A stretch of DNA of 64,000 nt from Flavobacterium saliperosum (GTDB lineage: Bacteria; Bacteroidota; Bacteroidia; Flavobacteriales; Flavobacteriaceae): positions 620,001 to 684,000 of the forward strand of contig NZ_FMTY01000001.1 in NCBI RefSeq assembly GCF_900100625.1. The letters are read 5' to 3'. The translations under genes were made by a program, and so were the position numbers. Numbering within the stretch: position 1 is the stretch's first letter; each line of letters starts with the position of its first letter. Of the stretch, positions 1 to 64,000 are shown piece after piece. The notes beneath the pieces were generated by a model. That model worked only from the letters and a program-made list of their open reading frames with translations, did not search any database and was not told the origin of the DNA.

Positions 1-618
1 GAAATCACAGTGTACCCCTTCATCGCGGGAAATCAACTCGTTCGAGAAGGTTAATCCCGGCATGAGACCACGTTTTTTCAACCAGTAAATCGAACAGAAC
101 GCTCCGGAGAAAAAGATTCCTTCTACCGCTGCGAAAGCGATTAGTCTTTCGGCAAACGAATCGGATTCAATCCATTTCAGTGCCCAGTCCGCTTTTTTCT
201 TAATGGCAGGAAACACTTCAATCGCGTGAAACAACTGGTCTTTTTCGTTTTCATCTTTCACATACGTGTCAATCAGCAACGAATAGGTTTCGCTGTGAAT
301 GTTTTCCATCATGATCTGGAAACCGTAAAAGAATTTCGCTTCGGCGTACTGCACTTCATTCACGAAGTTCTCCGCTAAATTTTCATTTACGATACCGTCT
401 GAAGCGGCGAAAAACGCTAATATATGTTTGATGAAATATTTTTCTTCGTCATTCAGTTTGTTGTTCCAATCGGATAAATCCTGATGCAGGTCGATTTCTT
501 CCGCTGTCCAGAAACTCGCCTCCATTTTTTTATACCATTCCCAAATATCATTGTGTTTGATAGGAAAAATTACAAAACGATCTTTGTTTTCTTGCAATAT
601 AGGCTCGACTACAGACAT
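1..618 (-). CDS. nrdB: Ribonucleotide reductase class I beta subunit (partial, N-terminal 206 residues)
   Basis: Small, radical-carrying subunit of aerobic ribonucleotide reductase, which makes deoxyribonucleotides in the cytoplasm together with the alpha subunit. The gene reads off the left edge, so only the N-terminal 206 codons are present. The start ATG is at 616-618 and gives [15 protein letters not shown]. The di-iron and radical region is visible: E105, H108 and Y112 in [11 protein letters not shown], where the tyrosine matches the radical-bearing residue of NrdB proteins. The segment [12 protein letters not shown] follows, as expected for the helix carrying later metal ligands. A possible TAnnTTTG box lies upstream at 708-715. 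Family assignment is firm; the C-terminus cannot be seen. Confidence 0.95.
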
Positions 619-707
619 AGTATCTTGACTTTTATACGATTAAAAAATTGGTTATTTAACTTGATTGGGGTTTACAAAGATTGTCATTTGTATTGTAAAA
701 AGAAAGT

Positions 708-715
708 CAAACTTA
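708..715 (-). promoter_or_regulatory. Candidate nrdB promoter -7 box
   Basis: TAAGTTTG on the minus strand fits the Bacteroidota -7 consensus TAnnTTTG. It would give a leader of about 85 nt before the nrdB ATG. A TTG lies 24 nt further upstream, slightly too far for a good -33 element. Apart from this box I see nothing in the gap 619-886. Confidence 0.35.
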
Positions 716-886
716 TTCACAATTGCGCCGAGTTTTTAACAATGGAGAATTTTCTTTCGATTGAAAAATCATATTGCAAAAATCTGATTTACAATAAATT
801 ACAAAAGAGGAATTTTCCGAACATTCGTCGCGAACGGCAGTAAAACCATTGGTTGAAAGCCAATTGAAAGGGTAAAAAAAGAGGGG

Positions 887-1453
887 CTACTTTTTGTGTT
901 CTTCGGCGACTTTTTCCAATTCGGCAAACCATTCCGCGCCAAATTTCCGAACTAAAGCTTCTTTAACAAATTTATAAACCGGAACTTCCAATTCCTTTCC
1001 CAAGGAACAGGCATCATCACAAATATGCCATTTATGATAGTTCACTGCGGAGAAATCAGAAAATTCCTTTACCCTGATAGGGTATAAGTGACATGAAACC
1101 GGTTTTTTCCAGTCGACCAAACCTTGATTACAAGCCTGTTCGATGCCGCAAAGTGCGGTTTTACCGTCGAAAATCACATACGCACAATCGGCACCGTCGA
1201 TCAGTGTCGTTTCAAATTCGCCGTCTTCACCTATTACAGAAGTTCCCTGCGCTTCGATGGCGGCAATACCCTCCGGACGTAAAAAAGGTTTTACTTTCGG
1301 ATAAATTTCAGCTAAGATTTTCGTTTCTTCTTCCGTTAAGGGTGCGCCCGCATCGCCATCTACACAACAAGCCCCTTTGCAGGCAGCCAAATTGCATACA
1401 AATTCTTTTTCTAAAATCTCCTCCGACACGATGGTTTTCCCTAACTGAAACAT
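887..1453 (-). CDS. DUF3109 family cysteine-rich protein
   Basis: A 188-residue protein of the DUF3109 family, widespread in Bacteroidota and of unknown function. It carries a cysteine cluster CNLAACKGACC near residue 23 and further conserved cysteines (ADCAY, CGIEQAC, CHLYP, CDDAC), the pattern of a metal-binding protein in the broad YkgJ-like group. I chose the ATG at 1451-1453 (MFQLGKTIV). The reading frame runs 43 codons further upstream, but it would then cover the promoter and overlap the divergent MarC promoter region. Metal binding is inferred from the cysteines only. Confidence 0.85.
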   Translation of the reverse strand: MFQLGKTIVSEEILEKEFVCNLAACKGACCVDGDAGAPLTEEETKILAEIYPKVKPFLRPEGIAAIEAQGTSVIGEDGEFETTLIDGADCAYVIFDGKTALCGIEQACNQGLVDWKKPVSCHLYPIRVKEFSDFSAVNYHKWHICDDACSLGKELEVPVYKFVKEALVRKFGAEWFAELEKVAEEHKK

Positions 1454-1474
1454 AATTATAACTGGTATTTTGCG

Positions 1475-1482
1475 CAAAGTTA
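1475..1482 (-). promoter_or_regulatory. Candidate DUF3109 gene promoter -7 box
   Basis: TAACTTTG on the minus strand matches TAnnTTTG and sits about 22 nt before the chosen ATG at 1453. It supports the shorter start. Confidence 0.5.
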
Positions 1483-1555
1483 CAAAGTTTAAAACCATAA
1501 TCTCCGAAATGTCAAAAATTAACGATTTATTAGTTATTTTAGCTTTACAAAGAAA

Positions 1556-1563
1556 TACTTTTG
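1556..1563 (+). promoter_or_regulatory. Candidate marC promoter -7 box
   Basis: TACTTTTG matches TAnnTTTG, 22 nt before the MarC ATG at 1586. It is divergent from the DUF3109 box about 75 bp away. Confidence 0.5.
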
Positions 1564-1585
1564 CACCTTTAAAAAACAACACGTT

Positions 1586-2161
1586 ATGGGATTTGACTGG
1601 AAAGAAATTTTAACTATCGGGATGGTACTTTTTGCGGTGATTGATATCGTGGGAACCATTCCAATTATTGTGGATTTGAGAACCAAAGTCGGACACATCC
1701 AATCCGAAAAAGCGTCTGTAGTAGCTGGGGTTATTATGATTACGTTCCTTTTCGTAGGGGAAGAAATACTGAAATTGATGGGTGTTGACGTAAAATCGTT
1801 TGCTGTGGCCGGTTCTTTCGTTTTGTTTTTCCTGGCACTCGAAATGATTTTGGGCATTACCTTATATAAAGATGAAGAACCGAGTACGGCTTCCATTGTC
1901 CCGTTAGCCTTCCCCCTGATTGCCGGTGCAGGTACAATGACTACCCTATTATCACTTCGTGCCCAATACCAAACCATTAACATTGTGATTGCCATTCTTA
2001 TCAATATTGTTATCGTATATATCGTTTTGAAATCCTCTTCAAAAATCGAAAAAGCGTTAGGCAAAAACGGCCTGGGCGTAATTCGAAAAGTATTTGGCGT
2101 GATCTTGTTGGCCATTGCTGTTAAATTATTTGCCGGTAATGTTAAAGGTTTGTTTGTTTAA
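1586..2161 (+). CDS. MarC family (UPF0056) integral membrane protein
   Basis: A 191-residue inner-membrane protein of the MarC/UPF0056 family. About six hydrophobic segments are visible, starting with EILTIGMVLFAVIDIVGTIP and including the family-typical LAFPLIAGAGTMTTLL stretch. The family was once linked to multiple antibiotic resistance in E. coli but its true substrate is not established. Length is normal. Gene stands alone, transcribed divergently from the DUF3109 gene. Confidence 0.85.
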   Translation: MGFDWKEILTIGMVLFAVIDIVGTIPIIVDLRTKVGHIQSEKASVVAGVIMITFLFVGEEILKLMGVDVKSFAVAGSFVLFFLALEMILGITLYKDEEPSTASIVPLAFPLIAGAGTMTTLLSLRAQYQTINIVIAILINIVIVYIVLKSSSKIEKALGKNGLGVIRKVFGVILLAIAVKLFAGNVKGLFV

Positions 2162-2296
2162 TCTGATTTTTATTAATTTCACACCTTGTTTGATAAATTG
2201 AAATTGAAATGACACGAGCTATTTGTAGTTTTCCTTGCCAATGAAGATGTTTTAAGCGAGCTGCATCGAATACCTGTAACAAATAAAATAAATAAG

Positions 2297-2497
2297 ATGA
2301 AAGTTTTTACCTATATTTTAATTGCCCTGGCCCTGGGTCTGGTTATTTTCAACATTACCTTACTTGATTTCGAAAACCTTTTCGAAGGAAACAGTTTGGT
2401 GGCCCTTATCGGAATCGCAGCATCCCTTTGCGCCGTATGCATCCTGTTGATTTTCCGTATGTCGAAAATGATTGACGAAAAAACCAAGGGTAATTAG
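2297..2497 (+). CDS. Small two-helix membrane protein, unknown function
   Basis: A 66-residue protein with two hydrophobic helices (about residues 3-20 and 35-53) and a charged C-terminus ending KMIDEKTKGN. Such short proteins are common in Flavobacterium. The sequence shows no functional motif. It could be translated with the flavoprotein gene downstream at 2592, but the 94-nt gap leaves this open. Confidence 0.6.
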   Translation: MKVFTYILIALALGLVIFNITLLDFENLFEGNSLVALIGIAASLCAVCILLIFRMSKMIDEKTKGN

Positions 2498-2591
2498 TAC
2501 TCAGTTGGAAGAAATCAGACAACAGACAGTATCATTACAATTCCAAAATGGTTTTTAAATTAAGAGATCGTAAATCCCAAAAAACTGACCC

Positions 2592-3200
2592 ATGTTTGAT
2601 GTTCTGATTATTGGCGGTGGTGTTTCAGGCGTTTCCTGTGCCCTAATTTTAGGATCCGCCCATAAGAAAGCTTTTGCTGCCGATAAAAAAATCGGAATTA
2701 TTACCCATCAGAAAGCCTCCTCACTTCAGGATGCCATTTTTCACAATGCTTATGGCGTTTCCAACGGAAAATTGGGATCCGAAATCCTTACCGAAAGTAC
2801 GGAACATTTAGCAGAAGCTTACCCACACGTCCATCAGATTGAAGATGAAAAAGTCATGAAGGTCGAAGGCGAAGCCGGAAATTTCACGGTTACCACCAAC
2901 AAGAATTCCTATACCGCTAAAACCATCGTCATCGGAATCGGTTCTTCCAATTTATTCGCGATTGACGGATTGACACAATACATCGAACCCCACAGGAAAT
3001 CGTTGGCGGAGAAAAACCGCATTCAGCTTAAAAACACCGATCATAAAGTTGCGGAAGGCATTTATGTTTGCGGCACACTTGCCGGACACAGAAGTCAGTT
3101 TTCCATAGCAGCCGGAAGTGGCGCTGCCGTAGCCACCGACATTTTGGTATTGTGGAATGATGGTGTGGAAACCCACAGCCACGACAGTATCCGAAAGTAG
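2592..3200 (+). CDS. Short FAD-dependent oxidoreductase, thioredoxin-reductase-like
   Basis: A 202-residue flavoprotein. The N-terminus has the dinucleotide-binding motif GGGVSG (IIGGGVSGVSCAL), and the C-terminus has the second FAD contact of the thioredoxin reductase family (EGIYVCGTLAGHRSQFSIAAGSGAAVA). Usual members are about 300 residues. Here the central NAD(P)H domain and its CxxC redox pair are absent, so this looks like a single FAD domain. Cytosolic. Substrate unknown. Confidence 0.8.
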   Translation: MFDVLIIGGGVSGVSCALILGSAHKKAFAADKKIGIITHQKASSLQDAIFHNAYGVSNGKLGSEILTESTEHLAEAYPHVHQIEDEKVMKVEGEAGNFTVTTNKNSYTAKTIVIGIGSSNLFAIDGLTQYIEPHRKSLAEKNRIQLKNTDHKVAEGIYVCGTLAGHRSQFSIAAGSGAAVATDILVLWNDGVETHSHDSIRK

Positions 3201-3244
3201 TTTACTTATCAAACAATTATAAAGCACTTGCCCTGAAATTTCCG

Positions 3245-3634
3245 TTAGGCAACACTTCTTATGTCTTTTTTAAATCCTTGTTGCTCTACTACAATTACGA
3301 TAGCAACTCCCACAATGTAAGTCAGCAAATCCATCCAGGAGAAAGTTGTACCAACAACCGTTTTGGCGATTCTTGAATTTTCCAGATGGAGTTTTTCGAC
3401 TATATTTAAAAACTGGAGCAACTCTATGCTGAAAGCGAAAAGCAATACGAATACCGCAACAGGCAAAACCGGCAATTTGAGAAACGATTTTAAAAAACAA
3501 TAGATTAAAACCACTACCAAAACATCGCCGAGATAGGGTCTGACAAACGCATCATTGACATAAAGGGCAATCAAAACCTCAGTAAAAAAAATCAAAATTG
3601 TGAAAACAAAGTAGTTTTTATTGAATGTCAGCAT
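3245..3634 (-). CDS. DUF2809 family membrane protein
   Basis: A 129-residue protein with four hydrophobic segments and the family stretch VLLFAFSIELLQ followed by a SWMDLLTYIVG segment. This is the pattern of DUF2809 proteins, whose function is unknown. It lies 41 nt downstream of the S41 protease gene on the same strand and may be the last gene of the HupE operon. Confidence 0.8.
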   Translation of the reverse strand: MLTFNKNYFVFTILIFFTEVLIALYVNDAFVRPYLGDVLVVVLIYCFLKSFLKLPVLPVAVFVLLFAFSIELLQFLNIVEKLHLENSRIAKTVVGTTFSWMDLLTYIVGVAIVIVVEQQGFKKDIRSVA

Positions 3635-3675
3635 AAGGTCGATTTAGGATGGACTAACAAAGTTCTAACGAAATC

Positions 3676-5250
3676 TTATTTCTTTTCCAACACCGCTTTT
3701 ATCATGGCGTCTTCCTTCAATACAATCTGGAAGTACTTGTTCTCATCAAACAGTTGACGTGAAAACTCGGCAGCAATATATCTTTTAACCACTGGTTTTT
3801 GCGTATCGAGATTGAAAATCAGTCCGCTTTTGGAAATGTAGCTTTTGAAGTTGTTGAAATACACATCCGTCGCATTCAGTTTTGCAACCATTTGCGGGAA
3901 CGTCAGGTTCTGAAACGCTTTTCGGTCTTTGTCCAATTGTTCGAAAACAAAATAACTCATTAATCCGGACTGCATCAGCATTCCCAAAGCCTCATCGCCG
4001 TGACTGCCCTCAATCGGCACGAAAACATCCGGAATAATTCCACCACCACCGTATACGATGCGTCCTTTTTTGGTTTTGAATTTCAGGCTATCGGCCACTT
4101 TAATACTGTCGGCCGCAAAAAGTTCTCCGCTTACGAAACGTTTTTCGAAATCACTGTAATAATCATCGGCTCCATTGGTATACGGCTTCTGAATCGAACG
4201 TCCGGAAGGCGTATAATAACGTGCCACGGTCAATCGTACCGCAGATCCGTCTCCCAACGGCATTTCCTTCTGAACCAATCCTTTTCCGAAAGAACGACGC
4301 CCCACAATAGTCCCTCTGTCGTTATCCTGAAGCGCTCCGGCCAGAATCTCACTTGCCGACGCCGAGTTTTCATTAATCAGGACATATACTTTACCCGTTT
4401 CGAAATTGCCGGATTCACTGGCAAGAGTTTCCTCAATATTTCCCTTCTTGTTTTTGGTTTTAACGATGAGCTCGTCGTCTTTAAGGAATTCGTCTGCGAT
4501 GTCTGCCGCCATTTCCATATAACCTCCGCCATTGTCCCTCACATCGACGATCAGTTCGGATGCGCCTTGTTTTTTCAGTGTAAGCAATCCTTCATGAAAC
4601 TCCTTATAGGTGGTTTCGGCAAAACGGTTGATTTTGATGTAACCGGTTTTCTTATCGAGCATGATGGCAATGTCCACACTTTTAATAGGAACCACGCCAC
4701 GGGTAACATTAACTTTGAATTTTTTATTTTCCGATTTGCGATAGATGGTCAGACTTACTTTCGAGCCGTCTTCGCCTTTCAATTTGGAAAACAGGCTGTC
4801 CGTTGGCAATTTTCTACCGAAAAGTTTCGAATTATCAGCAAATAAAATACGATCCCCCGCTTTTAATCCCGCTTCTTCCGATGGTCCGTTTTCAATCGGT
4901 TTGATAATCGCAACCGAATCATTATACATGTAGAAATTAACACCGATACCCACAAAATCGCCTTTCATGCTTTGTGCCACCTGCTCCATTTCATTTTTGG
5001 CAATATACACCGAATGCGGATCGAGTTTCTCCAAAATTCCGTTTACGGTCAGATCGACTATGGAATCGGTATTGACATCATCCACGTACTCGCTTTCGAT
5101 TAATTCGATAAGTTTATTCAGCTTGCTTCGGTTGGCGTTTGCCGTAAATCCGCTACCGGGTCCCGAAAAATTCAGATAACCGCCTATGAGAACGCCCACC
5201 GCCAAAGCCGTGGCCAAAATAATCGGCAAGTATAATTTTTTAATTCTCAT
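3676..5250 (-). CDS. S41 family C-terminal processing peptidase
   Basis: A 524-residue periplasmic serine protease of the CtpA/Prc family, which trims or degrades envelope proteins. An N-terminal signal anchor (residues 6-24) is followed by a PDZ domain (about 90-180, with GVNFYMYNDSVAIIKPIENG) and the S41 catalytic domain. The nucleophile serine lies in NENSASASEIL (residues 293-303) and the catalytic lysine in FGKGLVQ (K323). A C-terminal extension of about 150 residues is usual for Bacteroidota members. Start ATG at 5250 follows the dCMP deaminase gene by 6 nt, so the two are co-transcribed. Confidence 0.93.
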   Translation of the reverse strand: MRIKKLYLPIILATALAVGVLIGGYLNFSGPGSGFTANANRSKLNKLIELIESEYVDDVNTDSIVDLTVNGILEKLDPHSVYIAKNEMEQVAQSMKGDFVGIGVNFYMYNDSVAIIKPIENGPSEEAGLKAGDRILFADNSKLFGRKLPTDSLFSKLKGEDGSKVSLTIYRKSENKKFKVNVTRGVVPIKSVDIAIMLDKKTGYIKINRFAETTYKEFHEGLLTLKKQGASELIVDVRDNGGGYMEMAADIADEFLKDDELIVKTKNKKGNIEETLASESGNFETGKVYVLINENSASASEILAGALQDNDRGTIVGRRSFGKGLVQKEMPLGDGSAVRLTVARYYTPSGRSIQKPYTNGADDYYSDFEKRFVSGELFAADSIKVADSLKFKTKKGRIVYGGGGIIPDVFVPIEGSHGDEALGMLMQSGLMSYFVFEQLDKDRKAFQNLTFPQMVAKLNATDVYFNNFKSYISKSGLIFNLDTQKPVVKRYIAAEFSRQLFDENKYFQIVLKEDAMIKAVLEKK

Positions 5251-5256
5251 TGTATC

Positions 5257-5685
5257 TTATTCCAATTCGGTAATAATATCTACCTCAACGCCTGCTTTCC
5301 TCAAAAATTCCAACCCAGAATCGTCTTTATATCCTTCATGATACACCACGCGTTTCACACCCGACTGATGAATCAGCTTGCTGCATTCCTTACAAGGCGA
5401 AAGCGTAATATACAACGTCGCGCCTTCACACGATTGCGTGGAACGGGCCACTTTTGAAATCGCATTGGCTTCGGCATGAAGCACATACCATTTTGTCAAA
5501 CCTTCGTGATCTTCACAGCAATTTTCAAAACCGGATGGCGTTCCGTTATAGCCATCGGAAATGATCATTCGGTCTTTCACAATAATCGCGCCTACTTTTT
5601 TACGCTGACAATAGGACAACTGTCCCCATTCTTTCGCAATCCGCAAATAGGCTTTGTCGTATTTTTCTTTTTTCTTTTCTTTCAT
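5257..5685 (-). CDS. Deoxycytidylate deaminase family protein
   Basis: A 142-residue zinc-dependent dCMP/cytidine deaminase-fold protein; dCMP deaminase supplies dUMP for thymidylate synthesis. Zinc ligands and the catalytic glutamate are in HAEANA and PCKEC, and the nucleotide-binding GYNGTPSGF loop is present. I chose the ATG at 5685 (MKEKKKEKYD). An ATG six codons earlier at 5703 would overlap the HupE gene by 13 nt and is also possible. It sits between hupE-like and S41 protease genes in a tight operon. Confidence 0.9.
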   Translation of the reverse strand: MKEKKKEKYDKAYLRIAKEWGQLSYCQRKKVGAIIVKDRMIISDGYNGTPSGFENCCEDHEGLTKWYVLHAEANAISKVARSTQSCEGATLYITLSPCKECSKLIHQSGVKRVVYHEGYKDDSGLEFLRKAGVEVDIITELE

Positions 5686-5690
5686 TTTTA

Positions 5691-6284
5691 TTATCTGTTC
5701 CAAATCTCGCTGCTAATTATCATCGGCAACACCACTCCTATCACAAATGCCGACAACACCAGCGACCAATCCCGTTTTGAAAACCTAAAGAACGTTTGCA
5801 CGATATAGGACAGTATCAAAACAACCAATACAATTATAATCTGCGCCACTTCTATCCCTACGGCGAATTCCAGCAAGGGAATCAATTTATCCGAAGCGCT
5901 TCCCGGTAAAATGGTTTTAAAATAATTGGAAAACCCTAGTCCGTGGATGATTCCGAAAAACACCGTAACCAATGCCACAAAGGTAATGCTTTCCTGTTTC
6001 CCTGATTTTCCTGCAGTAAACAAATGAAAAAAGGCGGTAACTAAAATCGTAATCGGAATTAAGAATTCCACCAGACCCGGTTTGATATACACTACACCGT
6101 AAACGGAAAGGATCAGTGCCAAAGTATGCCCGATTGTAAATAACGAAACCAAAATAAACACCCTTTTCCAGTCTTTAAAGGCATAAGGCGTAACCAAGGC
6201 AATCAGAAACAACACATGATCGTAAGCATTTATATCCAGCACATGATGCAGGCCAATATTGAAATACGTTAGAAATTCCGACAT
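5691..6284 (-). CDS. HupE/UreJ family membrane protein
   Basis: A 197-residue membrane protein with six hydrophobic segments. The family signatures HHVLDINAYDHVLFL at the N-terminus and FGIIHGLGFSNYF in the middle mark it as HupE/UreJ-like, a family tied to nickel handling in hydrogenase and urease systems. No such enzyme is encoded nearby, so the metal role is only a family inference. First gene of the minus-strand operon; a TAnnTTTG box lies just upstream. Confidence 0.88.
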   Translation of the reverse strand: MSEFLTYFNIGLHHVLDINAYDHVLFLIALVTPYAFKDWKRVFILVSLFTIGHTLALILSVYGVVYIKPGLVEFLIPITILVTAFFHLFTAGKSGKQESITFVALVTVFFGIIHGLGFSNYFKTILPGSASDKLIPLLEFAVGIEVAQIIIVLVVLILSYIVQTFFRFSKRDWSLVLSAFVIGVVLPMIISSEIWNR

Positions 6285-6310
6285 TTTAAACAGTTTTAAG
6301 ATTGGGTATT

Positions 6311-6318
6311 CAAACTTA
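6311..6318 (-). promoter_or_regulatory. Candidate hupE operon promoter -7 box
   Basis: TAAGTTTG on the minus strand fits TAnnTTTG and is 27 nt before the HupE ATG at 6284. Confidence 0.45.
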
Positions 6319-6392
6319 CAATTTATTTTTATAATTGTTTTCGTCCGTTAAGAAAAGCTTACGAATTTAATCCGGAAGAAACAGAAAATTCG

Positions 6393-6400
6393 TAAATTTG
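6393..6400 (+). promoter_or_regulatory. Candidate promoter -7 box of the TerB-like gene
   Basis: TAAATTTG matches TAnnTTTG and lies 23 nt before the ATG at 6423. Confidence 0.5.
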
Positions 6401-6422
6401 AGTTACACTAAAACATACAACT

Positions 6423-6854
6423 ATGTCAATTTCAGATTTATTTGATAGCGAATTTAAAAGTCGCAATAAAGGGCATTTTTCGGCCATAGTGAGAGTTGCG
6501 ATTGCCGACGGCGATTTGAGTAGTGAGGAAAAAACATTTCTCGACAAACTCGCCGTTAAATTAGAGATTTCCAAAGACGAATATGAGGAAATTCTTGAAA
6601 ATCCAATGAAATATCCTATTAACGCACCATCGCTTTATATTCACCGATTGGAACGGTTGTATGATTTATCCCGAATGGTCTATGCAGACAATGTTTTGGG
6701 ACCCAAACAAAAACAAATTCTTGAAAAATTCGTCCTCGCGTTGGGTTTTACCCCAGGCAATGCCAATCTGATTGTGGAAAAAGCACTGTCGCTTTTAATG
6801 CTCCATGTGGATCTGGATACGTTTATCTATGAAATGCAACACATGAATAAATAG
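6423..6854 (+). CDS. TerB-like (tellurite resistance fold) protein
   Basis: A 143-residue all-helical cytosolic protein. The segment IVRVAIADGDLSSEEKTFLD is the typical TerB-fold acidic motif, repeated in weaker form as MVYADNVLGPKQKQILEKF. TerB domains are small metal-binding modules; despite the name most members are not tellurite resistance genes, and no other ter genes are nearby. Single gene with its own promoter box; function unknown. Confidence 0.8.
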   Translation: MSISDLFDSEFKSRNKGHFSAIVRVAIADGDLSSEEKTFLDKLAVKLEISKDEYEEILENPMKYPINAPSLYIHRLERLYDLSRMVYADNVLGPKQKQILEKFVLALGFTPGNANLIVEKALSLLMLHVDLDTFIYEMQHMNK

Positions 6855-6926
6855 TTTTTTTAGGTTCTGGGGTGCTAAGGCATTAAGGTTCTGAGTTTCT
6901 TAACAACTAAGATTATACGTAAATAG

Positions 6927-6962
6927 AAAGGAGTAAAAAGTCGATTGATTTTTTACTCCTTT
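6927..6962. terminator. Bidirectional hairpin terminator in a repeat-rich gap
   Basis: A perfect 13-bp stem (AAAGGAGTAAAAA at 6927-6939 and its complement at 6950-6962) with a 10-nt loop lies between two convergent genes and can serve both strands. The surrounding gap 6855-7013 also holds degenerate CTTAG/CTTAGTAACT-type short repeats of the sort scattered in Flavobacterium intergenic DNA. Confidence 0.7.
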
Positions 6963-7013
6963 ATTTTGTTAGAACTTAGCGACTCAGGTACTTAGTAACT
7001 CGCAGCTTAGTAA

Positions 7014-8021
7014 CTACTTATATTTCGCCATGAATTCTTCCGCTTTTGCCACCATGTTCTCGCTTCCGCAGAAGAACGGAACGCGTTGGTGCAATTCGGT
7101 TGGCTGGATTTCCATGATTCTTCCGTAGCCGTCAGACGCTTTTCCGCCGGCCTGTTCCGCGATAAAGGCCATCGGATTGCATTCGTACAACAAACGCAAT
7201 TTCCCGTTGGGCGCTTTGGAACTCGTCGGGTAAATATAAACACCGCCTTTAATCATGTTTCGGTGGAAATCGGACACCAAACTACCGATGTAACGCGAAG
7301 TATACGGTCGGTCGCCTTCTTCCATCTGACAATATTTGATATAGTCTTTCACGCCTTGCGGGAAATGAATATAGTTTCCTTCGTTTACCGAATAGATTTT
7401 ACCGTCTTTGGAATATTTCATGTTCGGATGCGACAGGTAAAATGTCCCGATGGCGGGATTCAACGTAAATCCGTTTACCCCATGACCGGTAGTGTATACC
7501 AACATGGTTGATGTTCCGTAAATCACATAACCTGCTGCCACCTGTTGGTCGCCCGGTTGTAAAAAATCTTCCAGTGTCACCGGCGTTCCCATTGGCGTTA
7601 CTCTTCGGTAAACCGAAAAAATAGTACCTACGGAAACATTCACATCAATATTCGAAGAACCGTCCAATGGATCCATCAAAACCACATATTTATTGTTGTC
7701 ATCTCCGGCTTTTCCGTGAATGGCTATGAAATCATCATTTTCCTCGGAAGCAATGCCGCATACAATCTCGCGGTTAATCAGTGTCTGAATAAAAACCTCA
7801 TTCGCATACACATCCAATTTCTGTTGGTCTTCACCCTGAATATTTTGCTCTCCGGCTGCACCCACGATATCCACCAATCCGGCTTTGTTCACTTTATAGT
7901 TCACCACCTTGGCTGCCAAACGAATGGCATTGATAATTCGTGATAATTCTCCCGAAGAATACTTAAACTCTTCCTGTTTTTCGATGATAAATTCACCTAA
8001 AGTTTTGTTGCGATCTTTCAT
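7014..8021 (-). CDS. fbp: Class 1 fructose-1,6-bisphosphatase
   Basis: Cytosolic gluconeogenic enzyme that hydrolyses fructose 1,6-bisphosphate to fructose 6-phosphate. The metal-binding signature [19 protein letters not shown] and the substrate loop [12 protein letters not shown] are present, as is the C-terminal [10 protein letters not shown] segment. I chose the ATG at 8021 ([11 protein letters not shown]), giving 335 residues, close to the usual 330; an in-frame ATG 13 codons upstream gives an extension rich in Cys and Asn that does not fit the family. Monocistronic, convergent with the TerB-like gene. Confidence 0.95.
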
Positions 8022-8152
8022 TATTAGTGTGTCGTTTTTGCAGTTGCAAATATTAATCATATTTTTGACTTATAAAGCATCGTTGTCAAATAATATTGAG
8101 TTAAAAAGAATATAAAAATAACGATAAATCTGTTTATCTCTAATTTACCCCC

Positions 8153-8995
8153 ATGAAAAAAAGAACATCATTTCTTGTACTGATTACAGCCGTTTTGGGA
8201 TTACAAACCGCAAAGGCTCAAATAAATTTAAGCGAAAAGGCTTTAGGCGCCGTTCAAAAAGGCGTAACCGGTTTTACGTTCAGTGATTCGGATGCCGCTG
8301 CTTTATCCAAAGATGCCATCGCGAAAATGGACAAGGAAAATCCGGTAGCCGATGACAAAGACCCTTACGCCATCCGATTGAAAAAAGTTTTCGGAAAACA
8401 CGCGACGGAAAACGGATTGGCCCTAAACTTCAAAGTGTACAAACTGAAAGAAGTGAATGCCTTTGCTTCAGCCGACGGAAGTGTGCGCGTTTATGCCGGA
8501 CTGATGGACATCATGGATGACAACGAATTGTTAGCGGTAATCGGACATGAAATCGGACACGTGGCCAATCACGATTCGAGAGACGCCGTTAAGGCCGCCT
8601 ATAAAAAAGAAGCTTTGATTGACGTTGCCGCATCGCAATCGAATAAAGTTGCCGCCGTTACCGACAGCCAGCTGGGTAAAATCGGAAACGCACTGATTGA
8701 CAGCAAACACAGTCGCAAACAGGAATCGGAAGCTGACACCTATTCTTACGATTTCATGAAACGCCACGGCTACAATGTGAATGCGGTGGAATCGGCTTTT
8801 AACATATTGGCCAAATTGAGCGAAGGAAAAGAAGCCTCATTCATTGAAAGAATGTTAAGCTCCCACCCCGACTCCAAAGAAAGAGCTGCCGAAGCCAAAG
8901 CCAGAGCTGAAAAAGACGGTTTGTACAAGCCGTATGTAAAGCAAACTGCCAAAAAAACAGTAGCCAAAAAAACAACCAAGAAAAAGAAAAAATAA
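8153..8995 (+). CDS. M48 family zinc metalloprotease, exported
   Basis: A 280-residue protein with a signal peptide ending near AKAQ (residue 23). The zinc-binding motif HEIGH is at residues 132-136 and the third ligand is in ESEADTYSYD. Members such as BepA/LoiP act in the periplasm on misassembled outer-membrane proteins; this role is inferred. The last 20 residues are almost all lysine, threonine and alanine, a basic tail unlike the catalytic core. The GNAT gene follows after 3 nt. Confidence 0.92.
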   Translation: MKKRTSFLVLITAVLGLQTAKAQINLSEKALGAVQKGVTGFTFSDSDAAALSKDAIAKMDKENPVADDKDPYAIRLKKVFGKHATENGLALNFKVYKLKEVNAFASADGSVRVYAGLMDIMDDNELLAVIGHEIGHVANHDSRDAVKAAYKKEALIDVAASQSNKVAAVTDSQLGKIGNALIDSKHSRKQESEADTYSYDFMKRHGYNVNAVESAFNILAKLSEGKEASFIERMLSSHPDSKERAAEAKARAEKDGLYKPYVKQTAKKTVAKKTTKKKKK

Positions 8996-8998
8996 ACC

Positions 8999-9472
8999 AT
9001 GGTTATCCGAAGAGGAACTAAAGACGACATGCCGGCAGTACTTGATTTGATTCGGGAACTGGCAATTTTTGAAAAAGAACCCGATGCGGTGGTAGTTACC
9101 GTTTCCGATTTGGTGCGCGATGGTTTTGGCGACCATCCGCTTTTCCACACTTTTATAGCGGAAGTTGAGGGTCAAATCGTTGGAATGGCTTTGTATTATT
9201 ATCGTTATTCAACATGGAAAGGCAAAACCATTCATCTTGAAGACTTAATCGTAAAAGAGAAAATGCGCGGTACCGGATTGGGATTGGCCTTATACACCGA
9301 AATCATGAAACAGGGCAAAGCCGATGGGGTCCGACGCATCGAATGGAACGTATTGGACTGGAACCAAAACGCCATTGATTTCTACGAAAAATCAGGTGCT
9401 AAAATTCTGGACGACTGGAGAGTGGTACAAATGACCGAAGACGGAATTATCACTTTTCTAAACGACAACTAA
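8999..9472 (+). CDS. GNAT family N-acetyltransferase, SSAT-like
   Basis: A 157-residue acetyltransferase. The acetyl-CoA loop is RGTGLGLALY, preceded by IHLEDLIV and followed by WNVLDWNQNAIDFYEKSGA. This layout resembles eukaryotic-type spermidine/spermine or thialysine N-acetyltransferases, so an amine substrate is plausible but not shown. It is translationally close to the M48 protease gene (3 nt apart). Confidence 0.85.
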   Translation: MVIRRGTKDDMPAVLDLIRELAIFEKEPDAVVVTVSDLVRDGFGDHPLFHTFIAEVEGQIVGMALYYYRYSTWKGKTIHLEDLIVKEKMRGTGLGLALYTEIMKQGKADGVRRIEWNVLDWNQNAIDFYEKSGAKILDDWRVVQMTEDGIITFLNDN

Positions 9473-9549
9473 CTATATTCAACAACAAAATCTGAGAATT
9501 TTAAATTTTGAGATTGATCCTTAAATCAAGGATTGGAATTTTAAACAAC

Positions 9550-10803
9550 ATGAGAATTTTTAAATTTGGAGGCGCCTCCGTAAAAGATGCCGATGGAATC
9601 AAAAACGTGTACAGCGTTTTACAACAAGTGGGTTACGAAGATGTTTTACTGGTAGTTTCGGCTATGGGGAAAACCACAAACGCTTTGGAGGTCGTGATTA
9701 AAAACTATTTCGAAAAATCCAACGAATTGAATGCTTCGGTTCAGGAAGTCAAAAAATACCATAATCAGATTTTACTGGACTTGTTCGACGATGAAAAAAG
9801 CGCCGTTTTTAGTGCCGTTAACAAGCATTTCGCCGATTTGGAATACTTCTTAAATTCCAACAAATCGCCAAACTACAACTTCGTGTACGACCAGATTGTG
9901 AGTTTCGGGGAAATCATTTCCACGACTATTCTGAGTCATTATTTCAATCATGTCGGACTGAAAAACAACTGGTTAGATGTTAGAAACCTGATCAAAACCG
10001 ACAACACCTATCGTGATGCGATTGTGGATTGGGAAACCACACAGAAAACCATTTCCAAAAACGTAAAAAAGAAAGTATTAAATATCACTCAGGGATTTTT
10101 GGGTGCCGATGAAAACAACTTCACCACCACGTTAGGACGTGAAGGTTCCGATTACAGCGCGGCCATTTTCGCGTATTGTCTGAATGCGGAAAGCGTAACC
10201 ATCTGGAAAGACGTTCCCGGGGTTTTAAATGCCGATCCACGTTATTTCGAAAACACCACGTTATTGAATCAGATTTCCTACCGTGAAGCGATTGAATTGG
10301 CCTTTTACGGCGCTTCGGTAATTCATCCGAAAACGCTACAACCGTTGCAAAGCAAGGAGATTCCGTTGTATGTGAAGTCGTTCATAAATCCGCTTTTACC
10401 GGGAACCAGTATTTCGAAAGGTGCGCATCTGGAACCGCAAACGTCATGTTTCATAGTAAAGAAAAACCAATTACTGCTTTCGCTTTCTTCGATTGACTTT
10501 TCGTTCATCATGGAAGAAAATATCAGTGAAATTTTCGCGTTGTTCCACAAATACAAAGTTAAAGTGAGTCTGATTCAGAATACGGCCATCAGTTTCTCTG
10601 TTTGTATCGAAGATAAATTCGGTAATTTCAACGAACTTAGAAACATCCTGGCTAAGAAATTCAAAATCTCCTATAACGAAAACGTGTCGTTATACACCAT
10701 TCGTCATTTTACCGACAAAGCCATCAAAATGGTGGAAAAAGACAAAACGGTTTTGGTGAAACAAATGAGCCGTGAAACGATGCAGTTGGTAACCAAAGAA
10801 TAA
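9550..10803 (+). CDS. Aspartate kinase
   Basis: Phosphorylates aspartate, the first step toward lysine, threonine, methionine and diaminopimelate. The kinase domain begins with KFGGASVKD and contains the TTLGREGSDYSAAIFAY motif; the C-terminal third is a regulatory ACT-type region, weakly conserved. I chose the ATG at 9550 (MRIFKFGG) over one 14 codons upstream because the mature enzymes start right before KFGG. 417 residues. It is monofunctional, without homoserine dehydrogenase. The chromate transporter gene follows after 2 nt. Confidence 0.92.
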   Translation: MRIFKFGGASVKDADGIKNVYSVLQQVGYEDVLLVVSAMGKTTNALEVVIKNYFEKSNELNASVQEVKKYHNQILLDLFDDEKSAVFSAVNKHFADLEYFLNSNKSPNYNFVYDQIVSFGEIISTTILSHYFNHVGLKNNWLDVRNLIKTDNTYRDAIVDWETTQKTISKNVKKKVLNITQGFLGADENNFTTTLGREGSDYSAAIFAYCLNAESVTIWKDVPGVLNADPRYFENTTLLNQISYREAIELAFYGASVIHPKTLQPLQSKEIPLYVKSFINPLLPGTSISKGAHLEPQTSCFIVKKNQLLLSLSSIDFSFIMEENISEIFALFHKYKVKVSLIQNTAISFSVCIEDKFGNFNELRNILAKKFKISYNENVSLYTIRHFTDKAIKMVEKDKTVLVKQMSRETMQLVTKE

Positions 10804-10805
10804 AG

Positions 10806-11906
10806 ATGCCACCAGGTTCGCTGAAAGACATCGGAAAATTGTTTTTGAAACTGGGGCTGATTGCTTTCGGCGGACCGGCAGCACACATTGCCATGATGCG
10901 CGATGAAGTCGTTCGAAAACGCCATTGGATGACCGATGCCCATTTCCTCGACCTGGTCGGCGCCACGAATTTGATTCCCGGACCGAACAGCACCGAACTT
11001 GCCATCCACCTCGGTAAAGAAAAAGGCGGCTGGAAAGGACTACTGCTGGCCGGATTGTGCTTCATTCTTCCGGCGGTTTTCATCACGCTCTTTTTTGCCT
11101 GGCTGTACAAAGAATACGGTACTTTACCCGAAATCCAACCGTTTATTTACGGTATCAAACCCGCGATTATTGCCATCATTCTTTCGGCGGTGTATCCGTT
11201 GGCGAAATCTTCCCTAAAATCCAATTTTTTAATCGGCATCGGACTACTTGCTTTAACCGCTTCTTTTTTAGGCGCAAATGAAGTCATCGTTCTTTTCGGA
11301 TGTGGGTTATTGGCTTTAGGAATCCGATACCTCAGAAACTCCAAAAACGAAATCAAAAGCATTGCTTCGATTGGCTTTTTGGCGGTTGCCAACAGCAAAC
11401 TCTTTTTCATCTTCCTGAAAATTGGCGCCATTTTGTATGGAAGCGGGTATGTCCTATTCGCCTTTCTGGATTCGGAACTGGTGCAAACCGGTATTTTACC
11501 GCGACAAACCTTAATCGATGCCATTGCAGTGGGACAATTTACACCGGGACCGGTTTTTTCTTCCGTAACCTTTATCGGCTATCAGATTAATGGCGGCATT
11601 GGGGCGTTGGTTGCGACTATCGGAATATTTTTACCTTCATTTGTTTTTGTGGCAATGCTGAATCCTCTCGTAAAAAAAATGCGGGATTCGGTTCTTTTTT
11701 CTTCCTTTCTGGATGCGGTGAATGTGGCTTCTGTGGCTTTGATTATCGTAGTTTGTTTTACGATGGGAAAAGATGCGGTAACGGAATGGAAAACCGTTTT
11801 AATTGCCATTTTAAGTCTGATTATCACTTTTGGCTTCCGGAAAATCAACAGCGTTTGGGTGGTTTTGGGCGGTTCGCTTTTAGGCTATCTGCTTACGCTG
11901 ATTTGA
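10806..11906 (+). CDS. chrA: Chromate transporter family (CHR) membrane protein
   Basis: A 366-residue inner-membrane protein with two homologous CHR halves. The N-terminal half has FGGPAAHIAMM and GATNLIPGPNSTELAIHLG, and the second half has AIGQFTPGP-like AVGQFTPGPVF. ChrA proteins export chromate with proton exchange, though chromosomal copies may have other anion substrates. Only 2 nt separate it from the aspartate kinase gene; this linkage has no obvious metabolic meaning. Confidence 0.9.
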   Translation: MPPGSLKDIGKLFLKLGLIAFGGPAAHIAMMRDEVVRKRHWMTDAHFLDLVGATNLIPGPNSTELAIHLGKEKGGWKGLLLAGLCFILPAVFITLFFAWLYKEYGTLPEIQPFIYGIKPAIIAIILSAVYPLAKSSLKSNFLIGIGLLALTASFLGANEVIVLFGCGLLALGIRYLRNSKNEIKSIASIGFLAVANSKLFFIFLKIGAILYGSGYVLFAFLDSELVQTGILPRQTLIDAIAVGQFTPGPVFSSVTFIGYQINGGIGALVATIGIFLPSFVFVAMLNPLVKKMRDSVLFSSFLDAVNVASVALIIVVCFTMGKDAVTEWKTVLIAILSLIITFGFRKINSVWVVLGGSLLGYLLTLI

Positions 11907-11935
11907 TCTGAAAAGAATTTCTCAATTAATTACAC

Positions 11936-11943
11936 TACTTTTG
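11936..11943 (+). promoter_or_regulatory. Candidate promoter -7 box of the SprA-like gene
   Basis: TACTTTTG matches TAnnTTTG, 22 nt before the ATG at 11966. Confidence 0.45.
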
Positions 11944-11965
11944 GTATTTCCGAGTTATAGTAGTT

Positions 11966-14900
11966 ATGTTGAAACAGGCGTGTTTACTCCTTTTTTTCTT
12001 TTGTCTTTCTGTCGCCACAGCACAGGAAACGAAAACGCCATATCAATCCAAAAAAATTACGGTTTCCGAAAATCCGGTTGCGATTGACAGCATTAGTATC
12101 AACAAGGAATTTTTCAAACTTCTGGACCAATCCGGAAACGAAATCGACACCACTTTCTACCAAGTCGATTTCCAGAAAGGCACCTTGGTTTTCAAGAATA
12201 ATTTTCAATCAAACGACACCCTAACCGTTCGTTATCTCAAATTTCCCGAATACCTTACCAAAAAATACAGCATTTACGATAAAAGTCGCGTTGTAAGCAA
12301 CGAAGCCGGACAAAATTTATACCGGATTTCCCGCGAACCCATTTCCGTTTTCAAACCTTTTGACGGACTGAGTACTTCGGGAAGCATTACCCGTGGCGTA
12401 ACTGTGGGTAACAATCAGAATACGGTGGTGAATTCGAATCTGGATTTACAAATTACCGGAAAAATATCGGAAAAAGTGAGTCTGCGCGCTTCCTTACAGG
12501 ACAGCAACATTCCGTTACAGGAAGGCGGTTATTCGCAAAAACTGGATGAATTCGATCAGATTTTCGTGGAATTGTATTCAGACAAATGGGCGATTCGTGC
12601 CGGAGATTTGTTTCTGGAAAACCGGCAGTCCCGCTTTCTGAACTTCAATAAAAAAGTACAGGGTTTGTCGACGCATTTCACCTTTGGCAAACCGGAAAGT
12701 AAAACCGATGTCTTTGCAGCGGGCGCCATCGTTCGCGGACAATATGCCCGAAGCACGTTTACCGGACAGGAAGGCAATCAGGGCCCCTACAAACTGAAGG
12801 GTCCGAATGGCGAATTGTATGTTTTGGTCATTTCCGGTTCGGAACGGGTGTTTGTCAACGGAATTCTGCTGGAACGCGGGGAAAACAACGATTATGTGAT
12901 TGATTACAATGCCGGGGAACTTCGGTTTACATCTTTGTTTCCGATAACCTCCGAAATGCGAATCAATGTCGAATACCAATATTCCGACCGAAGTTATACC
13001 CGATTCGTGACGTATGGCGGTGTCACCCACGAGCGTTCAACATGGAGCATTGGCGGATTCGTCTATTCCGAAAACGACGTCAAAAACCAACCGTTACAGC
13101 AAAACCTTTCTGCGGAACAGGCACAGATTTTAGTCCAGGCGGGAGATAATCCGGATTTGATGACCGCACCTTCCGCTTACGAAGACAGTTATTCCGAGAA
13201 TAAGATTTTGTACAGGAAAATATTGGTGGGCGCAGTGGAAGTTTTCGAGTATTCGAACAATCCAACCGATGTGCTCTTCAATGTGAAATTCACCTTGGTC
13301 GGGAACAATCAGGGCAATTATATTTTGGTCAGCAATCAGGCCGTGGGGCGTATTTACGAATATGTGGCACCCGTGGCCGGCATTCCGCAGGGAAATTTCG
13401 AACCGATTACCCGTTTGGTTCCGCCAACGAAAATTCAGATTGCGACCGTTTTGGGAAAATACAATCCGGGTGAGAAAACGAATGTTGATTTTGAAATCGG
13501 CATCAGCAATAACGACAAAAATTTATTTTCTTCGGCAGACGACAACGACAACAAGGGAATTGCCGGAAAAATCAATGCAAAACAACGCCTTTTCACCGGA
13601 AAATGGCATGTGGATGCGTTTGCCAATTATCAGCTGGTACAGAAAGAATTCAAAACCATCGAACGCCTTTTTACCATTGAATTTAACCGCGACTGGAATT
13701 TGACGAACCCGTTGGGTGACCAAAGTCTGCTGATTTCCGGAGTGAATTTCACTTTACCCAACAAAGGATTTACAAGATATCAGCTGGAAAAACTCGACTT
13801 CTCGGAAAGTTTTTCGGGAACCCGACATGTTTTGGATGGTTTTTACAAATTACAAAATTGGACTTTTTCCAACAACAACAGCGCCTTAAAAAGTGACGGA
13901 ACGTATGCCGATTCGCGTTTCATCCGAAGTCAGACCCAAACAAAATACCATTTTAAGAAAAATTGGATTGGCGGCAGTATCCGATTGGAAGACAATGAGG
14001 AGAAAATAAAAGCAACCAATCAGTTTTCCGCATTGAGTCAGCGTTACAAAGAATTCGGAGCGTTCATTGGTCGTGGCGACAGTACGAAAGTGTACACTGA
14101 AATCGGCTATCTGCAACGTTCAAACGACAGTTTACAAAACGGTTTCATTCAGAAAGTCAGCACTTCCCATTCCTACTATCTGAAATCCAAATTAATCCAG
14201 ACGGAAAAAAGCGATTTGTCGTTATTTGTGAATTACCGAAACCTGACGTTTGAAGACACCAACCGTCCGAAGGAACCTTCTTTGAATTCCCGTTTATTGT
14301 ACAACGACCGTTTTTTCAACCAACTGCTTCAACTTTCTACAGCCTACGAAACCACTTCCGGAACGATTCCGCAACAGGAATTCACCTATCTGGAAGTCGA
14401 ACCCGGACAGGGCGTTTACACCTGGAACGATTACAACGGCAATGGCATTCAGGAATTGCAGGAATTTGAAGTCGCTCCGTTTCCGGATCAGGCGAAATAT
14501 GTGCGTGTGTTTCTGCCCAATCAGATATTCGTAAAAACCCATCAGAATAAATTCTCGCAATCGGTAACCTTAAACCCGTTGCAGTGGCAGAACGAAACCG
14601 ATTTCAGAAAAATACTCTCCTATTTCTACAATCAGACTTCTTTCATGATGGACCGGAAAATACTGCGTCAGGGCGATAATTTTGATTTGAATCCGTTTTC
14701 CTATAGCGATGAAAACCTCTTGGGATTGAATGCAACCTTCCGGAACAGTTTCTTTTACAATCGCGGAAAGCAAAATCACTCCGTAACCTATACGTACCTT
14801 ACCAATCATACAAGAATCTTACTTTCGGCAGGGTCCCAGGAAAGCCGGAATGATTCCCATCAGTTCCAGTATGCGCATTTGGTTCAGAAACTCTGGCTCT

Positions 14901-15370
14901 TCGGATTCCATGGAAAAACCATTTTAAACACGGTAACTTCCGAAAATTATCCGAGTAAAAACTTTGATTTGAAAGGCTATCAGTTGGGGCCGAAAATCTC
15001 TTATTTGTTTTCACAAAATGCCAGTTGGGATCTTTTTTACGAATTTCAGAACAAGGAAAATACCATCAATGCGATGGAAGCTTTAAACCAGCAGCGATTC
15101 GGCACCTCTTTTACCTATTCCTCGGAAAAGAAATTCACGGCAAACGGCGAGTTCTCGTTTTACAAAAACAGGTTTGACGGAAACCAATTATCGGCAGTGG
15201 CATTTCAGATGCTGGAAGGATTGCAGGCTGGCGAAAACCTGACCTGGCGTTTGTTATTGCAGAAAAATTTAACACAATACCTTGATGTGAACGTGAATTA
15301 TCAGGGCAGAAAAAGCGAAACGAGTAAAGCCATCCACACCGGAAGTATCCAATTAAGAGCCTATTTTTAA
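11966..15370 (+). CDS. Large SprA-like outer-membrane beta-barrel protein
   Basis: A 1134-residue exported protein with a signal peptide ending at ATAQ (residue 19). After a beta-rich N-terminal domain, residues around 138-215 carry GSITRGVTVGNNQN, LDLQITGKISEKVSLRA and DSNIPLQEGG; these resemble the pattern of SprA, the outer-membrane translocon of the type IX secretion system, but SprA itself is about twice as long. The C-terminal half is rich in alternating hydrophobic/polar strands, as in a large barrel, and ends in an aromatic residue (LRAYF). Function unknown; a reduced SprA relative is the best description. Followed closely by an exported lysine-rich protein. Confidence 0.7.
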   Translation: MLKQACLLLFFFCLSVATAQETKTPYQSKKITVSENPVAIDSISINKEFFKLLDQSGNEIDTTFYQVDFQKGTLVFKNNFQSNDTLTVRYLKFPEYLTKKYSIYDKSRVVSNEAGQNLYRISREPISVFKPFDGLSTSGSITRGVTVGNNQNTVVNSNLDLQITGKISEKVSLRASLQDSNIPLQEGGYSQKLDEFDQIFVELYSDKWAIRAGDLFLENRQSRFLNFNKKVQGLSTHFTFGKPESKTDVFAAGAIVRGQYARSTFTGQEGNQGPYKLKGPNGELYVLVISGSERVFVNGILLERGENNDYVIDYNAGELRFTSLFPITSEMRINVEYQYSDRSYTRFVTYGGVTHERSTWSIGGFVYSENDVKNQPLQQNLSAEQAQILVQAGDNPDLMTAPSAYEDSYSENKILYRKILVGAVEVFEYSNNPTDVLFNVKFTLVGNNQGNYILVSNQAVGRIYEYVAPVAGIPQGNFEPITRLVPPTKIQIATVLGKYNPGEKTNVDFEIGISNNDKNLFSSADDNDNKGIAGKINAKQRLFTGKWHVDAFANYQLVQKEFKTIERLFTIEFNRDWNLTNPLGDQSLLISGVNFTLPNKGFTRYQLEKLDFSESFSGTRHVLDGFYKLQNWTFSNNNSALKSDGTYADSRFIRSQTQTKYHFKKNWIGGSIRLEDNEEKIKATNQFSALSQRYKEFGAFIGRGDSTKVYTEIGYLQRSNDSLQNGFIQKVSTSHSYYLKSKLIQTEKSDLSLFVNYRNLTFEDTNRPKEPSLNSRLLYNDRFFNQLLQLSTAYETTSGTIPQQEFTYLEVEPGQGVYTWNDYNGNGIQELQEFEVAPFPDQAKYVRVFLPNQIFVKTHQNKFSQSVTLNPLQWQNETDFRKILSYFYNQTSFMMDRKILRQGDNFDLNPFSYSDENLLGLNATFRNSFFYNRGKQNHSVTYTYLTNHTRILLSAGSQESRNDSHQFQYAHLVQKLWLFGFHGKTILNTVTSENYPSKNFDLKGYQLGPKISYLFSQNASWDLFYEFQNKENTINAMEALNQQRFGTSFTYSSEKKFTANGEFSFYKNRFDGNQLSAVAFQMLEGLQAGENLTWRLLLQKNLTQYLDVNVNYQGRKSETSKAIHTGSIQLRAYF

Positions 15371-15431
15371 TTGTCGGTTTTTGCCGTTTTTTTTCATACA
15401 TTTATACTGACAATCAATAATTTACCGAAGT

Positions 15432-15932
15432 ATGAAAAAATTCATCCTGCTATGTTTGAGCATAGCGTTCACGTGGGGTCTTTCCGCACAGGAAACCACC
15501 GTTAAGAAAACCACCCGAAAAGTTAAAGCGAAAACCGAAAAAGTGGCCGATAAAACGGAAGCGGCCTTAGAAAAAGGGGCTAAAAAAACGAAAACAAAAA
15601 CGAAGGAAGTAGCGGAAAAAGCGGAAAAAACAGCTAAAAAGGTAGAAGCCAAAACGGCAAAGGTAGCCAAAGAAACCGGAGCCAAAATAGACAAAACCGC
15701 TAAAAAAGTTAAAACCAAAGCCGGAGCGTTAACCGAAAAAAATGACGCTAAAGTTAAAACCACCCCAAAAAAAGCGGCAAAAAAGACAAAAGAAACCCCA
15801 AGTAATGAAAAAGCACCTAAAGTAGCGGATCGGGTTACCGGGGAGTACAACGGGAAAAAAGTATATACCGGCCCGAGAGGCGGACGCTATTACATCAATT
15901 CCAACGGAAACAAAACCTATATTCAGGAGTAA
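15432..15932 (+). CDS. Exported lysine/alanine-rich repeat protein with GGRYYI C-terminal motif
   Basis: A 166-residue protein with a signal peptide cleaved near GLSAQ (residue 20), then about 110 residues of degenerate KxxAKKT/KVAxKT repeats that look like histone H1 tails. The C-terminus is a compact motif, YNGKKVYTGPRGGRYYINS, resembling the small basic adaptor domain first noted in chlorella virus proteins. Codon use in the repeat is dominated by AAA and AAG. An exported polycation could bind DNA, LPS or other polyanions; none of this is shown. A terminator follows at 15961-15993. Confidence 0.75.
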   Translation: MKKFILLCLSIAFTWGLSAQETTVKKTTRKVKAKTEKVADKTEAALEKGAKKTKTKTKEVAEKAEKTAKKVEAKTAKVAKETGAKIDKTAKKVKTKAGALTEKNDAKVKTTPKKAAKKTKETPSNEKAPKVADRVTGEYNGKKVYTGPRGGRYYINSNGNKTYIQE

Positions 15933-15960
15933 CTTAGTGGTTTCAAAAAATAAAAGAGGC

Positions 15961-15993
15961 TATCTTAAAAGTGATTTTAAGATACTTTTTTTC
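15961..15993 (+). terminator. Rho-independent terminator after the lysine-rich gene
   Basis: A perfect 10-bp stem (TATCTTAAAA at 15961-15970 and complement at 15975-15984), a 4-nt loop and a run of T. Confidence 0.75.
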
Positions 15994-16021
15994 TAAACAA
16001 AAGTTAAACTTTTACATATTG

Positions 16022-16034
16022 ATAGTATTACTAT
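16022..16034. promoter_or_regulatory. Palindrome ATAGTA-N-TACTAT, candidate TetR operator
   Basis: A perfect 6+1+6 inverted repeat placed immediately before the -7 box of the tetR-led operon, 28 nt before the TetR ATG. Position and symmetry suit autoregulation by the TetR protein. Confidence 0.5.
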
Positions 16035-16042
16035 TATATTTG
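16035..16042 (+). promoter_or_regulatory. Promoter -7 box of the TetR-ABC-HlyD-TolC operon
   Basis: TATATTTG matches TAnnTTTG and abuts the palindrome at 16022-16034, 20 nt before the TetR ATG. Confidence 0.6.
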
Positions 16043-16061
16043 CATTATTAAATATCAAAAT

Positions 16062-16733
16062 ATGCAAAACTTACTATCGAATTTAAAAATAACCATCAAC
16101 GAAAAATTATACGTAAAGGACCCGGAAACTTCGGAGTTGGGACGGAATATTTTAAAAAACAGCATTCTGTTGATGGATGAAATTGGATTTGAAGCCTTTA
16201 CTTTTAAAAAGTTGGGCGAAAAAATACAATCCAATGAGAGTTCCATTTACCGCTATTTTGAAAACAAGCACAAACTTTTGGTGTACCTGACATCTTGGTA
16301 TTGGTCGTGGATGGAATATCGAATGGTCTTTGTAACAACAAACATTGCAAATCCGGTTGAAAAATTGGAAAAAGCAATTAAACTGGTAACCGAAAATGTG
16401 GCAGACGACCATGCGACTCCGCACATTAATGAAGAAATCCTGAACCGAATCATCGTGGAAGAGTTCACCAAAACCCTGATGACCAAAGAAGTGGACAACG
16501 AAAACAAAGAAGGCTTCTTTTTGGTTTATAAAAGAGTAATCAATCGTATTATAGAAATCATAAAAGAAGTCAATCCCGAGTATCCGTTTGCTAAAAGTCT
16601 GGCTTCAAGTATTGTTGAAGGCGCCTTACACCAACATTTCTTAAAAAATCATTTAAAAACGATCACCAATCTATCAGAGAAAGATTGCGCAACCGATTTC
16701 TACACCGATATGGCAAAAAAAATATTACTATGA
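16062..16733 (+). CDS. TetR/AcrR family transcriptional regulator
   Basis: A 223-residue regulator. The TetR-type helix-turn-helix is at about residues 28-75, with the recognition segment TFKKLGEKIQSNESSIYRYFENKHKL written across a normal HTH pattern. The C-terminal domain would bind a ligand that is not known. Its stop overlaps the ATG of the ABC transporter gene (ATGA), and it heads an export operon, so it most likely controls that operon. A palindrome before its -7 box is the likely operator. Confidence 0.9.
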   Translation: MQNLLSNLKITINEKLYVKDPETSELGRNILKNSILLMDEIGFEAFTFKKLGEKIQSNESSIYRYFENKHKLLVYLTSWYWSWMEYRMVFVTTNIANPVEKLEKAIKLVTENVADDHATPHINEEILNRIIVEEFTKTLMTKEVDNENKEGFFLVYKRVINRIIEIIKEVNPEYPFAKSLASSIVEGALHQHFLKNHLKTITNLSEKDCATDFYTDMAKKILL

Positions 16734-18382
16734 CACCTTTAAGAAGATTTAAAAACCTCATTATAATTGACAAACAGGATATTTACCAAATTTTTCTGTA
16801 CTCGATTATTGCAGGATTAATCAGTTTATCGCTTCCGCTTGGAATCCAGTCGATCATAAACTTTATTCAGGCGGGAAAGGTAAGCACCTCATGGATTGTT
16901 TTAGTCTTAGTGGTGGTGATTGGAGTGGCCTTGGTTGGTTTGTTAAAAATCATGCAATTCAGAATTACCGAAAATCTACAACAAAAGATATTCGTGCGTT
17001 CCTCCTTTGAATTTGCCTACCGCTTTCCTAAAATAAAGTTCAGCGAGCTACACAACCAATATCCTCCGGAATTAGCCAATCGTTTTTTCGACACCCTAAC
17101 CGTTCAGAAAGGATTTTCAAAATTACTATTGGATATTTCGGGCGCAGCTTTACAGATTTTTTTCGGAATCGTATTGCTTTCCCTATACCATTCGTTTTTT
17201 ATCTTCTTCGGCATCATTCTGCTTTTGTTGTTGTACCTGATTTTCAGAATCAACTTTAATTTAGGCTTACAAACCAGTTTAAAAGAATCGAAGTACAAAT
17301 ATAAAATTGCGCACTGGTTGCAGGAAATTGCTCGAAATCACTTAAGTTTCAAAAGCAATGCGATCTTTAATTTTTCCCTACATAAAAATGACAAACTGGT
17401 TAGCGAATACTTAAAACAAAGAGAGAATCATTTTCAGGTTTTACTGAAACAATTCATCCAATTAACTGGTTTTAAGATTATTATTACAGCCGGATTATTG
17501 ATTATTGGCGGATTATTGGTGATTAACCAACAAATGAATATCGGGCAATTTGTCGCTGCAGAAATTATCATTTTAAGCATCATTACCGCCGTTGAAAAAT
17601 TATTCTCAGGATTGGAATTGTTTTATGACGTATTGACTTCCTTAGAAAAATTAGGCTCTGTAGTGGATATGGAATTGGAAGAAGACATTCAGAATTCCAA
17701 CTATTTGGTCGATAAAAACAAAATTACGATTGAAACCGAAAACGTGGCGTTTCAGTATCCGAAATCGGATAAGGAAATCCTGAAAAACCTGAACATTTCC
17801 ATTCAACCCAAACAGCACACGTTAATTTTAGGCGAAAACGGATCTGGTAAAACCACCCTTTTGCGTTTGTTGGCCCGACTGATTGAACCAACATCGGGAA
17901 GTATTTTCATCAACAACACCAATTATAAAAAATATTCTTCCGATGAATACCGTTCCAAAATAGGTATTATCACAGCCCATGAAATGCCCTTTGAAGGCAC
18001 CATTTTAGAAAACATCACGTGTAATAATCCGGAAATAAAAATGGATACGGTTTTTGAGTTAATCGAAAAATTAAAACTTACCGAAGCCATTAAGGCACTT
18101 CCAAAAGGATTAGACACGCAGATATCTTCGGAAGGAAAACAAATCAATTCGTCTACGATTCAAAAAATCGTATTGGCGCGTTGTATAATTAACCAACCGA
18201 AACTGTTGTTTTTAGAAAACCCGTTGGACAAATCCGACGAAGAAAGCTGCAAAGAAATTATTGATTTCCTTAACGAGGAAAAACATCCCTGGACATTGAT
18301 TGTAATCAGTAAAAACAAGCATTGGAAACAAATTTGCAAACAAACGATTCTTTTGGAAAAAGGAGAAATTAAAGCTATTTAA
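16730..18382 (+). CDS. ABC exporter subunit (membrane and ATPase domain fused) with degenerate ATPase motifs
   Basis: A 550-residue protein of the HlyB/type I secretion class without a C39 peptidase domain: an N-terminal membrane domain with hydrophobic segments (residues about 15-300) and an ABC domain (about 340-550). Walker A is intact (GENGSGKTT). The other ATPase motifs are altered: the Q-loop glutamine is missing (ITAHEMPFEGTI), the signature LSGGQ is replaced by INSST, Walker B reads LLFLENP rather than LLLLDEP, and the H-loop reads VISKNKHW. The ATG at 16730 overlaps the TetR stop. HlyD and TolC genes follow, so it should be the inner-membrane part of a tripartite exporter, but its ATP hydrolysis is doubtful. 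Confidence 0.85.
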   Translation: MTPLRRFKNLIIIDKQDIYQIFLYSIIAGLISLSLPLGIQSIINFIQAGKVSTSWIVLVLVVVIGVALVGLLKIMQFRITENLQQKIFVRSSFEFAYRFPKIKFSELHNQYPPELANRFFDTLTVQKGFSKLLLDISGAALQIFFGIVLLSLYHSFFIFFGIILLLLLYLIFRINFNLGLQTSLKESKYKYKIAHWLQEIARNHLSFKSNAIFNFSLHKNDKLVSEYLKQRENHFQVLLKQFIQLTGFKIIITAGLLIIGGLLVINQQMNIGQFVAAEIIILSIITAVEKLFSGLELFYDVLTSLEKLGSVVDMELEEDIQNSNYLVDKNKITIETENVAFQYPKSDKEILKNLNISIQPKQHTLILGENGSGKTTLLRLLARLIEPTSGSIFINNTNYKKYSSDEYRSKIGIITAHEMPFEGTILENITCNNPEIKMDTVFELIEKLKLTEAIKALPKGLDTQISSEGKQINSSTIQKIVLARCIINQPKLLFLENPLDKSDEESCKEIIDFLNEEKHPWTLIVISKNKHWKQICKQTILLEKGEIKAI

Positions 18383-18385
18383 ATC

Positions 18386-19732
18386 ATGCTCAACATCACA
18401 AAAAACAGAATTGACCAATTTATAAAAATTGACGATTTCAAATCGACTGCCATTTTTAAAGAGCAAAAGTACTACAAGGTAATCCGTAAAATTATCTGGT
18501 CTTTTGTTGTGCTTATTGTGCTGTTTCTTTTTCTTCCGTGGACGCAAAACATTAAAGGAACCGGAAATGTGACCACCTTAAAACCGAATCAACGACCACA
18601 AACCATACAAACGGTTATTGCAGGGCGCATTGAAAAATGGTACATCAATGAAGGGGATTTCGTAAAAAAAGGCGACACGATTTTATTCATTTCGGAAATT
18701 AAAGAAGACTATCTGGATCCTAATTTGGTTGAAAACACCGGAAATCAGGTAAAAGCCAAAGAAAATGCGGTGCTCTCTTATGTGGATAAAGTAAATGCAT
18801 TGGAAAATCAAATGAGCGCGATTCAGAACGAGAAAAACCTAAAATTAAAGCAAGCCCAAAACAAATTAAAACAAGCGCATCTGAAAGTACAAAGTGACAG
18901 TGTCGATTTTGAAGCCACGAAAACACAACTGAAAATTGCGAAAACACAATTCAACCGTTCGGTGAATTTAAACAAAGAAGGTTTGAAACCCATGACCGAT
19001 GTGGAAGAAAAAAGAATGAAATTGCAGGAAACGGAAGCTAAAATCATCACTCAGGAAAACAAATACATTGCCAGTAAAAATGAGGTTTTAAACGCTACAA
19101 TGGAACTGAACCGAATCAGTGCCGAATATGCTGAAAAGAACGCTAAGGCCAGCAGTGACAAGCAAACCGCTTTGAGTTCCCAATTTGATACCGAAGCTCA
19201 AGTGAACAAACTGAAAAACCAGTATAAAAATTACCAAATCAGAAATGGCATGTATTACATCACCGCACCTCAGGATGGGTATGTGAATCGTGCGCTGCAA
19301 TCCGGCATTGGCGAAACCATTAAAGAAGGCACACCGGTTGTTAGCATCATGCCGGCCAATTTTGAAATTGCCGTTGAAACCTACATAGAACCCGTTGATT
19401 TTCCCTTGATTAACAAAGGGGAGAAAGTCCGCGTTTGGTTTGACGGATGGCCAACGGTAGTCTTTAGCGGATGGCCGGGTGTTTCCTTCGGAACGTTTGG
19501 CGGTATCATTGTTGCCAAAGAAAATTTCATCAGTCCGAACGGCAAATACCGAATTTTGATTGCACCCGACCCAAAAGACAAAAAATGGCCGGAGCAATTA
19601 AGCATCGGTGCCGGAACCCAAACATTAGCCCTTTTAGGCAATGTGCCGATTTGGTTTGAAATTTGGCGTACCTTAAATGGTTTCCCACCTAACTTTTATC
19701 AACCGACAGCAACTGAAAACACTAAAAAGTAA
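18386..19732 (+). CDS. HlyD family membrane fusion protein
   Basis: A 448-residue periplasmic adaptor. One transmembrane helix (about residues 37-53), a split lipoyl/barrel-sandwich domain (TIQTVIAGRIEKWYINEGDFVKKGD and a second half with ITAPQDGYVNRAL), and a long alpha-helical hairpin rich in K, Q and E between them (residues about 110-280). The hairpin would reach the TolC protein encoded next. Its stop and the TolC start share the sequence TAATG, so translation is coupled. Confidence 0.9.
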   Translation: MLNITKNRIDQFIKIDDFKSTAIFKEQKYYKVIRKIIWSFVVLIVLFLFLPWTQNIKGTGNVTTLKPNQRPQTIQTVIAGRIEKWYINEGDFVKKGDTILFISEIKEDYLDPNLVENTGNQVKAKENAVLSYVDKVNALENQMSAIQNEKNLKLKQAQNKLKQAHLKVQSDSVDFEATKTQLKIAKTQFNRSVNLNKEGLKPMTDVEEKRMKLQETEAKIITQENKYIASKNEVLNATMELNRISAEYAEKNAKASSDKQTALSSQFDTEAQVNKLKNQYKNYQIRNGMYYITAPQDGYVNRALQSGIGETIKEGTPVVSIMPANFEIAVETYIEPVDFPLINKGEKVRVWFDGWPTVVFSGWPGVSFGTFGGIIVAKENFISPNGKYRILIAPDPKDKKWPEQLSIGAGTQTLALLGNVPIWFEIWRTLNGFPPNFYQPTATENTKK

Positions 19733-21120
19733 TGAAACCGAAACTGTTTTATTTATTTCTTTTCCTTTGCAGTAGTTTAAAATTACTCGGACAAAACAAC
19801 GCGACCGAATTCAGTTTCAATGAGTTCTTGGGTTATGTGAAAAAATACCATCCATTGGTAAAACAAGCCGATTTAAAACTGAATGAAGCCCAGGCAAATT
19901 TAATGCAGGCACGAGGCGCTTTCGATCCGAAAATTGAAGTGGATTTCAATGAAAAACGATTCAAAGACAAGGACTATTATTCGTTGCTCAACAGCAGTTT
20001 TAAGATTCCGACCTGGTATGGCATTGAACTAAAAGCGGGATTCGATAATGCGGAAGGCATGTATGTGAATCCGGAAAACACCTTACCCAACAGCGGTCTC
20101 ACATCCTTAGGGATTTCGGTACCCGTCGGTCAGGGATTGTTCATCAATCAACGCATGGCCGATATCCGAAAAGCCAAAATTGCCCAAAATTTAAACATCG
20201 CCGAACGAAATCTACAGGCTGTCGAAGTCATTTATGCCGCTGCTTTGAGTTACATGCATTGGAAAAGAAGTTTTGACGAAGTACTGCTTTATGAAACCTA
20301 TTTAAAAAATGCCTTAACGCGATACGAAGGGGTGGCAAAATTAATTGAAGAAGGCGACAAACCGGCCATTGATAGTGTGGAAGTAGGAATTGCGGTAAAA
20401 ACGAGACGGTTAAATCTGGAAGAATCCAAATTAAAACTGACCAAGGCGAAACTGGAATTATCCAATTATTTATGGATGGAAAACAACATTCCGCTTGAGT
20501 TAAATGACAATTTGCAACCTGAAACCTTACTTTCCAAAACCGTTAAAGAAACCCTTCAAATAAACGAACTAAGCAGTATTACTTTAGACAATCACCCGAA
20601 AATCAAAGCTTTGGATGCTAAAATCGCGCTGTTGAAAGTCGACCGGAAACTGAAAGCCAATTCCCTGTTGCCCAAACTGGATTTGAGTTATAACTATTTA
20701 TCCGAACCCGGTTATTTCGATAATTATCGTGTTGAAGATTATAAAATCGGACTGAATTTTTCCTTCCCGGTATTTCTAAGAAAAGAAAGAGCCGGTGTTA
20801 AACTGGCCGACCTTAAAATTCAGGACTCGGAATTTGGTTTGCAATTCGAACGAAAAAATCTGGAGAATAAAATCAAATCGCAACAACAGGAAATCATTTC
20901 CTTAGAAAAACAACGCGATTACAATACCAATTTGGTAAAAGACTACAACACGCTTTTAAATGCGGAAGACCGACTCTTTGCAATGGGAGAAAGTTCTCTG
21001 TTTATCATCAACTCCAGGGAAAATGCGCTAATCAGTTCGCAACTCAACGAAATCATTTTAGAAAACAGGTACCTGAATGCCCTGTTGGGATTATACAAAA
21101 CCATTGCAAATCCGGAATAA
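19732..21120 (+). CDS. TolC family outer-membrane channel protein
   Basis: A 462-residue protein with a signal peptide ending near LLGQ and two long helical repeats of the outer-membrane efflux protein family (LKLNEAQANLMQARGAFDPKIEVDF is a typical opening segment split here by reading). It would form the trimeric channel of the exporter with the ABC and HlyD proteins just upstream. The cargo gene is not evident in the operon. A terminator follows at 21214-21245. Confidence 0.9.
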   Translation: MKPKLFYLFLFLCSSLKLLGQNNATEFSFNEFLGYVKKYHPLVKQADLKLNEAQANLMQARGAFDPKIEVDFNEKRFKDKDYYSLLNSSFKIPTWYGIELKAGFDNAEGMYVNPENTLPNSGLTSLGISVPVGQGLFINQRMADIRKAKIAQNLNIAERNLQAVEVIYAAALSYMHWKRSFDEVLLYETYLKNALTRYEGVAKLIEEGDKPAIDSVEVGIAVKTRRLNLEESKLKLTKAKLELSNYLWMENNIPLELNDNLQPETLLSKTVKETLQINELSSITLDNHPKIKALDAKIALLKVDRKLKANSLLPKLDLSYNYLSEPGYFDNYRVEDYKIGLNFSFPVFLRKERAGVKLADLKIQDSEFGLQFERKNLENKIKSQQQEIISLEKQRDYNTNLVKDYNTLLNAEDRLFAMGESSLFIINSRENALISSQLNEIILENRYLNALLGLYKTIANPE

Positions 21121-21213
21121 ACAAAAGGGTTACAGTTTGAACAATTGTGTGTAAAAACTCCTTTTCTGAAAAATAAAAAAGTACCGTGCAACCACCGTAC
21201 ATTTAAAAACAAC

Positions 21214-21245
21214 AAAAACCGCAACTGTTACTGCTGCGGTTTTTT
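21214..21245 (+). terminator. Terminator after the TolC gene
   Basis: AAAAACCGCA at 21214-21223 pairs with TGCGGTTTTT at 21235-21244, followed by T residues; loop of 11 nt. Confidence 0.75.
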
Positions 21246-21249
21246 ACTG

Positions 21250-21323
21250 TGGAGAAGATGGGGCTCGAACCCACGACCTCTTGACTGCCAGTCAAGCACT
21301 CTAGCCAACTGAGCTACATCCCC
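21250..21323 (-). tRNA. tRNA-Ala (anticodon GGC)
   Basis: Cloverleaf on the minus strand: acceptor GGGGATG, D-arm TAGCTCAGTTGG, anticodon stem CTTGA/TCAAG with loop CTGGCAG (anticodon GGC, reads GCC), T-arm GTGGG-TTCGAGC-CCCAT, discriminator A. The acceptor has the G3:U70 wobble that marks alanine tRNAs, plus one U-U mismatch in the stem. CCA is not encoded. Confidence 0.93.
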
Positions 21324-21328
21324 AAAAT

Positions 21329-22618
21329 TCAGATTCGCTTGTCTATAAAAGTTACAGGCTTACGACTCATCGGTGCAAATATAATCTTATTTAGGATATC
21401 TTGCGCAATAAATTCAACTTTTGGTGTAACTCTTAATTTTGCCCTGAAATGATCCTTGATATGATCGAGTAATTCTTCCGTGGGTTCGTTGGAAGCGATT
21501 TTAATCAGAATCTCATCCGTACCCAGGTCATTTGTCGAAATTTCAATCAAATGGCCCTGTACGCCTTCGAAAAAGGTTAGCAGGTCGTGCATCGCCGGCG
21601 GGTACAGGGTAGTACCCTTATATTTTATCATGTGTTGCTTTCTGCCTACAACGGGACCGACACGAACGGTAGTTCTGCCGCACAAACAAGGTTCCGAATG
21701 CAGCCTGACGATGTCACCCGTTTTGAAACGCAGCAACGGTAAAGCTTCCACACCAAGTGTGGTAATCGTTAATTCGCCGCTTTCCCCAGCTGCTACGGGC
21801 TGATTATTGTCATCCAGAATTTCGGTGATGATTAATTCCGGATGATGGTGTCCGCCCTGAAAATGGCCGCATTCGTTAAAAGCGGTACTCATTTCGGTGG
21901 AAGCATACGTTGAAAACAACTGTATATCCCATTTATCGGTAATTTTTTTGGCCAAGACCGAGGGTGAAAAATCCTGATTTCGCAAAGCCTCTCCGATGCA
22001 GATTACCCCTTTCACGCTCGAAGCGTTATAATTGATGTTGTTATTTTCGGCGTATTCTATCATTTTCAGTAAAAAGGACGGAACGGTAATTAAATATTTC
22101 GGATTGTATTTCAAAATCGAATCCCATTGCAGCTCCGGAATCCCGGCGCCCACACGAATCACTCCTGCACCCAATTTACGAAGCCCTAAAAAATACGCCA
22201 ATCCTGCCATGAATCGGCGATCCATCGTGGTCATCAGCTGTACTACGTCGCCTTGCTGAATTCCGGAACACGCGAACGAAATGGCTTCATTATAGGCCAG
22301 ACGCTCCAAATCGCCATCGGTTAACCCGAAAGTCACCGGATTGCCTAAGGTTCCCGAAGTGGTGGCATAATCAACAATCTTATGCATCGGAACGCAAAAG
22401 AAATCATCGTTATTTTCCTGAAGGTTGGTTTTGGTGGTAACGGGAAGCTGTTGCAGATCTTCCAGTGTTTGTATGGCCGTAATATCAATATTCTCTTTCG
22501 CAAAAAGCGCTTTGTAGTATGGTGAGTTTTCACTTAAATATACCAGCGTTTCTTTCAGTTTTGCTTCCTGAAATTTTTTTATTTCCTCTAAAGGAGCCTT
22601 TTCTATTGCCGGTATCAT
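21329..22618 (-). CDS. Phenylacetate-CoA-ligase-like adenylate-forming enzyme (pigment cluster)
   Basis: A 429-residue ANL-superfamily enzyme. The AMP-binding loop is YATTSGTLGNPV, with later YASTEMSTA and LRFKTGDIVRL motifs and the typical small C-terminal domain. In aryl polyene and flexirubin clusters such an enzyme activates the aryl starter acid, here presumably 4-coumarate made by the ammonia-lyase at 51917-53437. Last gene of the long minus-strand cluster; its ATG overlaps the stop of the Ntn-hydrolase gene by 4 nt. Confidence 0.85.
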   Translation of the reverse strand: MIPAIEKAPLEEIKKFQEAKLKETLVYLSENSPYYKALFAKENIDITAIQTLEDLQQLPVTTKTNLQENNDDFFCVPMHKIVDYATTSGTLGNPVTFGLTDGDLERLAYNEAISFACSGIQQGDVVQLMTTMDRRFMAGLAYFLGLRKLGAGVIRVGAGIPELQWDSILKYNPKYLITVPSFLLKMIEYAENNNINYNASSVKGVICIGEALRNQDFSPSVLAKKITDKWDIQLFSTYASTEMSTAFNECGHFQGGHHHPELIITEILDDNNQPVAAGESGELTITTLGVEALPLLRFKTGDIVRLHSEPCLCGRTTVRVGPVVGRKQHMIKYKGTTLYPPAMHDLLTFFEGVQGHLIEISTNDLGTDEILIKIASNEPTEELLDHIKDHFRAKLRVTPKVEFIAQDILNKIIFAPMSRKPVTFIDKRI

Positions 22619-24279
22619 TTGCGTTTTCGGTTTATTTTTTCAAGATATGCTTCGATTCGAATCCTATCCGGAACGGTGGTTATTTCTTTGGTTAATGCTT
22701 TTTGGAATTCCGCTTCGGCCGCTTTGTACCATCCGTTTTCGTAATAATACTTGCCGGCTTTATAATACACGATCCAAAGATTCGGATTCAGAGCCTGATA
22801 AGCTTTCACAAAATCCACATCCAATTTCTCTTTTTTCGTTATCGCTTTATCAATGATTCTGTCCTGAATGCGGTAGTGTTCATAATTCTTAAACACGTCC
22901 GTTTCTGAAAAATCATCTTTCGGAATGTTCAGCGCATCTGTGCCTAAAGCTACAAGATGATTTTCTTTCTTACTGAAAATCCTGTTCAGGTCATAGGCCA
23001 CGAACTCACCTAACTGATAGGGATTGGAAGAAACCCAGGCCATACGGCTTTCCGGTTTGAAAATAACACTGTGATGGGCCAACAGCTGGTTCAGTGACTT
23101 TTCGTTCCCGAAACCGATATGCTCCTCGTTCAATCCCTCTTTATTTCGCAGAATTTCAGCAATCTTGACCGGGTTCATCCGATCCTTCTCTGCCAACAAT
23201 TCGTGCATTCTGTCAAAACGATATTTGGAATGGCTTTCCTGAATATGCAGCTGATTGCGTTCATCCGACTGATAAACTTCGCTTTGAAAATGATTGGAAC
23301 ACACCAGTTGGTTGCTGTTCTGCACGTCAAAGACCCCGAATTTTTCCGGTGAGACTTCAATCAAAACCGCTTTTTTGTCTTTGGCACTGCCTATCATAAT
23401 GGATTCGGAAACAAAAACAGGTCGCTTTTTCGCTATTGCCACCGCTTCCTCAATAGTGGAAGCATATTGTAAAATTTCCCGCGCTACAATGGCAATCGGG
23501 GTTTTAGCAACAAAAGGGATTTCCGATTTTCCGGCATTAATCGTTACCGTCAAACCTTCTTTGTTCATACCCGAAACGGCGCCAATCATCCCTCCCCAGG
23601 TAACGGTCATGAACGGATGTCCTTTTTCCGGAGTTATGAAAGCCACTATTTTATCCTGAGCGAATTCATCCCCGGCATAAAAATCGAAATTCCGGCCAAT
23701 CAGCAATTCCCCGTCATCCGACTTATCACCCCAAACCGCTAAAGAGGAACAACCTACCAACGCCAAATCCTGTAAAGCATGCCCGATATCGTGGGACCCG
23801 TGAAGGTAAAGGGTTCGCAAATATCTGGGGGCTACAAAATTAAAATCGTCGGAAGCATATTGCGAAATACCGTAAATTTCGGTTTGGTATTCTTCCGGAA
23901 CATGAAGATACAGTTTGCGGTTGTACCATTTCAGAAATTGGCGCAGCAACTGCAGTTTGAACTTCGACGGAATAATCTCCTGGATTTTGGAAAAGAAGAC
24001 ACGCTCCTGCTTTTTTACCAGTGGCTCCGAAAGACTGCCCATAAGCAACCCTCTTTGCAACGCGTCGCCCGAAACATACAATTCCCAAAGCTGTTGTTTG
24101 TTCTTAATGAGGTAATTCGAGCCCGAAGAAAAAAGGGTGTCGGAATGTTTTACAACAACGGGTTGCTCCTGATTGTATCCTTCCAGTTGTGGCTGGTGTC
24201 GAATGGATTTCGAAACCCCACAGGAAATCATGGAAAATAAAATTCCGGTAAGAACCGCTATTTGAATGCTCCGCACCAT
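22615..24279 (-). CDS. Lipoprotein with C45/choloylglycine-hydrolase-like Ntn-hydrolase domain
   Basis: A 554-residue predicted lipoprotein: lipobox SMISC at about residues 17-21. The Ntn-hydrolase-like core has a candidate nucleophile cysteine in VGCSSLAVWGDK, followed by GELLIGRNFDFY and the AVSGMNKEGLTVTINAGKS segment, as in the acyl-CoA:6-aminopenicillanate acyltransferase (C45) and choloylglycine hydrolase group. The last 60 residues (YQALNPNLWIVYYKAGKYYY) look like a TPR unit. In this cluster it could act on an amide or ester of the pigment or its precursor in the envelope; no direct evidence. Confidence 0.75.
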   Translation of the reverse strand: MVRSIQIAVLTGILFSMISCGVSKSIRHQPQLEGYNQEQPVVVKHSDTLFSSGSNYLIKNKQQLWELYVSGDALQRGLLMGSLSEPLVKKQERVFFSKIQEIIPSKFKLQLLRQFLKWYNRKLYLHVPEEYQTEIYGISQYASDDFNFVAPRYLRTLYLHGSHDIGHALQDLALVGCSSLAVWGDKSDDGELLIGRNFDFYAGDEFAQDKIVAFITPEKGHPFMTVTWGGMIGAVSGMNKEGLTVTINAGKSEIPFVAKTPIAIVAREILQYASTIEEAVAIAKKRPVFVSESIMIGSAKDKKAVLIEVSPEKFGVFDVQNSNQLVCSNHFQSEVYQSDERNQLHIQESHSKYRFDRMHELLAEKDRMNPVKIAEILRNKEGLNEEHIGFGNEKSLNQLLAHHSVIFKPESRMAWVSSNPYQLGEFVAYDLNRIFSKKENHLVALGTDALNIPKDDFSETDVFKNYEHYRIQDRIIDKAITKKEKLDVDFVKAYQALNPNLWIVYYKAGKYYYENGWYKAAEAEFQKALTKEITTVPDRIRIEAYLEKINRKRK

Positions 24280-24281
24280 AC

Positions 24282-25802
24282 TTACTGCTCTAATTCACTG
24301 TTTATTTTATTGATAAGATAGTCTTTTCCTAAAATTTCGGAACAGGTAACCACTGCGCCGATAGTCACTCCCAAAACACCGTGCATGTTGATACTCTGAC
24401 CGGTCAGGTACAGGTTCTCCAATTTTGTTTTTGGTGAAATGAACGTTTTCATCGGATTGTTGGAATCTTTGATGTAACCGTACAGATTTCCGTTGTGTCC
24501 GCCGATATAATCACGGTAAGACAAAGGAGTTGATGTGTGCATGGACTGAATACAATCGCGGATTCCCGGAAACTTCTTCTCAATTTCAGACAGAAAGGCT
24601 TCCGCTTTTTCGGCTTTGTATTTTTCATACGATGCGCCTCGGTCCCCTTTTTCCGAAACGGTATTGTGCGTGGCTGCCCAGGCTTCAAACTCCTCGAATT
24701 TCAAATAGGTGATTGCCGTTAGACTTTCGGCCCAAATCTGGTTCTCGTCGGAAATATTCATCGAGGCCATATAGGCTTCCGGCCAGGACGATTGGGTATA
24801 TTCATTCGCATTCCATACTCTTGTACTTTCCCTGAAATGATAATAATTATGATTCAAATATTTGAAGGTATTCGGTTTAAAAACCAGGTACAGACTAAAA
24901 GCGGAAGGCAATACTTCCAGACTCTGAATCCGACTGAAATACGATTTTCGGAATTTGTCTTCGCCAATCATTTTCAGTGTGGTCTTGGGTTCAATGTTCG
25001 AAATGAAAAGATTTCCAAAATACTCTTCTCCGTTTTTCGTTTTAACCGAAACCAGTTTTTCGTCTTCAAATCCGAATCCGACCACTTCTCGTCGCTTGTA
25101 AACCTCTCCGCCGTATTTTCTTAGTTCCTTAATCAGCAATTTTGTAATCTGACTGCCTCCGTTGATACAACGCCAGGAGCTCTGGATATAAGAGTTCACG
25201 GATAATGCATGGACATAGAACGGTGTTTTGTCGGCAATTCCGGCATACAAAAAATTGGAACCGGCCAGAACCGCTTTTAACTTCTCGTTATCGGTCAATT
25301 CGTCAAGATATTCTTTGGCGTTGATGGACAAAATCTCGCTTTGATAGCCTTCCCCCTGTTTGAGGTTGTACAACGGAAACGAATCACAGGTGTAAATCAG
25401 CTTTTCGCAATATTTCCGAATCGTGGCTTCTTCTTCCGGGAAATGAACCGCCAACTGTTTGATGAAATTCTCATAACCTTGTGCGTGCGGGTATTCGGTG
25501 GCATCATCATCAAAGGAAATGACATCGAAAGCGTCTTCGTTCATTTTTTTCAGCTTTAGCCGATCCATAATGCCGATGTAACTGAAATATTTATACAGGT
25601 TTTGTCCTTCAGCCAATCCTCCGATATAGTGTATTCCGGTATCAAAAATGGTTTTATCGCGCACAAACGTCTGCAGGTTGCCGCCGTATTGGTTGTTTTT
25701 CTCCAGCACACAAACGCTTTTGCCTTCTTTAGCAAGAAGAATAGCCGATACCAAACCGCCCAAACCGCTACCGATAATTACTATGTCGTATTTTTTATTC
25801 AC
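24282..25802 (-). CDS. CrtI-like NAD(P)/FAD-dependent oxidoreductase (pigment cluster, copy 1)
   Basis: A 506-residue flavoprotein of the phytoene desaturase/carotenoid isomerase superfamily. The FAD motif is GSGLGGLVSAILLAKEG at the N-terminus, and the C-terminal NLYLTGQSINMHGVLGVTIGA segment is the second FAD contact. Flexirubin clusters contain such enzymes with no proven step; acting on the polyene chain is a reasonable inference. It follows the MMPL gene by 3 nt. Confidence 0.85.
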   Translation of the reverse strand: MNKKYDIVIIGSGLGGLVSAILLAKEGKSVCVLEKNNQYGGNLQTFVRDKTIFDTGIHYIGGLAEGQNLYKYFSYIGIMDRLKLKKMNEDAFDVISFDDDATEYPHAQGYENFIKQLAVHFPEEEATIRKYCEKLIYTCDSFPLYNLKQGEGYQSEILSINAKEYLDELTDNEKLKAVLAGSNFLYAGIADKTPFYVHALSVNSYIQSSWRCINGGSQITKLLIKELRKYGGEVYKRREVVGFGFEDEKLVSVKTKNGEEYFGNLFISNIEPKTTLKMIGEDKFRKSYFSRIQSLEVLPSAFSLYLVFKPNTFKYLNHNYYHFRESTRVWNANEYTQSSWPEAYMASMNISDENQIWAESLTAITYLKFEEFEAWAATHNTVSEKGDRGASYEKYKAEKAEAFLSEIEKKFPGIRDCIQSMHTSTPLSYRDYIGGHNGNLYGYIKDSNNPMKTFISPKTKLENLYLTGQSINMHGVLGVTIGAVVTCSEILGKDYLINKINSELEQ

Positions 25803-25805
25803 CTT

Positions 25806-28800
25806 TTATTTCTTTAAAACCACTAAGTCCTTCTCTTCCGTACTCACTTCAAAACCAAGACTTACAAAATGGCTTTTCCACTCAAAATTATTAATTAAAA
25901 CGATTTGTTTTACAATTCCCGCAATTTCCGGATGCTTTTCAAAATCGAAATGCTGATCCGAAACCAAAAGCGTATCGGTTTTCTGCAAGTCTTCGGAAAG
26001 CGAATTCAGGTACGCGATTTTTCGTTTTTTCAGCAGGTAATTCGTGGAAGCTACGGCTCTTTTCTCTTCGTTATCCAACCAACTGTAAATTTTACGTTTC
26101 GGTTGTTGTAACGCTAACAAAACATCCAATTGTCCGTAATCATCAGCGAGGTGCAGAATTTTCGCCTCTTCTTTTATAACCGCATTCAGCCTGAAATACA
26201 ACGCTTTTTTCTGTTCAAAATCGGATTTCACCTGTTTGATAATCTCCTGTTCTTTGTATAAATAACTCAGCAGCAATTTCTTTCTGAAATAATTCTCCCC
26301 TTCCAATTCCTTACGCAACGAAGCAAATTCCTCGCGGAAAAACTTGTTTATGCTTTTGGTACGCTCCGAATAATTTGTTCCGAAAGAAGCATCTTCCGCA
26401 GCAATGCGTTTCCCGATAACCACCGAAATGTTTTCATCATAAATAATATGATCTCCTTTTGGTAAAGCGTCTGAATTCCCGTGAATGTACACCGGTAAAA
26501 CATCCAGGTTAAAATGTTCCGCCAGATAAAAAGCCCCTTTGTGAAAACGCTGAATGTTGCCGTCTTCCGAACGCGAACCCTCGGGAAAAACCATTAACGA
26601 AAAACCTTGCTCCACTTTATCCCTCAAATGTTCCACGCTGCCTTCCACGCCTTGCGAAACGGGATAAAATCCGGCCAATTTTACCGCTCTACCGAAAACG
26701 GGTGAATTATACACCCAATCGTTCACCAGAAAAATGATTTTAGGACTTAACATGCCCACCGCAAGAGTATCCAAAAACGACGTGTGATTGGAAATGATTA
26801 CGGAAGCTTTCTCAAATTTTTCACCGTTCGTATTGATAATCTGTTTTTTGACAAACGGATTGGTATACAACACCGATTTCATGAATTTCGACATCGTTCG
26901 TCGGAACCACATCATTTTCACTTCCCTGTTCAACGGAACAATTTTCATCACCAACTGCCCGGTTAAAGAAAGCAAGAATCCGCCCAGACCGTAATAAATG
27001 AATGACAATGTGGAATGAAGCAGCAATCGCAGCGATATGGGTGATTTCCCCTTTTTGACCCTATTGAAAATGCAGATTTTAAACAGAATCGGATAGAAAA
27101 TAAAGGTAATAAGCAACGCGGCAAAAACCCCGATTAAAGAAACGGAAGAAATCGATTTCAAGGCCGGATGTTCCGCAAAAATCAAAGCTCCGATAGCCAG
27201 AATCGTGGTTAACGCGGCTAAGATAATTGACGTTCGGTACGTAGGCATTTCATTCTTGCCCGTGGTATATTCTTTTTGCAGTGCGCTGGTCATGAAAATA
27301 CTGAAATCGACCCCATGACCGAAAATCAACGTACAGACAATCGTACTGAAAATATTGAGTTGGATATCGAAAATCCCCATGACACCCGCGGTCACAATTC
27401 CGGTAATTACAATAGGAATCGTACTGATGATAACCAGCTCCATGCGTCTGAAGAACACAAATAAAACCAGAATTACTGCCACAAACGAATAGTTGATCAG
27501 GTCGTTGAAGTCATCACGCAGTTTGCCTAAAAAGGTTTCGTTCATCTGCTGGCGGTCAATGGCAATGACATCGATTTCCGAACCTATTTTATCCACAAAA
27601 ATATCTCGTTGTGCGTTGGAGACTTTTACCACCGATGAAATCGTATAAAAACCGTCTTTCTCCGAAACAAATTCGTCAAGAAAAAAGGCTTTCACTTTGG
27701 CATATTCCTCAAAACCAATCGGCTTGAAGCTTGTTTGAAGCAAATCATAAAACCGTTGATGCGATTGGGGTTTGAAACCGATGGCGCTTCCACTGGAAAC
27801 CAGACTATTTTGAACAGCGGCTTTCCTTTCCGGTGTCCAGAACGAATTCCACTTGTGGATTTTTTGCTGTTGTGCGGTTTTAGGAAGTACGATACCGCCC
27901 AGCGAACTGAAATTCAGGATTTCGTTCTTGTCTTTTTTGGCGGACAATTTTCCGAAAAGCGCATTATTCTGTTCCAAAACCGCTTCCATCGAAGTGCCGT
28001 ACGAAGCCAGATAAATTGATTTTGACGTCAGATTGGTTGTGCTTTCCAATTTGGCTTCGGCATTTTTAATTTCGGTCGGCACAAAATTCAGTTCCGAAAG
28101 GTTGTTATTGAACTTTACTTTTCCGAAGGTAAAAAAGCTGACCACAATCAGGATCACACTGGATATAATCAAAAATTTGTTGCGTTCGAATGAAAAACCG
28201 GCCGCTTTATCCAAAACCGTTTTCCGGTTTTCATCACCTGCTTTCGGTTGGTACAAATGCGGAATAATCAATAGGGAAAATAAGGCCGAAACGACCACAC
28301 TAATCGCCGCAAAAATCCCCAAATCCTTCAAGGCCTCGGAATTGACAAACAGCAGACACAAAAACGCCAGAGCGGTAGTCGTGCTGCTCATAATCAGCGG
28401 CATGGTGATGTCTTTGTACAGCGTTTTCAGATCGCTGTTGTTTTTATAATGCGTGAGGATGTGCAGCGAATAATCGATGGTTACCCCAAGAAGTACCGCG
28501 CCCACACTCAATGAGATAGCGGAAATGGTTGTTTTAATGAAATACAGACAGGCAATCGCAAACAACACTCCGAAAATGGTTGGAATAAAAATGATGACCG
28601 GAATAAGTATTTTCCTGTAGAATACGATTAAGATCAGCATCAGTGTTCCCAAAGACACTAAAATGGTGGTGATGATGTCGTGTTTGATTTGCTTCGCATT
28701 GGCTACTGCAATTAAAGACGCACCAAAATAATCAACCTTTGCTTTTCCTTTAAACTGAGCGTTTAAATTTTCTTTTATATGGGTTAGCTTATCAACGAAA

Positions 28801-29477
28801 ATCGTGTTTTTTTCAGTCTCGCTTCCGCTTAATTTCGGGTTGATGAACAGCAATAATTTGGATTCGTCTTTTGTCACCAGAAACCCATTTTTAAGCTGAA
28901 ATTCATCGCCCACACTCAACTGTTGCAATTTCTTCAACGCAATGAACGAAATGCCCAAAGGATCGTTCAGGATAAAATCTTTGGCTACAATTCCAGTGGG
29001 TGAAATCAACGTTCTGTAGTTTTGCTCCACCTGTACGGCAATACTGTCTTTGCTGAGTTTTTGTTCTATTTGAGCATAATCGGCATCCTCTAAAAACAAA
29101 GGAAGGTTGTTGTACACAAAGTCAAAAGTCTCCTGAATGTTTTCGTCTTCAACTTTTCCCTGAATGTCTTTGACATAGGCGTTGCAGGAAGCGATACTGT
29201 CCAGAAAAACGGTAGCGGTTTCCGACAGATCGTCTACCGTTCCGTTCTTGTCTTTTTCAATAATAACCGTGATTTTATCGGAAAAATTGAGTTGTTGTAG
29301 CACTTTTGCAGTAACATCGGCTTTGTCATTTTTAGGAATAATGCGGGTAATGTCTTCCTCGAACTTGATTTTAGAAGCAAAAAAACCAAAGCCCAATAAA
29401 AACGCCAAGGCTATTCCAATTGAAAACAGCTTATTTTGCTGGACAAAACGATGAATTCTAATGAAATAGTGGTGCAT
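25806..29477 (-). CDS. MMPL/RND-family exporter fused to a PlsC-type acyltransferase and an extra C-terminal domain
   Basis: A 1223-residue fusion. Residues 1 to about 800 form an MMPL/RND transporter with two sets of membrane helices (for example VGAVLLGVTIDYSLHILTHY and IFGHGVDFSIFMTSAL, each with the conserved aspartate). About residues 870-1060 are a glycerolipid acyltransferase-type domain with the HX4D motif NHTSFLD near residue 900 and FPEGSRS. The last 170 residues contain a Rossmann-like stretch (ILHLADDYGQLDVLLAL) that recalls a worn methyltransferase fold. In the cluster it may join transport with esterification of the polyene acid to the dialkylresorcinol; inferred. Confidence 0.85.
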   Translation of the reverse strand: MHHYFIRIHRFVQQNKLFSIGIALAFLLGFGFFASKIKFEEDITRIIPKNDKADVTAKVLQQLNFSDKITVIIEKDKNGTVDDLSETATVFLDSIASCNAYVKDIQGKVEDENIQETFDFVYNNLPLFLEDADYAQIEQKLSKDSIAVQVEQNYRTLISPTGIVAKDFILNDPLGISFIALKKLQQLSVGDEFQLKNGFLVTKDESKLLLFINPKLSGSETEKNTIFVDKLTHIKENLNAQFKGKAKVDYFGASLIAVANAKQIKHDIITTILVSLGTLMLILIVFYRKILIPVIIFIPTIFGVLFAIACLYFIKTTISAISLSVGAVLLGVTIDYSLHILTHYKNNSDLKTLYKDITMPLIMSSTTTALAFLCLLFVNSEALKDLGIFAAISVVVSALFSLLIIPHLYQPKAGDENRKTVLDKAAGFSFERNKFLIISSVILIVVSFFTFGKVKFNNNLSELNFVPTEIKNAEAKLESTTNLTSKSIYLASYGTSMEAVLEQNNALFGKLSAKKDKNEILNFSSLGGIVLPKTAQQQKIHKWNSFWTPERKAAVQNSLVSSGSAIGFKPQSHQRFYDLLQTSFKPIGFEEYAKVKAFFLDEFVSEKDGFYTISSVVKVSNAQRDIFVDKIGSEIDVIAIDRQQMNETFLGKLRDDFNDLINYSFVAVILVLFVFFRRMELVIISTIPIVITGIVTAGVMGIFDIQLNIFSTIVCTLIFGHGVDFSIFMTSALQKEYTTGKNEMPTYRTSIILAALTTILAIGALIFAEHPALKSISSVSLIGVFAALLITFIFYPILFKICIFNRVKKGKSPISLRLLLHSTLSFIYYGLGGFLLSLTGQLVMKIVPLNREVKMMWFRRTMSKFMKSVLYTNPFVKKQIINTNGEKFEKASVIISNHTSFLDTLAVGMLSPKIIFLVNDWVYNSPVFGRAVKLAGFYPVSQGVEGSVEHLRDKVEQGFSLMVFPEGSRSEDGNIQRFHKGAFYLAEHFNLDVLPVYIHGNSDALPKGDHIIYDENISVVIGKRIAAEDASFGTNYSERTKSINKFFREEFASLRKELEGENYFRKKLLLSYLYKEQEIIKQVKSDFEQKKALYFRLNAVIKEEAKILHLADDYGQLDVLLALQQPKRKIYSWLDNEEKRAVASTNYLLKKRKIAYLNSLSEDLQKTDTLLVSDQHFDFEKHPEIAGIVKQIVLINNFEWKSHFVSLGFEVSTEEKDLVVLKK

Positions 29478-30656
29478 TTATTCTCTTGATTTTTTCGAAA
29501 GCGAAAGTAATAAATAACTTCCAACTCCGAAAAGAATTGCCGCAACAGTTGCTAAAACAAAACTTCCGATGATGTACTGGGTCACATGAACCTTAATATG
29601 ATCCAGTGATACCGGGGTGTCCAGACTGAATTTTGCGGTATCCTCCACAAAAAAACTTCCTAATTTTAAAGATCCGAAAATGATAAACGGAATCATGGGC
29701 GGAATGCTCACATTAGAAAAAGCAAAAGCCAACACCTTATTCCACCGCAAGACCACGGCCAGAAAAATAACAATTGCCGTTTGAAATCCCCAAAAGGGAG
29801 CAATTCCAATAAAAACGCCCAGAGCTATGGAAAGTGCTTTTATGGTATTGGAATCGGAACTTTCAAGAATGTCTTCTTTTATAAAATCTTTAATGCTTTT
29901 TTTTTTGAAACTTCTGAAAAAGTTTCTTGGCTTGATGTATAAAAGGGTGATTAGCACCAAAATCGTATTGAGAATACTGATTCGGGTAAAATCCTTAAAC
30001 GGACGGAAATGGGTTACGCGTTCGTTGGGATCGTATAGGATATTGATAGGGACATTCTTCACTTCCACGCCATTCCAGGCGGTGCGAACAATGACTTCGA
30101 TTTCAAATTCAAATTTTTTGGTAAAAAAACGATTCGGAATCGCATGTAACGGATACAGTCGGTAACCGGATTGCGTATCTTCTAAGGTAATTCCGGTTTC
30201 AAACCAAAACCAGAAATTGGAAAACTTGTTTCCGAAACTGCTTTTTTTGGGGATTCCGTCCTGATTCATGTTTCGGTTGCCAATCAACAGGATGTCTTTT
30301 TCGGAAGCTTCCAAATGATTCAGAAAAACAGGAATGTCCTCCGGAAAATGTTGTCCGTCGGAATCAATCGTAATGGCGTACTGAAATTCTAGTGCTTTTG
30401 CTTTTTTAAACCCTTCGCGCAAGGCATTTCCTTTTCCCTGGTTTTTGGCAATATGCAGCTGGGTTACATTCGGATAGGAGTCCAGAATGTCTTTGGTCGT
30501 ATCGGTAGAACCGTCATTGACCACGATTACATTTTGGGTATATTTCAAAACCCCGTCGATAACGCGGCGCAGTGTTTTGTGATTATTATAGGTCGGGATA
30601 ATAACACACAATCTCAGATTGTCAATTCGCTCGCTGATGGATTGATTTGGGTACAT
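29478..30656 (-). CDS. Family 2 glycosyltransferase fused to a DUF2062 membrane domain
   Basis: A 392-residue protein. Residues about 12-230 are a GT2 domain with VIIPTYNN, VVNDGSTD and the DSDGQH acid motif. The C-terminal half (about 250-380) is a DUF2062 domain with hydrophobic helices and the segment APFWGFQTAI. The usual donor is a nucleotide sugar or polyprenyl-phosphate sugar. Pigment clusters of Flavobacteria carry this fusion, yet flexirubins are not known to be glycosylated, so its role is open. Ends 1 nt before the MMPL start. Confidence 0.85.
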   Translation of the reverse strand: MYPNQSISERIDNLRLCVIIPTYNNHKTLRRVIDGVLKYTQNVIVVNDGSTDTTKDILDSYPNVTQLHIAKNQGKGNALREGFKKAKALEFQYAITIDSDGQHFPEDIPVFLNHLEASEKDILLIGNRNMNQDGIPKKSSFGNKFSNFWFWFETGITLEDTQSGYRLYPLHAIPNRFFTKKFEFEIEVIVRTAWNGVEVKNVPINILYDPNERVTHFRPFKDFTRISILNTILVLITLLYIKPRNFFRSFKKKSIKDFIKEDILESSDSNTIKALSIALGVFIGIAPFWGFQTAIVIFLAVVLRWNKVLAFAFSNVSIPPMIPFIIFGSLKLGSFFVEDTAKFSLDTPVSLDHIKVHVTQYIIGSFVLATVAAILFGVGSYLLLSLSKKSRE

Positions 30657-30662
30657 AGTGTG

Positions 30663-31148
30663 TTATTTCAAGATCAGTTGCTTCTCTTTGTCGGTAAAAA
30701 CTTTGGATTGTTTGACGTAACGCTGGATGATTTCCTTCAAATCGCCCGATTGCTTTTCGTAGGCCGTTACAATTACCTTTTTATCTTCGTCGATATTGGC
30801 TTTGTACTTTAGTAACTTCGGAGTGTTTTCCTGAATACTCAGACGGATTAGGCGGATTTCGACATTATTGGGTTCCTTTTTCACGGCATTTTCAACCAAC
30901 TTCACGCCTTCGATAAAAAAATCCCGTTTTAGTTTTCTGTCCGGCTCAAATTTTGATTTCAATGAAATTCCCGCTCCTTTATAAGCCAATACAGTTTTGT
31001 TGTCCCCATTGTATTTTGCAACCAACTGATAAAACTGTTCCGCATTCTGCTTTGTTTTTGAAGCCGAATGGTAGCGTTCCCTAACGTCAGGCAATTCCTG
31101 AGCGGCTAAGAAAAGAAAAGAAACTACTATGGAAAACAAGGTTTTCAA
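30663..31148 (-). CDS. Exported small protein of unknown function
   Basis: A 161-residue protein with a signal peptide (cleavage near LFLAAQ, residue 17). The rest is helical and charged, with TPR-like spacing (AEQFYQLVAKYNGDNKTVL, FFIEGVKLVENAVKKEPNN). No enzyme motif seen. It is packed between the hotdog dehydratase and the glycosyltransferase genes, so it belongs to the cluster. Confidence 0.7.
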   Translation of the reverse strand: MKTLFSIVVSFLFLAAQELPDVRERYHSASKTKQNAEQFYQLVAKYNGDNKTVLAYKGAGISLKSKFEPDRKLKRDFFIEGVKLVENAVKKEPNNVEIRLIRLSIQENTPKLLKYKANIDEDKKVIVTAYEKQSGDLKEIIQRYVKQSKVFTDKEKQLILK

Positions 31149-31150
31149 AA

Positions 31151-31522
31151 CTACGCTTTTTTATAGGTATTGGTCAGTTTCAACGCCACGGTTTCCTCAA
31201 AAACAGTAGTGTTTTTCACTTTTATTTCGGAGTCCAGATCGCCTGAAATTTCCAATTCCAGTTTCAGTGTCGGATTGACTTCCGGATTGATAAGCGCCAT
31301 GAATTTCACATTCGAAGAACTTATCATAAACAAAGAACTCCCAACAATCTGCTGTGAAAGTTCTTTGATTATCTGCATCATACAAACGCCGGGCGTTACC
31401 GGATTTCCGGGAAAATGTCCTTTAAAAATATCGTGTTGGTTATTGAGTGTAATAACCGCAGTATATTTTCCTTCAGAAACATTTTCGAGTTTATCAACCG
31501 TGTAAAAATCCTTTAGTAACAT
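31151..31522 (-). CDS. FabA/FabZ-type 3-hydroxyacyl-ACP dehydratase (hotdog)
   Basis: A 123-residue single hotdog domain. The active-site motif GHFPGNPVTPG with H36 is intact, and the helix MMQIIKELSQQ follows. It would dehydrate 3-hydroxyacyl-ACP during polyene elongation. Two in-frame ATGs, at 31531 and 31522, are possible; I prefer 31522 (MLLKDFYTV). This is the only one of the three hotdog proteins in the cluster with the complete FabZ-type motif. Confidence 0.85.
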   Translation of the reverse strand: MLLKDFYTVDKLENVSEGKYTAVITLNNQHDIFKGHFPGNPVTPGVCMMQIIKELSQQIVGSSLFMISSSNVKFMALINPEVNPTLKLELEISGDLDSEIKVKNTTVFEETVALKLTNTYKKA

Positions 31523-31537
31523 CGTGTTCATACCGTA

Positions 31538-32164
31538 TTATTTTATGTCAAAGGTATAAGTAGCTCCAACCTGGAAAACAACATTGGTGTAATTCTCATC
31601 GTAATCCCAACTGTCGTTAACCGGAATAATTCCTTTTTTAATTCGGGCTTCAACACCGAAGTTTTTAGTAAAATCGTAACCAACTCCAGCGAAAAAGGCA
31701 AAATCAATTCCGGTATACGGGTTGTTATTGAATTCATAATAGCTTGGATTGCCACTATTGGGAGCAATCTCTTTATGCGAATCATTCACTTTAATATCGA
31801 TGGTTGGACCTACCTGAAAGTTAAAACTCTTAAAGGTGAATTTGTTGGCAACACCAATAGACAAATACGAAACATCCAAATCCTCTGTACGTCTTCTATT
31901 ATCTTGATCAAAATACTCTCTTTCAGCTCCTTGTCTTGTATACACCAATTCGGGTTGCAACGTATAAACTTTAGTCAGTTTCAAAGCGCCAAATACACCC
32001 GCGTAAAAATCGGTTTTTGAATTAAATTTTTCGTCTGTTCTGTTCGTTTGTGTGAAATGCGACACGTTTAAACCTGCTTTCACTCCCGGTCTGAAAGATA
32101 CCTGAGCATTCATCTGTGTTAGTCCGAAGAAGCATAGTACTGCTACAACAATCGATTTTTTTAT
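31538..32164 (-). CDS. Outer-membrane beta-barrel porin-like protein with an apparent ATA start
   Basis: An OMP_b-brl family barrel of about 208 residues. The barrel region is clear: repeated strands such as GVKAGLNVSHF, YTLQPELVYTRQG and a C-terminal VGATYTFDIK. The first in-frame ATG (32111-32113) begins inside the signal peptide cleavage region (MNAQV). Upstream, the open frame encodes a perfect signal peptide (KKSIVVAVLCFFGLTQMNAQ) preceded by ATA at 32162-32164; two stop codons lie just before it, and no ATG, GTG or TTG occurs in frame. Either translation starts at ATA (or ATT three codons on) or the start codon has been lost. I annotate the ATA start. Confidence 0.7.
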   Translation of the reverse strand: MKKSIVVAVLCFFGLTQMNAQVSFRPGVKAGLNVSHFTQTNRTDEKFNSKTDFYAGVFGALKLTKVYTLQPELVYTRQGAEREYFDQDNRRRTEDLDVSYLSIGVANKFTFKSFNFQVGPTIDIKVNDSHKEIAPNSGNPSYYEFNNNPYTGIDFAFFAGVGYDFTKNFGVEARIKKGIIPVNDSWDYDENYTNVVFQVGATYTFDIK

Positions 32165-32176
32165 GTACTGGTTTTA

Positions 32177-32797
32177 TTAATTACTGATTTGATTTAACTC
32201 TATTTTTAATTTAATGTTTTTATGCTGAATCGTAATGTACTTGGCAAAAGTACTGTTTTTTGATTCAAATTCGAAGATAACCTTTTCCTTCCTTTTTGAA
32301 GCATTGACTAACTTTATCAGTTGGTTATCCTTTTTGCTTTCGTAAAAATAATTGAATCGTTTTGCGTCGGCCAATTTATAAATCACGTATTCCTCATTTT
32401 CAAAAACTTCCTGAACCTTATGATTGGTTTTTAAAAGCAGCCGAAAATCATCGCGCAGGGTATTGACGATCATTTTCCGGTCTAAATCCTCCATGATGTA
32501 ATTTACCTTCAACTCTTTTTCAGACAACTCGAAATCCAATAATTTATTACCGAAATCGGTCGTAAAAACAACCCGGTGCAACGTATCGTTAATTCTTTTC
32601 GCAATAAAAAGGCCGCTTAGTTGGTTTCCGTACACTTCAATATGCGCTTTGTAGACATAATCAATTTCGGGATTCGAAAAATACGGGTTTTTATAGTCGG
32701 ATACCGGAACTTCTTTTTTAACCGCGTTTGCTATCTGATAGGATTTACACGAAAAAAAAAGGATCGACAGTACGCTAATTAGTAAAAAACGAGTCAT
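32177..32797 (-). CDS. Cluster-associated lipoprotein, unknown function
   Basis: A 206-residue predicted lipoprotein. Starting at the ATG 32797 gives MTRFLLISVLSILFFSCKS, a clear lipobox (FFSC). The mature part has alternating strands and charged loops with no known motif. The start overlaps the LolA gene by 23 nt, suggesting coupled translation. Linked LolA suggests involvement in outer-membrane placement of lipoproteins or of the pigment. Confidence 0.75.
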   Translation of the reverse strand: MTRFLLISVLSILFFSCKSYQIANAVKKEVPVSDYKNPYFSNPEIDYVYKAHIEVYGNQLSGLFIAKRINDTLHRVVFTTDFGNKLLDFELSEKELKVNYIMEDLDRKMIVNTLRDDFRLLLKTNHKVQEVFENEEYVIYKLADAKRFNYFYESKKDNQLIKLVNASKRKEKVIFEFESKNSTFAKYITIQHKNIKLKIELNQISN

Positions 32798-33401
32798 CGA
32801 CTTTAACATTAAGCTGTTTGTTTTTGAATACGATGCGAGTAAAATCGCCCGAAGGTTCAATCAGTTTGACCTGTGACACCGTAGCGTCATTCATCGGAAA
32901 ATACAAATCCACCTGATTGATGTATTTCTTGATTGTTGCTGTTTTCGGAGTCAGTTTTGCGATATACGAATCCTTGTTTTTGAAATAGGCAATCGAAAAT
33001 TCCTTATCATCAAACATGTTTCCGCTCACACTGCCTACAATCAGTTTGTTGATTTTTTCAAACATTTTGCTTTTGGCATCCACGGTGCTTTTGTTGCCCT
33101 GATCGTTAATATACACTTTGTTGTTTTTAAAAACGATACTGTACTGATACGGTTTCGTGTATTGCCAGTTCAGTAAATTGGGTTGTTTGAAGTACATTTT
33201 GCCGGAAGTTTCGATGTCTTTCGACAGGAAATCCAGGTGTTTGTATTGGATAAAATCGGTTTTGAGTGATTTTATGGTCTTCGTTTCTTTTTCCACTGTA
33301 GCTTTAAAAACAGCAATTTCTGAAGCCGACATTTTTTGCTCTTGTGCAAAAAAGGTCAGACTCATCATAAAAAGAAACACTAAAAAAACGTTACGTTTCA
33401 T
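32775..33401 (-). CDS. LolA-like outer-membrane lipoprotein carrier family protein
   Basis: A 208-residue periplasmic protein with a signal peptide (cleavage near FFAQEQ). The LolA fold is indicated by IKSLKTDFIQYKHL, SGKMYFKQPNLLNWQYTKPY and VYINDQGNKSTVD. Pigment clusters of the aryl polyene type carry a LolA relative thought to help move the lipid-like product across the periplasm. Overlaps the polysaccharide deacetylase gene by 11 nt. Confidence 0.88.
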   Translation of the reverse strand: MKRNVFLVFLFMMSLTFFAQEQKMSASEIAVFKATVEKETKTIKSLKTDFIQYKHLDFLSKDIETSGKMYFKQPNLLNWQYTKPYQYSIVFKNNKVYINDQGNKSTVDAKSKMFEKINKLIVGSVSGNMFDDKEFSIAYFKNKDSYIAKLTPKTATIKKYINQVDLYFPMNDATVSQVKLIEPSGDFTRIVFKNKQLNVKVDDSFFTN

Positions 33402-34167
33402 AGGCCGGAAGGTTTATCAATTTGTCGATGGGAACCACATCATAGTTTTCTGACTGCAAAAATAGCAATAACTGTTCCAAAACGTTCACCGTTTTTTGGG
33501 AAGTGTCGTGTAACAACACAATTCCGCCGGGAGCGACCCTGTTTTTTACTCTTTTCAGAATTTTATTTTCGTCTTCAATAACCGTATCCAGCGAACGGTT
33601 GTTCCATCCGATTACGTGGTGGCCGGTATGGGTGACGGCTCTGGCGATATTCGGATTGGTAACCCCAAATGGCGGTCGGAAGTACACTACTTTCTTTCCC
33701 GAAACAGTATGAATGATATCATTTGTACGTTGAATTTCCTCTATTACCTTTTGGGTGGAAAAAATGCCAAATTTGTTGGTATGCGAATAACTGTGATTTC
33801 CAACTAAGTGTCCTTCGGCAAGAATTCTTTTAAAGATTTCCGGATGTTTTTCGATTTGTTTACCGATGCAGAAGAACGTCGCCTTCACATCGTATTTTTG
33901 GAGTACATCCAACACTTTTTCGGTTATCGGATGCGGACCGTCATCAAAGGAAAGCGCTATTTTCCGCTCCTTTTCATTCGGATTGTTGCAATGGGTTTTC
34001 ACAAAATACCCCAATCGGATATCGGAAGAACCCCAGACCGTCATCGTTAACCAAAACAAAAAAAGCAGCAGGAAACTCCACCATTTCACTTCAAAAAAGA
34101 AGCTTGTAAAAGACAGAATAACCAAAACAGCAACACAAAAAAGAAGTGTATTTTTATGTTTTAGCAT
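33391..34167 (-). CDS. Polysaccharide deacetylase (NodB, CE4) family protein
   Basis: A 258-residue protein with two N-terminal hydrophobic helices and a NodB domain. The metal and catalytic motifs are present: SFDDGPHP, HSYSH and RPPFG. The segment VLLHDTSQKT near the C-terminus contains the last conserved histidine. It is membrane-anchored with an outward or periplasmic domain. The place of a de-N-acetylase in pigment production is unknown. Confidence 0.85.
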   Translation of the reverse strand: MLKHKNTLLFCVAVLVILSFTSFFFEVKWWSFLLLFLFWLTMTVWGSSDIRLGYFVKTHCNNPNEKERKIALSFDDGPHPITEKVLDVLQKYDVKATFFCIGKQIEKHPEIFKRILAEGHLVGNHSYSHTNKFGIFSTQKVIEEIQRTNDIIHTVSGKKVVYFRPPFGVTNPNIARAVTHTGHHVIGWNNRSLDTVIEDENKILKRVKNRVAPGGIVLLHDTSQKTVNVLEQLLLFLQSENYDVVPIDKLINLPAYET

Positions 34168-35222
34168 TTTTTGAGTACGATTAAACTATGATCTTTTCCG
34201 CGGTATTGGTTGTACAACAATACGGTTTTATAACTTTCCTTGTGTAATTTATTTAGGCTCACTACCTCCGGAAGTTGTTGGTTCTTAATGATATTGGAAG
34301 CAACCCAAAAACCAAAAGAAGAAGCAGTATTGTATTCGCCGCTTAAATGCTTGTAATACACCTGAGGCGTTTCTTTGAATATGGAATCTGAAATCGCGTA
34401 ATAGCCGTCAAATTCAACATCGCCGTTGTTTCCTAAAACCACAGCATCGATATCGGACTTTTTTAAATTATTGGAGGCTAGGAAAGCTTCGATGTAATTT
34501 TGAACCTCATCCATTTCCAGAGCACTAATCGTCGAAACTGCCTGGATGGAAGCATACGAACTCTCCTTTTTCTGATTTTCCAGCACAAAGAAACTCGCGC
34601 CTTCACTGAAAACGATTCCTTTCGAATTCGGCTGCAAAACAGAATACGGTTGGTCTTCTTCCTTTTTAATTAAATTCACCAGTTTGAACAACTCAAGCGT
34701 GTGTTTTGAAGTTTCATCGATTCCGCCAACCAAAACGGCATTGGCTTCCTCATTTTCAACCTGCATTTTCGCATCCAACAAAGCCGTCTCAAAAGAAACC
34801 GCGCCGTTCACATAGGTAAAATTATAGCCTTTACACTGTAATCCTAAAGCAATCTGACCTCCCACGGTATTGTGAGTGGATTGTATAAATGATGTTGGTG
34901 TCAAAAACTCTTCGTTATTGTCCAGAATCGCCTGTAGAAATTTTTCAGAATCTTCCACACAGCCCATTCCGGTTCCGGTAATGATGGCGTCCGGTATTTC
35001 CACATTGGCTTCTTCCAGGGCTTTTGTGGATGCGGCAATCCCCATTTTCACTCCTTTAGCCATACGACGGATGGCCGCTGGCGGGATAAATTCTTTATAG
35101 GAAGGCTGGTTGGCAAAAAGTACATTTTCCGTTGTATTAATTGCGACTTCCGACAGAAATTCCGTGTCAAACGTATTTTGGGTCGAAATACACCCCACTC
35201 CATTGATATAGCACTTCTTCAT
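34161..35222 (-). CDS. Ketosynthase-like protein lacking the catalytic triad (chain-length-factor-like)
   Basis: A 353-residue thiolase-fold protein. Aligned by eye with its upstream neighbour, the nucleophile Cys position is an alanine-type residue (YVNGAVSFETALL), the first His motif NAHGT is replaced by LGNNGDVEF, and the second His (GHT) by SGEYNT. It therefore cannot condense. Its ATG lies in TAATG at the end of the active ketosynthase gene 35222-36412, so the two are made together, as in ketosynthase/chain-length-factor pairs of type II polyketide and aryl polyene systems. Confidence 0.8.
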   Translation of the reverse strand: MKKCYINGVGCISTQNTFDTEFLSEVAINTTENVLFANQPSYKEFIPPAAIRRMAKGVKMGIAASTKALEEANVEIPDAIITGTGMGCVEDSEKFLQAILDNNEEFLTPTSFIQSTHNTVGGQIALGLQCKGYNFTYVNGAVSFETALLDAKMQVENEEANAVLVGGIDETSKHTLELFKLVNLIKKEEDQPYSVLQPNSKGIVFSEGASFFVLENQKKESSYASIQAVSTISALEMDEVQNYIEAFLASNNLKKSDIDAVVLGNNGDVEFDGYYAISDSIFKETPQVYYKHLSGEYNTASSFGFWVASNIIKNQQLPEVVSLNKLHKESYKTVLLYNQYRGKDHSLIVLKKC

Positions 35223-36412
35223 TAGTTTTTCGAAAATATTACGGTTGAACAATTGCCTCCAAATCCAAACGAATTGGACAATACGTGATGCATCGTTTTT
35301 TCTTTCAAAGTCGTTTGCGGAATCAGGTCGAATTCGGCCATGGGCGTTTCGAAATTCAGATTCGGGAAGATGACATTATGCTGTAAGGCCAAAACGCTGT
35401 AGACCGCTTCAATGGCGGCTGCGGCGGCCAAAGTATGCCCCGTGAACGCTTTTGTCGAACTGAATTCCGGTACGTTGGCTTCGAAAATCCGAAGAATCGC
35501 ACGGCCTTCCGACAAATCGTTGTTCGGGGTTGCTGTTCCGTGAGCGTTGATATAATCAATGTCTGACGGTTTCAGGCTGGCTGTTTTCAAGGCTTTTTGC
35601 ATCGCCAGGAAAGCACCTTCGCCATTTTCGGAAGAAGCGGTCTGATGGAACGCATCGTTTGCATTTCCGAAACCGGAAACATACGCCAAGACTTTTCGGT
35701 TCTCTTTCTGAACGATTGCGTCGGATTCCAAAACCAAAAAAGCGGCGGCTTCCCCTAAATTCAATCCTTTACGATTGTTGTCAAAAGGTTTGTTGTAGCT
35801 GTCCGATAAAATCATCAGGGTTTTGAATCCGTTAATCGTGAATTTGGCCAAGCCATCGGTTCCGCCCACAACCACGCGATCCAATTGTCCGGACTGAATC
35901 ATTCGGGCGCCCAACATAATGGCATTGGCCGCGGAAGAACAGGCGGTACTTACCGTGGTTACAAACCCTTTCAGTCCAATGTGTTCCGCGATTTTATGAC
36001 TGGAATCTCCGGCATCGTGACTGGTAATGTATTTTCTGCAGGCCTCGTTTTCAAAATACTCGTAATAATACTTTTCCGTCATGTCCATCCCGCCCACACT
36101 GGTAGCGGAAATCAAACCGGATCGGCAATCGTTCATGTTTTGAATACCGGCATTTTCAACCGCCTGCTGTGCTGCTATAGCGCCAAGCATTGCCGTTCTG
36201 CTGAAATCATTATCGTGCCCAATACCGAGTTGTTGCGCTAACTGTTGGTTCGTCAGTTTAATTTCTCCCACTTTGATAACGTCTTTGTGTACCGTTTCAA
36301 AGTTTTCAATGACAGAAATTCCCGTATTACCGTGTACTAACGCATGATAATTTTCTTCGACATTGTTTCCAATCGAAGAAATTATTCCCATTCCGGTTAT
36401 CGCTACTTTCAT
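35222..36412 (-). CDS. Beta-ketoacyl-ACP synthase (FabF-type, active)
   Basis: A 396-residue ketosynthase. The catalytic triad is complete: C158 in VSTACSSAANA, His in NAHGTATPNND and His in FTGHTLAAAAA. It would elongate the polyene chain on an acyl carrier protein, probably as a heterodimer with the inactive homologue translated directly after it. On the mRNA, 14-nt repeats of the form TTCTAACTTCAAAT immediately precede the ATG. Confidence 0.93.
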   Translation of the reverse strand: MKVAITGMGIISSIGNNVEENYHALVHGNTGISVIENFETVHKDVIKVGEIKLTNQQLAQQLGIGHDNDFSRTAMLGAIAAQQAVENAGIQNMNDCRSGLISATSVGGMDMTEKYYYEYFENEACRKYITSHDAGDSSHKIAEHIGLKGFVTTVSTACSSAANAIMLGARMIQSGQLDRVVVGGTDGLAKFTINGFKTLMILSDSYNKPFDNNRKGLNLGEAAAFLVLESDAIVQKENRKVLAYVSGFGNANDAFHQTASSENGEGAFLAMQKALKTASLKPSDIDYINAHGTATPNNDLSEGRAILRIFEANVPEFSSTKAFTGHTLAAAAAIEAVYSVLALQHNVIFPNLNFETPMAEFDLIPQTTLKEKTMHHVLSNSFGFGGNCSTVIFSKN

Positions 36413-36413
36413 A

Positions 36414-36450
36414 AGTTAGAAATTTGAAGTTAGAAATTTGAAGTTAGAAA
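36414..36450. repeat. 14-bp tandem repeat (2.6 copies)
   Basis: The unit AGTTAGAAATTTGA is repeated head to tail just upstream of the ketosynthase start and directly after the end of the broken four-helix-bundle gene. A related sequence in inverted orientation (ATTCTAACCTCTAAATTCT) occurs at 36813-36830, on the other side of the broken gene. Confidence 0.7.
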
Positions 36451-36810
36451 CTACTTCGTATTCATTCGTAACTTTGTGTTTTTTAATATGGCTACAAATA
36501 TAGCAGTCAATTCATTTGCTTCTTTCAAGGCACTATCAACTGTTACATCATTAATCCACTTTTTCTCTTTAATAGTTTCAGGCCAAAACAAACTTTCATC
36601 TGATTCTTCTAAAACAATATTCATTTTAGAAACAAATTCATTATCGCTTCTAGACCTTAGCGACGCTCAGTAATTAGCGCCAACTGACGTTCCTGACTTG
36701 GCTAATTGATGACATATCACTCTTGCAGAAATGGTAATAGGAAGTAAATCAACAATATCTAATATTTGTAATGAAAAGACTTTTGTTCTTACTTTTAAAT
36801 CTTTATCCAC
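36451..36810 (-). pseudogene. Four-helix-bundle (S23-like) protein gene broken by a TGA
   Basis: The minus strand from GTG at 36810 encodes a protein like the four-helix-bundle family related to 23S rRNA intervening-sequence proteins (TIGR02436 type): RVICHQLAKSGTSVGANY, then RSDNEFVSKMNIVLEESDES and a helical C-terminus ending LKNTKLRMNTK. Codon 48 is TGA (36667-36669), where family members usually have arginine in the motif GANYR, one C-to-T change from CGA. No frameshift is needed. It sits between an acyl carrier protein gene (25 nt upstream) and a ketosynthase gene. I call it a pseudogene or two fragments. Confidence 0.75.
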
Positions 36811-36834
36811 AATTCTAACCTCTAAATTCTGAAT

Positions 36835-37092
36835 TTATTTTGTTCTGTTTGCAGCAATGTAATTCGCCATGGTTTCAATAGATACGAAAATTGATTTTCC
36901 TTCTTTCGGATCGGTCAATTTGATTCCGTAATCTTTATCCAACAACACGATCAATTCCAATGCATCGATAGAATCCAATCCTAAACCATCACCAAAAAGG
37001 GCATCGTTATCGTTAATATCCTCAACTGCAATGTCTTCTAAGTTTAAAACTTCAATGATTTTTGATTTTAATTCCTGCTTTAATGCTTCCAT
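36835..37092 (-). CDS. Acyl carrier protein (pigment cluster, copy 1)
   Basis: An 85-residue acyl carrier protein. The phosphopantetheine attachment serine is S41 in GLGLDSIDALELI. Acidic throughout. It probably carries the growing polyene or its aryl starter. It follows the half-ketosynthase gene by 2 nt. Confidence 0.93.
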   Translation of the reverse strand: MEALKQELKSKIIEVLNLEDIAVEDINDNDALFGDGLGLDSIDALELIVLLDKDYGIKLTDPKEGKSIFVSIETMANYIAANRTK

Positions 37093-37094
37093 GA

Positions 37095-37709
37095 TTATTT
37101 AGTGTATAATGTATTAACTGTTTGTTCGTTATGTTCTAATTTCCCTTGTTTTTCCACCAGATAAACAACGGCTTTGAATTTTTCATTGTAATATTCCACC
37201 CATCCGCATAGGACTTTTTCTGCCTTGTTCGTTTCCAGAAGCAGGTTGGCGTAGTTACTCATAAACGCTGCATTGAACTCCCCAAAAACAAAAAAAGCGT
37301 TTTCCGATTGCAACTTGTGTTTGATACAGATTTCTCCAATACAGATGTTCGGCAACGTATACACAAACACCGACGGACTGGGAAAATACGCAGTTTCATC
37401 GGCAATCGAGCTTTGGTACTTCGCATCGGTATCCAAACTGGACGACTGATTGGCGAAAACCAACGCAATATCATTTTCTTCTGCGGGATTTACAACTTCT
37501 TTCAGAATAATTTCGGAAGTCAGAAAAGCCAACTTGCTCAGATTATCCATTTTGAAAAACTTCGGATAATCGATACCGAAATGTTTATACGCCGCTTTGG
37601 CAAATTCCGAAAAGGAACCGTTTTCCAATGCAAACTGCGGTTCCCCATTGATGGCAACCGAATTGTTCTCGATTACGCAATACTGTGATATGTACTTATT
37701 TGCCTCCAA
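37095..37709 (-). CDS. Half-length ketosynthase-like protein without catalytic residues
   Basis: A 204-residue protein equal to the N-terminal half of a thiolase fold. Recognisable segments are IALVFANQSSSLDTD and FPSPSVFVYTLPNICIGEI, typical of ketosynthase N-terminal domains. The expected Cys region reads FVFGEFNAAFMSNY, so the nucleophile is missing, and the whole half with the two histidines is absent. Similar short proteins occur in flexirubin clusters. It lies 2 nt after the active ketosynthase at 37712-38848 and may act as its partner. Confidence 0.75.
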   Translation of the reverse strand: MEANKYISQYCVIENNSVAINGEPQFALENGSFSEFAKAAYKHFGIDYPKFFKMDNLSKLAFLTSEIILKEVVNPAEENDIALVFANQSSSLDTDAKYQSSIADETAYFPSPSVFVYTLPNICIGEICIKHKLQSENAFFVFGEFNAAFMSNYANLLLETNKAEKVLCGWVEYYNEKFKAVVYLVEKQGKLEHNEQTVNTLYTK

Positions 37710-37711
37710 AA

Positions 37712-38848
37712 TTAACGTACTTTTTCAAATAAAACTGCCGTATTACAACCGCCGAAACCGGAAGCTGTTTTCAGGAAGTAATTGATTTCGTTTTCCGTAT
37801 GTTCTTTTATCACTTCAATTGACTGTGTCACCCCCATTTCTGAAAATCCTTTGGATCCGATCAACTGGTTTTTTCGGGCACTTTCAATGGCAATTACCGT
37901 TTCCAATAAACCTGAGGCGCCCAAAGTATGTCCGTAAAAGCCTTTCAGACTGTTCACGGGAACTTTTTGCAAACCCAATCGGTTGAAAGCAACGGCTTCC
38001 ATCTCGTCATTATACAACGTTGCCGTTCCGTGTGCCGAAATATAGGACAATTTTTCAGGCTCCAAACCCGACTCCTTAAAAGCACTTTCAATACTTCTAA
38101 ACAAACCTTCGCCTGTTCTTGAAGGCCCCGAAATGTGGTTCGCATCATTGATCGCTCCGTCGCCCAAAATTTTCATGTCACCATTTTGAACCTCATCCGA
38201 ATGGGACGTCATGTAAACTGCTGCGGCGGCTTCCCCTAAAGTCACCCCGTTTCTGTCCTTATCATACGGTTTACAAGGTGCTTGACTCATCGCCTGAAAC
38301 GAATTGAATCCGGACAAAACAAATTCCGAAACCTCATCTCCAGCAACCACAAAGGCGTTGTCGTAAACACCCGACTGTAGCATTCTTTTAGCCACCGCAA
38401 TCGCCAAAATACCCGACACGCAGGCATTGGAAACCACAATGGGTTCGGTAGTGAATCCGAAAAAAGTGCTTATTTTTTTGGCCAAAGCCGATAAATGAGC
38501 CGCTTCGATTTCGCAATTTTCATTTTCCAACAGACTGATGTTTCCTTTCGTAGTGGAAAACACAAAAGCCGTTCTGTTGGTAATTTTATGTTGACTGATA
38601 ATTGGCGCCAAAGCCAAAATCAGCATTTTTTCTAATTTGGTAAAATGACTTTCCCCGGAAATTCCGGCAAAAGCGGTATTCAGTTGTTCCGAATCGATTA
38701 CTGAGGCATAAAACGACTCCAGCATTCCCAGTTTATCATGCAACCCAATACCGGACTGTCCTTTCAGCAAGGCTTCCCAGTTAGAGGTCACATCAAAACC
38801 TAAAGGCGTGACGCAATTGGTATCGGTTATGTAAACGTTTTTTTTCAT
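37712..38848 (-). CDS. Beta-ketoacyl-ACP synthase (active)
   Basis: A 378-residue ketosynthase with Cys in VSNACVSGILA, His in SAHGTATLYND and His in FYGHTLGASG. Second of three active FabF-type enzymes in the cluster. Its mRNA continues into the half-ketosynthase and the acyl carrier protein, a likely functional trio. The upstream gap 38849-38981 is filled by a dispersed repeat. Confidence 0.92.
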   Translation of the reverse strand: MKKNVYITDTNCVTPLGFDVTSNWEALLKGQSGIGLHDKLGMLESFYASVIDSEQLNTAFAGISGESHFTKLEKMLILALAPIISQHKITNRTAFVFSTTKGNISLLENENCEIEAAHLSALAKKISTFFGFTTEPIVVSNACVSGILAIAVAKRMLQSGVYDNAFVVAGDEVSEFVLSGFNSFQAMSQAPCKPYDKDRNGVTLGEAAAAVYMTSHSDEVQNGDMKILGDGAINDANHISGPSRTGEGLFRSIESAFKESGLEPEKLSYISAHGTATLYNDEMEAVAFNRLGLQKVPVNSLKGFYGHTLGASGLLETVIAIESARKNQLIGSKGFSEMGVTQSIEVIKEHTENEINYFLKTASGFGGCNTAVLFEKVR

Positions 38849-38883
38849 TTTTTTGTTTCCTGATATGCTAACAGTTTCCTCTT

Positions 38884-38981
38884 TAGCCCCGACAGTAGCG
38901 GTATCCTTTTTCTTTTTTCAAGAAAAAGATATAGCGGATGGCGGGAATTGCGTTCGCAAACATACCCAAGCCTTTCGCTTC
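38884..38981. repeat. Dispersed intergenic repeat, copy A
   Basis: Begins TAGCCCCGACAGTAGCGG, then ATCCT, an inner hairpin (TTTTTCTT/AAGAAAAA), GCGGATGGCGGGAA and ends CCCAAGCCTTTCGCTTC. The same blocks recur at 55575-55691 with a different inner hairpin. It abuts the stop codon of the thioesterase gene. The structure suggests a REP- or MITE-like element. Confidence 0.75.
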
Positions 38982-39431
38982 TTATTTTAACAAGCCTACT
39001 TTACGCTTCCATTCTTCGAAAAAAGGCGGAAAATTCAACGACAAGGTTCCTGTTTCATCCACAAATACCTGAACGGTTTCTCCCGTACAGGCTATTTCAT
39101 TGTTCGCATCGTAAATCTTATACCTGAAAATCATTTTGGCAGCCGGAGAATCCACGATAGTCGTTTCAATTCGGGCCACATCCCCATAGCGCAACGACAA
39201 TTTATGTTCGCAAGTGGATTTCACGATTGGCGTTGTATACCCGTATTTGTTTACGTCCAAATAGGAAATGCCATGTTCGCGACCGAACGCTTCACGGCCG
39301 TCTTCGAAATACGTAATGTAATAGCCGTGCCAAACAATACCCAACGGATCGGTTTCATTAAAACGAACACGAATCTCTTTGGCAACCGTAAGTTCCGCGA
39401 CTTCGTTATACTGCTCTTTTCTTTTTATCAT
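38982..39431 (-). CDS. Acyl-CoA/acyl-ACP thioesterase (4HBT hotdog)
   Basis: A 149-residue 4-hydroxybenzoyl-CoA thioesterase-type hotdog. The typical active-site opening RVRFNETDPLGIVWHGYYITYFEDGR is present in split form: FNETDPLGIVWH and the aspartate of the family. It may release the finished or stalled acyl chain. The start is either the ATG at 39431 or one at 39443; both overlap the ABC permease gene end. Confidence 0.88.
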   Translation of the reverse strand: MIKRKEQYNEVAELTVAKEIRVRFNETDPLGIVWHGYYITYFEDGREAFGREHGISYLDVNKYGYTTPIVKSTCEHKLSLRYGDVARIETTIVDSPAAKMIFRYKIYDANNEIACTGETVQVFVDETGTLSLNFPPFFEEWKRKVGLLK

Positions 39432-40689
39432 AGCCGATTGCAATGGTTATTGTAATTATAAAAAACAAAAGTAATAAATTAATCTCGGGAAGGATTTCGA
39501 CTATGCCTCCGTTGCGCAGCAGCACATCGTAAAAAGCATTCAGCCCCCAGTTCATCGGTGAAATGTGGGACACGTATTGCATGATTTTCGGCATGGCGAA
39601 AACAGGTACCCAAACGCCTCCGATGGCCGCTAAAATAACTACAGACGTGGCTCCGAAAGGTGCCGACTGTTCCTGTGTCTTAGCAATGGTTCCCAATAGT
39701 ATTCCGAATCCGATAGCGGCTAATCCGGAGAATAGGGCCACGATGCTCATCAGTATCAGTTTTCCTTCGACTTCCAGCACTGGTAATCCCAAATACGGGA
39801 AGAGGTATACGCCCACAGCCACCATCAGGAAAAACTGTATCATGCAAATCAACAAATAAGTTGCTGTTTTCCCCGCAATGATTACGGCATACGGCACCGG
39901 ATTGGTAATCAATCGGATTTGCGTGCCCTGCCCTTTTTCCTTAACGATATTGATGGAAAGCGGCACCACAATGAAAAATATGGCGAACAATGCCCAAGCC
40001 GGAACGTTGTGCTGTACCGAATTGGGAAGGATTTCTTTGTCGTTTACTTTGGGAACGATTTCTTTGAAGGTAATGAAACTTTCCTGTTCGAAAATAGGTT
40101 CGTCACCTTCACCCAGCTGATCCTGAAACGTACTGTAAATGGATTGGGTTTCAATTTGTGAAATCATTTTATCGATAGCACTTTTCACTGCGTTTTTAAA
40201 CGTAAGTTGGGTAGCCGGATCGAAATAGAGTTTCACTTCTTTGGATTTCACAACCGGATTCTCCTTTTTAACGGAAATCGTGTCCTCCAGACCGAACTGG
40301 CTGACGATCTTTTCCACATTCTGATTTACTTTGAGTTGTAAATCGGCACTTAATTTTTCGGGGATGACAATGGCTAATTGGTATTTTCCTTTAAAAACCG
40401 CTTCTTTTGCTGTTGCTTCCGTTACAGTGTTTCCATCTATTTTGGTTACGATTTCGAAAGAACCGCTTTCGTTTAAATTCTCCTTAACGGTTTTGGATAT
40501 GTTGCCGTTATCGTTATCAACCAACAGAATCGGAATACGGCTTTCAGTAACCGACTTGAACGTACTGTCCTGAATCAGGGTAATGGTTATAATCAGCACC
40601 AAGGGCATCACAAAAAGGATAACCAAGCCGCCGAAATCCCTTTTCAGCAAGAGTATTTCTTTATAGACCGACATTAAAAACTTATACAT
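39406..40689 (-). CDS. ABC-2 type transporter permease
   Basis: A 427-residue permease: one N-terminal helix, a periplasmic domain of about 180 residues, and five to six C-terminal helices (from VPAWALFAIFFIVVPLSIN onward, with GKTATYLLICMIQFF). It pairs with the ATPase encoded just upstream (overlap 8 nt). Such pairs in flexirubin clusters are thought to export the pigment or its parts. ATGs at 40692 and 40689 are equivalent. Confidence 0.9.
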   Translation of the reverse strand: MYKFLMSVYKEILLLKRDFGGLVILFVMPLVLIITITLIQDSTFKSVTESRIPILLVDNDNGNISKTVKENLNESGSFEIVTKIDGNTVTEATAKEAVFKGKYQLAIVIPEKLSADLQLKVNQNVEKIVSQFGLEDTISVKKENPVVKSKEVKLYFDPATQLTFKNAVKSAIDKMISQIETQSIYSTFQDQLGEGDEPIFEQESFITFKEIVPKVNDKEILPNSVQHNVPAWALFAIFFIVVPLSINIVKEKGQGTQIRLITNPVPYAVIIAGKTATYLLICMIQFFLMVAVGVYLFPYLGLPVLEVEGKLILMSIVALFSGLAAIGFGILLGTIAKTQEQSAPFGATSVVILAAIGGVWVPVFAMPKIMQYVSHISPMNWGLNAFYDVLLRNGGIVEILPEINLLLLFFIITITIAIGYDKKKRAV

Positions 40690-41437
40690 CATCGCGTAGT
40701 TCTTTACCGGTTAATGAAATGAACACGTCTTCCAGATTATGGGCGTGTGGTGTTTTATGAATCAGCCCTTCCGGAGTGCCTTCTGCGTAAATTTTTCCGC
40801 GATCGATAATGGCAATTTTGGTACAGAAATCCTGTGCTTCCGTTAAATGATGGGACGTATAAATGATGGTTGTTCCTTTAGAATTCAGTTCTTTCAGATA
40901 GTCGATGATTACGTTTTTGGACTGTACATCCACGCCTACTGTGGGTTCGTCCAAAAACAAAACCGAAGGCTGGTGCAAAATACCGGCAATCAGGTTCACA
41001 CGGCGTTTCATTCCGCCCGAGAACGTTTCTATTTTTTTATCGGCAAACTTTAGAAGCCCGAGATGCTCCAGGGCCTCGTCCACTTTCCGGTACAGTTCTT
41101 TGCCTTTCAAGCCATACATGCTTCCGAAGTAACGAAGGTTTTCACGCGCCGTCAGTGTGGGATACAGCGCATACTCCTGAGGCACAACCCCAATCGTTTT
41201 TTTTATTTGCGTGGCATTTTTATCGTAGGAAAGTCCGCTGATCGTAAATTTACCCGAAGTGGGTTTCACCAATCCGCACAACATGGAAATCAACGTGGTT
41301 TTTCCGGCACCGTTGGGTCCCAATAGCCCAAAGATCTCGTTTTTTTCAATGAACAGACTCAGGTTGTTGACTGAAAAATCGTCGGCATCTTTATACTTTT
41401 TATAAAGTTCGGCTATATGGATTATCGGTTCGCTCAT
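40682..41437 (-). CDS. ABC transporter ATP-binding protein
   Basis: A 251-residue ATPase with complete motifs: Walker A GPNGAGKTT, Q-loop VVPQEYALYP, signature FSGGMKRRV, Walker B VLFLDEPTVGVD and H-loop YTSHHLTEA. Energises the permease encoded next. Confidence 0.94.
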   Translation of the reverse strand: MSEPIIHIAELYKKYKDADDFSVNNLSLFIEKNEIFGLLGPNGAGKTTLISMLCGLVKPTSGKFTISGLSYDKNATQIKKTIGVVPQEYALYPTLTARENLRYFGSMYGLKGKELYRKVDEALEHLGLLKFADKKIETFSGGMKRRVNLIAGILHQPSVLFLDEPTVGVDVQSKNVIIDYLKELNSKGTTIIYTSHHLTEAQDFCTKIAIIDRGKIYAEGTPEGLIHKTPHAHNLEDVFISLTGKELRDDV

Positions 41438-41441
41438 TGGA

Positions 41442-42437
41442 TCAAATGGCCTTTTTTAGTTTTTTGAAAAAAGCTTCTTCCAAATCGGCCAACTTTAACA
41501 ATTCATCGGCCAGACTGTTGTACACGTCGTTTTGATTGCTTCGGTTTTTGTAAATACGAGCGGCATTTACGGCAAAATCGCGCCATAAATCACCGATTGC
41601 GGTCATTTCCTGGGAAAGTGCTGCCAGTTTTTCATTTTTCAGAATAACCGAAGCTTCCTGAAGAAAAGCCGCATAAATGAATCGGAAGCCGCCACCGCCG
41701 GTACCAATTTCTTCCTGCATGCGCACCATTTGAGCCAAATAATGATTGGCTACTTTCACGCCTTTTTTAGCAGGCCATTTTCGGATACTTTTGGCAAGAA
41801 AACGCATGGCCGCCACCCCTACAATTGGAACTGGCGCCAACATATCGGTGCACGTATTTTTTATTCCTTTTTTTATTGCGGATTCCCAGTCTATCTCTGT
41901 TGGGATTTCAACCGGATAGTACATTTGCCCTTTCGGTGCCAATGCGCCTTTGGCAAAACGTACTTTTTCCAATTCCTTTTCGGTTAGCGTGGTAACAGTT
42001 TCCATTACCGGATCGCTGATTAAAAACGTATCGTTGTTTTTTCCGTACACCACCAGATTGTGGGCATTGAAATGAAAACGGTATTCGTCCGGGAAATAAG
42101 TCAGGTTATAAACACCCACCTGTAATCCCGACGGTATATTATTGTTAAGATTGTCTTCCAAGGCTTTTTGTGCCGATTGCGGATTGGAAAACTTAACGCG
42201 TTTTACCTTAATCCCCAATCGTTTCGCGGCTTTATTGAAGATAAAACCAGGCATTGGTCTGTAACTGATTGCCGGAGCATGATTTACCTTAAGTAGGGGC
42301 AAATAGAAAAAGAACAGTCCGGAACCGATACCGAAAACCATGGGTTCGCTGATGTTTATTCCGTGGTGCTTCAGCAAATTGGAAGCAACCCCGTTCTCAC
42401 AATGCGCCGACTGATGATGAACAAAAGTAGTTTCCAT
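41442..42437 (-). CDS. BtrH-like N-terminal domain protein (C39-peptidase-like fold)
   Basis: A 331-residue protein. The first 140 residues match the BtrH N-terminal domain: an early Cys in HHQSAHCENGVASNLL, MVFGIGSGLFFFYLP, and the His/Asp region FHFNAHNLVVYGKNND and LISDPV. BtrH is an acyl-ACP-dependent acyltransferase in butirosin synthesis, and this fold uses a Cys-His pair. The C-terminal half is helical (DUF4872-like). An acyl-ACP transfer role in the pigment pathway is plausible. Its ATG overlaps the stop of the upstream gene (ATGA-like). Confidence 0.78.
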   Translation of the reverse strand: METTFVHHQSAHCENGVASNLLKHHGINISEPMVFGIGSGLFFFYLPLLKVNHAPAISYRPMPGFIFNKAAKRLGIKVKRVKFSNPQSAQKALEDNLNNNIPSGLQVGVYNLTYFPDEYRFHFNAHNLVVYGKNNDTFLISDPVMETVTTLTEKELEKVRFAKGALAPKGQMYYPVEIPTEIDWESAIKKGIKNTCTDMLAPVPIVGVAAMRFLAKSIRKWPAKKGVKVANHYLAQMVRMQEEIGTGGGGFRFIYAAFLQEASVILKNEKLAALSQEMTAIGDLWRDFAVNAARIYKNRSNQNDVYNSLADELLKLADLEEAFFKKLKKAI

Positions 42438-42841
42438 TACGCTCCTTTATAATTTTTTAGCTCCTCCACCGAAATTTCAAAAGCTTCGGCATATTTCGCT
42501 AACATTTTATCACTCATTTTTTTAAATACCGAAGGCTTTCCGTGTCGTTTTACACGCCAGGTCCACATTCCCACATAGCCCGAAAGCGTCATCCAGTCCA
42601 TCTTATGCACTTCCATAAAATAGACAATCGGACTCAACGTCCCGTTTTTCACTCCTGCTTTTGCCGCTTCAATGCGTTCGTTAATATCCTGAATGGAATT
42701 TTCCAACGCAATGGTTTTGGGCTCCCAGCCGGTACTTAATGCGGTGGTGTAATTGCCGTTTTCGTCGGTGGCATAGCACAACTCTTTCATGTTATTGGAT
42801 GAAAGGTTGCTGTTGTCCTGTGGTACTTCTTCCTTCTTCAT
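42437..42841 (-). CDS. Small cluster protein with a possible HTH-like C-terminus
   Basis: A 134-residue protein of unknown function. Residues about 80-130 (WMTLSGYVGMWTWRVKRHG and MLAKYAEAFEISVEELKNY) have the spacing of an XRE/Cro-type helix-turn-helix, though no close family is recognised. It overlaps the BtrH-like gene and follows a hotdog gene with no gap, so it belongs to the operon. A regulatory or scaffold role would be guesswork. Confidence 0.65.
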   Translation of the reverse strand: MKKEEVPQDNSNLSSNNMKELCYATDENGNYTTALSTGWEPKTIALENSIQDINERIEAAKAGVKNGTLSPIVYFMEVHKMDWMTLSGYVGMWTWRVKRHGKPSVFKKMSDKMLAKYAEAFEISVEELKNYKGA

Positions 42842-43303
42842 TTATCGTTTCTCCTGTATGAATAAATTTATTTCGGCTTCGAAAAGCAAAATATCATTGC
42901 AATACGTACTGCATATCATGGTACAAATGCAGTACTCATCCGTATCAAAACGGGAATGCAAAACCGCATTGGTAGTGATGCTGCTGCCCACTTGAGGCAA
43001 CGCAAACACTTTCATTTTTTTTATCCCACTGATAAAACCTATCACTTCAATACCGTCTTTTACCTGATCCTCCTCGTCTAAAAAAAAGGATTGCCCTACG
43101 ATTGAGGAACACGTTTGAGCGGCATTTTCAATTAACCCGACCTCGGCGAAAGCATCATCCGCAACAAAAACATTGTCTGCTTTAATCTCGAAAACGGTTT
43201 TCACCTTCTCATTAGTGAGTTCCAGGATGGAATCCACCATAAGCATCGGCTTTCGATGGGGCAGGTAATTTTGGATATCGATGGTATTGACTGTTGACTG
43301 CAT
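42842..43303 (-). CDS. Hotdog dehydratase-like protein (pigment cluster)
   Basis: A 153-residue hotdog protein. The opening LPHRKPMLMVDSILEL is typical of FabA/FabZ-type dehydratase relatives, but the HFPG motif is replaced by NVFVADDAFAEVGLIENAAQT. This divergent type is the same as the ApeP-like dehydratases of aryl polyene clusters. Adjacent to a second divergent hotdog gene, 3 nt away; the two could form a heterodimer. Confidence 0.75.
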   Translation of the reverse strand: MQSTVNTIDIQNYLPHRKPMLMVDSILELTNEKVKTVFEIKADNVFVADDAFAEVGLIENAAQTCSSIVGQSFFLDEEDQVKDGIEVIGFISGIKKMKVFALPQVGSSITTNAVLHSRFDTDEYCICTMICSTYCNDILLFEAEINLFIQEKR

Positions 43304-43306
43304 AAT

Positions 43307-43741
43307 TTAACTTGCCAAAACCGTTTTCATCTGACCGCGCGCCACTTCCTTATTGTTCACTCTGGAAACAATATCCACCAAAGTTACCCCCATAAATTCC
43401 TGAAGTACATTTACCGTAGTTTCAATCTCCGCTTCTAATTTGGGTAATTCGGCAATAGTTATCGATTTTATGGAACCAATGTACCCAGTTGGTGCCGGTT
43501 CGTTTTTCAAATGAAACTGATACCCGGTAAACAAAGCTACCGATTGCGCCATATGCTCAATCAATCCGGATTCCTGAAAGATCCCGTCGGTAACAAAAAT
43601 ATTATCCTCTGAAACGGTCAAACCAGCCACTACTTCATCTTCTGAAAACGAAAGCAGTTTGTCGACCATTACAAACGGAAATTTCTGTGGAATAAGATTT
43701 CCGACAAAATTTTTATCTAATATGGGTAGTGTACTTTCCAT
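43307..43741 (-). CDS. Hotdog dehydratase-like protein, second divergent copy
   Basis: A 144-residue hotdog protein with IPQKFPFVMVDKLLSF and NIFVTDGIFQESGLIEHMAQS, clearly related to the neighbouring hotdog protein and likewise lacking HFPG. I chose the ATG at 43741 because it overlaps the DarB stop in TAATG, the coupling seen elsewhere in this operon; an ATG two codons earlier is possible. Confidence 0.75.
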   Translation of the reverse strand: MESTLPILDKNFVGNLIPQKFPFVMVDKLLSFSEDEVVAGLTVSEDNIFVTDGIFQESGLIEHMAQSVALFTGYQFHLKNEPAPTGYIGSIKSITIAELPKLEAEIETTVNVLQEFMGVTLVDIVSRVNNKEVARGQMKTVLAS

Positions 43742-44874
43742 TAGCAAACCGTTAAATACGCGTAGGAATATGAAAATCTTCCGCTTTCAGGCACCGATAA
43801 CAATATCGTTTCGCCTTTTTTCAATTTACCGGAATTCATCAATTCTTCCAGCATCAGATAAATCGATGCCGAACCTACATTTCCTACTTTTTTCAGATTC
43901 ATAAACCATTTCTCCATCGGAATTTCAACCCCTTCTTCCGCTAAAGCCTTATACAATCCCGCAACAAAATAATGCGACGAAACGTGGGGCAGGAAATAGG
44001 TAATGTCCTCCGGTTTAACGTTGTTTTTGTTCATGGCCGCTTTCATGCTGTCGGCGCCTTTCACAAGAATATGTTTGTCCAGTATTTTCACATCCTGTTT
44101 GATGGAAAACACCGATTTTGTCAACCATTCGCTTGATTTGTAATCACTCCACGGTTTGATTTCGCCATTTTCCATTTTATCACCACCGGCGTACATACAG
44201 GCTTCGAGTTCGTGGGCAAAGGAAAACGCTTCCATCCATTCGATTTTCAACGGATTTTCACCCCTTGGTTTGTTTTCCAGTAAAAAAGCCGCGGCACCGT
44301 CGGACAACATCCAACGAAGGAAATCTTTTTTGAAAGCGATGATGGGTTGTTCCTCTAAACTTTTCAGACTCACCACTTCATTTTCGAATTTGTCGGCAAG
44401 CATCCAGCTGGAAACCCTTTCCGAACCGGTACAAACCGCATTGTTGGTGTTTCCGGATTTTACCGAAAGATACCCGAATTTCAGTGCGTTCATCCCTGCA
44501 TTGCAAACTCCCGATGAGGAATTCAGTTCCACCGATTGGTTTTTCATCAATCCGTGTACCATGGCAGCGTGTGACGGCAATAAGTTGTCCGGAGTTGATG
44601 TTCCGCACGAAAGCAATTCGACGTCTTTTCGGGAAAAAGTTGCGTCATAAAGAGTTTCAATCGCGTTATTTGTCAATTCGGCATTCGTGTGTGTGGGATT
44701 TCCCTCTTTATCCAAAGCATAGTAACGCGAAACAATTCCGTTATTTCTAAGAATTATGCGTCGTGCTTTTGAGGCCGAGTTATTTATCAACCCAAGAAAG
44801 GATTCCATCTCCTCATTCGAAACGGATTCGTTAGGTAAATATTTTCCCGATTTTGTTATGTAGACTTCAAGCAT
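43741..44874 (-). CDS. darB: DarB-type 3-oxoacyl-ACP synthase III family ketosynthase
   Basis: A 377-residue KASIII-like condensing enzyme. The nucleophile Cys is in SSGVCNAGMNALKFG, the His in LPHVSSHYF and the Asn in GNVGSASIYL. DarB condenses two fatty-acid-derived substrates on the way to 2,5-dialkylresorcinols, and it works with DarA, encoded 17 nt downstream-of-order (44892-45794, upstream on the mRNA). The dialkylresorcinol forms the alcohol part of flexirubins. Confidence 0.9.
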   Translation of the reverse strand: MLEVYITKSGKYLPNESVSNEEMESFLGLINNSASKARRIILRNNGIVSRYYALDKEGNPTHTNAELTNNAIETLYDATFSRKDVELLSCGTSTPDNLLPSHAAMVHGLMKNQSVELNSSSGVCNAGMNALKFGYLSVKSGNTNNAVCTGSERVSSWMLADKFENEVVSLKSLEEQPIIAFKKDFLRWMLSDGAAAFLLENKPRGENPLKIEWMEAFSFAHELEACMYAGGDKMENGEIKPWSDYKSSEWLTKSVFSIKQDVKILDKHILVKGADSMKAAMNKNNVKPEDITYFLPHVSSHYFVAGLYKALAEEGVEIPMEKWFMNLKKVGNVGSASIYLMLEELMNSGKLKKGETILLSVPESGRFSYSYAYLTVC

Positions 44875-44891
44875 ATTTAATCAATAATTCT

Positions 44892-45794
44892 TTAAACCCC
44901 GCTATAGTAGGATTTTCCTCTTTTAATGGAGGCATATTTTAGGGGATACGTAAAAAGGTGCAAGATATAGACAATTGGTGACATTACCCAAATTGCCACC
45001 AACAAATAAATATTAAATCCTTTAAGCCAAGCCGGTCGTGAAGTTGTTTTTTTAACGATGATATTGGCCCATATTTTAAACATTTTGTTCGCTTTTTTAT
45101 CCATTTCTATTAAAAACGGACGGATTTCCACGGCATCGTTGGCTACTAATTCTGTCTGCAAAGAAGTGAACGAATCCGCTTTTAAATGGTTGAGAATAAC
45201 CGTGCCGAATTTGGAAGACTCCGCGATGTCTTTATCCGAAACACCGGGTCTTGGAAATATCCCTAGGAATTTTTCTTTTTTTCCCGTAAACATCCATTCC
45301 ACAATGGTAATTACACTCACATGATTGATGTGTCTGTCCACCAAAGCGATATTTCCCACCAGTTTTGCACCAGTAGCCACCAAAAGCGCTTTCATTTTTT
45401 CCTGTGCCAAGGCCCACATGTTTCTGCAGCCTATAACGGTAACCACCGGCGTGTTTTCTAACAATGGCTTGGCAAATTCGCTTTTCAGAAAAGAATTTAT
45501 CGGAATGGACGGTGACAGGTACCAAACCTGATAGGCTAAAATCACCAAATCGTATTTTTTGGAAAGCACGTACTGTGATGGCGCGTGAATTTCGGAGGGT
45601 ATCTGAAGAAACGACTCGGGAAAAGCATCGAAAAAAGACGCTTTCTTCCAAGGAAAAGGAAACGGCTTTACCATCTCAATGTTGCAGAAAGTAACCGAAA
45701 CCTCCGCATCCTCCAAAAGCGGTTTTGCAATGGTTCGTGCGATTTCTTCCAACTGACCCGATTGGGTATAATACAGTACAAGTACGTTTTTCAT
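44892..45794 (-). CDS. darA: DarA, dialkylresorcinol condensing/aromatising enzyme
   Basis: A 300-residue protein with a flavodoxin-like N-terminal domain (VLVLYYTQSGQLEEIA, then VVTVIGCRNMW) and a C-terminal region with two hydrophobic segments. This combination next to DarB identifies DarA, which completes aromatisation of the dialkylresorcinol. Its start is 61 nt after the stop of the oxidoreductase gene. Confidence 0.9.
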   Translation of the reverse strand: MKNVLVLYYTQSGQLEEIARTIAKPLLEDAEVSVTFCNIEMVKPFPFPWKKASFFDAFPESFLQIPSEIHAPSQYVLSKKYDLVILAYQVWYLSPSIPINSFLKSEFAKPLLENTPVVTVIGCRNMWALAQEKMKALLVATGAKLVGNIALVDRHINHVSVITIVEWMFTGKKEKFLGIFPRPGVSDKDIAESSKFGTVILNHLKADSFTSLQTELVANDAVEIRPFLIEMDKKANKMFKIWANIIVKKTTSRPAWLKGFNIYLLVAIWVMSPIVYILHLFTYPLKYASIKRGKSYYSGV

Positions 45795-45855
45795 TTCCTT
45801 ATTTTATAAACGGTAACAAAGATAAAGTTACCCCGTATTTTTCAAAATAGTTTAT

Positions 45856-47511
45856 TTAATTAACTTTCATTTCTTTGAAATTACGCATCTTATCCTCTCT
45901 TTTTTTATGAATAAATTCACTCCAGGTCGACGTGTCTTCGGCATCATAAATGGTGATTTTCTGGCTGTCGTCTTTCAGTAACAAATCATCCGATTTGCAA
46001 TTTAGAATTCGTGCCGCCGTTTCCAATCCGGAATAGGTAGCTCCGGTTACACCATGCGATAAAGTGCTGGCGCCACAAAGGAACAGATTCTCGAATTCCG
46101 TTTTATTCTTATAGGCAAAAGGACCTACCTGACGCAATGTTTTTTCGGTGCCGTATACGTTTCCACCGGTTGTGTTGACGTAAAACTGATTGGTTTTTGG
46201 CGTTCCTAATTCGGCCTGAACGATATGTTTTCGGGCATCCGGAATGATTTTTTCAACACTGTTGAGGAATTTCTCAATAATTCTCTCTTTGAACGCTTCG
46301 TATTTCGGACAATGGTAATCGTCCAACGCGTCAAATTCTTTAAAACTATCGTAATCCACATAGGTCACCACTTCGAAATTATGGTACCTTCCGTTAAAAC
46401 TCACCGGATCCTTAATTGTCGTGCAACTCATGAAAAACGCCGGAAACTCTTCATCCTGCAGAATATCCCCTTTCGTTAAGGTTTCAAAATGTTTGTCGAT
46501 ATTTTCATCCTTGAAATTCCAGATGTTTCCGGAATCGATTCCGTATTGGGTAACATCCATGTCCAAGGTCAGAAACAAAATAAGCGACGTAACCGAATAC
46601 CGGGTCTTGTCGATTTTCTTACTCAGCTTTTTGCTGATGTTTTCCTTTCCGATCAATTTTAAATAGGTTGTGGAAGGATCCGCATTGGAAATAATGTTTT
46701 TGGCCATTATTCGTTCTCCGCTCGCCAACTCCACTCCAAACGCCTTTTTATTTTCCGTCAGTATTCTGACTACCGATTGCTGTGTTCGCACAACACCTCC
46801 GTAACTTTTTATTTTGGTGGTCATGGCTTTAACGATACCGCTTCCGCCACCCATCGGATAAAAACCACCGTCGAAATAGTGATTCATTACCGAACAGTGT
46901 ACCGGAAAACTGGCCTTGTTGGGCGGTAAACCGTGATCGCCGCATTGGGCATTCAGGATGGCTTTCAGTTTTGAATCTTTAATATGCCAGTCGATAACCC
47001 TTTTCAGACTGAAAAGAGCAAACTTCCCAAAATGTTTGGTTCGGAACGGTACCGTAATGTTTTGCCAGATTCCTTTCAGCTTAGGGATTAACTGCAATTC
47101 TTCGCTGACTTTATAAACCAAGTGAAGGTATTCTTTGATGTTTTTTTCCTCTTTAGGAAAACGGGCAATCAAATTTTGCTGCAAATTTTCTCTGCCTGCG
47201 GGAAGATCGAATTTTTCACCGTCTACGATACAATGATCGTAAGCTTTCGGATTCATTCGGAAGAAAACGATATCGTTGGCAACACCCAATCCTTTGTACA
47301 ACTCGCTGGTGGATTGCCCTTCGTCCAGAAGTCCGATATAATGCACCCCGGGACTGAACCGTTGACCGTTTAACGTAAAACTGTGGCACCAACCTCCGGG
47401 AACGGAATGTTGTTCCAGTACGAGCACTTTTTGTCCGGCACGGGAAAGACATAAGGCGGTCGCTAATCCTCCGGCACCTGAACCTATAACAATCGAGTCG
47501 AATTCTTCCAT
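45856..47511 (-). CDS. CrtI-like NAD(P)/FAD-dependent oxidoreductase (pigment cluster, copy 2)
   Basis: A 551-residue flavoprotein of the carotenoid isomerase/phytoene desaturase type. FAD motif IGSGAGGLATALCLSRAG, second contact NLFLCGASTLSHGVTGATYSG. Related to but clearly distinct from the copy at 24282-25802. The step it catalyses in flexirubin synthesis is not established. Confidence 0.87.
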   Translation of the reverse strand: MEEFDSIVIGSGAGGLATALCLSRAGQKVLVLEQHSVPGGWCHSFTLNGQRFSPGVHYIGLLDEGQSTSELYKGLGVANDIVFFRMNPKAYDHCIVDGEKFDLPAGRENLQQNLIARFPKEEKNIKEYLHLVYKVSEELQLIPKLKGIWQNITVPFRTKHFGKFALFSLKRVIDWHIKDSKLKAILNAQCGDHGLPPNKASFPVHCSVMNHYFDGGFYPMGGGSGIVKAMTTKIKSYGGVVRTQQSVVRILTENKKAFGVELASGERIMAKNIISNADPSTTYLKLIGKENISKKLSKKIDKTRYSVTSLILFLTLDMDVTQYGIDSGNIWNFKDENIDKHFETLTKGDILQDEEFPAFFMSCTTIKDPVSFNGRYHNFEVVTYVDYDSFKEFDALDDYHCPKYEAFKERIIEKFLNSVEKIIPDARKHIVQAELGTPKTNQFYVNTTGGNVYGTEKTLRQVGPFAYKNKTEFENLFLCGASTLSHGVTGATYSGLETAARILNCKSDDLLLKDDSQKITIYDAEDTSTWSEFIHKKREDKMRNFKEMKVN

Positions 47512-47576
47512 ACTTTTATTTTGAGTTTAGCTAAAATTGGAATGAATATGAGAAGTCAATTTTCGCCGGATGTCTA

Positions 47577-48458
47577 TTATTTTTCTGATTTATTCCAAAA
47601 TAGGAAATAATTAAACCATTGCAAAGGATATTTTTCAAGCATGGATTCGACACTTTCAGCATAAGCCTTCAAAAGTCCTTTTTCGTCACGCTGTTTCACA
47701 TTGGCCATTCGGGCATACAGATGGTAATGAAGATTGGGTTCTTTCATTACGTACACAAAAACCACGGGTACCTTTAATCGCGAGGCAATCAGGAAAGGTC
47801 CGGCCGGGAATTTGGCTTCCTCACCCATTAAGGTTTCGGTCATAACTTTGCTTCCTTCGAAATAGCGGTCGCCGGTAAAACAAATCAACTCATTCTTCGA
47901 CAAGGCATTATTAATCTCAAAAATATGGGATAAATCGTCTTTTACGATAATGAACTTTACGGATGGTTTTTTGGTGACGCGCTCGAGATATTCTTTGATG
48001 GCGGAATGTTCTCCATCGGAAGTCACCAGGTTAATCTGACATTCCAGATCGATTTCTCCGAAAAAATGCTCGGCGATTTCAAAATTCCCCACATGGGCAC
48101 TGATTAGCACTCCGCCTTTTTTCTCGGCAAGAAGTTCGCGCAGTAAATCAATACCATCAAACTCATAGGTGAATTTATCGCGCAGACCGGCTGAAATTGC
48201 GGTTTTATCAATAAGTGTCTGTCCGAAAATAAAATAGCTCTTGTAGACCATTATTTTCGACTTCAGATAGGAATAATGAAGTCGGCTTCGGAAATAATAA
48301 AACGTAGCCCGATTGGATTTTCGTTCAAACAGAAAATAATAAAAAGCTACAAAAATCAAGACAGAATAGGCTGCTTTGATTCCGAGCTTTTTTATGCAAA
48401 AAACAAATATTTTGTATCCTAAAAGAGTCCCTTTGGACTTTCCATCCCATTGACTCAT
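47577..48458 (-). CDS. HtrB/LpxL-type lysophospholipid acyltransferase family protein
   Basis: A 293-residue acyltransferase with one N-terminal membrane helix (AAYSVLIFVAFYYFLF) and the HX4E motif ISAHVGNFEIAE, followed by CFTGDRYFEGS. In the pigment cluster it is a good candidate for forming the ester between polyene acid and dialkylresorcinol, in competition with the acyltransferase domain of the MMPL fusion. It follows the ACP gene by 6 nt. Confidence 0.85.
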   Translation of the reverse strand: MSQWDGKSKGTLLGYKIFVFCIKKLGIKAAYSVLIFVAFYYFLFERKSNRATFYYFRSRLHYSYLKSKIMVYKSYFIFGQTLIDKTAISAGLRDKFTYEFDGIDLLRELLAEKKGGVLISAHVGNFEIAEHFFGEIDLECQINLVTSDGEHSAIKEYLERVTKKPSVKFIIVKDDLSHIFEINNALSKNELICFTGDRYFEGSKVMTETLMGEEAKFPAGPFLIASRLKVPVVFVYVMKEPNLHYHLYARMANVKQRDEKGLLKAYAESVESMLEKYPLQWFNYFLFWNKSEK

Positions 48459-48464
48459 AACGGA

Positions 48465-48716
48465 TTAGTTCTTGTGCTGAATTTTAGTTTCAATCAGATT
48501 ATAGAAATCCTGGAACGTGGCGATTCCGACAAAATCAGCCTCACCCAGTTTTACTCCAAAGTTTGCTTCAATGGTTACTACCAAATCCACATAATCCAAA
48601 CTATCCAAACCCAATGTATCTTTAAGGTTTGATTCCGGGGAGATTACCTCTGCATCTACTTCAAACTCGTCGATTAAAATCTCATTAATCTTCTCTAAAA
48701 TCTCTTCTGTATTCAT
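48465..48716 (-). CDS. Acyl carrier protein (pigment cluster, copy 2)
   Basis: An 83-residue acyl carrier protein; attachment serine S39 in LGLDSLDYVDLVV. Distinct from the copy at 36835-37092, which suggests separate carriers for different parts of the pathway (starter, polyene). Confidence 0.92.
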   Translation of the reverse strand: MNTEEILEKINEILIDEFEVDAEVISPESNLKDTLGLDSLDYVDLVVTIEANFGVKLGEADFVGIATFQDFYNLIETKIQHKN

Positions 48717-48800
48717 ATAAACTGTTTATTATTTTTTAAAGGTAATGTGGAATCTCATTTTCATTGGCTTTCTTACCTACTGCAGATGCTTACTTCCTGT

Positions 48801-50027
48801 TTACTCTTTAAATTTCTTTACCACAACTGCTGAATTTGTCCCTCCAAATCCAAAAGAATTCGACAAATATATATCAAATTTTTTATTTACGGTCTCGGTT
48901 GCAATATTTAACTTTTTGGAATCCTCATCAGGATTTTCGAAATTAATGTTTGGTGCGATGAAATCATTCTGCATCATTATGGTCGAATAAATCACCTCAC
49001 TGGCTCCCGCCATCCAACATTCGTGACCGGTCATTGATTTGGTGGAACTTACGTGCGGATTACTTTCCCCGAAAACTTCATGAATCGCTTTGGCTTCATT
49101 GGCATCCCCAAGTGGTGTTGACGTGGCGTGGGCATTGATATAACCTACTTCACTCGGATGTACGCCCGCCTGTTCCAAGGCGCGTCGCATGGCTGTTGCC
49201 GGTCCTTCCACGTTTGGCGTTGAAATATGGCCTCCGTTTGAAGAGAAACCATACCCTATGATTTCAGCGATAATCGGCGCTCCGCGTTTCACGGCCGATT
49301 CATAACTTTCCAGGATTAATGTGGCACCACCACCACTTGGCACCAATCCGTCACGGCCGGCATCAAAAGGTCGGGATGCTTTGGCAGGTTCTTGTTCGTT
49401 GGGTGAAAAAACGCCCAATCCGTCAAAACTCGCCATGGCATATTTGTTGATTTCCTGTGCGCCTCCGCAGATGATCATGTCCTGCATTCCCTGTTTAATC
49501 AACAGAAAACCCAATCCAATGGAATGCGAACCGCTCGCGCAAGCCGCACTGATGGTCATGTTCACGCCGCGCAATCTGAAAATGGTAGACAAGTTCATGG
49601 TTACGGTAGAGTTCATCGATTTGAAAATCGCACCGGAACCGATTAAAGCGGTATCTTTCTTTTCACGGATGATATCGGTCGCTTCAATAATGGCTTTGGA
49701 AACACTGTCGTTACCGTATAAAATTCCCACTTCGTTTTCGTCGAAATAACTGTCTTCAATTTTGGCGTTTTTCAATGCCTCGATGGTTGCCATATAGGCA
49801 TATTCCGTTTCTTCGCCCACACTGATGCGTTGGCGACGGCTTAACAGGTTTTTCAGATCCGGTTTCGGAACCATTCCACTGATGGCCGACTGAAATCCGA
49901 ATTCTTTTCGTTCCTCATCATATACTATCCCTGATTTCCCTTCGTAAAGCGATTGTTTCACTTCCTCCAACGAAGTTCCAATACAGGAATAAATCCCCAT
50001 TCCGGTAATAACGACCCTTCTGTCCAT
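48801..50027 (-). CDS. Beta-ketoacyl-ACP synthase, FabF-type (active)
   Basis: A 408-residue ketosynthase and the closest of the set to primary FabF: C163 in SAACASGSHSIG, His in NAHATSTPLGD, His in MTGHECWMAGAS. With FabG directly upstream on the mRNA it supplies chain elongation for the cluster. Confidence 0.93.
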   Translation of the reverse strand: MDRRVVITGMGIYSCIGTSLEEVKQSLYEGKSGIVYDEERKEFGFQSAISGMVPKPDLKNLLSRRQRISVGEETEYAYMATIEALKNAKIEDSYFDENEVGILYGNDSVSKAIIEATDIIREKKDTALIGSGAIFKSMNSTVTMNLSTIFRLRGVNMTISAACASGSHSIGLGFLLIKQGMQDMIICGGAQEINKYAMASFDGLGVFSPNEQEPAKASRPFDAGRDGLVPSGGGATLILESYESAVKRGAPIIAEIIGYGFSSNGGHISTPNVEGPATAMRRALEQAGVHPSEVGYINAHATSTPLGDANEAKAIHEVFGESNPHVSSTKSMTGHECWMAGASEVIYSTIMMQNDFIAPNINFENPDEDSKKLNIATETVNKKFDIYLSNSFGFGGTNSAVVVKKFKE

Positions 50028-50043
50028 TTTTTAAAAAGTAATG

Positions 50044-50775
50044 TTATGAATAAATTCCCCCGTTAATATTAATAACTTCTCCTGTAATGTAACCCGCTTT
50101 TGGTGAGGCTAAAAAACCAACCAATTCGGCCACCTCTTCAGCTTCCCCGAAACGGTTTGCCGGCACCATTTTGATTAATTCTTTTTCATCCAAATCGCTG
50201 GTCATGTCGGTACGGATAAAACCGGGCGCCACAGCATTCACGGTAATATTACGTTTAGCCACTTCCTGAGCCAAGGCTTTGGTCGCTGCTACAACAGCTC
50301 CTTTAGCCGCCGAATAATTGGTTTGTCCCGCCGTTCCTTTTACACCGGAAACCGACACCATGTTCACGATACGGCCGTATTTGTTACGCAACATTCTTTG
50401 AATAAAGAAATTCGTCACGTTGAAAAACCCGTTCAGACTTGTGTTGATTACATTGGTCCAATCTTCGTGCGACATCCACATGAACAAACCATCGCGTGTG
50501 ATACCCGCATTATTAACGATAACCTCAACTACCGCTTCCGGATTGGCTTCCTGCCATGCGGTCAGTGTATTTTTCACTTCCTCTGCATCGGAAACATTGA
50601 ATTTTATAATTTCACCGGTCGCACCTTTTTTCACCACTTCTTCCAAAGTTTTTTTGGCCGCTTCCTGATTGAACTGATAATTGATCAGTATATGATATTT
50701 TTTATCTTCTGCTAATTTCTGGCAGATAGCGCTCCCGATTCCGCGGGAACCTCCTGTTACTAAGGCACACTTCAT
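50044..50775 (-). CDS. fabG: 3-oxoacyl-ACP reductase, FabG-type
   Basis: A 243-residue short-chain dehydrogenase. NADPH motif VTGGSRGIGSA, NNAG motif VNNAGITRDG, catalytic Ser-Tyr-Lys in MVSVSGVKGTAGQTNYSAAKG. It reduces 3-oxoacyl-ACP during polyene elongation. The start is the ATG at 50775 (MKCALVTGG); the frame is open further upstream but that stretch lies inside the WG-repeat gene. Confidence 0.93.
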   Translation of the reverse strand: MKCALVTGGSRGIGSAICQKLAEDKKYHILINYQFNQEAAKKTLEEVVKKGATGEIIKFNVSDAEEVKNTLTAWQEANPEAVVEVIVNNAGITRDGLFMWMSHEDWTNVINTSLNGFFNVTNFFIQRMLRNKYGRIVNMVSVSGVKGTAGQTNYSAAKGAVVAATKALAQEVAKRNITVNAVAPGFIRTDMTSDLDEKELIKMVPANRFGEAEEVAELVGFLASPKAGYITGEVININGGIYS

Positions 50776-50779
50776 AGTC

Positions 50780-51892
50780 TTATTTTTGAAATAATTCGGC
50801 GTTCTCAAACCACTTTCCGCCCAAAACGCTTCCGTCCGGTTTGATAAAACCCCATTGTTTTCCTGATTTGACACGTGCCAAACCATTGATGAATCCTTTA
50901 TCGCTTTTCTTGAACAAAGCAGCCAAACCACCGGCCGTAATTTGATAATTGGCCGGAATAACCAGTTTTCCGCTGGCATTGATGAAGCCCCACTCTTTTT
51001 CTTTTACCGGTGCCAATCCGTCCGGACTAAAAATTTCGGCATCAAGATAGGTCGGCTGAACCACATATTCCCCTTTCAGGTTGATGTAACCCCATTTTTT
51101 TCCTTCGCTAACCGGCGCCAGGTTTTTTGAAAACGCTTTTACTTTGTCAAATTTAGGCTCGATAATCCAATTCCCTTTCATGTCGATGAATCCGATTTTA
51201 TCCCCTTTTTTGGCATAGGTATTGTCCTGTGTATGGAAATCCCAAATTTTATTCACTCCTTCTATAGCAGTGAATTTATTGGCTGAAACCAAACCGAACA
51301 CTTCTCCTTTTCTGGCCCAGGTGGTATTTTTGAAAAAGTTACCGATTTCATCGTATTCGGTGTTTACCACCAACTTTCCGGTTTTATCGATAATTCCCCA
51401 TTTATCGTTGAGTTTCACACGGGCAAAACCTTCGTCAAACGATTTGATTACCTGATAGGTTGGCTGAAGTAGGATATCGCCTTTTGGATTAATTAATCCG
51501 ATTTTTTCATTTTGTTTTAGAAATGCCACACCTTCTTCAAAGTCAAATACTTTTTCCGAAGCCGGCATTTTAAGAGTTTCCCCTTTCTTATTAATGTAGA
51601 ACCACTGCTTGTCTTTTTCCACCACGCAGATACCGCTGTTGAAATATTTGGCATCCGAAAACGAAGGCTGAATTACCCATTCCCCTTTAGGACCGATAAA
51701 ACCCCATTTCCCGTTCTCTTCGGCAGCAGCCAACCCTTCTGAAAAATTCTTTGCCACTTTAAATTTCGGCTGAATCGCAAAATCTCCGGTTTTGGTGATG
51801 TACCCAAATTTCCCGTCCTGACGTACCAGGGCCAATTCCTGTGCCGAAACCAACTGAACCAACAATAGTAATAATAAAGCGACTTTTTTCAT
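50780..51892 (-). CDS. Exported WG-repeat protein
   Basis: A 370-residue protein with a signal peptide (cleavage near LVSAQ) followed by about nine WG/KLWG-type repeats of roughly 40 residues, recognisable by GKWGFI, KKGE/KGD turns and IxPxF strands. Such repeats form beta-solenoid or propeller-like surfaces. It is consistently near the start of this operon, between the ammonia-lyase and FabG genes, but has no known role in pigment formation. Confidence 0.85.
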   Translation of the reverse strand: MKKVALLLLLLVQLVSAQELALVRQDGKFGYITKTGDFAIQPKFKVAKNFSEGLAAAEENGKWGFIGPKGEWVIQPSFSDAKYFNSGICVVEKDKQWFYINKKGETLKMPASEKVFDFEEGVAFLKQNEKIGLINPKGDILLQPTYQVIKSFDEGFARVKLNDKWGIIDKTGKLVVNTEYDEIGNFFKNTTWARKGEVFGLVSANKFTAIEGVNKIWDFHTQDNTYAKKGDKIGFIDMKGNWIIEPKFDKVKAFSKNLAPVSEGKKWGYINLKGEYVVQPTYLDAEIFSPDGLAPVKEKEWGFINASGKLVIPANYQITAGGLAALFKKSDKGFINGLARVKSGKQWGFIKPDGSVLGGKWFENAELFQK

Positions 51893-51916
51893 AATTAATT
51901 AGGATTTTAAAAGGTT

Positions 51917-53437
51917 TTATTCTGCCATTAAATATTCTTTCACCTTCTGAACAAACGGATACATTATCTGATCCTGTTTGAATTCCGGGATGATATTGCG
52001 CACTTCATCGTACATTTTTCGGGTTACTGAAGAAACCTCGCCTTTAAATTCCAAGGCGTCGATGGCCTGTACAATAGTTATCAATTCGATTGCCAAAACC
52101 TCAAACGCGTTTTCAATCACTTTACCGGTAATTACCGCAGCGTTGGTTCCCATACTTACAATATCCTGATTGTCGTTGTTGTTCGGAATACTGTGAACGT
52201 ACATAGAATTGGACAACATCTGACTTTCCGCCGTGGTGGAAGTAGCCGTAAACTGCACCCCCTGCATTCCGAAATTGAATCCTAACGTACCTAAATTTAC
52301 AAACGGAGGCAAGATTTCATTCAGTTTGGAATTCAGCAAATAGTTCAGCTGACGTTCGGCCAACATCGTTAATTTGGCCACCACCAGTTTCAATTTATCC
52401 ATTTCCAACGAGATGTAATCCCCGTGGAAATTTCCGCCGTGGTACACGTGTTGGTTTTTCACATCCACAATCGGGTTATCATTGGCCGAATTGATTTCGT
52501 TTTCCAATACCGATGCCACGGTGTTTATCGTATCGAGTACCGGTCCTAAAATTTGCGGCACACAACGTAATGAATAGTATTCCTGTACTTTTTCTTTGAA
52601 AACGTCTTCGGTATTTTCACCCGTATAAAGGTGGTCTTCGCGTTTGCGTACCAAAGCACTGTCGGCAAGGTTGTCGCGCATCATTTTAGCAATTTCCTGC
52701 TGACCGAAATGACGTTTGGTGTTGTTTAACTCGGCCGATAAATGATCGTCATACGCCTGAACGATTTCGTTGATCGCACAAGAACATTTCACTGCCCAAT
52801 CCAGAACTTTTTCAGCATTATGAACATTTACGATACCGATTCCGGTCATTACCGAAGTTCCGTTCATCAAGGCCAATCCTTCGCGGATTTCCACATTGAT
52901 CGGTTGCAGGTTTTCAATTTCGAAAACTTCTTTAGTCGCTCTTCGTTCGCCTTTGTAAAAGACTTCCCCTTCACCGATTAAGGTCAGTGCCAAATGCGCC
53001 AACTGAACCAAATCACCACTCGCTCCTACACCGCCGTGTTCGAAAATCAAAGGTGTAATATCTCTGTTAATGAATTCTTTCATCAAATGAATAACCGAAG
53101 GATGTACGCCTGAATTCCCTAGTGAAAGCGTATTCAGTCGCGCTAAGATGGCGGATTTCACACAAACCGGGCTCAATGGCTTTCCGGTTCCGGAGGAATG
53201 ACTTCGAATCAGATTGTATTGCAATTGTAAACGGTCTTCGTCTTTAATTCGGTATTGTGCCATGGGACCGAAACCGGTGTTTACTCCGTATATTACTTTA
53301 TTTCCTGAAAATTCCTTTAAAAAATTAAAGCTCTCTTCCACTCGGTTCAAAACCTGGTCGCTTACGGCAACTTTGTTGTTTTTAAACACGATGGCTGTGA
53401 ATTCTTCCAAGCTCAAATATTCATTTATTGTATTCAT
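51917..53437 (-). CDS. Tyrosine ammonia-lyase (MIO aromatic amino acid lyase)
   Basis: A 506-residue lyase that removes ammonia from tyrosine to give 4-coumarate, the aryl starter of the pigment. The MIO-forming triad is A139-S140-G141 in GGVGASGDLVQ, and Y50 is in YGVNTGFG. The start MNTINEYLSLEEF (ATG at 53437) and the whole sequence closely resemble the characterised F. johnsoniae tyrosine ammonia-lyase, as I recall it. The selectivity pair is S79-H80, which resembles histidine lyases, so motif alone would mislead. First gene of the minus-strand pigment operon. Confidence 0.93.
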   Translation of the reverse strand: MNTINEYLSLEEFTAIVFKNNKVAVSDQVLNRVEESFNFLKEFSGNKVIYGVNTGFGPMAQYRIKDEDRLQLQYNLIRSHSSGTGKPLSPVCVKSAILARLNTLSLGNSGVHPSVIHLMKEFINRDITPLIFEHGGVGASGDLVQLAHLALTLIGEGEVFYKGERRATKEVFEIENLQPINVEIREGLALMNGTSVMTGIGIVNVHNAEKVLDWAVKCSCAINEIVQAYDDHLSAELNNTKRHFGQQEIAKMMRDNLADSALVRKREDHLYTGENTEDVFKEKVQEYYSLRCVPQILGPVLDTINTVASVLENEINSANDNPIVDVKNQHVYHGGNFHGDYISLEMDKLKLVVAKLTMLAERQLNYLLNSKLNEILPPFVNLGTLGFNFGMQGVQFTATSTTAESQMLSNSMYVHSIPNNNDNQDIVSMGTNAAVITGKVIENAFEVLAIELITIVQAIDALEFKGEVSSVTRKMYDEVRNIIPEFKQDQIMYPFVQKVKEYLMAE

Positions 53438-53501
53438 TAAGGCTGTATTTTTTTGCTTAAATATTGTAAGCAATTTTATTTTAAAATTGAATTTATGTCT
53501 T

Positions 53502-53509
53502 TACATTTG
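53502..53509 (+). promoter_or_regulatory. Candidate promoter -7 box of the halogenase-like gene
   Basis: TACATTTG matches TAnnTTTG, 45 nt before the ATG at 53555. It lies 8 bp from the opposite-facing box of the main pigment operon, so the two transcripts start back to back. Confidence 0.5.
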
Positions 53510-53517
53510 AATGCCTG

Positions 53518-53525
53518 CAAAGGTA
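53518..53525 (-). promoter_or_regulatory. Candidate promoter -7 box of the main pigment operon
   Basis: TACCTTTG on the minus strand matches TAnnTTTG, about 80 nt before the ammonia-lyase ATG at 53437. Confidence 0.5.
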
Positions 53526-53554
53526 ACATATTATTAAAAAGAAAAAAGAAAAAT

Positions 53555-54802
53555 ATGACACAGGAGTTTGTAGATGTTTTGGTTATAGGAGCCGGTCCTT
53601 CCGGTTGTGTTTCAGCATCTTACCTACATAATAACGGCACAAAAGTCAAAGTAGTTGAGAAAACAAAATTCCCGCGCCTCGTGGTTGGTGAAAGCCTTAT
53701 CCCGAGGGTTATGGATCATTTTGATGAGGCCGGTTTGTTTCCTGCTCTTGACGCCATGAATTTTGAAAAAAAACTTGGTGCGCGATTCATCAGAGGTGAA
53801 GAAATATGTGTTTTCGACTTCAGTAAAAAATTCGGAGAAGGTTGGGACTGGACCTGGCAGGTACCAAGAGCCGATTTCGACAATACGCTCGCTCAGGAAG
53901 TCATCCGAAAAGGGATTGACCTGGAATTTGAAAGCGAAGTTTTGGCGGTGGAATTCAACGGAAGCGATTCGATTACCACTGTAAAAGACAAAGACGGGAA
54001 CCTGAAAGAAATCCATGCGAAATTCATTATCGATTCCAGCGGATACGGACGTGTTTTACCGCGTCTACTGGATTTGGACACCCCTTCTAAATTAGACCCG
54101 CATTCCTCCATTTTTACCCATGTCAAGGATGTTAACCGTCCCGAAGGTGAAGAAGGCACACTGATTTCTTTCGATATTTTAGAAACCGAAGTCTGGTTAT
54201 GGGTTATTCCGTTCTCCAACGGCAATACCAGCTTAGGTGTTGTGGGACCAACTACCTTTATCAATTCCCTTTCCGAAAATAAAGACAATGCGGAGGCGTT
54301 GAAAAATGCCATCCAGTTATCCGACTACTACATCAAACGTTTTGGCGGGGTGGAGTTCTTATTCGAACCGGTGAAACTGGAAAATTATTCCCGTTCGGTG
54401 AAGAAAATGTACGGTGACGGTTTTGCGTTAACCGGAAACAGTTCGGAATTTTTGGACCCGGTTTTCTCATCCGGAGTTGCTTTTGCTACGGAATCGGGTA
54501 TGCTTTCCGCGAAATTGATTCACCGTCAGTTGCAGGGTGAAAAGATTGACTGGGAAGTGGAATTTACCGAATACATGCGTAGAGGCATCGGTGTGTTTAC
54601 CACTTATGTGAAAGAATGGTACACCGGTAATTTACAGACTTTATTCTTCCACCAGCCGGAAAACCCGGAAGTGAAGGAAAAAATCTGTGCGGTTTTGGCC
54701 GGTTATGTTTGGAATCAGGACAATCCGTTTGTGAAGAAACACGACAATGTGATTAAAAATATGGCACACATGATCAATCTTGAAAAAGAGCAAGCGAAAT
54801 AA
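53555..54802 (+). CDS. Flavin-dependent halogenase-like oxidoreductase (pigment cluster)
   Basis: A 415-residue FAD protein divergent from the pigment operon. FAD motif GAGPSG (12-17); WLWVIP at 214-219 fits the halogenase signature WxWxIP; FLDPVFSSG at 299-307 fits the phenolic-halogenase type; and K73 in EKKLGARF aligns with the catalytic lysine of PrnA-like enzymes. Some flexirubins are chlorinated on the aryl ring, which such an enzyme could do; a related hydroxylase is the alternative. I start at ATG 53555 (MTQEFVDVL); the upstream frame covers promoter DNA. Confidence 0.82.
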   Translation: MTQEFVDVLVIGAGPSGCVSASYLHNNGTKVKVVEKTKFPRLVVGESLIPRVMDHFDEAGLFPALDAMNFEKKLGARFIRGEEICVFDFSKKFGEGWDWTWQVPRADFDNTLAQEVIRKGIDLEFESEVLAVEFNGSDSITTVKDKDGNLKEIHAKFIIDSSGYGRVLPRLLDLDTPSKLDPHSSIFTHVKDVNRPEGEEGTLISFDILETEVWLWVIPFSNGNTSLGVVGPTTFINSLSENKDNAEALKNAIQLSDYYIKRFGGVEFLFEPVKLENYSRSVKKMYGDGFALTGNSSEFLDPVFSSGVAFATESGMLSAKLIHRQLQGEKIDWEVEFTEYMRRGIGVFTTYVKEWYTGNLQTLFFHQPENPEVKEKICAVLAGYVWNQDNPFVKKHDNVIKNMAHMINLEKEQAK

Positions 54803-54805
54803 AAT

Positions 54806-54836
54806 AAAAAACCCCGATGCATTATCGGGGTTTTTT
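54806..54836. terminator. Bidirectional terminator between halogenase-like gene and pth
   Basis: CCCCGAT (54812-54818) and ATCGGGG (54824-54830) form a 7-bp stem with a 5-nt loop, flanked by A6 and T6, so it can stop both convergent genes. Confidence 0.85.
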
Positions 54837-54842
54837 ATTTTT

Positions 54843-55517
54843 CTATTTTCCGTTGTACTCACTCATGGTATTTCCCAAACCGGCCAATGCGAATGAAGTG
54901 ACTGCTGCCACTGCCATATCGAGACGTTCGGGCAACGCAGTTTTTTCCTGTTCGTCCCATTCGCCCAAAACATAATCCACCTGTTTCCCTTTTTTGAATT
55001 CGTCACTGATGCCGAAACGGAAACGCGGATAGTCGGTGGTATTCAGAATCTGTTGGATGCTTTTCAGTCCGTTGTGGCCGCCATCACTTCCTTTGGGTTT
55101 GATGCGTATGGTTCCGAAGGACAAATTCAGATCGTCGGTGATGACCAATACGTTTTCCTTGGCGATTTTCTCTTTTTCCATCCAGTACTGTAAGGCTTTG
55201 CCGCTCAGGTTCATGTAGGTATTCGGTTTTAACAGTAAAAGCGTTCGTCCTTTGGTTTTGTATTCGGCGAGCGCGCCCAACTTTACGGTTTCAAAAGACA
55301 ACCCTTCCTTTTTGGCCAGATGGTCCACGACTTTGAATCCGATGTTGTGGCGGGTGTTGACGTATTCGGCACCGATATTTCCTAAACCTACAATTAAAAA
55401 TTTTTTGCTCACTTCGTTTGTATTGTTTTGTGGCGTTTGCAGCATCTCCGATTTCATGGGATCAATAGTAGCTGTAACCGCTGTTTCCTTTTTAAAGAAT
55501 TGTGTTAACCATTTCAT
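54843..55517 (-). CDS. pth: Peptidyl-tRNA hydrolase
   Basis: Cytosolic enzyme that frees tRNA from prematurely released peptidyl-tRNA. Core motifs FLIVGLGNIGAEYVNTRHNIGF (split: catalytic His in NTRHNIGF), ITDDLNL and GSDGGHNGLKSI are present. The chosen ATG at 55517 (MKWLTQFF) leaves a 40-residue N-terminal extension before the core, seen in some Flavobacteria; an internal start at the second Met (MKSEMLQ) cannot be excluded. Confidence 0.93.
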   Translation of the reverse strand: MKWLTQFFKKETAVTATIDPMKSEMLQTPQNNTNEVSKKFLIVGLGNIGAEYVNTRHNIGFKVVDHLAKKEGLSFETVKLGALAEYKTKGRTLLLLKPNTYMNLSGKALQYWMEKEKIAKENVLVITDDLNLSFGTIRIKPKGSDGGHNGLKSIQQILNTTDYPRFRFGISDEFKKGKQVDYVLGEWDEQEKTALPERLDMAVAAVTSFALAGLGNTMSEYNGK

Positions 55518-55574
55518 CCGGCAAAAGTAAGTTAATTTGAAAACGTTTCCAAAAACACGATGCCTTTGGTCCAA

Positions 55575-55691
55575 TAGCCCCGATAGGAGTGGAAATCCTG
55601 TTGTTGTGAGATTGCTGCGCAAGCTCGCTACGACAGAATTGCAACGGATAGCGGGAACAGGGATTGCCTAAACGCCCAAGCCATTCGCTTC
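55575..55691. repeat. Dispersed intergenic repeat, copy B
   Basis: Shares with copy A (38884-38981) the blocks TAGCCCCGAYAG, ATCCT, CGGATRGCGGGAA and CCCAAGCCWTTCGCTTC in the same order. The central part differs and holds a longer hairpin (GTGAG/CTCGC around TTGCTGCGCAAG). Together with the terminator at 55785-55813 it fills the 316-bp gap 55518-55833. Confidence 0.75.
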
Positions 55692-55784
55692 CCGATAAAA
55701 ATAAATTAACCGCAAATTGGCAGCTTAAAATTATCAAAATCTACGAATCTGCGGCATAATAAAACCTCTAAAAAAAGAGCATAA

Positions 55785-55813
55785 AAAAAGTCCCGAATAC
55801 ATCGGGACTTTTT
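55785..55813 (-). terminator. Terminator after rplY
   Basis: AAAAAGTCCCGA and TCGGGACTTTTT form a 12-bp stem with a 5-nt loop; on the minus strand it ends the prs-rplY transcript before pth. Confidence 0.75.
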
Positions 55814-55833
55814 GGTATTGAATAAAATAGAAA

Positions 55834-56442
55834 TTATTTTTTCTTTTTTGCTCCACCTTTTTCTGCTTTTGCAGCTTCCTGAGCCGCTTTCATTGCAGCA
55901 CGAGAAATTCTCACTTGCGCAACCACCGTGTTGTCCGGGTGCAATAAACGGAAATTGTTTGTAGGGATTTTAGTCACATACAATTTGTTACCCATTTCTA
56001 ATGGCGTAATGTCCGCTTCTACGAAGTCAGGTAAGTTAGCCGGTAAAGCTCTCACTTTAAGTTTACGTTGGTTAAGACGTAAAACACCTCCTAATAATAC
56101 ACCTGGAGACGTTCCAACAACTTTCACAGGAACTTCCATAGTGATTTCTTTGTCATCATGTAACTGATAGAAATCGATGTGCAAAATTTTGTCAGATACC
56201 GGGTGTACCTGAATGTCCTGAAGAATCGCTTTGAATGATTTTCCACCTTCCAATTCAACTACAACAGTGTGTACGTTTGGAGTGTAAACCAAGTTTTTGA
56301 ATGCTTTTTCTTCAGCTGAAAAATGTACTGGTTGATCTCCTCCGTATAACACGCAAGGAACCATTCCAGCATTACGTACCGCTTTCGTTGAAGCTTTTCC
56401 TACGCTTTCTCTTTCTGATCCTTTAATCGTAATTGATTTCAT
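55834..56442 (-). CDS. rplY: 50S ribosomal protein L25/general stress protein Ctc
   Basis: A 202-residue 5S-rRNA-binding protein of the long, two-domain (Ctc/TL5) form: N-terminal L25 domain with [21 protein letters not shown] and a C-terminal beta domain with [15 protein letters not shown] lysine/alanine-rich tail ends the protein. Located 27 nt after prs, the usual neighbour in Bacteroidota. Confidence 0.95.
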
Positions 56443-56469
56443 TTGAACTATTTAAATATTAATAAAATA

Positions 56470-57411
56470 CTACATTAAAAATTTACCGCTGATGGAGTTG
56501 TTGTTCTGCACCATGTGCATTACTTCTGCAAATAGTGGTGCGCAACTTATCGCTCTGATTTTTTCGCTTTCTTTTTTCAAAGGAATCGAATCGGTAACTA
56601 TTAACTCTTTAATTTGTGAGTTTTCAATTTTTTCATACGCCCCACCGGATAAAATCGCATGCGTACAAATCGCTCTCACGCTTAACGCACCTCTTTCCAT
56701 CATCATGTCGGCTGCTTTTGCCAGGGTGCCTCCGGTGTCGATCATGTCGTCCACCAAAATCACGTTTCTTCCTCTTACATCTCCAATCAGCTCCATCGTA
56801 TCAATCACGTTAGCCGCTTTTCGTTGTTTGTAACAAATGACCACATCGGATTCCAAAAACTTGGAATAGGCATAGGCTCTTTTGGAACCGCCCATATCCG
56901 GTGATGCGATGGTTAAATTCTCTAAATTTAAACTTCTCACATACGGAAGGAAAATGGTCGATGCAAACAGGTGGTCCACCGGTTTTTCGAAGAAGCCCTG
57001 AATCTGATCGGCGTGTAAATCCATCGTCATAATTCGGGTTGCTCCCGCGGTTTCCAATAATTTGGCTACCAGTTTGGCTCCTATCGGCACTCTCGGTTTG
57101 TCTTTTCGGTCCTGACGGGCCCATCCGAAATACGGAATTACAGCGGTAATGTGTCGAGCCGAAGCTCGTTTAGCGGCGTCAATCATTAACAAAAGCTCCA
57201 TCAGATTGTCGGCGCTTGGGAATGTTGAGCAAACTAAAAACACGCGTAATCCGCGGATTGACTCTTCAAAAGACGGCTGAAACTCACCATCACTATATTT
57301 AGAGAACGTTACCTTACCCAGCTCTACACCATAGTGCTTCGCGATTTGTTCGGCAAGATAGACACTTTGTGAACATGCAAATATCTTTGCTTCCGGTTCA
57401 ATGTGTGACAT
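56470..57411 (-). CDS. prs: Ribose-phosphate pyrophosphokinase
   Basis: A 313-residue enzyme making PRPP from ribose 5-phosphate and ATP for nucleotide, histidine and tryptophan synthesis. The PRPP loop VILVDDMIDTGGTLAKAA, the flexible-loop and ATP-site segment YFGWARQDRK and the MDLHADQIQGFF motif are all present. A promoter with TAAATTTG (57463-57470) and a TTG-type -33 element 23 nt further upstream precedes it. Confidence 0.96.
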   Translation of the reverse strand: MSHIEPEAKIFACSQSVYLAEQIAKHYGVELGKVTFSKYSDGEFQPSFEESIRGLRVFLVCSTFPSADNLMELLLMIDAAKRASARHITAVIPYFGWARQDRKDKPRVPIGAKLVAKLLETAGATRIMTMDLHADQIQGFFEKPVDHLFASTIFLPYVRSLNLENLTIASPDMGGSKRAYAYSKFLESDVVICYKQRKAANVIDTMELIGDVRGRNVILVDDMIDTGGTLAKAADMMMERGALSVRAICTHAILSGGAYEKIENSQIKELIVTDSIPLKKESEKIRAISCAPLFAEVMHMVQNNNSISGKFLM

Positions 57412-57462
57412 TTTAATTCGTTGTTATGTAGTTAGTTAGTGTTGTGTCGCGTTAACGAGGTG

Positions 57463-57470
57463 CAAATTTA
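57463..57470 (-). promoter_or_regulatory. Promoter -7 box of prs-rplY
   Basis: TAAATTTG on the minus strand with a TTG (57494-57496) 23 nt upstream, a good match to TTG-N17-23-TAnnTTTG; about 50 nt before the prs ATG. Confidence 0.6.
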
Positions 57471-57536
57471 GAAATTAAATTCAACTCTGAAAGCAATTTT
57501 TTCTTTTATTTTTTGATTGTTTGTAGAATTTTTTTT

Positions 57537-57544
57537 TACATTTG
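57537..57544 (+). promoter_or_regulatory. Promoter -7 box of the tRNA-Leu transcript
   Basis: TACATTTG with TTG at 57517-57519 (17-nt spacer) or 57513-57515 (21-nt spacer). It implies a leader of about 140 nt before the tRNA. Confidence 0.6.
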
Positions 57545-57689
57545 CACCCACAAATTGAAACAATCAATTGTTCAAACAATTACTGTTTTAGCGTTTTTCT
57601 CTAAATCACTAATTAATTTGAATTGCCCGGATGGCTTAACTTTAATTAATTTTTTATAAAAATTAGCAAGTAAAACATCCAATCCATTA

Positions 57690-57769
57690 GCCCGGATGGC
57701 GGAATTGGTAGACGCGCACGACTCAAACTCGTGTACTTAGGTGTGTGGGTTCGATTCCCACTCCGGGTA
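57690..57769 (+). tRNA. tRNA-Leu (anticodon CAA)
   Basis: Acceptor GCCCGGA pairs with TCCGGGT (one G-U); D-loop TGGCGGAATTGGTAGACGC is typical of class II leucine tRNAs; anticodon stem CACGA/TCGTG with loop CTCAAAC gives CAA (reads TTG); a short variable arm, T-arm GTGGG-TTCGATT-CCCAC, discriminator A. CCA not encoded. Confidence 0.95.
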
Positions 57770-57771
57770 CT

Positions 57772-57800
57772 AAACCTCTCAGCAATGGGAGGTTTTTTTA
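57772..57800 (+). terminator. Terminator after tRNA-Leu
   Basis: AAACCTCTC and GGGAGGTTT form a 9-bp stem (one G-U) with loop AGCAAT, followed by T residues. Confidence 0.75.
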
Positions 57801-57834
57801 TTTCTAACGATTCGTTTTTTTAAACACTCTTCAG

Positions 57835-59121
57835 TTACAAAGTGAAAAAGGCAACCACTCCAGCCAACAGCATCACGCCATACCCGAGGTAGAGATAGTA
57901 TTGCAGATGTCGGCCGCCGGCCCAAATCCCAATCCCCATCTTCACTAACGTATTGCTTAAAGTCGCAACGAGAACCGCTTTGGAAGCCAGCGCCACATCC
58001 AAAGAATGACCGGTTAGTTTCGAGATGGATATTGTAATGGCATCGATATCCGAAAAACCCGCTATGGCACTGGAAACCAGCATTCCTTCGGCACCCAGAT
58101 TCGCATTGGCATAACTGACAATCAACAGAATAACCGTATACAACAACCCGAAAACCAAGGCACCCGGCAAATCCAACGGCTTGTCTTTTCGAACCACTTC
58201 CTCCATTCCTTTCACGTTTCGTTGTTTGAAATAAAAATAGAGCACGCAAAGGACAGCCGATCCGAAAACGATAAGCATGGCCAGGTACAATTCGGAAAAA
58301 AGCAATCGGTTAAAAACGAAAGTCCACACAAAAACACGGACAATCATCATGGCGGAAGCCGAAAAAATAGCGGTGGCACAATAAAGGGACAAATGGTCGT
58401 TTTCCTTGCTTTTTTTTGCAAAAATCCAAGTGGTGGCCGTACTGGAGACCAACCCTCCAATGAAGCCCGACAATAAGATTCCCCATTCGGCACCAAAAAA
58501 GCGCATGAGTACATACCCTACAAATCCCAAACCGGAGGTCAGGATAATGACCAATCCGATTTCATGTGGATTAATAACATCATACGGACCAAAAGTTGCA
58601 TTGGGCAAAAAAGGAAACACCAGCAATACAATTACCGTAAAGCGAATAAAATCATACAGTTCATCTCCGGTTATTTTTCCGATTACGGCTTTGAGTCGGA
58701 TTTTGGCGGAAAGCAGTACCACGACCACCACGGTAATCATCAGACTGATTTCTATAAAACCCAAAAACGTTAAACTTCCCAGCAAAAAAGCAATCAGTAC
58801 GGAAGATTCGGTTGTGGCACCGATATCACCGAGCGAGGCCGTTATCCAATAAGATATTCCGACGACAATTATAATCGCCAGCAGCACTCCGAAATAAATC
58901 CAGGGTGAAAAAAGAAACGAGGTCATGGCCCCCATGAAACCCAACAATACCACAAAAACAAATGTCCGCATCCCCGCCACACTTTGCACCTTCTCTTTCA
59001 AGGCGTTGTGCTCCCGCTCCAAACCGATCAGACAACCGATTCCGATGGCCACGAGCAACCGGACCACAAACTCCGATTGCGTCATTTTGAACGTAAGCAT
59101 GTCAACAAATTGAGAATCCAT
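57835..59121 (-). CDS. MgtC/SapB-DUF4010 membrane protein
   Basis: A 428-residue polytopic membrane protein. The N-terminal third is an MgtC/SapB domain (LLVAIGIGCLIGLEREHN, SVAGMRTFVFV, SYWITASLGDIGATTE), and the rest is a DUF4010 domain with SGFIGGLVSSTATTW and AIAGFSDIDAITISI. Family roles range from magnesium stress to lipid traits and are not settled for this fusion. Start taken at ATG 59121; later ATGs at 59100 and 59085 are possible. Confidence 0.85.
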   Translation of the reverse strand: MDSQFVDMLTFKMTQSEFVVRLLVAIGIGCLIGLEREHNALKEKVQSVAGMRTFVFVVLLGFMGAMTSFLFSPWIYFGVLLAIIIVVGISYWITASLGDIGATTESSVLIAFLLGSLTFLGFIEISLMITVVVVVLLSAKIRLKAVIGKITGDELYDFIRFTVIVLLVFPFLPNATFGPYDVINPHEIGLVIILTSGLGFVGYVLMRFFGAEWGILLSGFIGGLVSSTATTWIFAKKSKENDHLSLYCATAIFSASAMMIVRVFVWTFVFNRLLFSELYLAMLIVFGSAVLCVLYFYFKQRNVKGMEEVVRKDKPLDLPGALVFGLLYTVILLIVSYANANLGAEGMLVSSAIAGFSDIDAITISISKLTGHSLDVALASKAVLVATLSNTLVKMGIGIWAGGRHLQYYLYLGYGVMLLAGVVAFFTL

Positions 59122-59266
59122 CCTAAAAAAAGGTAACGGTTAGCGGTAGAACTAATTTCGGAATTTTATCTGAATCACAGTCACTTCCACCAAAAAATCA
59201 AAACCGGACAGCAATCTTTACAAACACCTGTAACTTTACCCACAGAACACTAACCAAACCCATATA

Positions 59267-59389
59267 TTAAGAAAATAACTTAAAAAATTAAGTTATTTTC
59301 TTAATGCATATACTTATTTTCTTAATAGATTGATAACGACTATTTATAATTTTAAGTTGTTCTCTTAAAAAACACAGTTATTTTCTCAA
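59267..59389. repeat. 21-bp-phased array of a 17-bp motif upstream of bioB
   Basis: A 17-bp motif, TTAAGTTATTTTCTTAA, occurs at 59288-59304 (exact), 59309-59325 (3 mismatches), 59352-59368 (2 mismatches) and 59373-59389 (4 mismatches), and in inverted form at 59267-59283 (exact). Start spacing is 21, 21, 43 and 21 bp, so five of six slots on a 21-bp grid are filled. The first two form a perfect inverted repeat with a 4-nt loop. A further small inverted repeat, TACCACGT/ACGTGGTA, follows at 59391-59412. This fills the 373-bp gap 59122-59494. Confidence 0.75.
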
Positions 59390-59466
59390 TTTACCACGTC
59401 GGTCAACGTGGTAAAAGACGTTTAAAAACACTCCTAACAAAATTTTTTACTTCGTATCTAATTACC

Positions 59467-59474
59467 TATTTTTG
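59467..59474 (+). promoter_or_regulatory. Candidate bioB promoter -7 box
   Basis: TATTTTTG matches TAnnTTTG, 20 nt before the bioB ATG and about 80 bp after the repeat array. Confidence 0.5.
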
Positions 59475-59494
59475 AACCATTCAAATAATGTAGT

Positions 59495-60583
59495 ATGAGT
59501 ACAACAACGAAACACAACTGGACGAAAGAAGAAATCATTGCGATATATAACAAGCCATTGATGGATTTGCTTTTCGAAGCGGCCTCCATTCACCGTGTAA
59601 ATCACGACCCTAATGTGGTTCAGGTTTCCACGTTACTGTCGATTAAAACAGGCGGTTGCCCGGAAGATTGCGGATACTGTCCGCAAGCAGCCCGTTACCA
59701 CACTAAAGTAGAAGGTAACGATTTAATGTCGGTTGCACAGGTAAAAGCACAGGCGTTACGCGCCAAATCCGGAGGTTCTTCCCGCGTATGTATGGGAGCA
59801 GCCTGGAGAAACGTAAAAGACGGACCCGAGTTCGATCAGGTTTTGGAAATGGTACGTACCATCAACAAACTAGACATGGAAGTATGCTGTACTTTGGGAA
59901 TGTTAACCGAAAACCAGGCGCACCGTTTGGCAGAAGCCGGATTGTATGCCTACAACCACAATTTAGACACCTCTGAAGATTATTATAAAGAAGTGATTTC
60001 CACCCGAGGATTTGAAGACCGTTTGCAAACCATTGAGAACGTTCGTAAAACGAATGTTACCGTTTGCAGTGGCGGAATCATCGGTATGGGAGAAAGCATT
60101 GAAGACCGTGCAGGCATGTTGGTGGCCTTATCGACATTGAACCCACAGCCGGAATCGGTGCCGATTAATGCGTTAGTTGCGGTAGAAGGCACGCCGATGG
60201 AAGACGAATTGCCGGTGGAAATCTGGGAAATGATCCGTATGGTAGCCACTACGCGTATCGTAATGCCGGAAACACAGGTGAGACTTTCTGCCGGAAGAAC
60301 ACAAATGTCAAGAGAAGGTCAGGCGATGTGTTTCTTTGCAGGAGCGAATTCAATTTTTGCAGGTGACAAATTATTAACAACACCAAATCCGGATGTAAAC
60401 GAAGACATGAAAATGTTTGAAATGTTGGGATTACAACCGCAAAAACCGTTCATCAAATTAATGCAACCGGAAACTGTGGAAGCGGAAGACTCCAAATTCC
60501 AGGCCTTGGGCGAAAAACCAAAATGGTCCCGACCGGAGCATAAAATTGAAAGAAACCTTGAGGCGCAGGCTAAAGGAAAATAA
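59495..60583 (+). CDS. bioB: Biotin synthase
   Basis: Radical SAM enzyme that inserts sulfur into dethiobiotin. The cluster-binding CX3CX2C motif is C55, C59 and C62 in GGCPEDCGYCPQ, and the second iron-sulfur site region (MEVCCTLGMLTENQ, TVCSGGIIGMGES) is present. 362 residues, normal length. It stands alone here, without the other bio genes, behind an unusual repeat array that may carry its regulation. Confidence 0.96.
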   Translation: MSTTTKHNWTKEEIIAIYNKPLMDLLFEAASIHRVNHDPNVVQVSTLLSIKTGGCPEDCGYCPQAARYHTKVEGNDLMSVAQVKAQALRAKSGGSSRVCMGAAWRNVKDGPEFDQVLEMVRTINKLDMEVCCTLGMLTENQAHRLAEAGLYAYNHNLDTSEDYYKEVISTRGFEDRLQTIENVRKTNVTVCSGGIIGMGESIEDRAGMLVALSTLNPQPESVPINALVAVEGTPMEDELPVEIWEMIRMVATTRIVMPETQVRLSAGRTQMSREGQAMCFFAGANSIFAGDKLLTTPNPDVNEDMKMFEMLGLQPQKPFIKLMQPETVEAEDSKFQALGEKPKWSRPEHKIERNLEAQAKGK

Positions 60584-60641
60584 AATCACATCTCACTTAA
60601 TTGATATAGAATACTTTATCTTATATTATAAAGATTTTTCT

Positions 60642-60649
60642 TAACTTTG
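60642..60649 (+). promoter_or_regulatory. Candidate promoter -7 box of the cupin-like gene
   Basis: TAACTTTG matches TAnnTTTG. Its last base is also the first base of the terminator stem at 60649-60681. Confidence 0.45.
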
Positions 60650-60681
60650 CTCTTAGCCGCCCCGCTAAGAGCATTTTTTTT
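60649..60681 (+). terminator. Strong terminator-like hairpin in front of the cupin-like gene
   Basis: GCTCTTAGC (60649-60657) and GCTAAGAGC (60664-60672) form a perfect 9-bp stem with a 6-nt C-rich loop, followed by A and T8. It could end the bioB transcript or act as a leader attenuator for the next gene. Confidence 0.8.
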
Positions 60682-60704
60682 GCAATTCATTTTAATCGCC
60701 GAAT

Positions 60705-61577
60705 ATGAAGTTACATTTAACCGAAATTGAGCGCGTAAAAACCATTTCAAAAGAAGATTTTTACCACCATTACGTAAAAAAACAAAAGCCACTGGTAATT
60801 GAGCAGCTGACTACCGATTGGCCGGCGTATGAGAAGTGGAACCTGAATTACATCAAGTCCATTGCGGGTGAAAAAACAGTGCCGCTGTATGACGACCGTC
60901 CCGTTTCACATGAAGATGGTTTTAACGAAGCGCATGCCGAGATGAAAATGAGCGATTACATCGACCTGTTACAGTCAAAACCCACCAATTACCGCATCTT
61001 TCTTTACAACCTGATGAAACAGGTGCCGCAACTGCAAAACGACTTCCTATGGCCTGATATTGGCCTGAAACTGATAAAACAATTGCCAATGTTGTTCTTT
61101 GGTGGTGAAAATTCCAAGGTGTTTATCCATTATGACATTGATTATTCCAACATATTGCATTTTCACTTTCACGGAAAAAAACAATGCATTCTTTTCGCTC
61201 CGGACCAAACCCCTTATTTATACAAAGTCCCTCATGCTTTGATTTCAAGGGAAGACATTGATTACGACAACCCCGATTTTGAAAAATGGCCGGCATTAAA
61301 ACAAGCCAAAGGGTTAATCTGCAATCTGAATCATGGTGAAATGCTCTATATGCCGGAAGGCTACTGGCATTATATGAAATACCTAACACCTGGTTTTTCG
61401 ATGAGTCTGCGCGCCTATCCCCGAAAACTGAGCAGTTTTTACTATGCCGTATACAACATTGTGGTCATGCGTCATTTTGATGAACTGATGCGCAAATGGA
61501 AAGGTCAGCAATGGATAGATTACAAAAACGAGCAGGCTATTGTGAGAACGCACAAAAACCTGAACATTATCACATAA
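60705..61577 (+). CDS. Cupin-like/JmjC-type 2-oxoglutarate oxygenase family protein
   Basis: A 290-residue protein of the cupin_8 (JmjC) family, Fe(II) and 2-oxoglutarate dependent hydroxylases. The iron triad is H142-x-D144 in FIHYDIDYSN and H222 in EGYWHYMK. The N-terminus KKQKPLVIEQLTTDWPA is typical. Substrates in bacteria are mostly unknown. A terminator follows at 61579-61604. Confidence 0.87.
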   Translation: MKLHLTEIERVKTISKEDFYHHYVKKQKPLVIEQLTTDWPAYEKWNLNYIKSIAGEKTVPLYDDRPVSHEDGFNEAHAEMKMSDYIDLLQSKPTNYRIFLYNLMKQVPQLQNDFLWPDIGLKLIKQLPMLFFGGENSKVFIHYDIDYSNILHFHFHGKKQCILFAPDQTPYLYKVPHALISREDIDYDNPDFEKWPALKQAKGLICNLNHGEMLYMPEGYWHYMKYLTPGFSMSLRAYPRKLSSFYYAVYNIVVMRHFDELMRKWKGQQWIDYKNEQAIVRTHKNLNIIT

Positions 61578-61578
61578 A

Positions 61579-61604
61579 AAAATCCCGATATGAATCGGGA
61601 TTTT
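61579..61604. terminator. Bidirectional terminator
   Basis: AAAATCCCGAT (61579-61589) and ATCGGGATTTT (61594-61604) form an 11-bp stem with a 4-nt loop between convergent genes. Confidence 0.85.
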
Positions 61605-61625
61605 CTGTATTAATCTACTTCTGAT

Positions 61626-64000
61626 TTAGTACATCACTTTTTTAGTAACCACCTGATTGTTTTCCAAAGTTACCTTAACGATTAAAGCGCTTTGTGTCGG
61701 TCTTACATGAGTGAGTTTCGCTGTATTACCGTTCACGTTTTTCTCTTCTGCAATTTGTCGCCCTAGAACATCATACACCACAACCGCTTTAATTTTCACT
61801 AAAGACGATGCCACATTGATACTTCCGTTGGTGTGAATCACTACCGAATTGGCCACCGCTTCAAAGGTATCATTGGCTAAAGTTGTATTGGTGAAACGCA
61901 ATTCGAAACGGTCGTTGAATTCACCCGCCGGAGTGGAGAACACATAATCGGTCGCCTTTAAATCGTGAACCACATTCAATTGACGGTCTACCAGATAAAC
62001 ATTCTCACGATTCAGGATTCCTTCCACTGCAGCAATTGAAATGGTATAGGTTTTTTCAAAATTCGACTGAAACCCTAACACTACCGTATCGTTGATATCA
62101 AACGCTCCTCTACCCTGAATTTTATATTTGTCTGTTCCGATTAAGGAATAGAAGGTAGCCGGCGTATTTGTTTTTGCATACGCTCCATCATAACCAAAAT
62201 CCACTCCGGAAGTCGCTTCGGGAAAGAAACCGGTTAACAGTTGACTGAACACCCCTTCCTCATTGGATAAAGTAAGCCAGATTCTGTCTCTGGTAACCGG
62301 AGCCACAGACCCATTACGATAAAAATTCGTATTCGCATAGGTAATGTTACGCATGCTGTTATTGAAAACCACATTTCCATTAACGGAGGCATCCACCTGA
62401 AAGCCCTGTCCCGAAGCAATCACACCTGTTGGCTGCGTCGTGTTTCCGGTTCCGGTTGCCGACGTAGCTGTTCCGCCCGAAAGGTTATAATAAGCAAAGT
62501 CATTCGAACTGTAGGCCGTTCCGTTAAAATTACCCACATGCGTCCAAAAATACAGTGTTCCAGAAATCACTCCTGCATTCGCATTGATAAAATCATCCGC
62601 GTCAATTGCTGAAGGATACGGATTTCCGATCAAATTGAAATCGTCGTTATTTTTAGCATTGTCCAAGCTCAAACTCACCGGTACCGAAATGATTCCGTTA
62701 TTAACCGGTCCGTTAAAGGCAACGCTTGCCTGTCTCGGGAAAACCCCGGATAAGTTAGCCATAGCAGCGTATCCTCTTCCCGGCGACATGGTTTCTGTTT
62801 GTGGTGTGAACACCCAAGCATCACCGTTATCATCGTGAGAATCGTTATTATCGTCACGGAAATTGGCTGCGTTTAATTTGTAAATGGCATTTTGATTCCA
62901 TCCCGACAACACATTCCCAATAGTGGTATTGGCAACCGGTGAAGACCAGAAGGTATAATCCAGACGATCAAAAGCCGCCGAAGTTTTGTTTACCGTCATT
63001 GTTCCGTTATTGGTAACTATGCCCGCATTATTAACCATCACCAACGATCCTTCATTAAGGACATTCAGCGTTCCCGTTGCATTAACCGTCAGATCACTGG
63101 TTACTTCCACATAATTGTTAGCACCCACTGTTAGCGTGTTTCCACCATTAACAATTAAGCTGCAGCAAGAAAAACTACCGTTAATTGAGGTGTTATAATT
63201 TCCGGCTATCGTTACAGCGGTATTCTTTGTCGGCACTCCGTTTGACCATGCGCTTCCATTCCAGGATGAAGAAATCACTCCACAAACCACAGGGATTTCG
63301 GTTATCACCTTTTGACATATTTCTATGGAAAAACTGTTTAGTGTCCCTGAATTCGCAGGCCCTCCTATGGCTTCAACATCCGCCACTCTGAACCTCCAGG
63401 TCCCGGCTGAACTTTTACCGTTCAAAGAAGCCAAACTTCCTATTGGTCTGTAACTATTACCAAGTCCGGCCCCTGCACAGGCAAAGGCTGCTCCGGCATC
63501 ATCAAAAGTGGTAATCAAACTGGCTTCCCCGTTACCGCAAGCGTAATCGTCACTTCGGTACAATTGTACAAAAGTCAGGTCAGGATGATTTACACCAACA
63601 TACAATTGGTTCGCCCTATGCGCAATGTTAGTCGATACATTCACATCGGAAATAACAACATTATCAGGCACATTGATTGTAAATGTCTGGTACGCCAACG
63701 GATTTTGTTCCACTATCGCAGCGTTTGGAGTAGCCGTGTAAGTCGTACAAACTGTAGCAACCGTATAACCGATAGCAAAATCCACCGTGTTAATCGCATA
63801 GTAATCATTACCGGTAGGTTCAATCAACAAACGGCAATATGGAGCTGCAATTCCCGGAACCGTAATGGTTTGGGAACCGTCATTAGGAACGTTTGCGATT
63901 AGGGTAATCGGGAACGTTTGTCCTCCGTCTGTGGAAAGCAAAATATTCACATTTGCCGAACCTGCCAAAGCGGTCGTATTGTTAACGGACCATGTAACAG
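61626..64000 (-). CDS. T9SS-secreted protein with P-domain (3' part; 5' end outside window)
   Basis: At least 791 residues; the frame stays open to the right edge. In order: a repeat-type beta segment (VNILLSTDGGQTFP), a proprotein-convertase P-domain (about 90-220 in the visible part: VPDNVVISDVNVSTNIAHR, LITTFDDAGAAFACAG, GTWRFRVADVEA), a parallel-beta-like stretch with NLTVN-style repeats, and a C-terminal sorting domain ending VYDVLGRQIAEE, LIVKVTLENNQVVTKKVMY. The last region fits type IX secretion signals. A peptidase domain, if any, would be upstream of the window; homologues are often reprolysin-like or subtilisin-like proteases. Confidence 0.88.
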   Translation of the reverse strand, partial: VTWSVNNTTALAGSANVNILLSTDGGQTFPITLIANVPNDGSQTITVPGIAAPYCRLLIEPTGNDYYAINTVDFAIGYTVATVCTTYTATPNAAIVEQNPLAYQTFTINVPDNVVISDVNVSTNIAHRANQLYVGVNHPDLTFVQLYRSDDYACGNGEASLITTFDDAGAAFACAGAGLGNSYRPIGSLASLNGKSSAGTWRFRVADVEAIGGPANSGTLNSFSIEICQKVITEIPVVCGVISSSWNGSAWSNGVPTKNTAVTIAGNYNTSINGSFSCCSLIVNGGNTLTVGANNYVEVTSDLTVNATGTLNVLNEGSLVMVNNAGIVTNNGTMTVNKTSAAFDRLDYTFWSSPVANTTIGNVLSGWNQNAIYKLNAANFRDDNNDSHDDNGDAWVFTPQTETMSPGRGYAAMANLSGVFPRQASVAFNGPVNNGIISVPVSLSLDNAKNNDDFNLIGNPYPSAIDADDFINANAGVISGTLYFWTHVGNFNGTAYSSNDFAYYNLSGGTATSATGTGNTTQPTGVIASGQGFQVDASVNGNVVFNNSMRNITYANTNFYRNGSVAPVTRDRIWLTLSNEEGVFSQLLTGFFPEATSGVDFGYDGAYAKTNTPATFYSLIGTDKYKIQGRGAFDINDTVVLGFQSNFEKTYTISIAAVEGILNRENVYLVDRQLNVVHDLKATDYVFSTPAGEFNDRFELRFTNTTLANDTFEAVANSVVIHTNGSINVASSLVKIKAVVVYDVLGRQIAEEKNVNGNTAKLTHVRPTQSALIVKVTLENNQVVTKKVMY

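Follow-up and report, generated by a model that had tools for sequence, protein, structure and literature searches.

Repeat arrays on a 21-bp grid before bioB and at other intergenic sites of Flavobacterium, and the protein gene family that such arrays usually adjoin across Bacteroidota

RESULTS

The array before bioB

The window, i.e. the whole 64,000-nt stretch of DNA analysed here, corresponds to positions 620001-684000 of contig C19 in the 2.89-Mb genome of Flavobacterium saliperosum (code G000). The gene bioB and its divergent neighbour enclose an intergenic region with the following features:

57835-59121, strand −: divergent neighbour, MgtC/DUF4010 protein
59267-59283, strand −: array unit 1, AT-type 17-mer (TTRA N9 YYAA)
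59288-59304, strand +: array unit 2, paired with unit 1 in a perfect 18-bp inverted repeat
59309-59325, strand +: array unit 3, with 3 mismatches to unit 2
59330-59347, strand +: array unit 4, degenerate, followed by the only 22-bp step within the AT part
59352-59368, strand +: array unit 5
59373-59389, strand +: array unit 6
59394-59411, no strand assigned: array unit 7, G+C palindrome CCACGT-N6-ACGTGG
59416-59432, strand +: possible eighth grid position, degenerate
59437-59480, strand +: putative core promoter of bioB, conserved with or without the array (G000, G009, G011)
59495-60583, strand +: bioB, with Radical_SAM and BATS domains

The array occupies 59267-59411 and consists of six AT-rich 17-bp units, one of them degenerate, followed by one G+C palindrome. 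A previous reading of the letters only had described five copies of the AT-rich motif, and these were found at 59267 (−), 59288, 59309, 59352 and 59373 (four with at most 3 mismatches to the consensus, the fifth set on the grid by script), as was the perfect inverted repeat of the first pair (arms 59266-59283 and 59288-59305). The ‘strict’ 21-bp grid proposed in that reading holds for most steps, with gaps of 4-5 bp between neighbouring AT-rich 17-mers, but one step is 22 bp, the distance from 59309 to 59352 being 43 bp (21 + 22), and a sixth, degenerate unit sits at 59330. Moreover, an array end at 59389 came too early, because the G+C palindrome (arms 59390-59399 and 59406-59415) occupies the next grid position; units of this type tie the bioB array to G+C-type arrays at other places. 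The promoter role of 59437-59480 is presumed from the Flavobacterium −7 consensus TAnnTTTG.

The repeat array is real. The best z value at lags 21, 22, 42 or 43 was 5.7 in 59201-59450, which was reached by none of 2000 mononucleotide and none of 2000 dinucleotide shuffles, and among 1275 tiles of the window the tile with the bioB array alone attained it. Chance periodicity would be favoured by the AT-rich base composition, but both kinds of shuffles refute it and homologous arrays lie at other sites, hence we give this explanation practically no weight.

bioB loci of related genomes

When 30 bioB upstream regions were compared, only that of G000 was clear (z 5.9, 0/200 shuffles). In G011 (locus L003) z was 3.6 and was matched by 3/200 shuffles, and we regard this array as probable, since 17-mers lie on a 21-bp grid and one of them is like units of two other G011 arrays; it is not called clear, because dinucleotide shuffles match its periodicity in 23/500. 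L006 (z 3.8; 5/200 and 9/500 dinucleotide shuffles) and L015 (z 3.7; 8/200 and 19/500) are similarly marginal and show no units by eye, and the L006 stretch belongs for the most part to the 3′ portion of a preceding coding region. Each of the remaining 26 regions gave a value matched by at least 16 of 200 shuffles. The genome with the closest BioB (G009, 98% identical) has the same core promoter without the array. From ∼59419 on, the possible eighth unit lies in a stretch that G000 has in common with G011 but not with G009.

These data bear on the proposal that the array is a new biotin-linked element, in which a new regulator would repress or activate bioB through it. The position of the array, ∼66-215 bp upstream of the presumed bioB start, and the probable array at the same gene in G011 agree with such an operator. 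However, conservation before bioB in relatives largely fails, with one clear and one further probable array among 30 loci, the promoter of G009 is unchanged without it, and sister arrays lie near other genes, in gaps of every orientation (see below). A biotin-specific operator was therefore rejected, and regulation of this kind seems to us very improbable; little or no dedicated regulation of bioB by the array is expected. The BirA operator pattern TTGTAAACC-spacer-GGTTTACAA was not seen on reading the array letters by eye.

Dispersed arrays in Flavobacterium

A DNA search of 299 genomes of the genus returned a second copy in G000 and two strong copies in G011, besides many weak AT-rich matches (47 genomes at E ≤ 1e-3). 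The palindrome CCACGTN6ACGTGG occurs at six places in G000, all within arrays (four in one array on C12, one on C15 and one before bioB), and in 6/40 genomes, G000 included; the reversed pattern, used as control, gave none in G000 and one place each in 3/40 genomes. The matches in G013 build arrays with a 43-bp (22 + 21) period, and the lone match in G007 resembles a plain terminator hairpin. Thus, the motif is no random scatter, as it comes back in compact arrays at other sites.

A profile made from sequence only (R1), for which 15 array segments of 86 bp were taken from five genomes, found arrays in 18/298 genomes of the genus (E ≤ 1e-3). The bioB array itself is absent from the R1 matches; its units are mostly of AT type and fit the G+C consensus poorly. 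By ORF calling, 22 of 23 arrays are intergenic and the 23rd overlaps a 98-aa ORF only, and the 23 gaps comprise 13 tandem, 5 divergent and 5 convergent ones. Sister arrays lie, among other places, after the gene of ribosomal protein S1 and in the gap that separates an FAD-oxidase gene from another ORF. In G000, G011 and G227 an array directly follows the S1 gene (six S1 domains), with differing unit sequences.

The bioB array is a dispersed copy of arrays that occur in this and in other Flavobacterium genomes, with the same grid, different sequences and intergenic position; we count it among them on account of its seventh unit, of the grid that they share and of the mixed array at the S1 gene. 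AT-type arrays such as this one look like degenerate versions, and the general case rests on the S1-gene locus and on the gene-side arrays described below.

A gene family beside the arrays

Among the ORFs around 25 array loci, one of ∼165 aa adjoins 5 arrays in five genomes, and those five loci have no other neighbour in common; we refer to it as the partner gene. A family of large proteins is common to more of the first array loci (9/25, against 5 for the partner gene); its members, at 61626-63968 (−) in the window and at eight other loci, are presumably common surface proteins. The remaining neighbours of the 25 loci are common to fewer of them, or by plain orthology.

The partner ORF was matched in 44/298 genomes of the genus (E ≤ 1e-3). 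With a cut-off set post hoc (E ≤ 1e-45), close homologues are present in 14/18 genomes with R1 arrays versus 10/280 others (Fisher P = 1.4e-14); five of these genomes had supplied the arrays behind R1, and two of those arrays are gene-side. We then considered 30 loci of the genus. At 23 of the 24 closer homologues the top downstream lag is 21, 22, 42 or 43, often in units unrelated to R1, and at the 24th another repeat ranks first and lag 21 fourth. The other six loci have no clear array downstream, and all five with assessable upstream DNA carry an array upstream (z 5.5-9.8, 0/200 shuffles). The subfamily marked by LNNLGVYHLT, which at first sight seems to have no arrays, carries them upstream. 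Loci L164 (z 9.1) and L168 (z 4.6) also gave downstream signals (0/200 each), with top lags of 28 and 58, and the lag test responds to other short repeats as well, for instance to 7-bp repeats downstream of L164.

Some genomes hold at least three copies of the partner gene (G201, G013, F. geliluteum, F. hydrocarbonoxydans and the Saprospiraceae MAG-32), and in such multi-copy genomes the array types often differ between the tested copies.

Gene and array across Bacteroidota

An alignment of 27 members (A3) gave 218 relatives in the GTDB collection, from which the best 80 loci were taken. These span Flavobacterium, Chryseobacterium, Epilithonimonas, Niabella, Saprospiraceae, Labilibaculum, Marinifilum and others, and include one MAG labelled Acidobacteria. 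In the 500 bp after the gene, z was at least 5 at 68/80 loci, and 71/80 were matched by 0/200 shuffles; in the 500 bp before it z ≥ 5 was seen at 6/80, and on either side at 73/80. Control segments 1.6 kb away reached this value in 0/76 and 1/74 cases (1/150). The shuffles of the phylum tests preserve base composition only, and the main test was repeated with dinucleotide shuffles, by which 67/80 loci had z ≥ 5 and 0/100. Seven of the 80 have no array by the lag test. The gene was found at 79/80 loci; a conserved neighbour other than the partner gene was also considered and rejected, the next best being common to no more than 10.

From a separate draw of 395 genomes of the phylum, which may overlap with the first set, we obtained 24 places in 18 genomes; four of the places were set aside as cut, broken or in the wrong frame (L300, L305, L307 and L308). 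An array lies on one side at 15 of the 20 assessable places, that of G000 included, and the other five are without one by the test. A distant branch of the family (IQIP...MSDKT...GSEAY), used as query A5, has matches in 31/395 genomes. With L307, L315, L319, L324, L328 and L333 set aside on the same grounds, L300 recounted, repeats of already counted loci excluded and the count limited to places that yielded a locus, 16/18 usable loci carry a downstream array (0/200 shuffles), 14 of them with z ≥ 5. For the homologue of this branch on the Thiodictyon plasmid pTs417 (Pseudomonadota; L309, 2911-3378), no array was found. In summary, arrays on the 21-bp grid usually adjoin genes of one uncharacterised protein family across Bacteroidota.

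Anatomy of the units, and DNA versus RNA

Counts of unit anatomy and hairpins cover 73 of the 80 loci (without L204, L205, L206, L211, L213, L240 and L248), those of skew and distance correlation 67 (also without L173, L189, L194, L195, L198 and L202). The pattern GTY-N3/4-RAC, which was picked after reading the same arrays, has 382 sites in the 73 gene-side regions against 70 after shuffling. The next site follows at 21 bp (127 cases), 22 bp (57), 43 bp (31) or 42 bp (17), and shuffled sequences give ∼0.1 each for 21 and 22 bp. Units with N3 go with 21-bp steps and units with N4 with 22-bp steps. The two arms of a dyad are often unlike (S-Y-S), and we therefore take the unit to consist of inverted half-sites, RAC-SYS, that alternate at every half period. 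The median array length is 378 bp (permissive mask, 67 loci).

Neither G/C nor A/T skew relative to the gene was clear (positive in 38/67 and 33/67 loci). Mismatches within dyads were T:G in 76 and C:A in 74 cases, those of arms G:T in 189 and A:C in 175. The lack of strand bias points to double-stranded DNA as the likely target. The reverse possibility, an RNA-level system in which the protein would bind a multi-hairpin transcript of the array, agrees with the many palindromic units, which would fold, and with the nearness of the gene; transcription of 52-nt repeats has also been raised by Subirana and Messeguer (PMC8161180). However, it is at odds with the absence of any G-U preference and of strand skew, with a terminator-like hairpin that precedes the array, within 130 bp after the stop codon, at 43/73 loci (shuffled 0/73), and with the Rfam search, which gave no array match at gathering score over seven loci and the window stretch, whence an RNA family was also rejected. 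Thus, the RNA-level system appears to us an improbable explanation. Below the Rfam threshold there were two matches in the window (best E 0.049), and a Flavo-1 RNA (RF01705) was observed near a gene-side array (L156, 1013-1090, −). A coding repeat was tried as well, as 21 bp equal seven codons and short ORFs run over the arrays, but the 22-bp steps shift the frame, which supports the non-coding status of the arrays.

The suggestion that phasing sets protein sites on one face of the DNA stands in part: a DNA-level, nucleoid-type element is likelier than a classic operator.

Co-variation and spread

The more two proteins differ, the more their arrays tend to differ in k-mers (Mantel r 0.35, 0/2000 permutations). 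For paralogues within a genome, the array of the nearest protein from another genome is closer than that of the paralogue in 15/20 non-independent comparisons; this co-variation could be simple co-inheritance. The motif RACNNCAAATTTGNNGTY occurs in 6/8 genomes searched, with 32 places in F. hydrocarbonoxydans and 26 in F. geliluteum, gene-side arrays included, and 0 for the control. The partner gene is missing from 19 of 20 dispersed regions fetched. In F. geliluteum, one ∼700-bp element recurs between different flanks in five regions and partly in a sixth, and its copies differ by whole units; thus arrays can spread by copying. This element (L265, L266, L267, L276, L277 and part of L273) has a conserved non-array left part followed by an array. 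No decayed copies of the partner gene were found at orphan arrays by tblastn, which gave two hits at E 0.002-0.005 besides five known genes.

The partner protein

The partner protein has ∼156-171 aa and is acidic, with a net charge of −1 to −8. It has no significant match in Pfam and NCBIfam, including none to ParB, Rep or HTH domains, though a very remote relation is possible, nor in PHROGs and PADLOC (main branch searched) or among PDB sequences. It fits no DNA-binding family, and the best library matches, among them MobP3 relaxase (E 0.0096) and LTXXQ (E 0.0098), are far below the cut-offs. An origin from phages or plasmids was rejected, as no homologue was found in viral_contigs, in phages or, for the main branch, in plasmids; the distant branch gave one plasmid record.

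The AlphaFold2 model from 63 sequences (mean pLDDT 87, pTM 0.68) has predicted helices at residues 13-31, 39-45, 50-65, 76-130 (55 residues) and 136-144. Foldseek found no significant fold relative (best E 3.6 in PDB and 0.57 in BFVD), and VIA-align reached a Z of 4.2 at most over 7 chains, where matches of long-helix folds mean little. The model thus depicts an all-helical protein without a known fold relative, and for this reason nothing in the fold says ‘DNA-binding’.

DISCUSSION

Many bacteria are known to carry tandem repeats of constant length and variable sequence for which no function is obvious; Subirana and Messeguer (PMC8161180) suggest a protein that polymerises on DNA and, in the accessible part of the paper, name none. 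A 69-nt family in Flavobacterium psychrophilum is listed in PMC6749651. The arrays described here fit the 20-23 nt constant-size, variable-sequence repeats, as a descriptive kind: their unit length is constant, their sequence varies and they are non-coding and intergenic. With the repeats of PMC8161180 they have in common a unit of ∼21 nt (dimer period 42-43 here, 40-41 there), a sequence that varies by array and species, mostly non-coding location and several arrays per genome. In contrast, our arrays come with a partner gene family, a GTY-N3/4-RAC half-site skeleton and hosts in Bacteroidota, and in the accessible portion of that paper's main text the terms ‘Bacteroidetes’, ‘Flavobacter’, ‘adjacent gene’ and ‘downstream’ are absent. 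We found no account of the partner family in the open-licence PMC literature, and this family appears to be the new part.

Helically phased tandem protein sites also make up plasmid iterons and partition centromeres, for example sopC with its 43-bp repeats. The arrays resemble these in phasing and in the 43-bp period; they differ from them in that several intergenic arrays occur per genome and that the partner has no ParB, Rep or HTH match. CRISPR loci likewise combine regular repeats with an adjacent protein gene, but units of the present arrays are not identical, gaps are 4-5 bp and the partner has no PADLOC match.

We propose that the bioB array is an orphan copy of a two-part system of Bacteroidota, made of a helical-protein gene and phased docking arrays, and give this reading a probability of roughly 0.55. 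One part would be the gene for the acidic, probably all-helical protein of ∼160 aa; the other would be the inverted half-sites, forming approximately GTY-N3/4-RAC dyads that recur beside the gene at two helical turns (21-22 bp), and additional arrays dispersed over intergenic sites. The arrays may serve as double-stranded DNA docking tracks for the partner protein, alone or within a complex. The partner, probably an oligomer, would assemble cooperatively on one DNA face, and such assembly would fix the spacing and let the sequence drift. The assembled protein may organise or mark nucleoid DNA, and the array before bioB would then have an architectural role, any influence on bioB or the divergent gene being secondary. 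That the protein assembles on the arrays of its own gene and on orphan ones, with types matched by clade, as an undescribed two-component DNA system, has in our estimate an even chance. Binding of the protein to the arrays is our inference, and what the data show is the pairing of gene and array, the grid, the dispersal and a lack of detectable strand polarity.

The main rival of this two-part reading is selfish or neutral spread, in which the arrays, like REP/RAYT elements, would be non-autonomous, spread through the partner protein or through host repair and have no host role, and the bioB copy would be a passenger. It would account for the patchy distribution of the gene in the genus, for the several copies in some genomes, for the ∼700-bp copies of F. 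geliluteum and for the many dispersed regions without partner gene. On the other hand, the partner is no recognisable transposase, the S1-gene locus keeps the place and grid of its array in three species while the sequence changes, and a period of 21-22 bp persists throughout the phylum. With REP/REPIN and RAYT the arrays do share dispersed intergenic palindromes and a gene flanked by repeats. They differ from them in the helically phased tandem units and in a partner without a recognisable Y1 (HuH) transposase domain; moreover, G011, which has arrays, gave no match to the Y1 transposase PF01797. Selfish spread is thus the less likely account in our judgement, rather unlikely as a whole, though with considerably more weight than an RNA-level system or a biotin operator.

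The gene family beside the arrays offers experimenters a first handle on the function of these repeats, and, if the two-part reading is true, it would be the first protein partner of the enigmatic constant-size bacterial tandem repeats. Should the protein assemble on them, bacteria would have a new means of specifying a nucleoprotein structure, by selection that acts on spacing and not on sequence.

Several minor observations concern the arrays and their surroundings. In G000 the sole Y1 transposase match (C6:115128-115391) lies ∼3.5 kb from the array of the partner gene, and there is no array at this transposase itself. In G013, palindromes (cacGGATTGCAAATCCgcgc) lie beside a Y1 transposase match (L338, 780-1320; G013:C4, near 46172); they are REP-like and different from the array units. 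The same locus has a separate AT-rich 21-bp array which is not among the R1 matches, hence arrays are more numerous than counted. Contigs end inside arrays in G000 (C5:8162-8275 and C15:32-145) and G009 (C7:411134-411210 and C8:17-92), and draft assemblies may thus be interrupted at such sites, with an undercount of arrays. Finally, the G+C-type arrays of L073, L076, L077, L078 and L086, from four genomes, have largely the same first two units, a common ‘head’ by which the order of units seems to be inherited.
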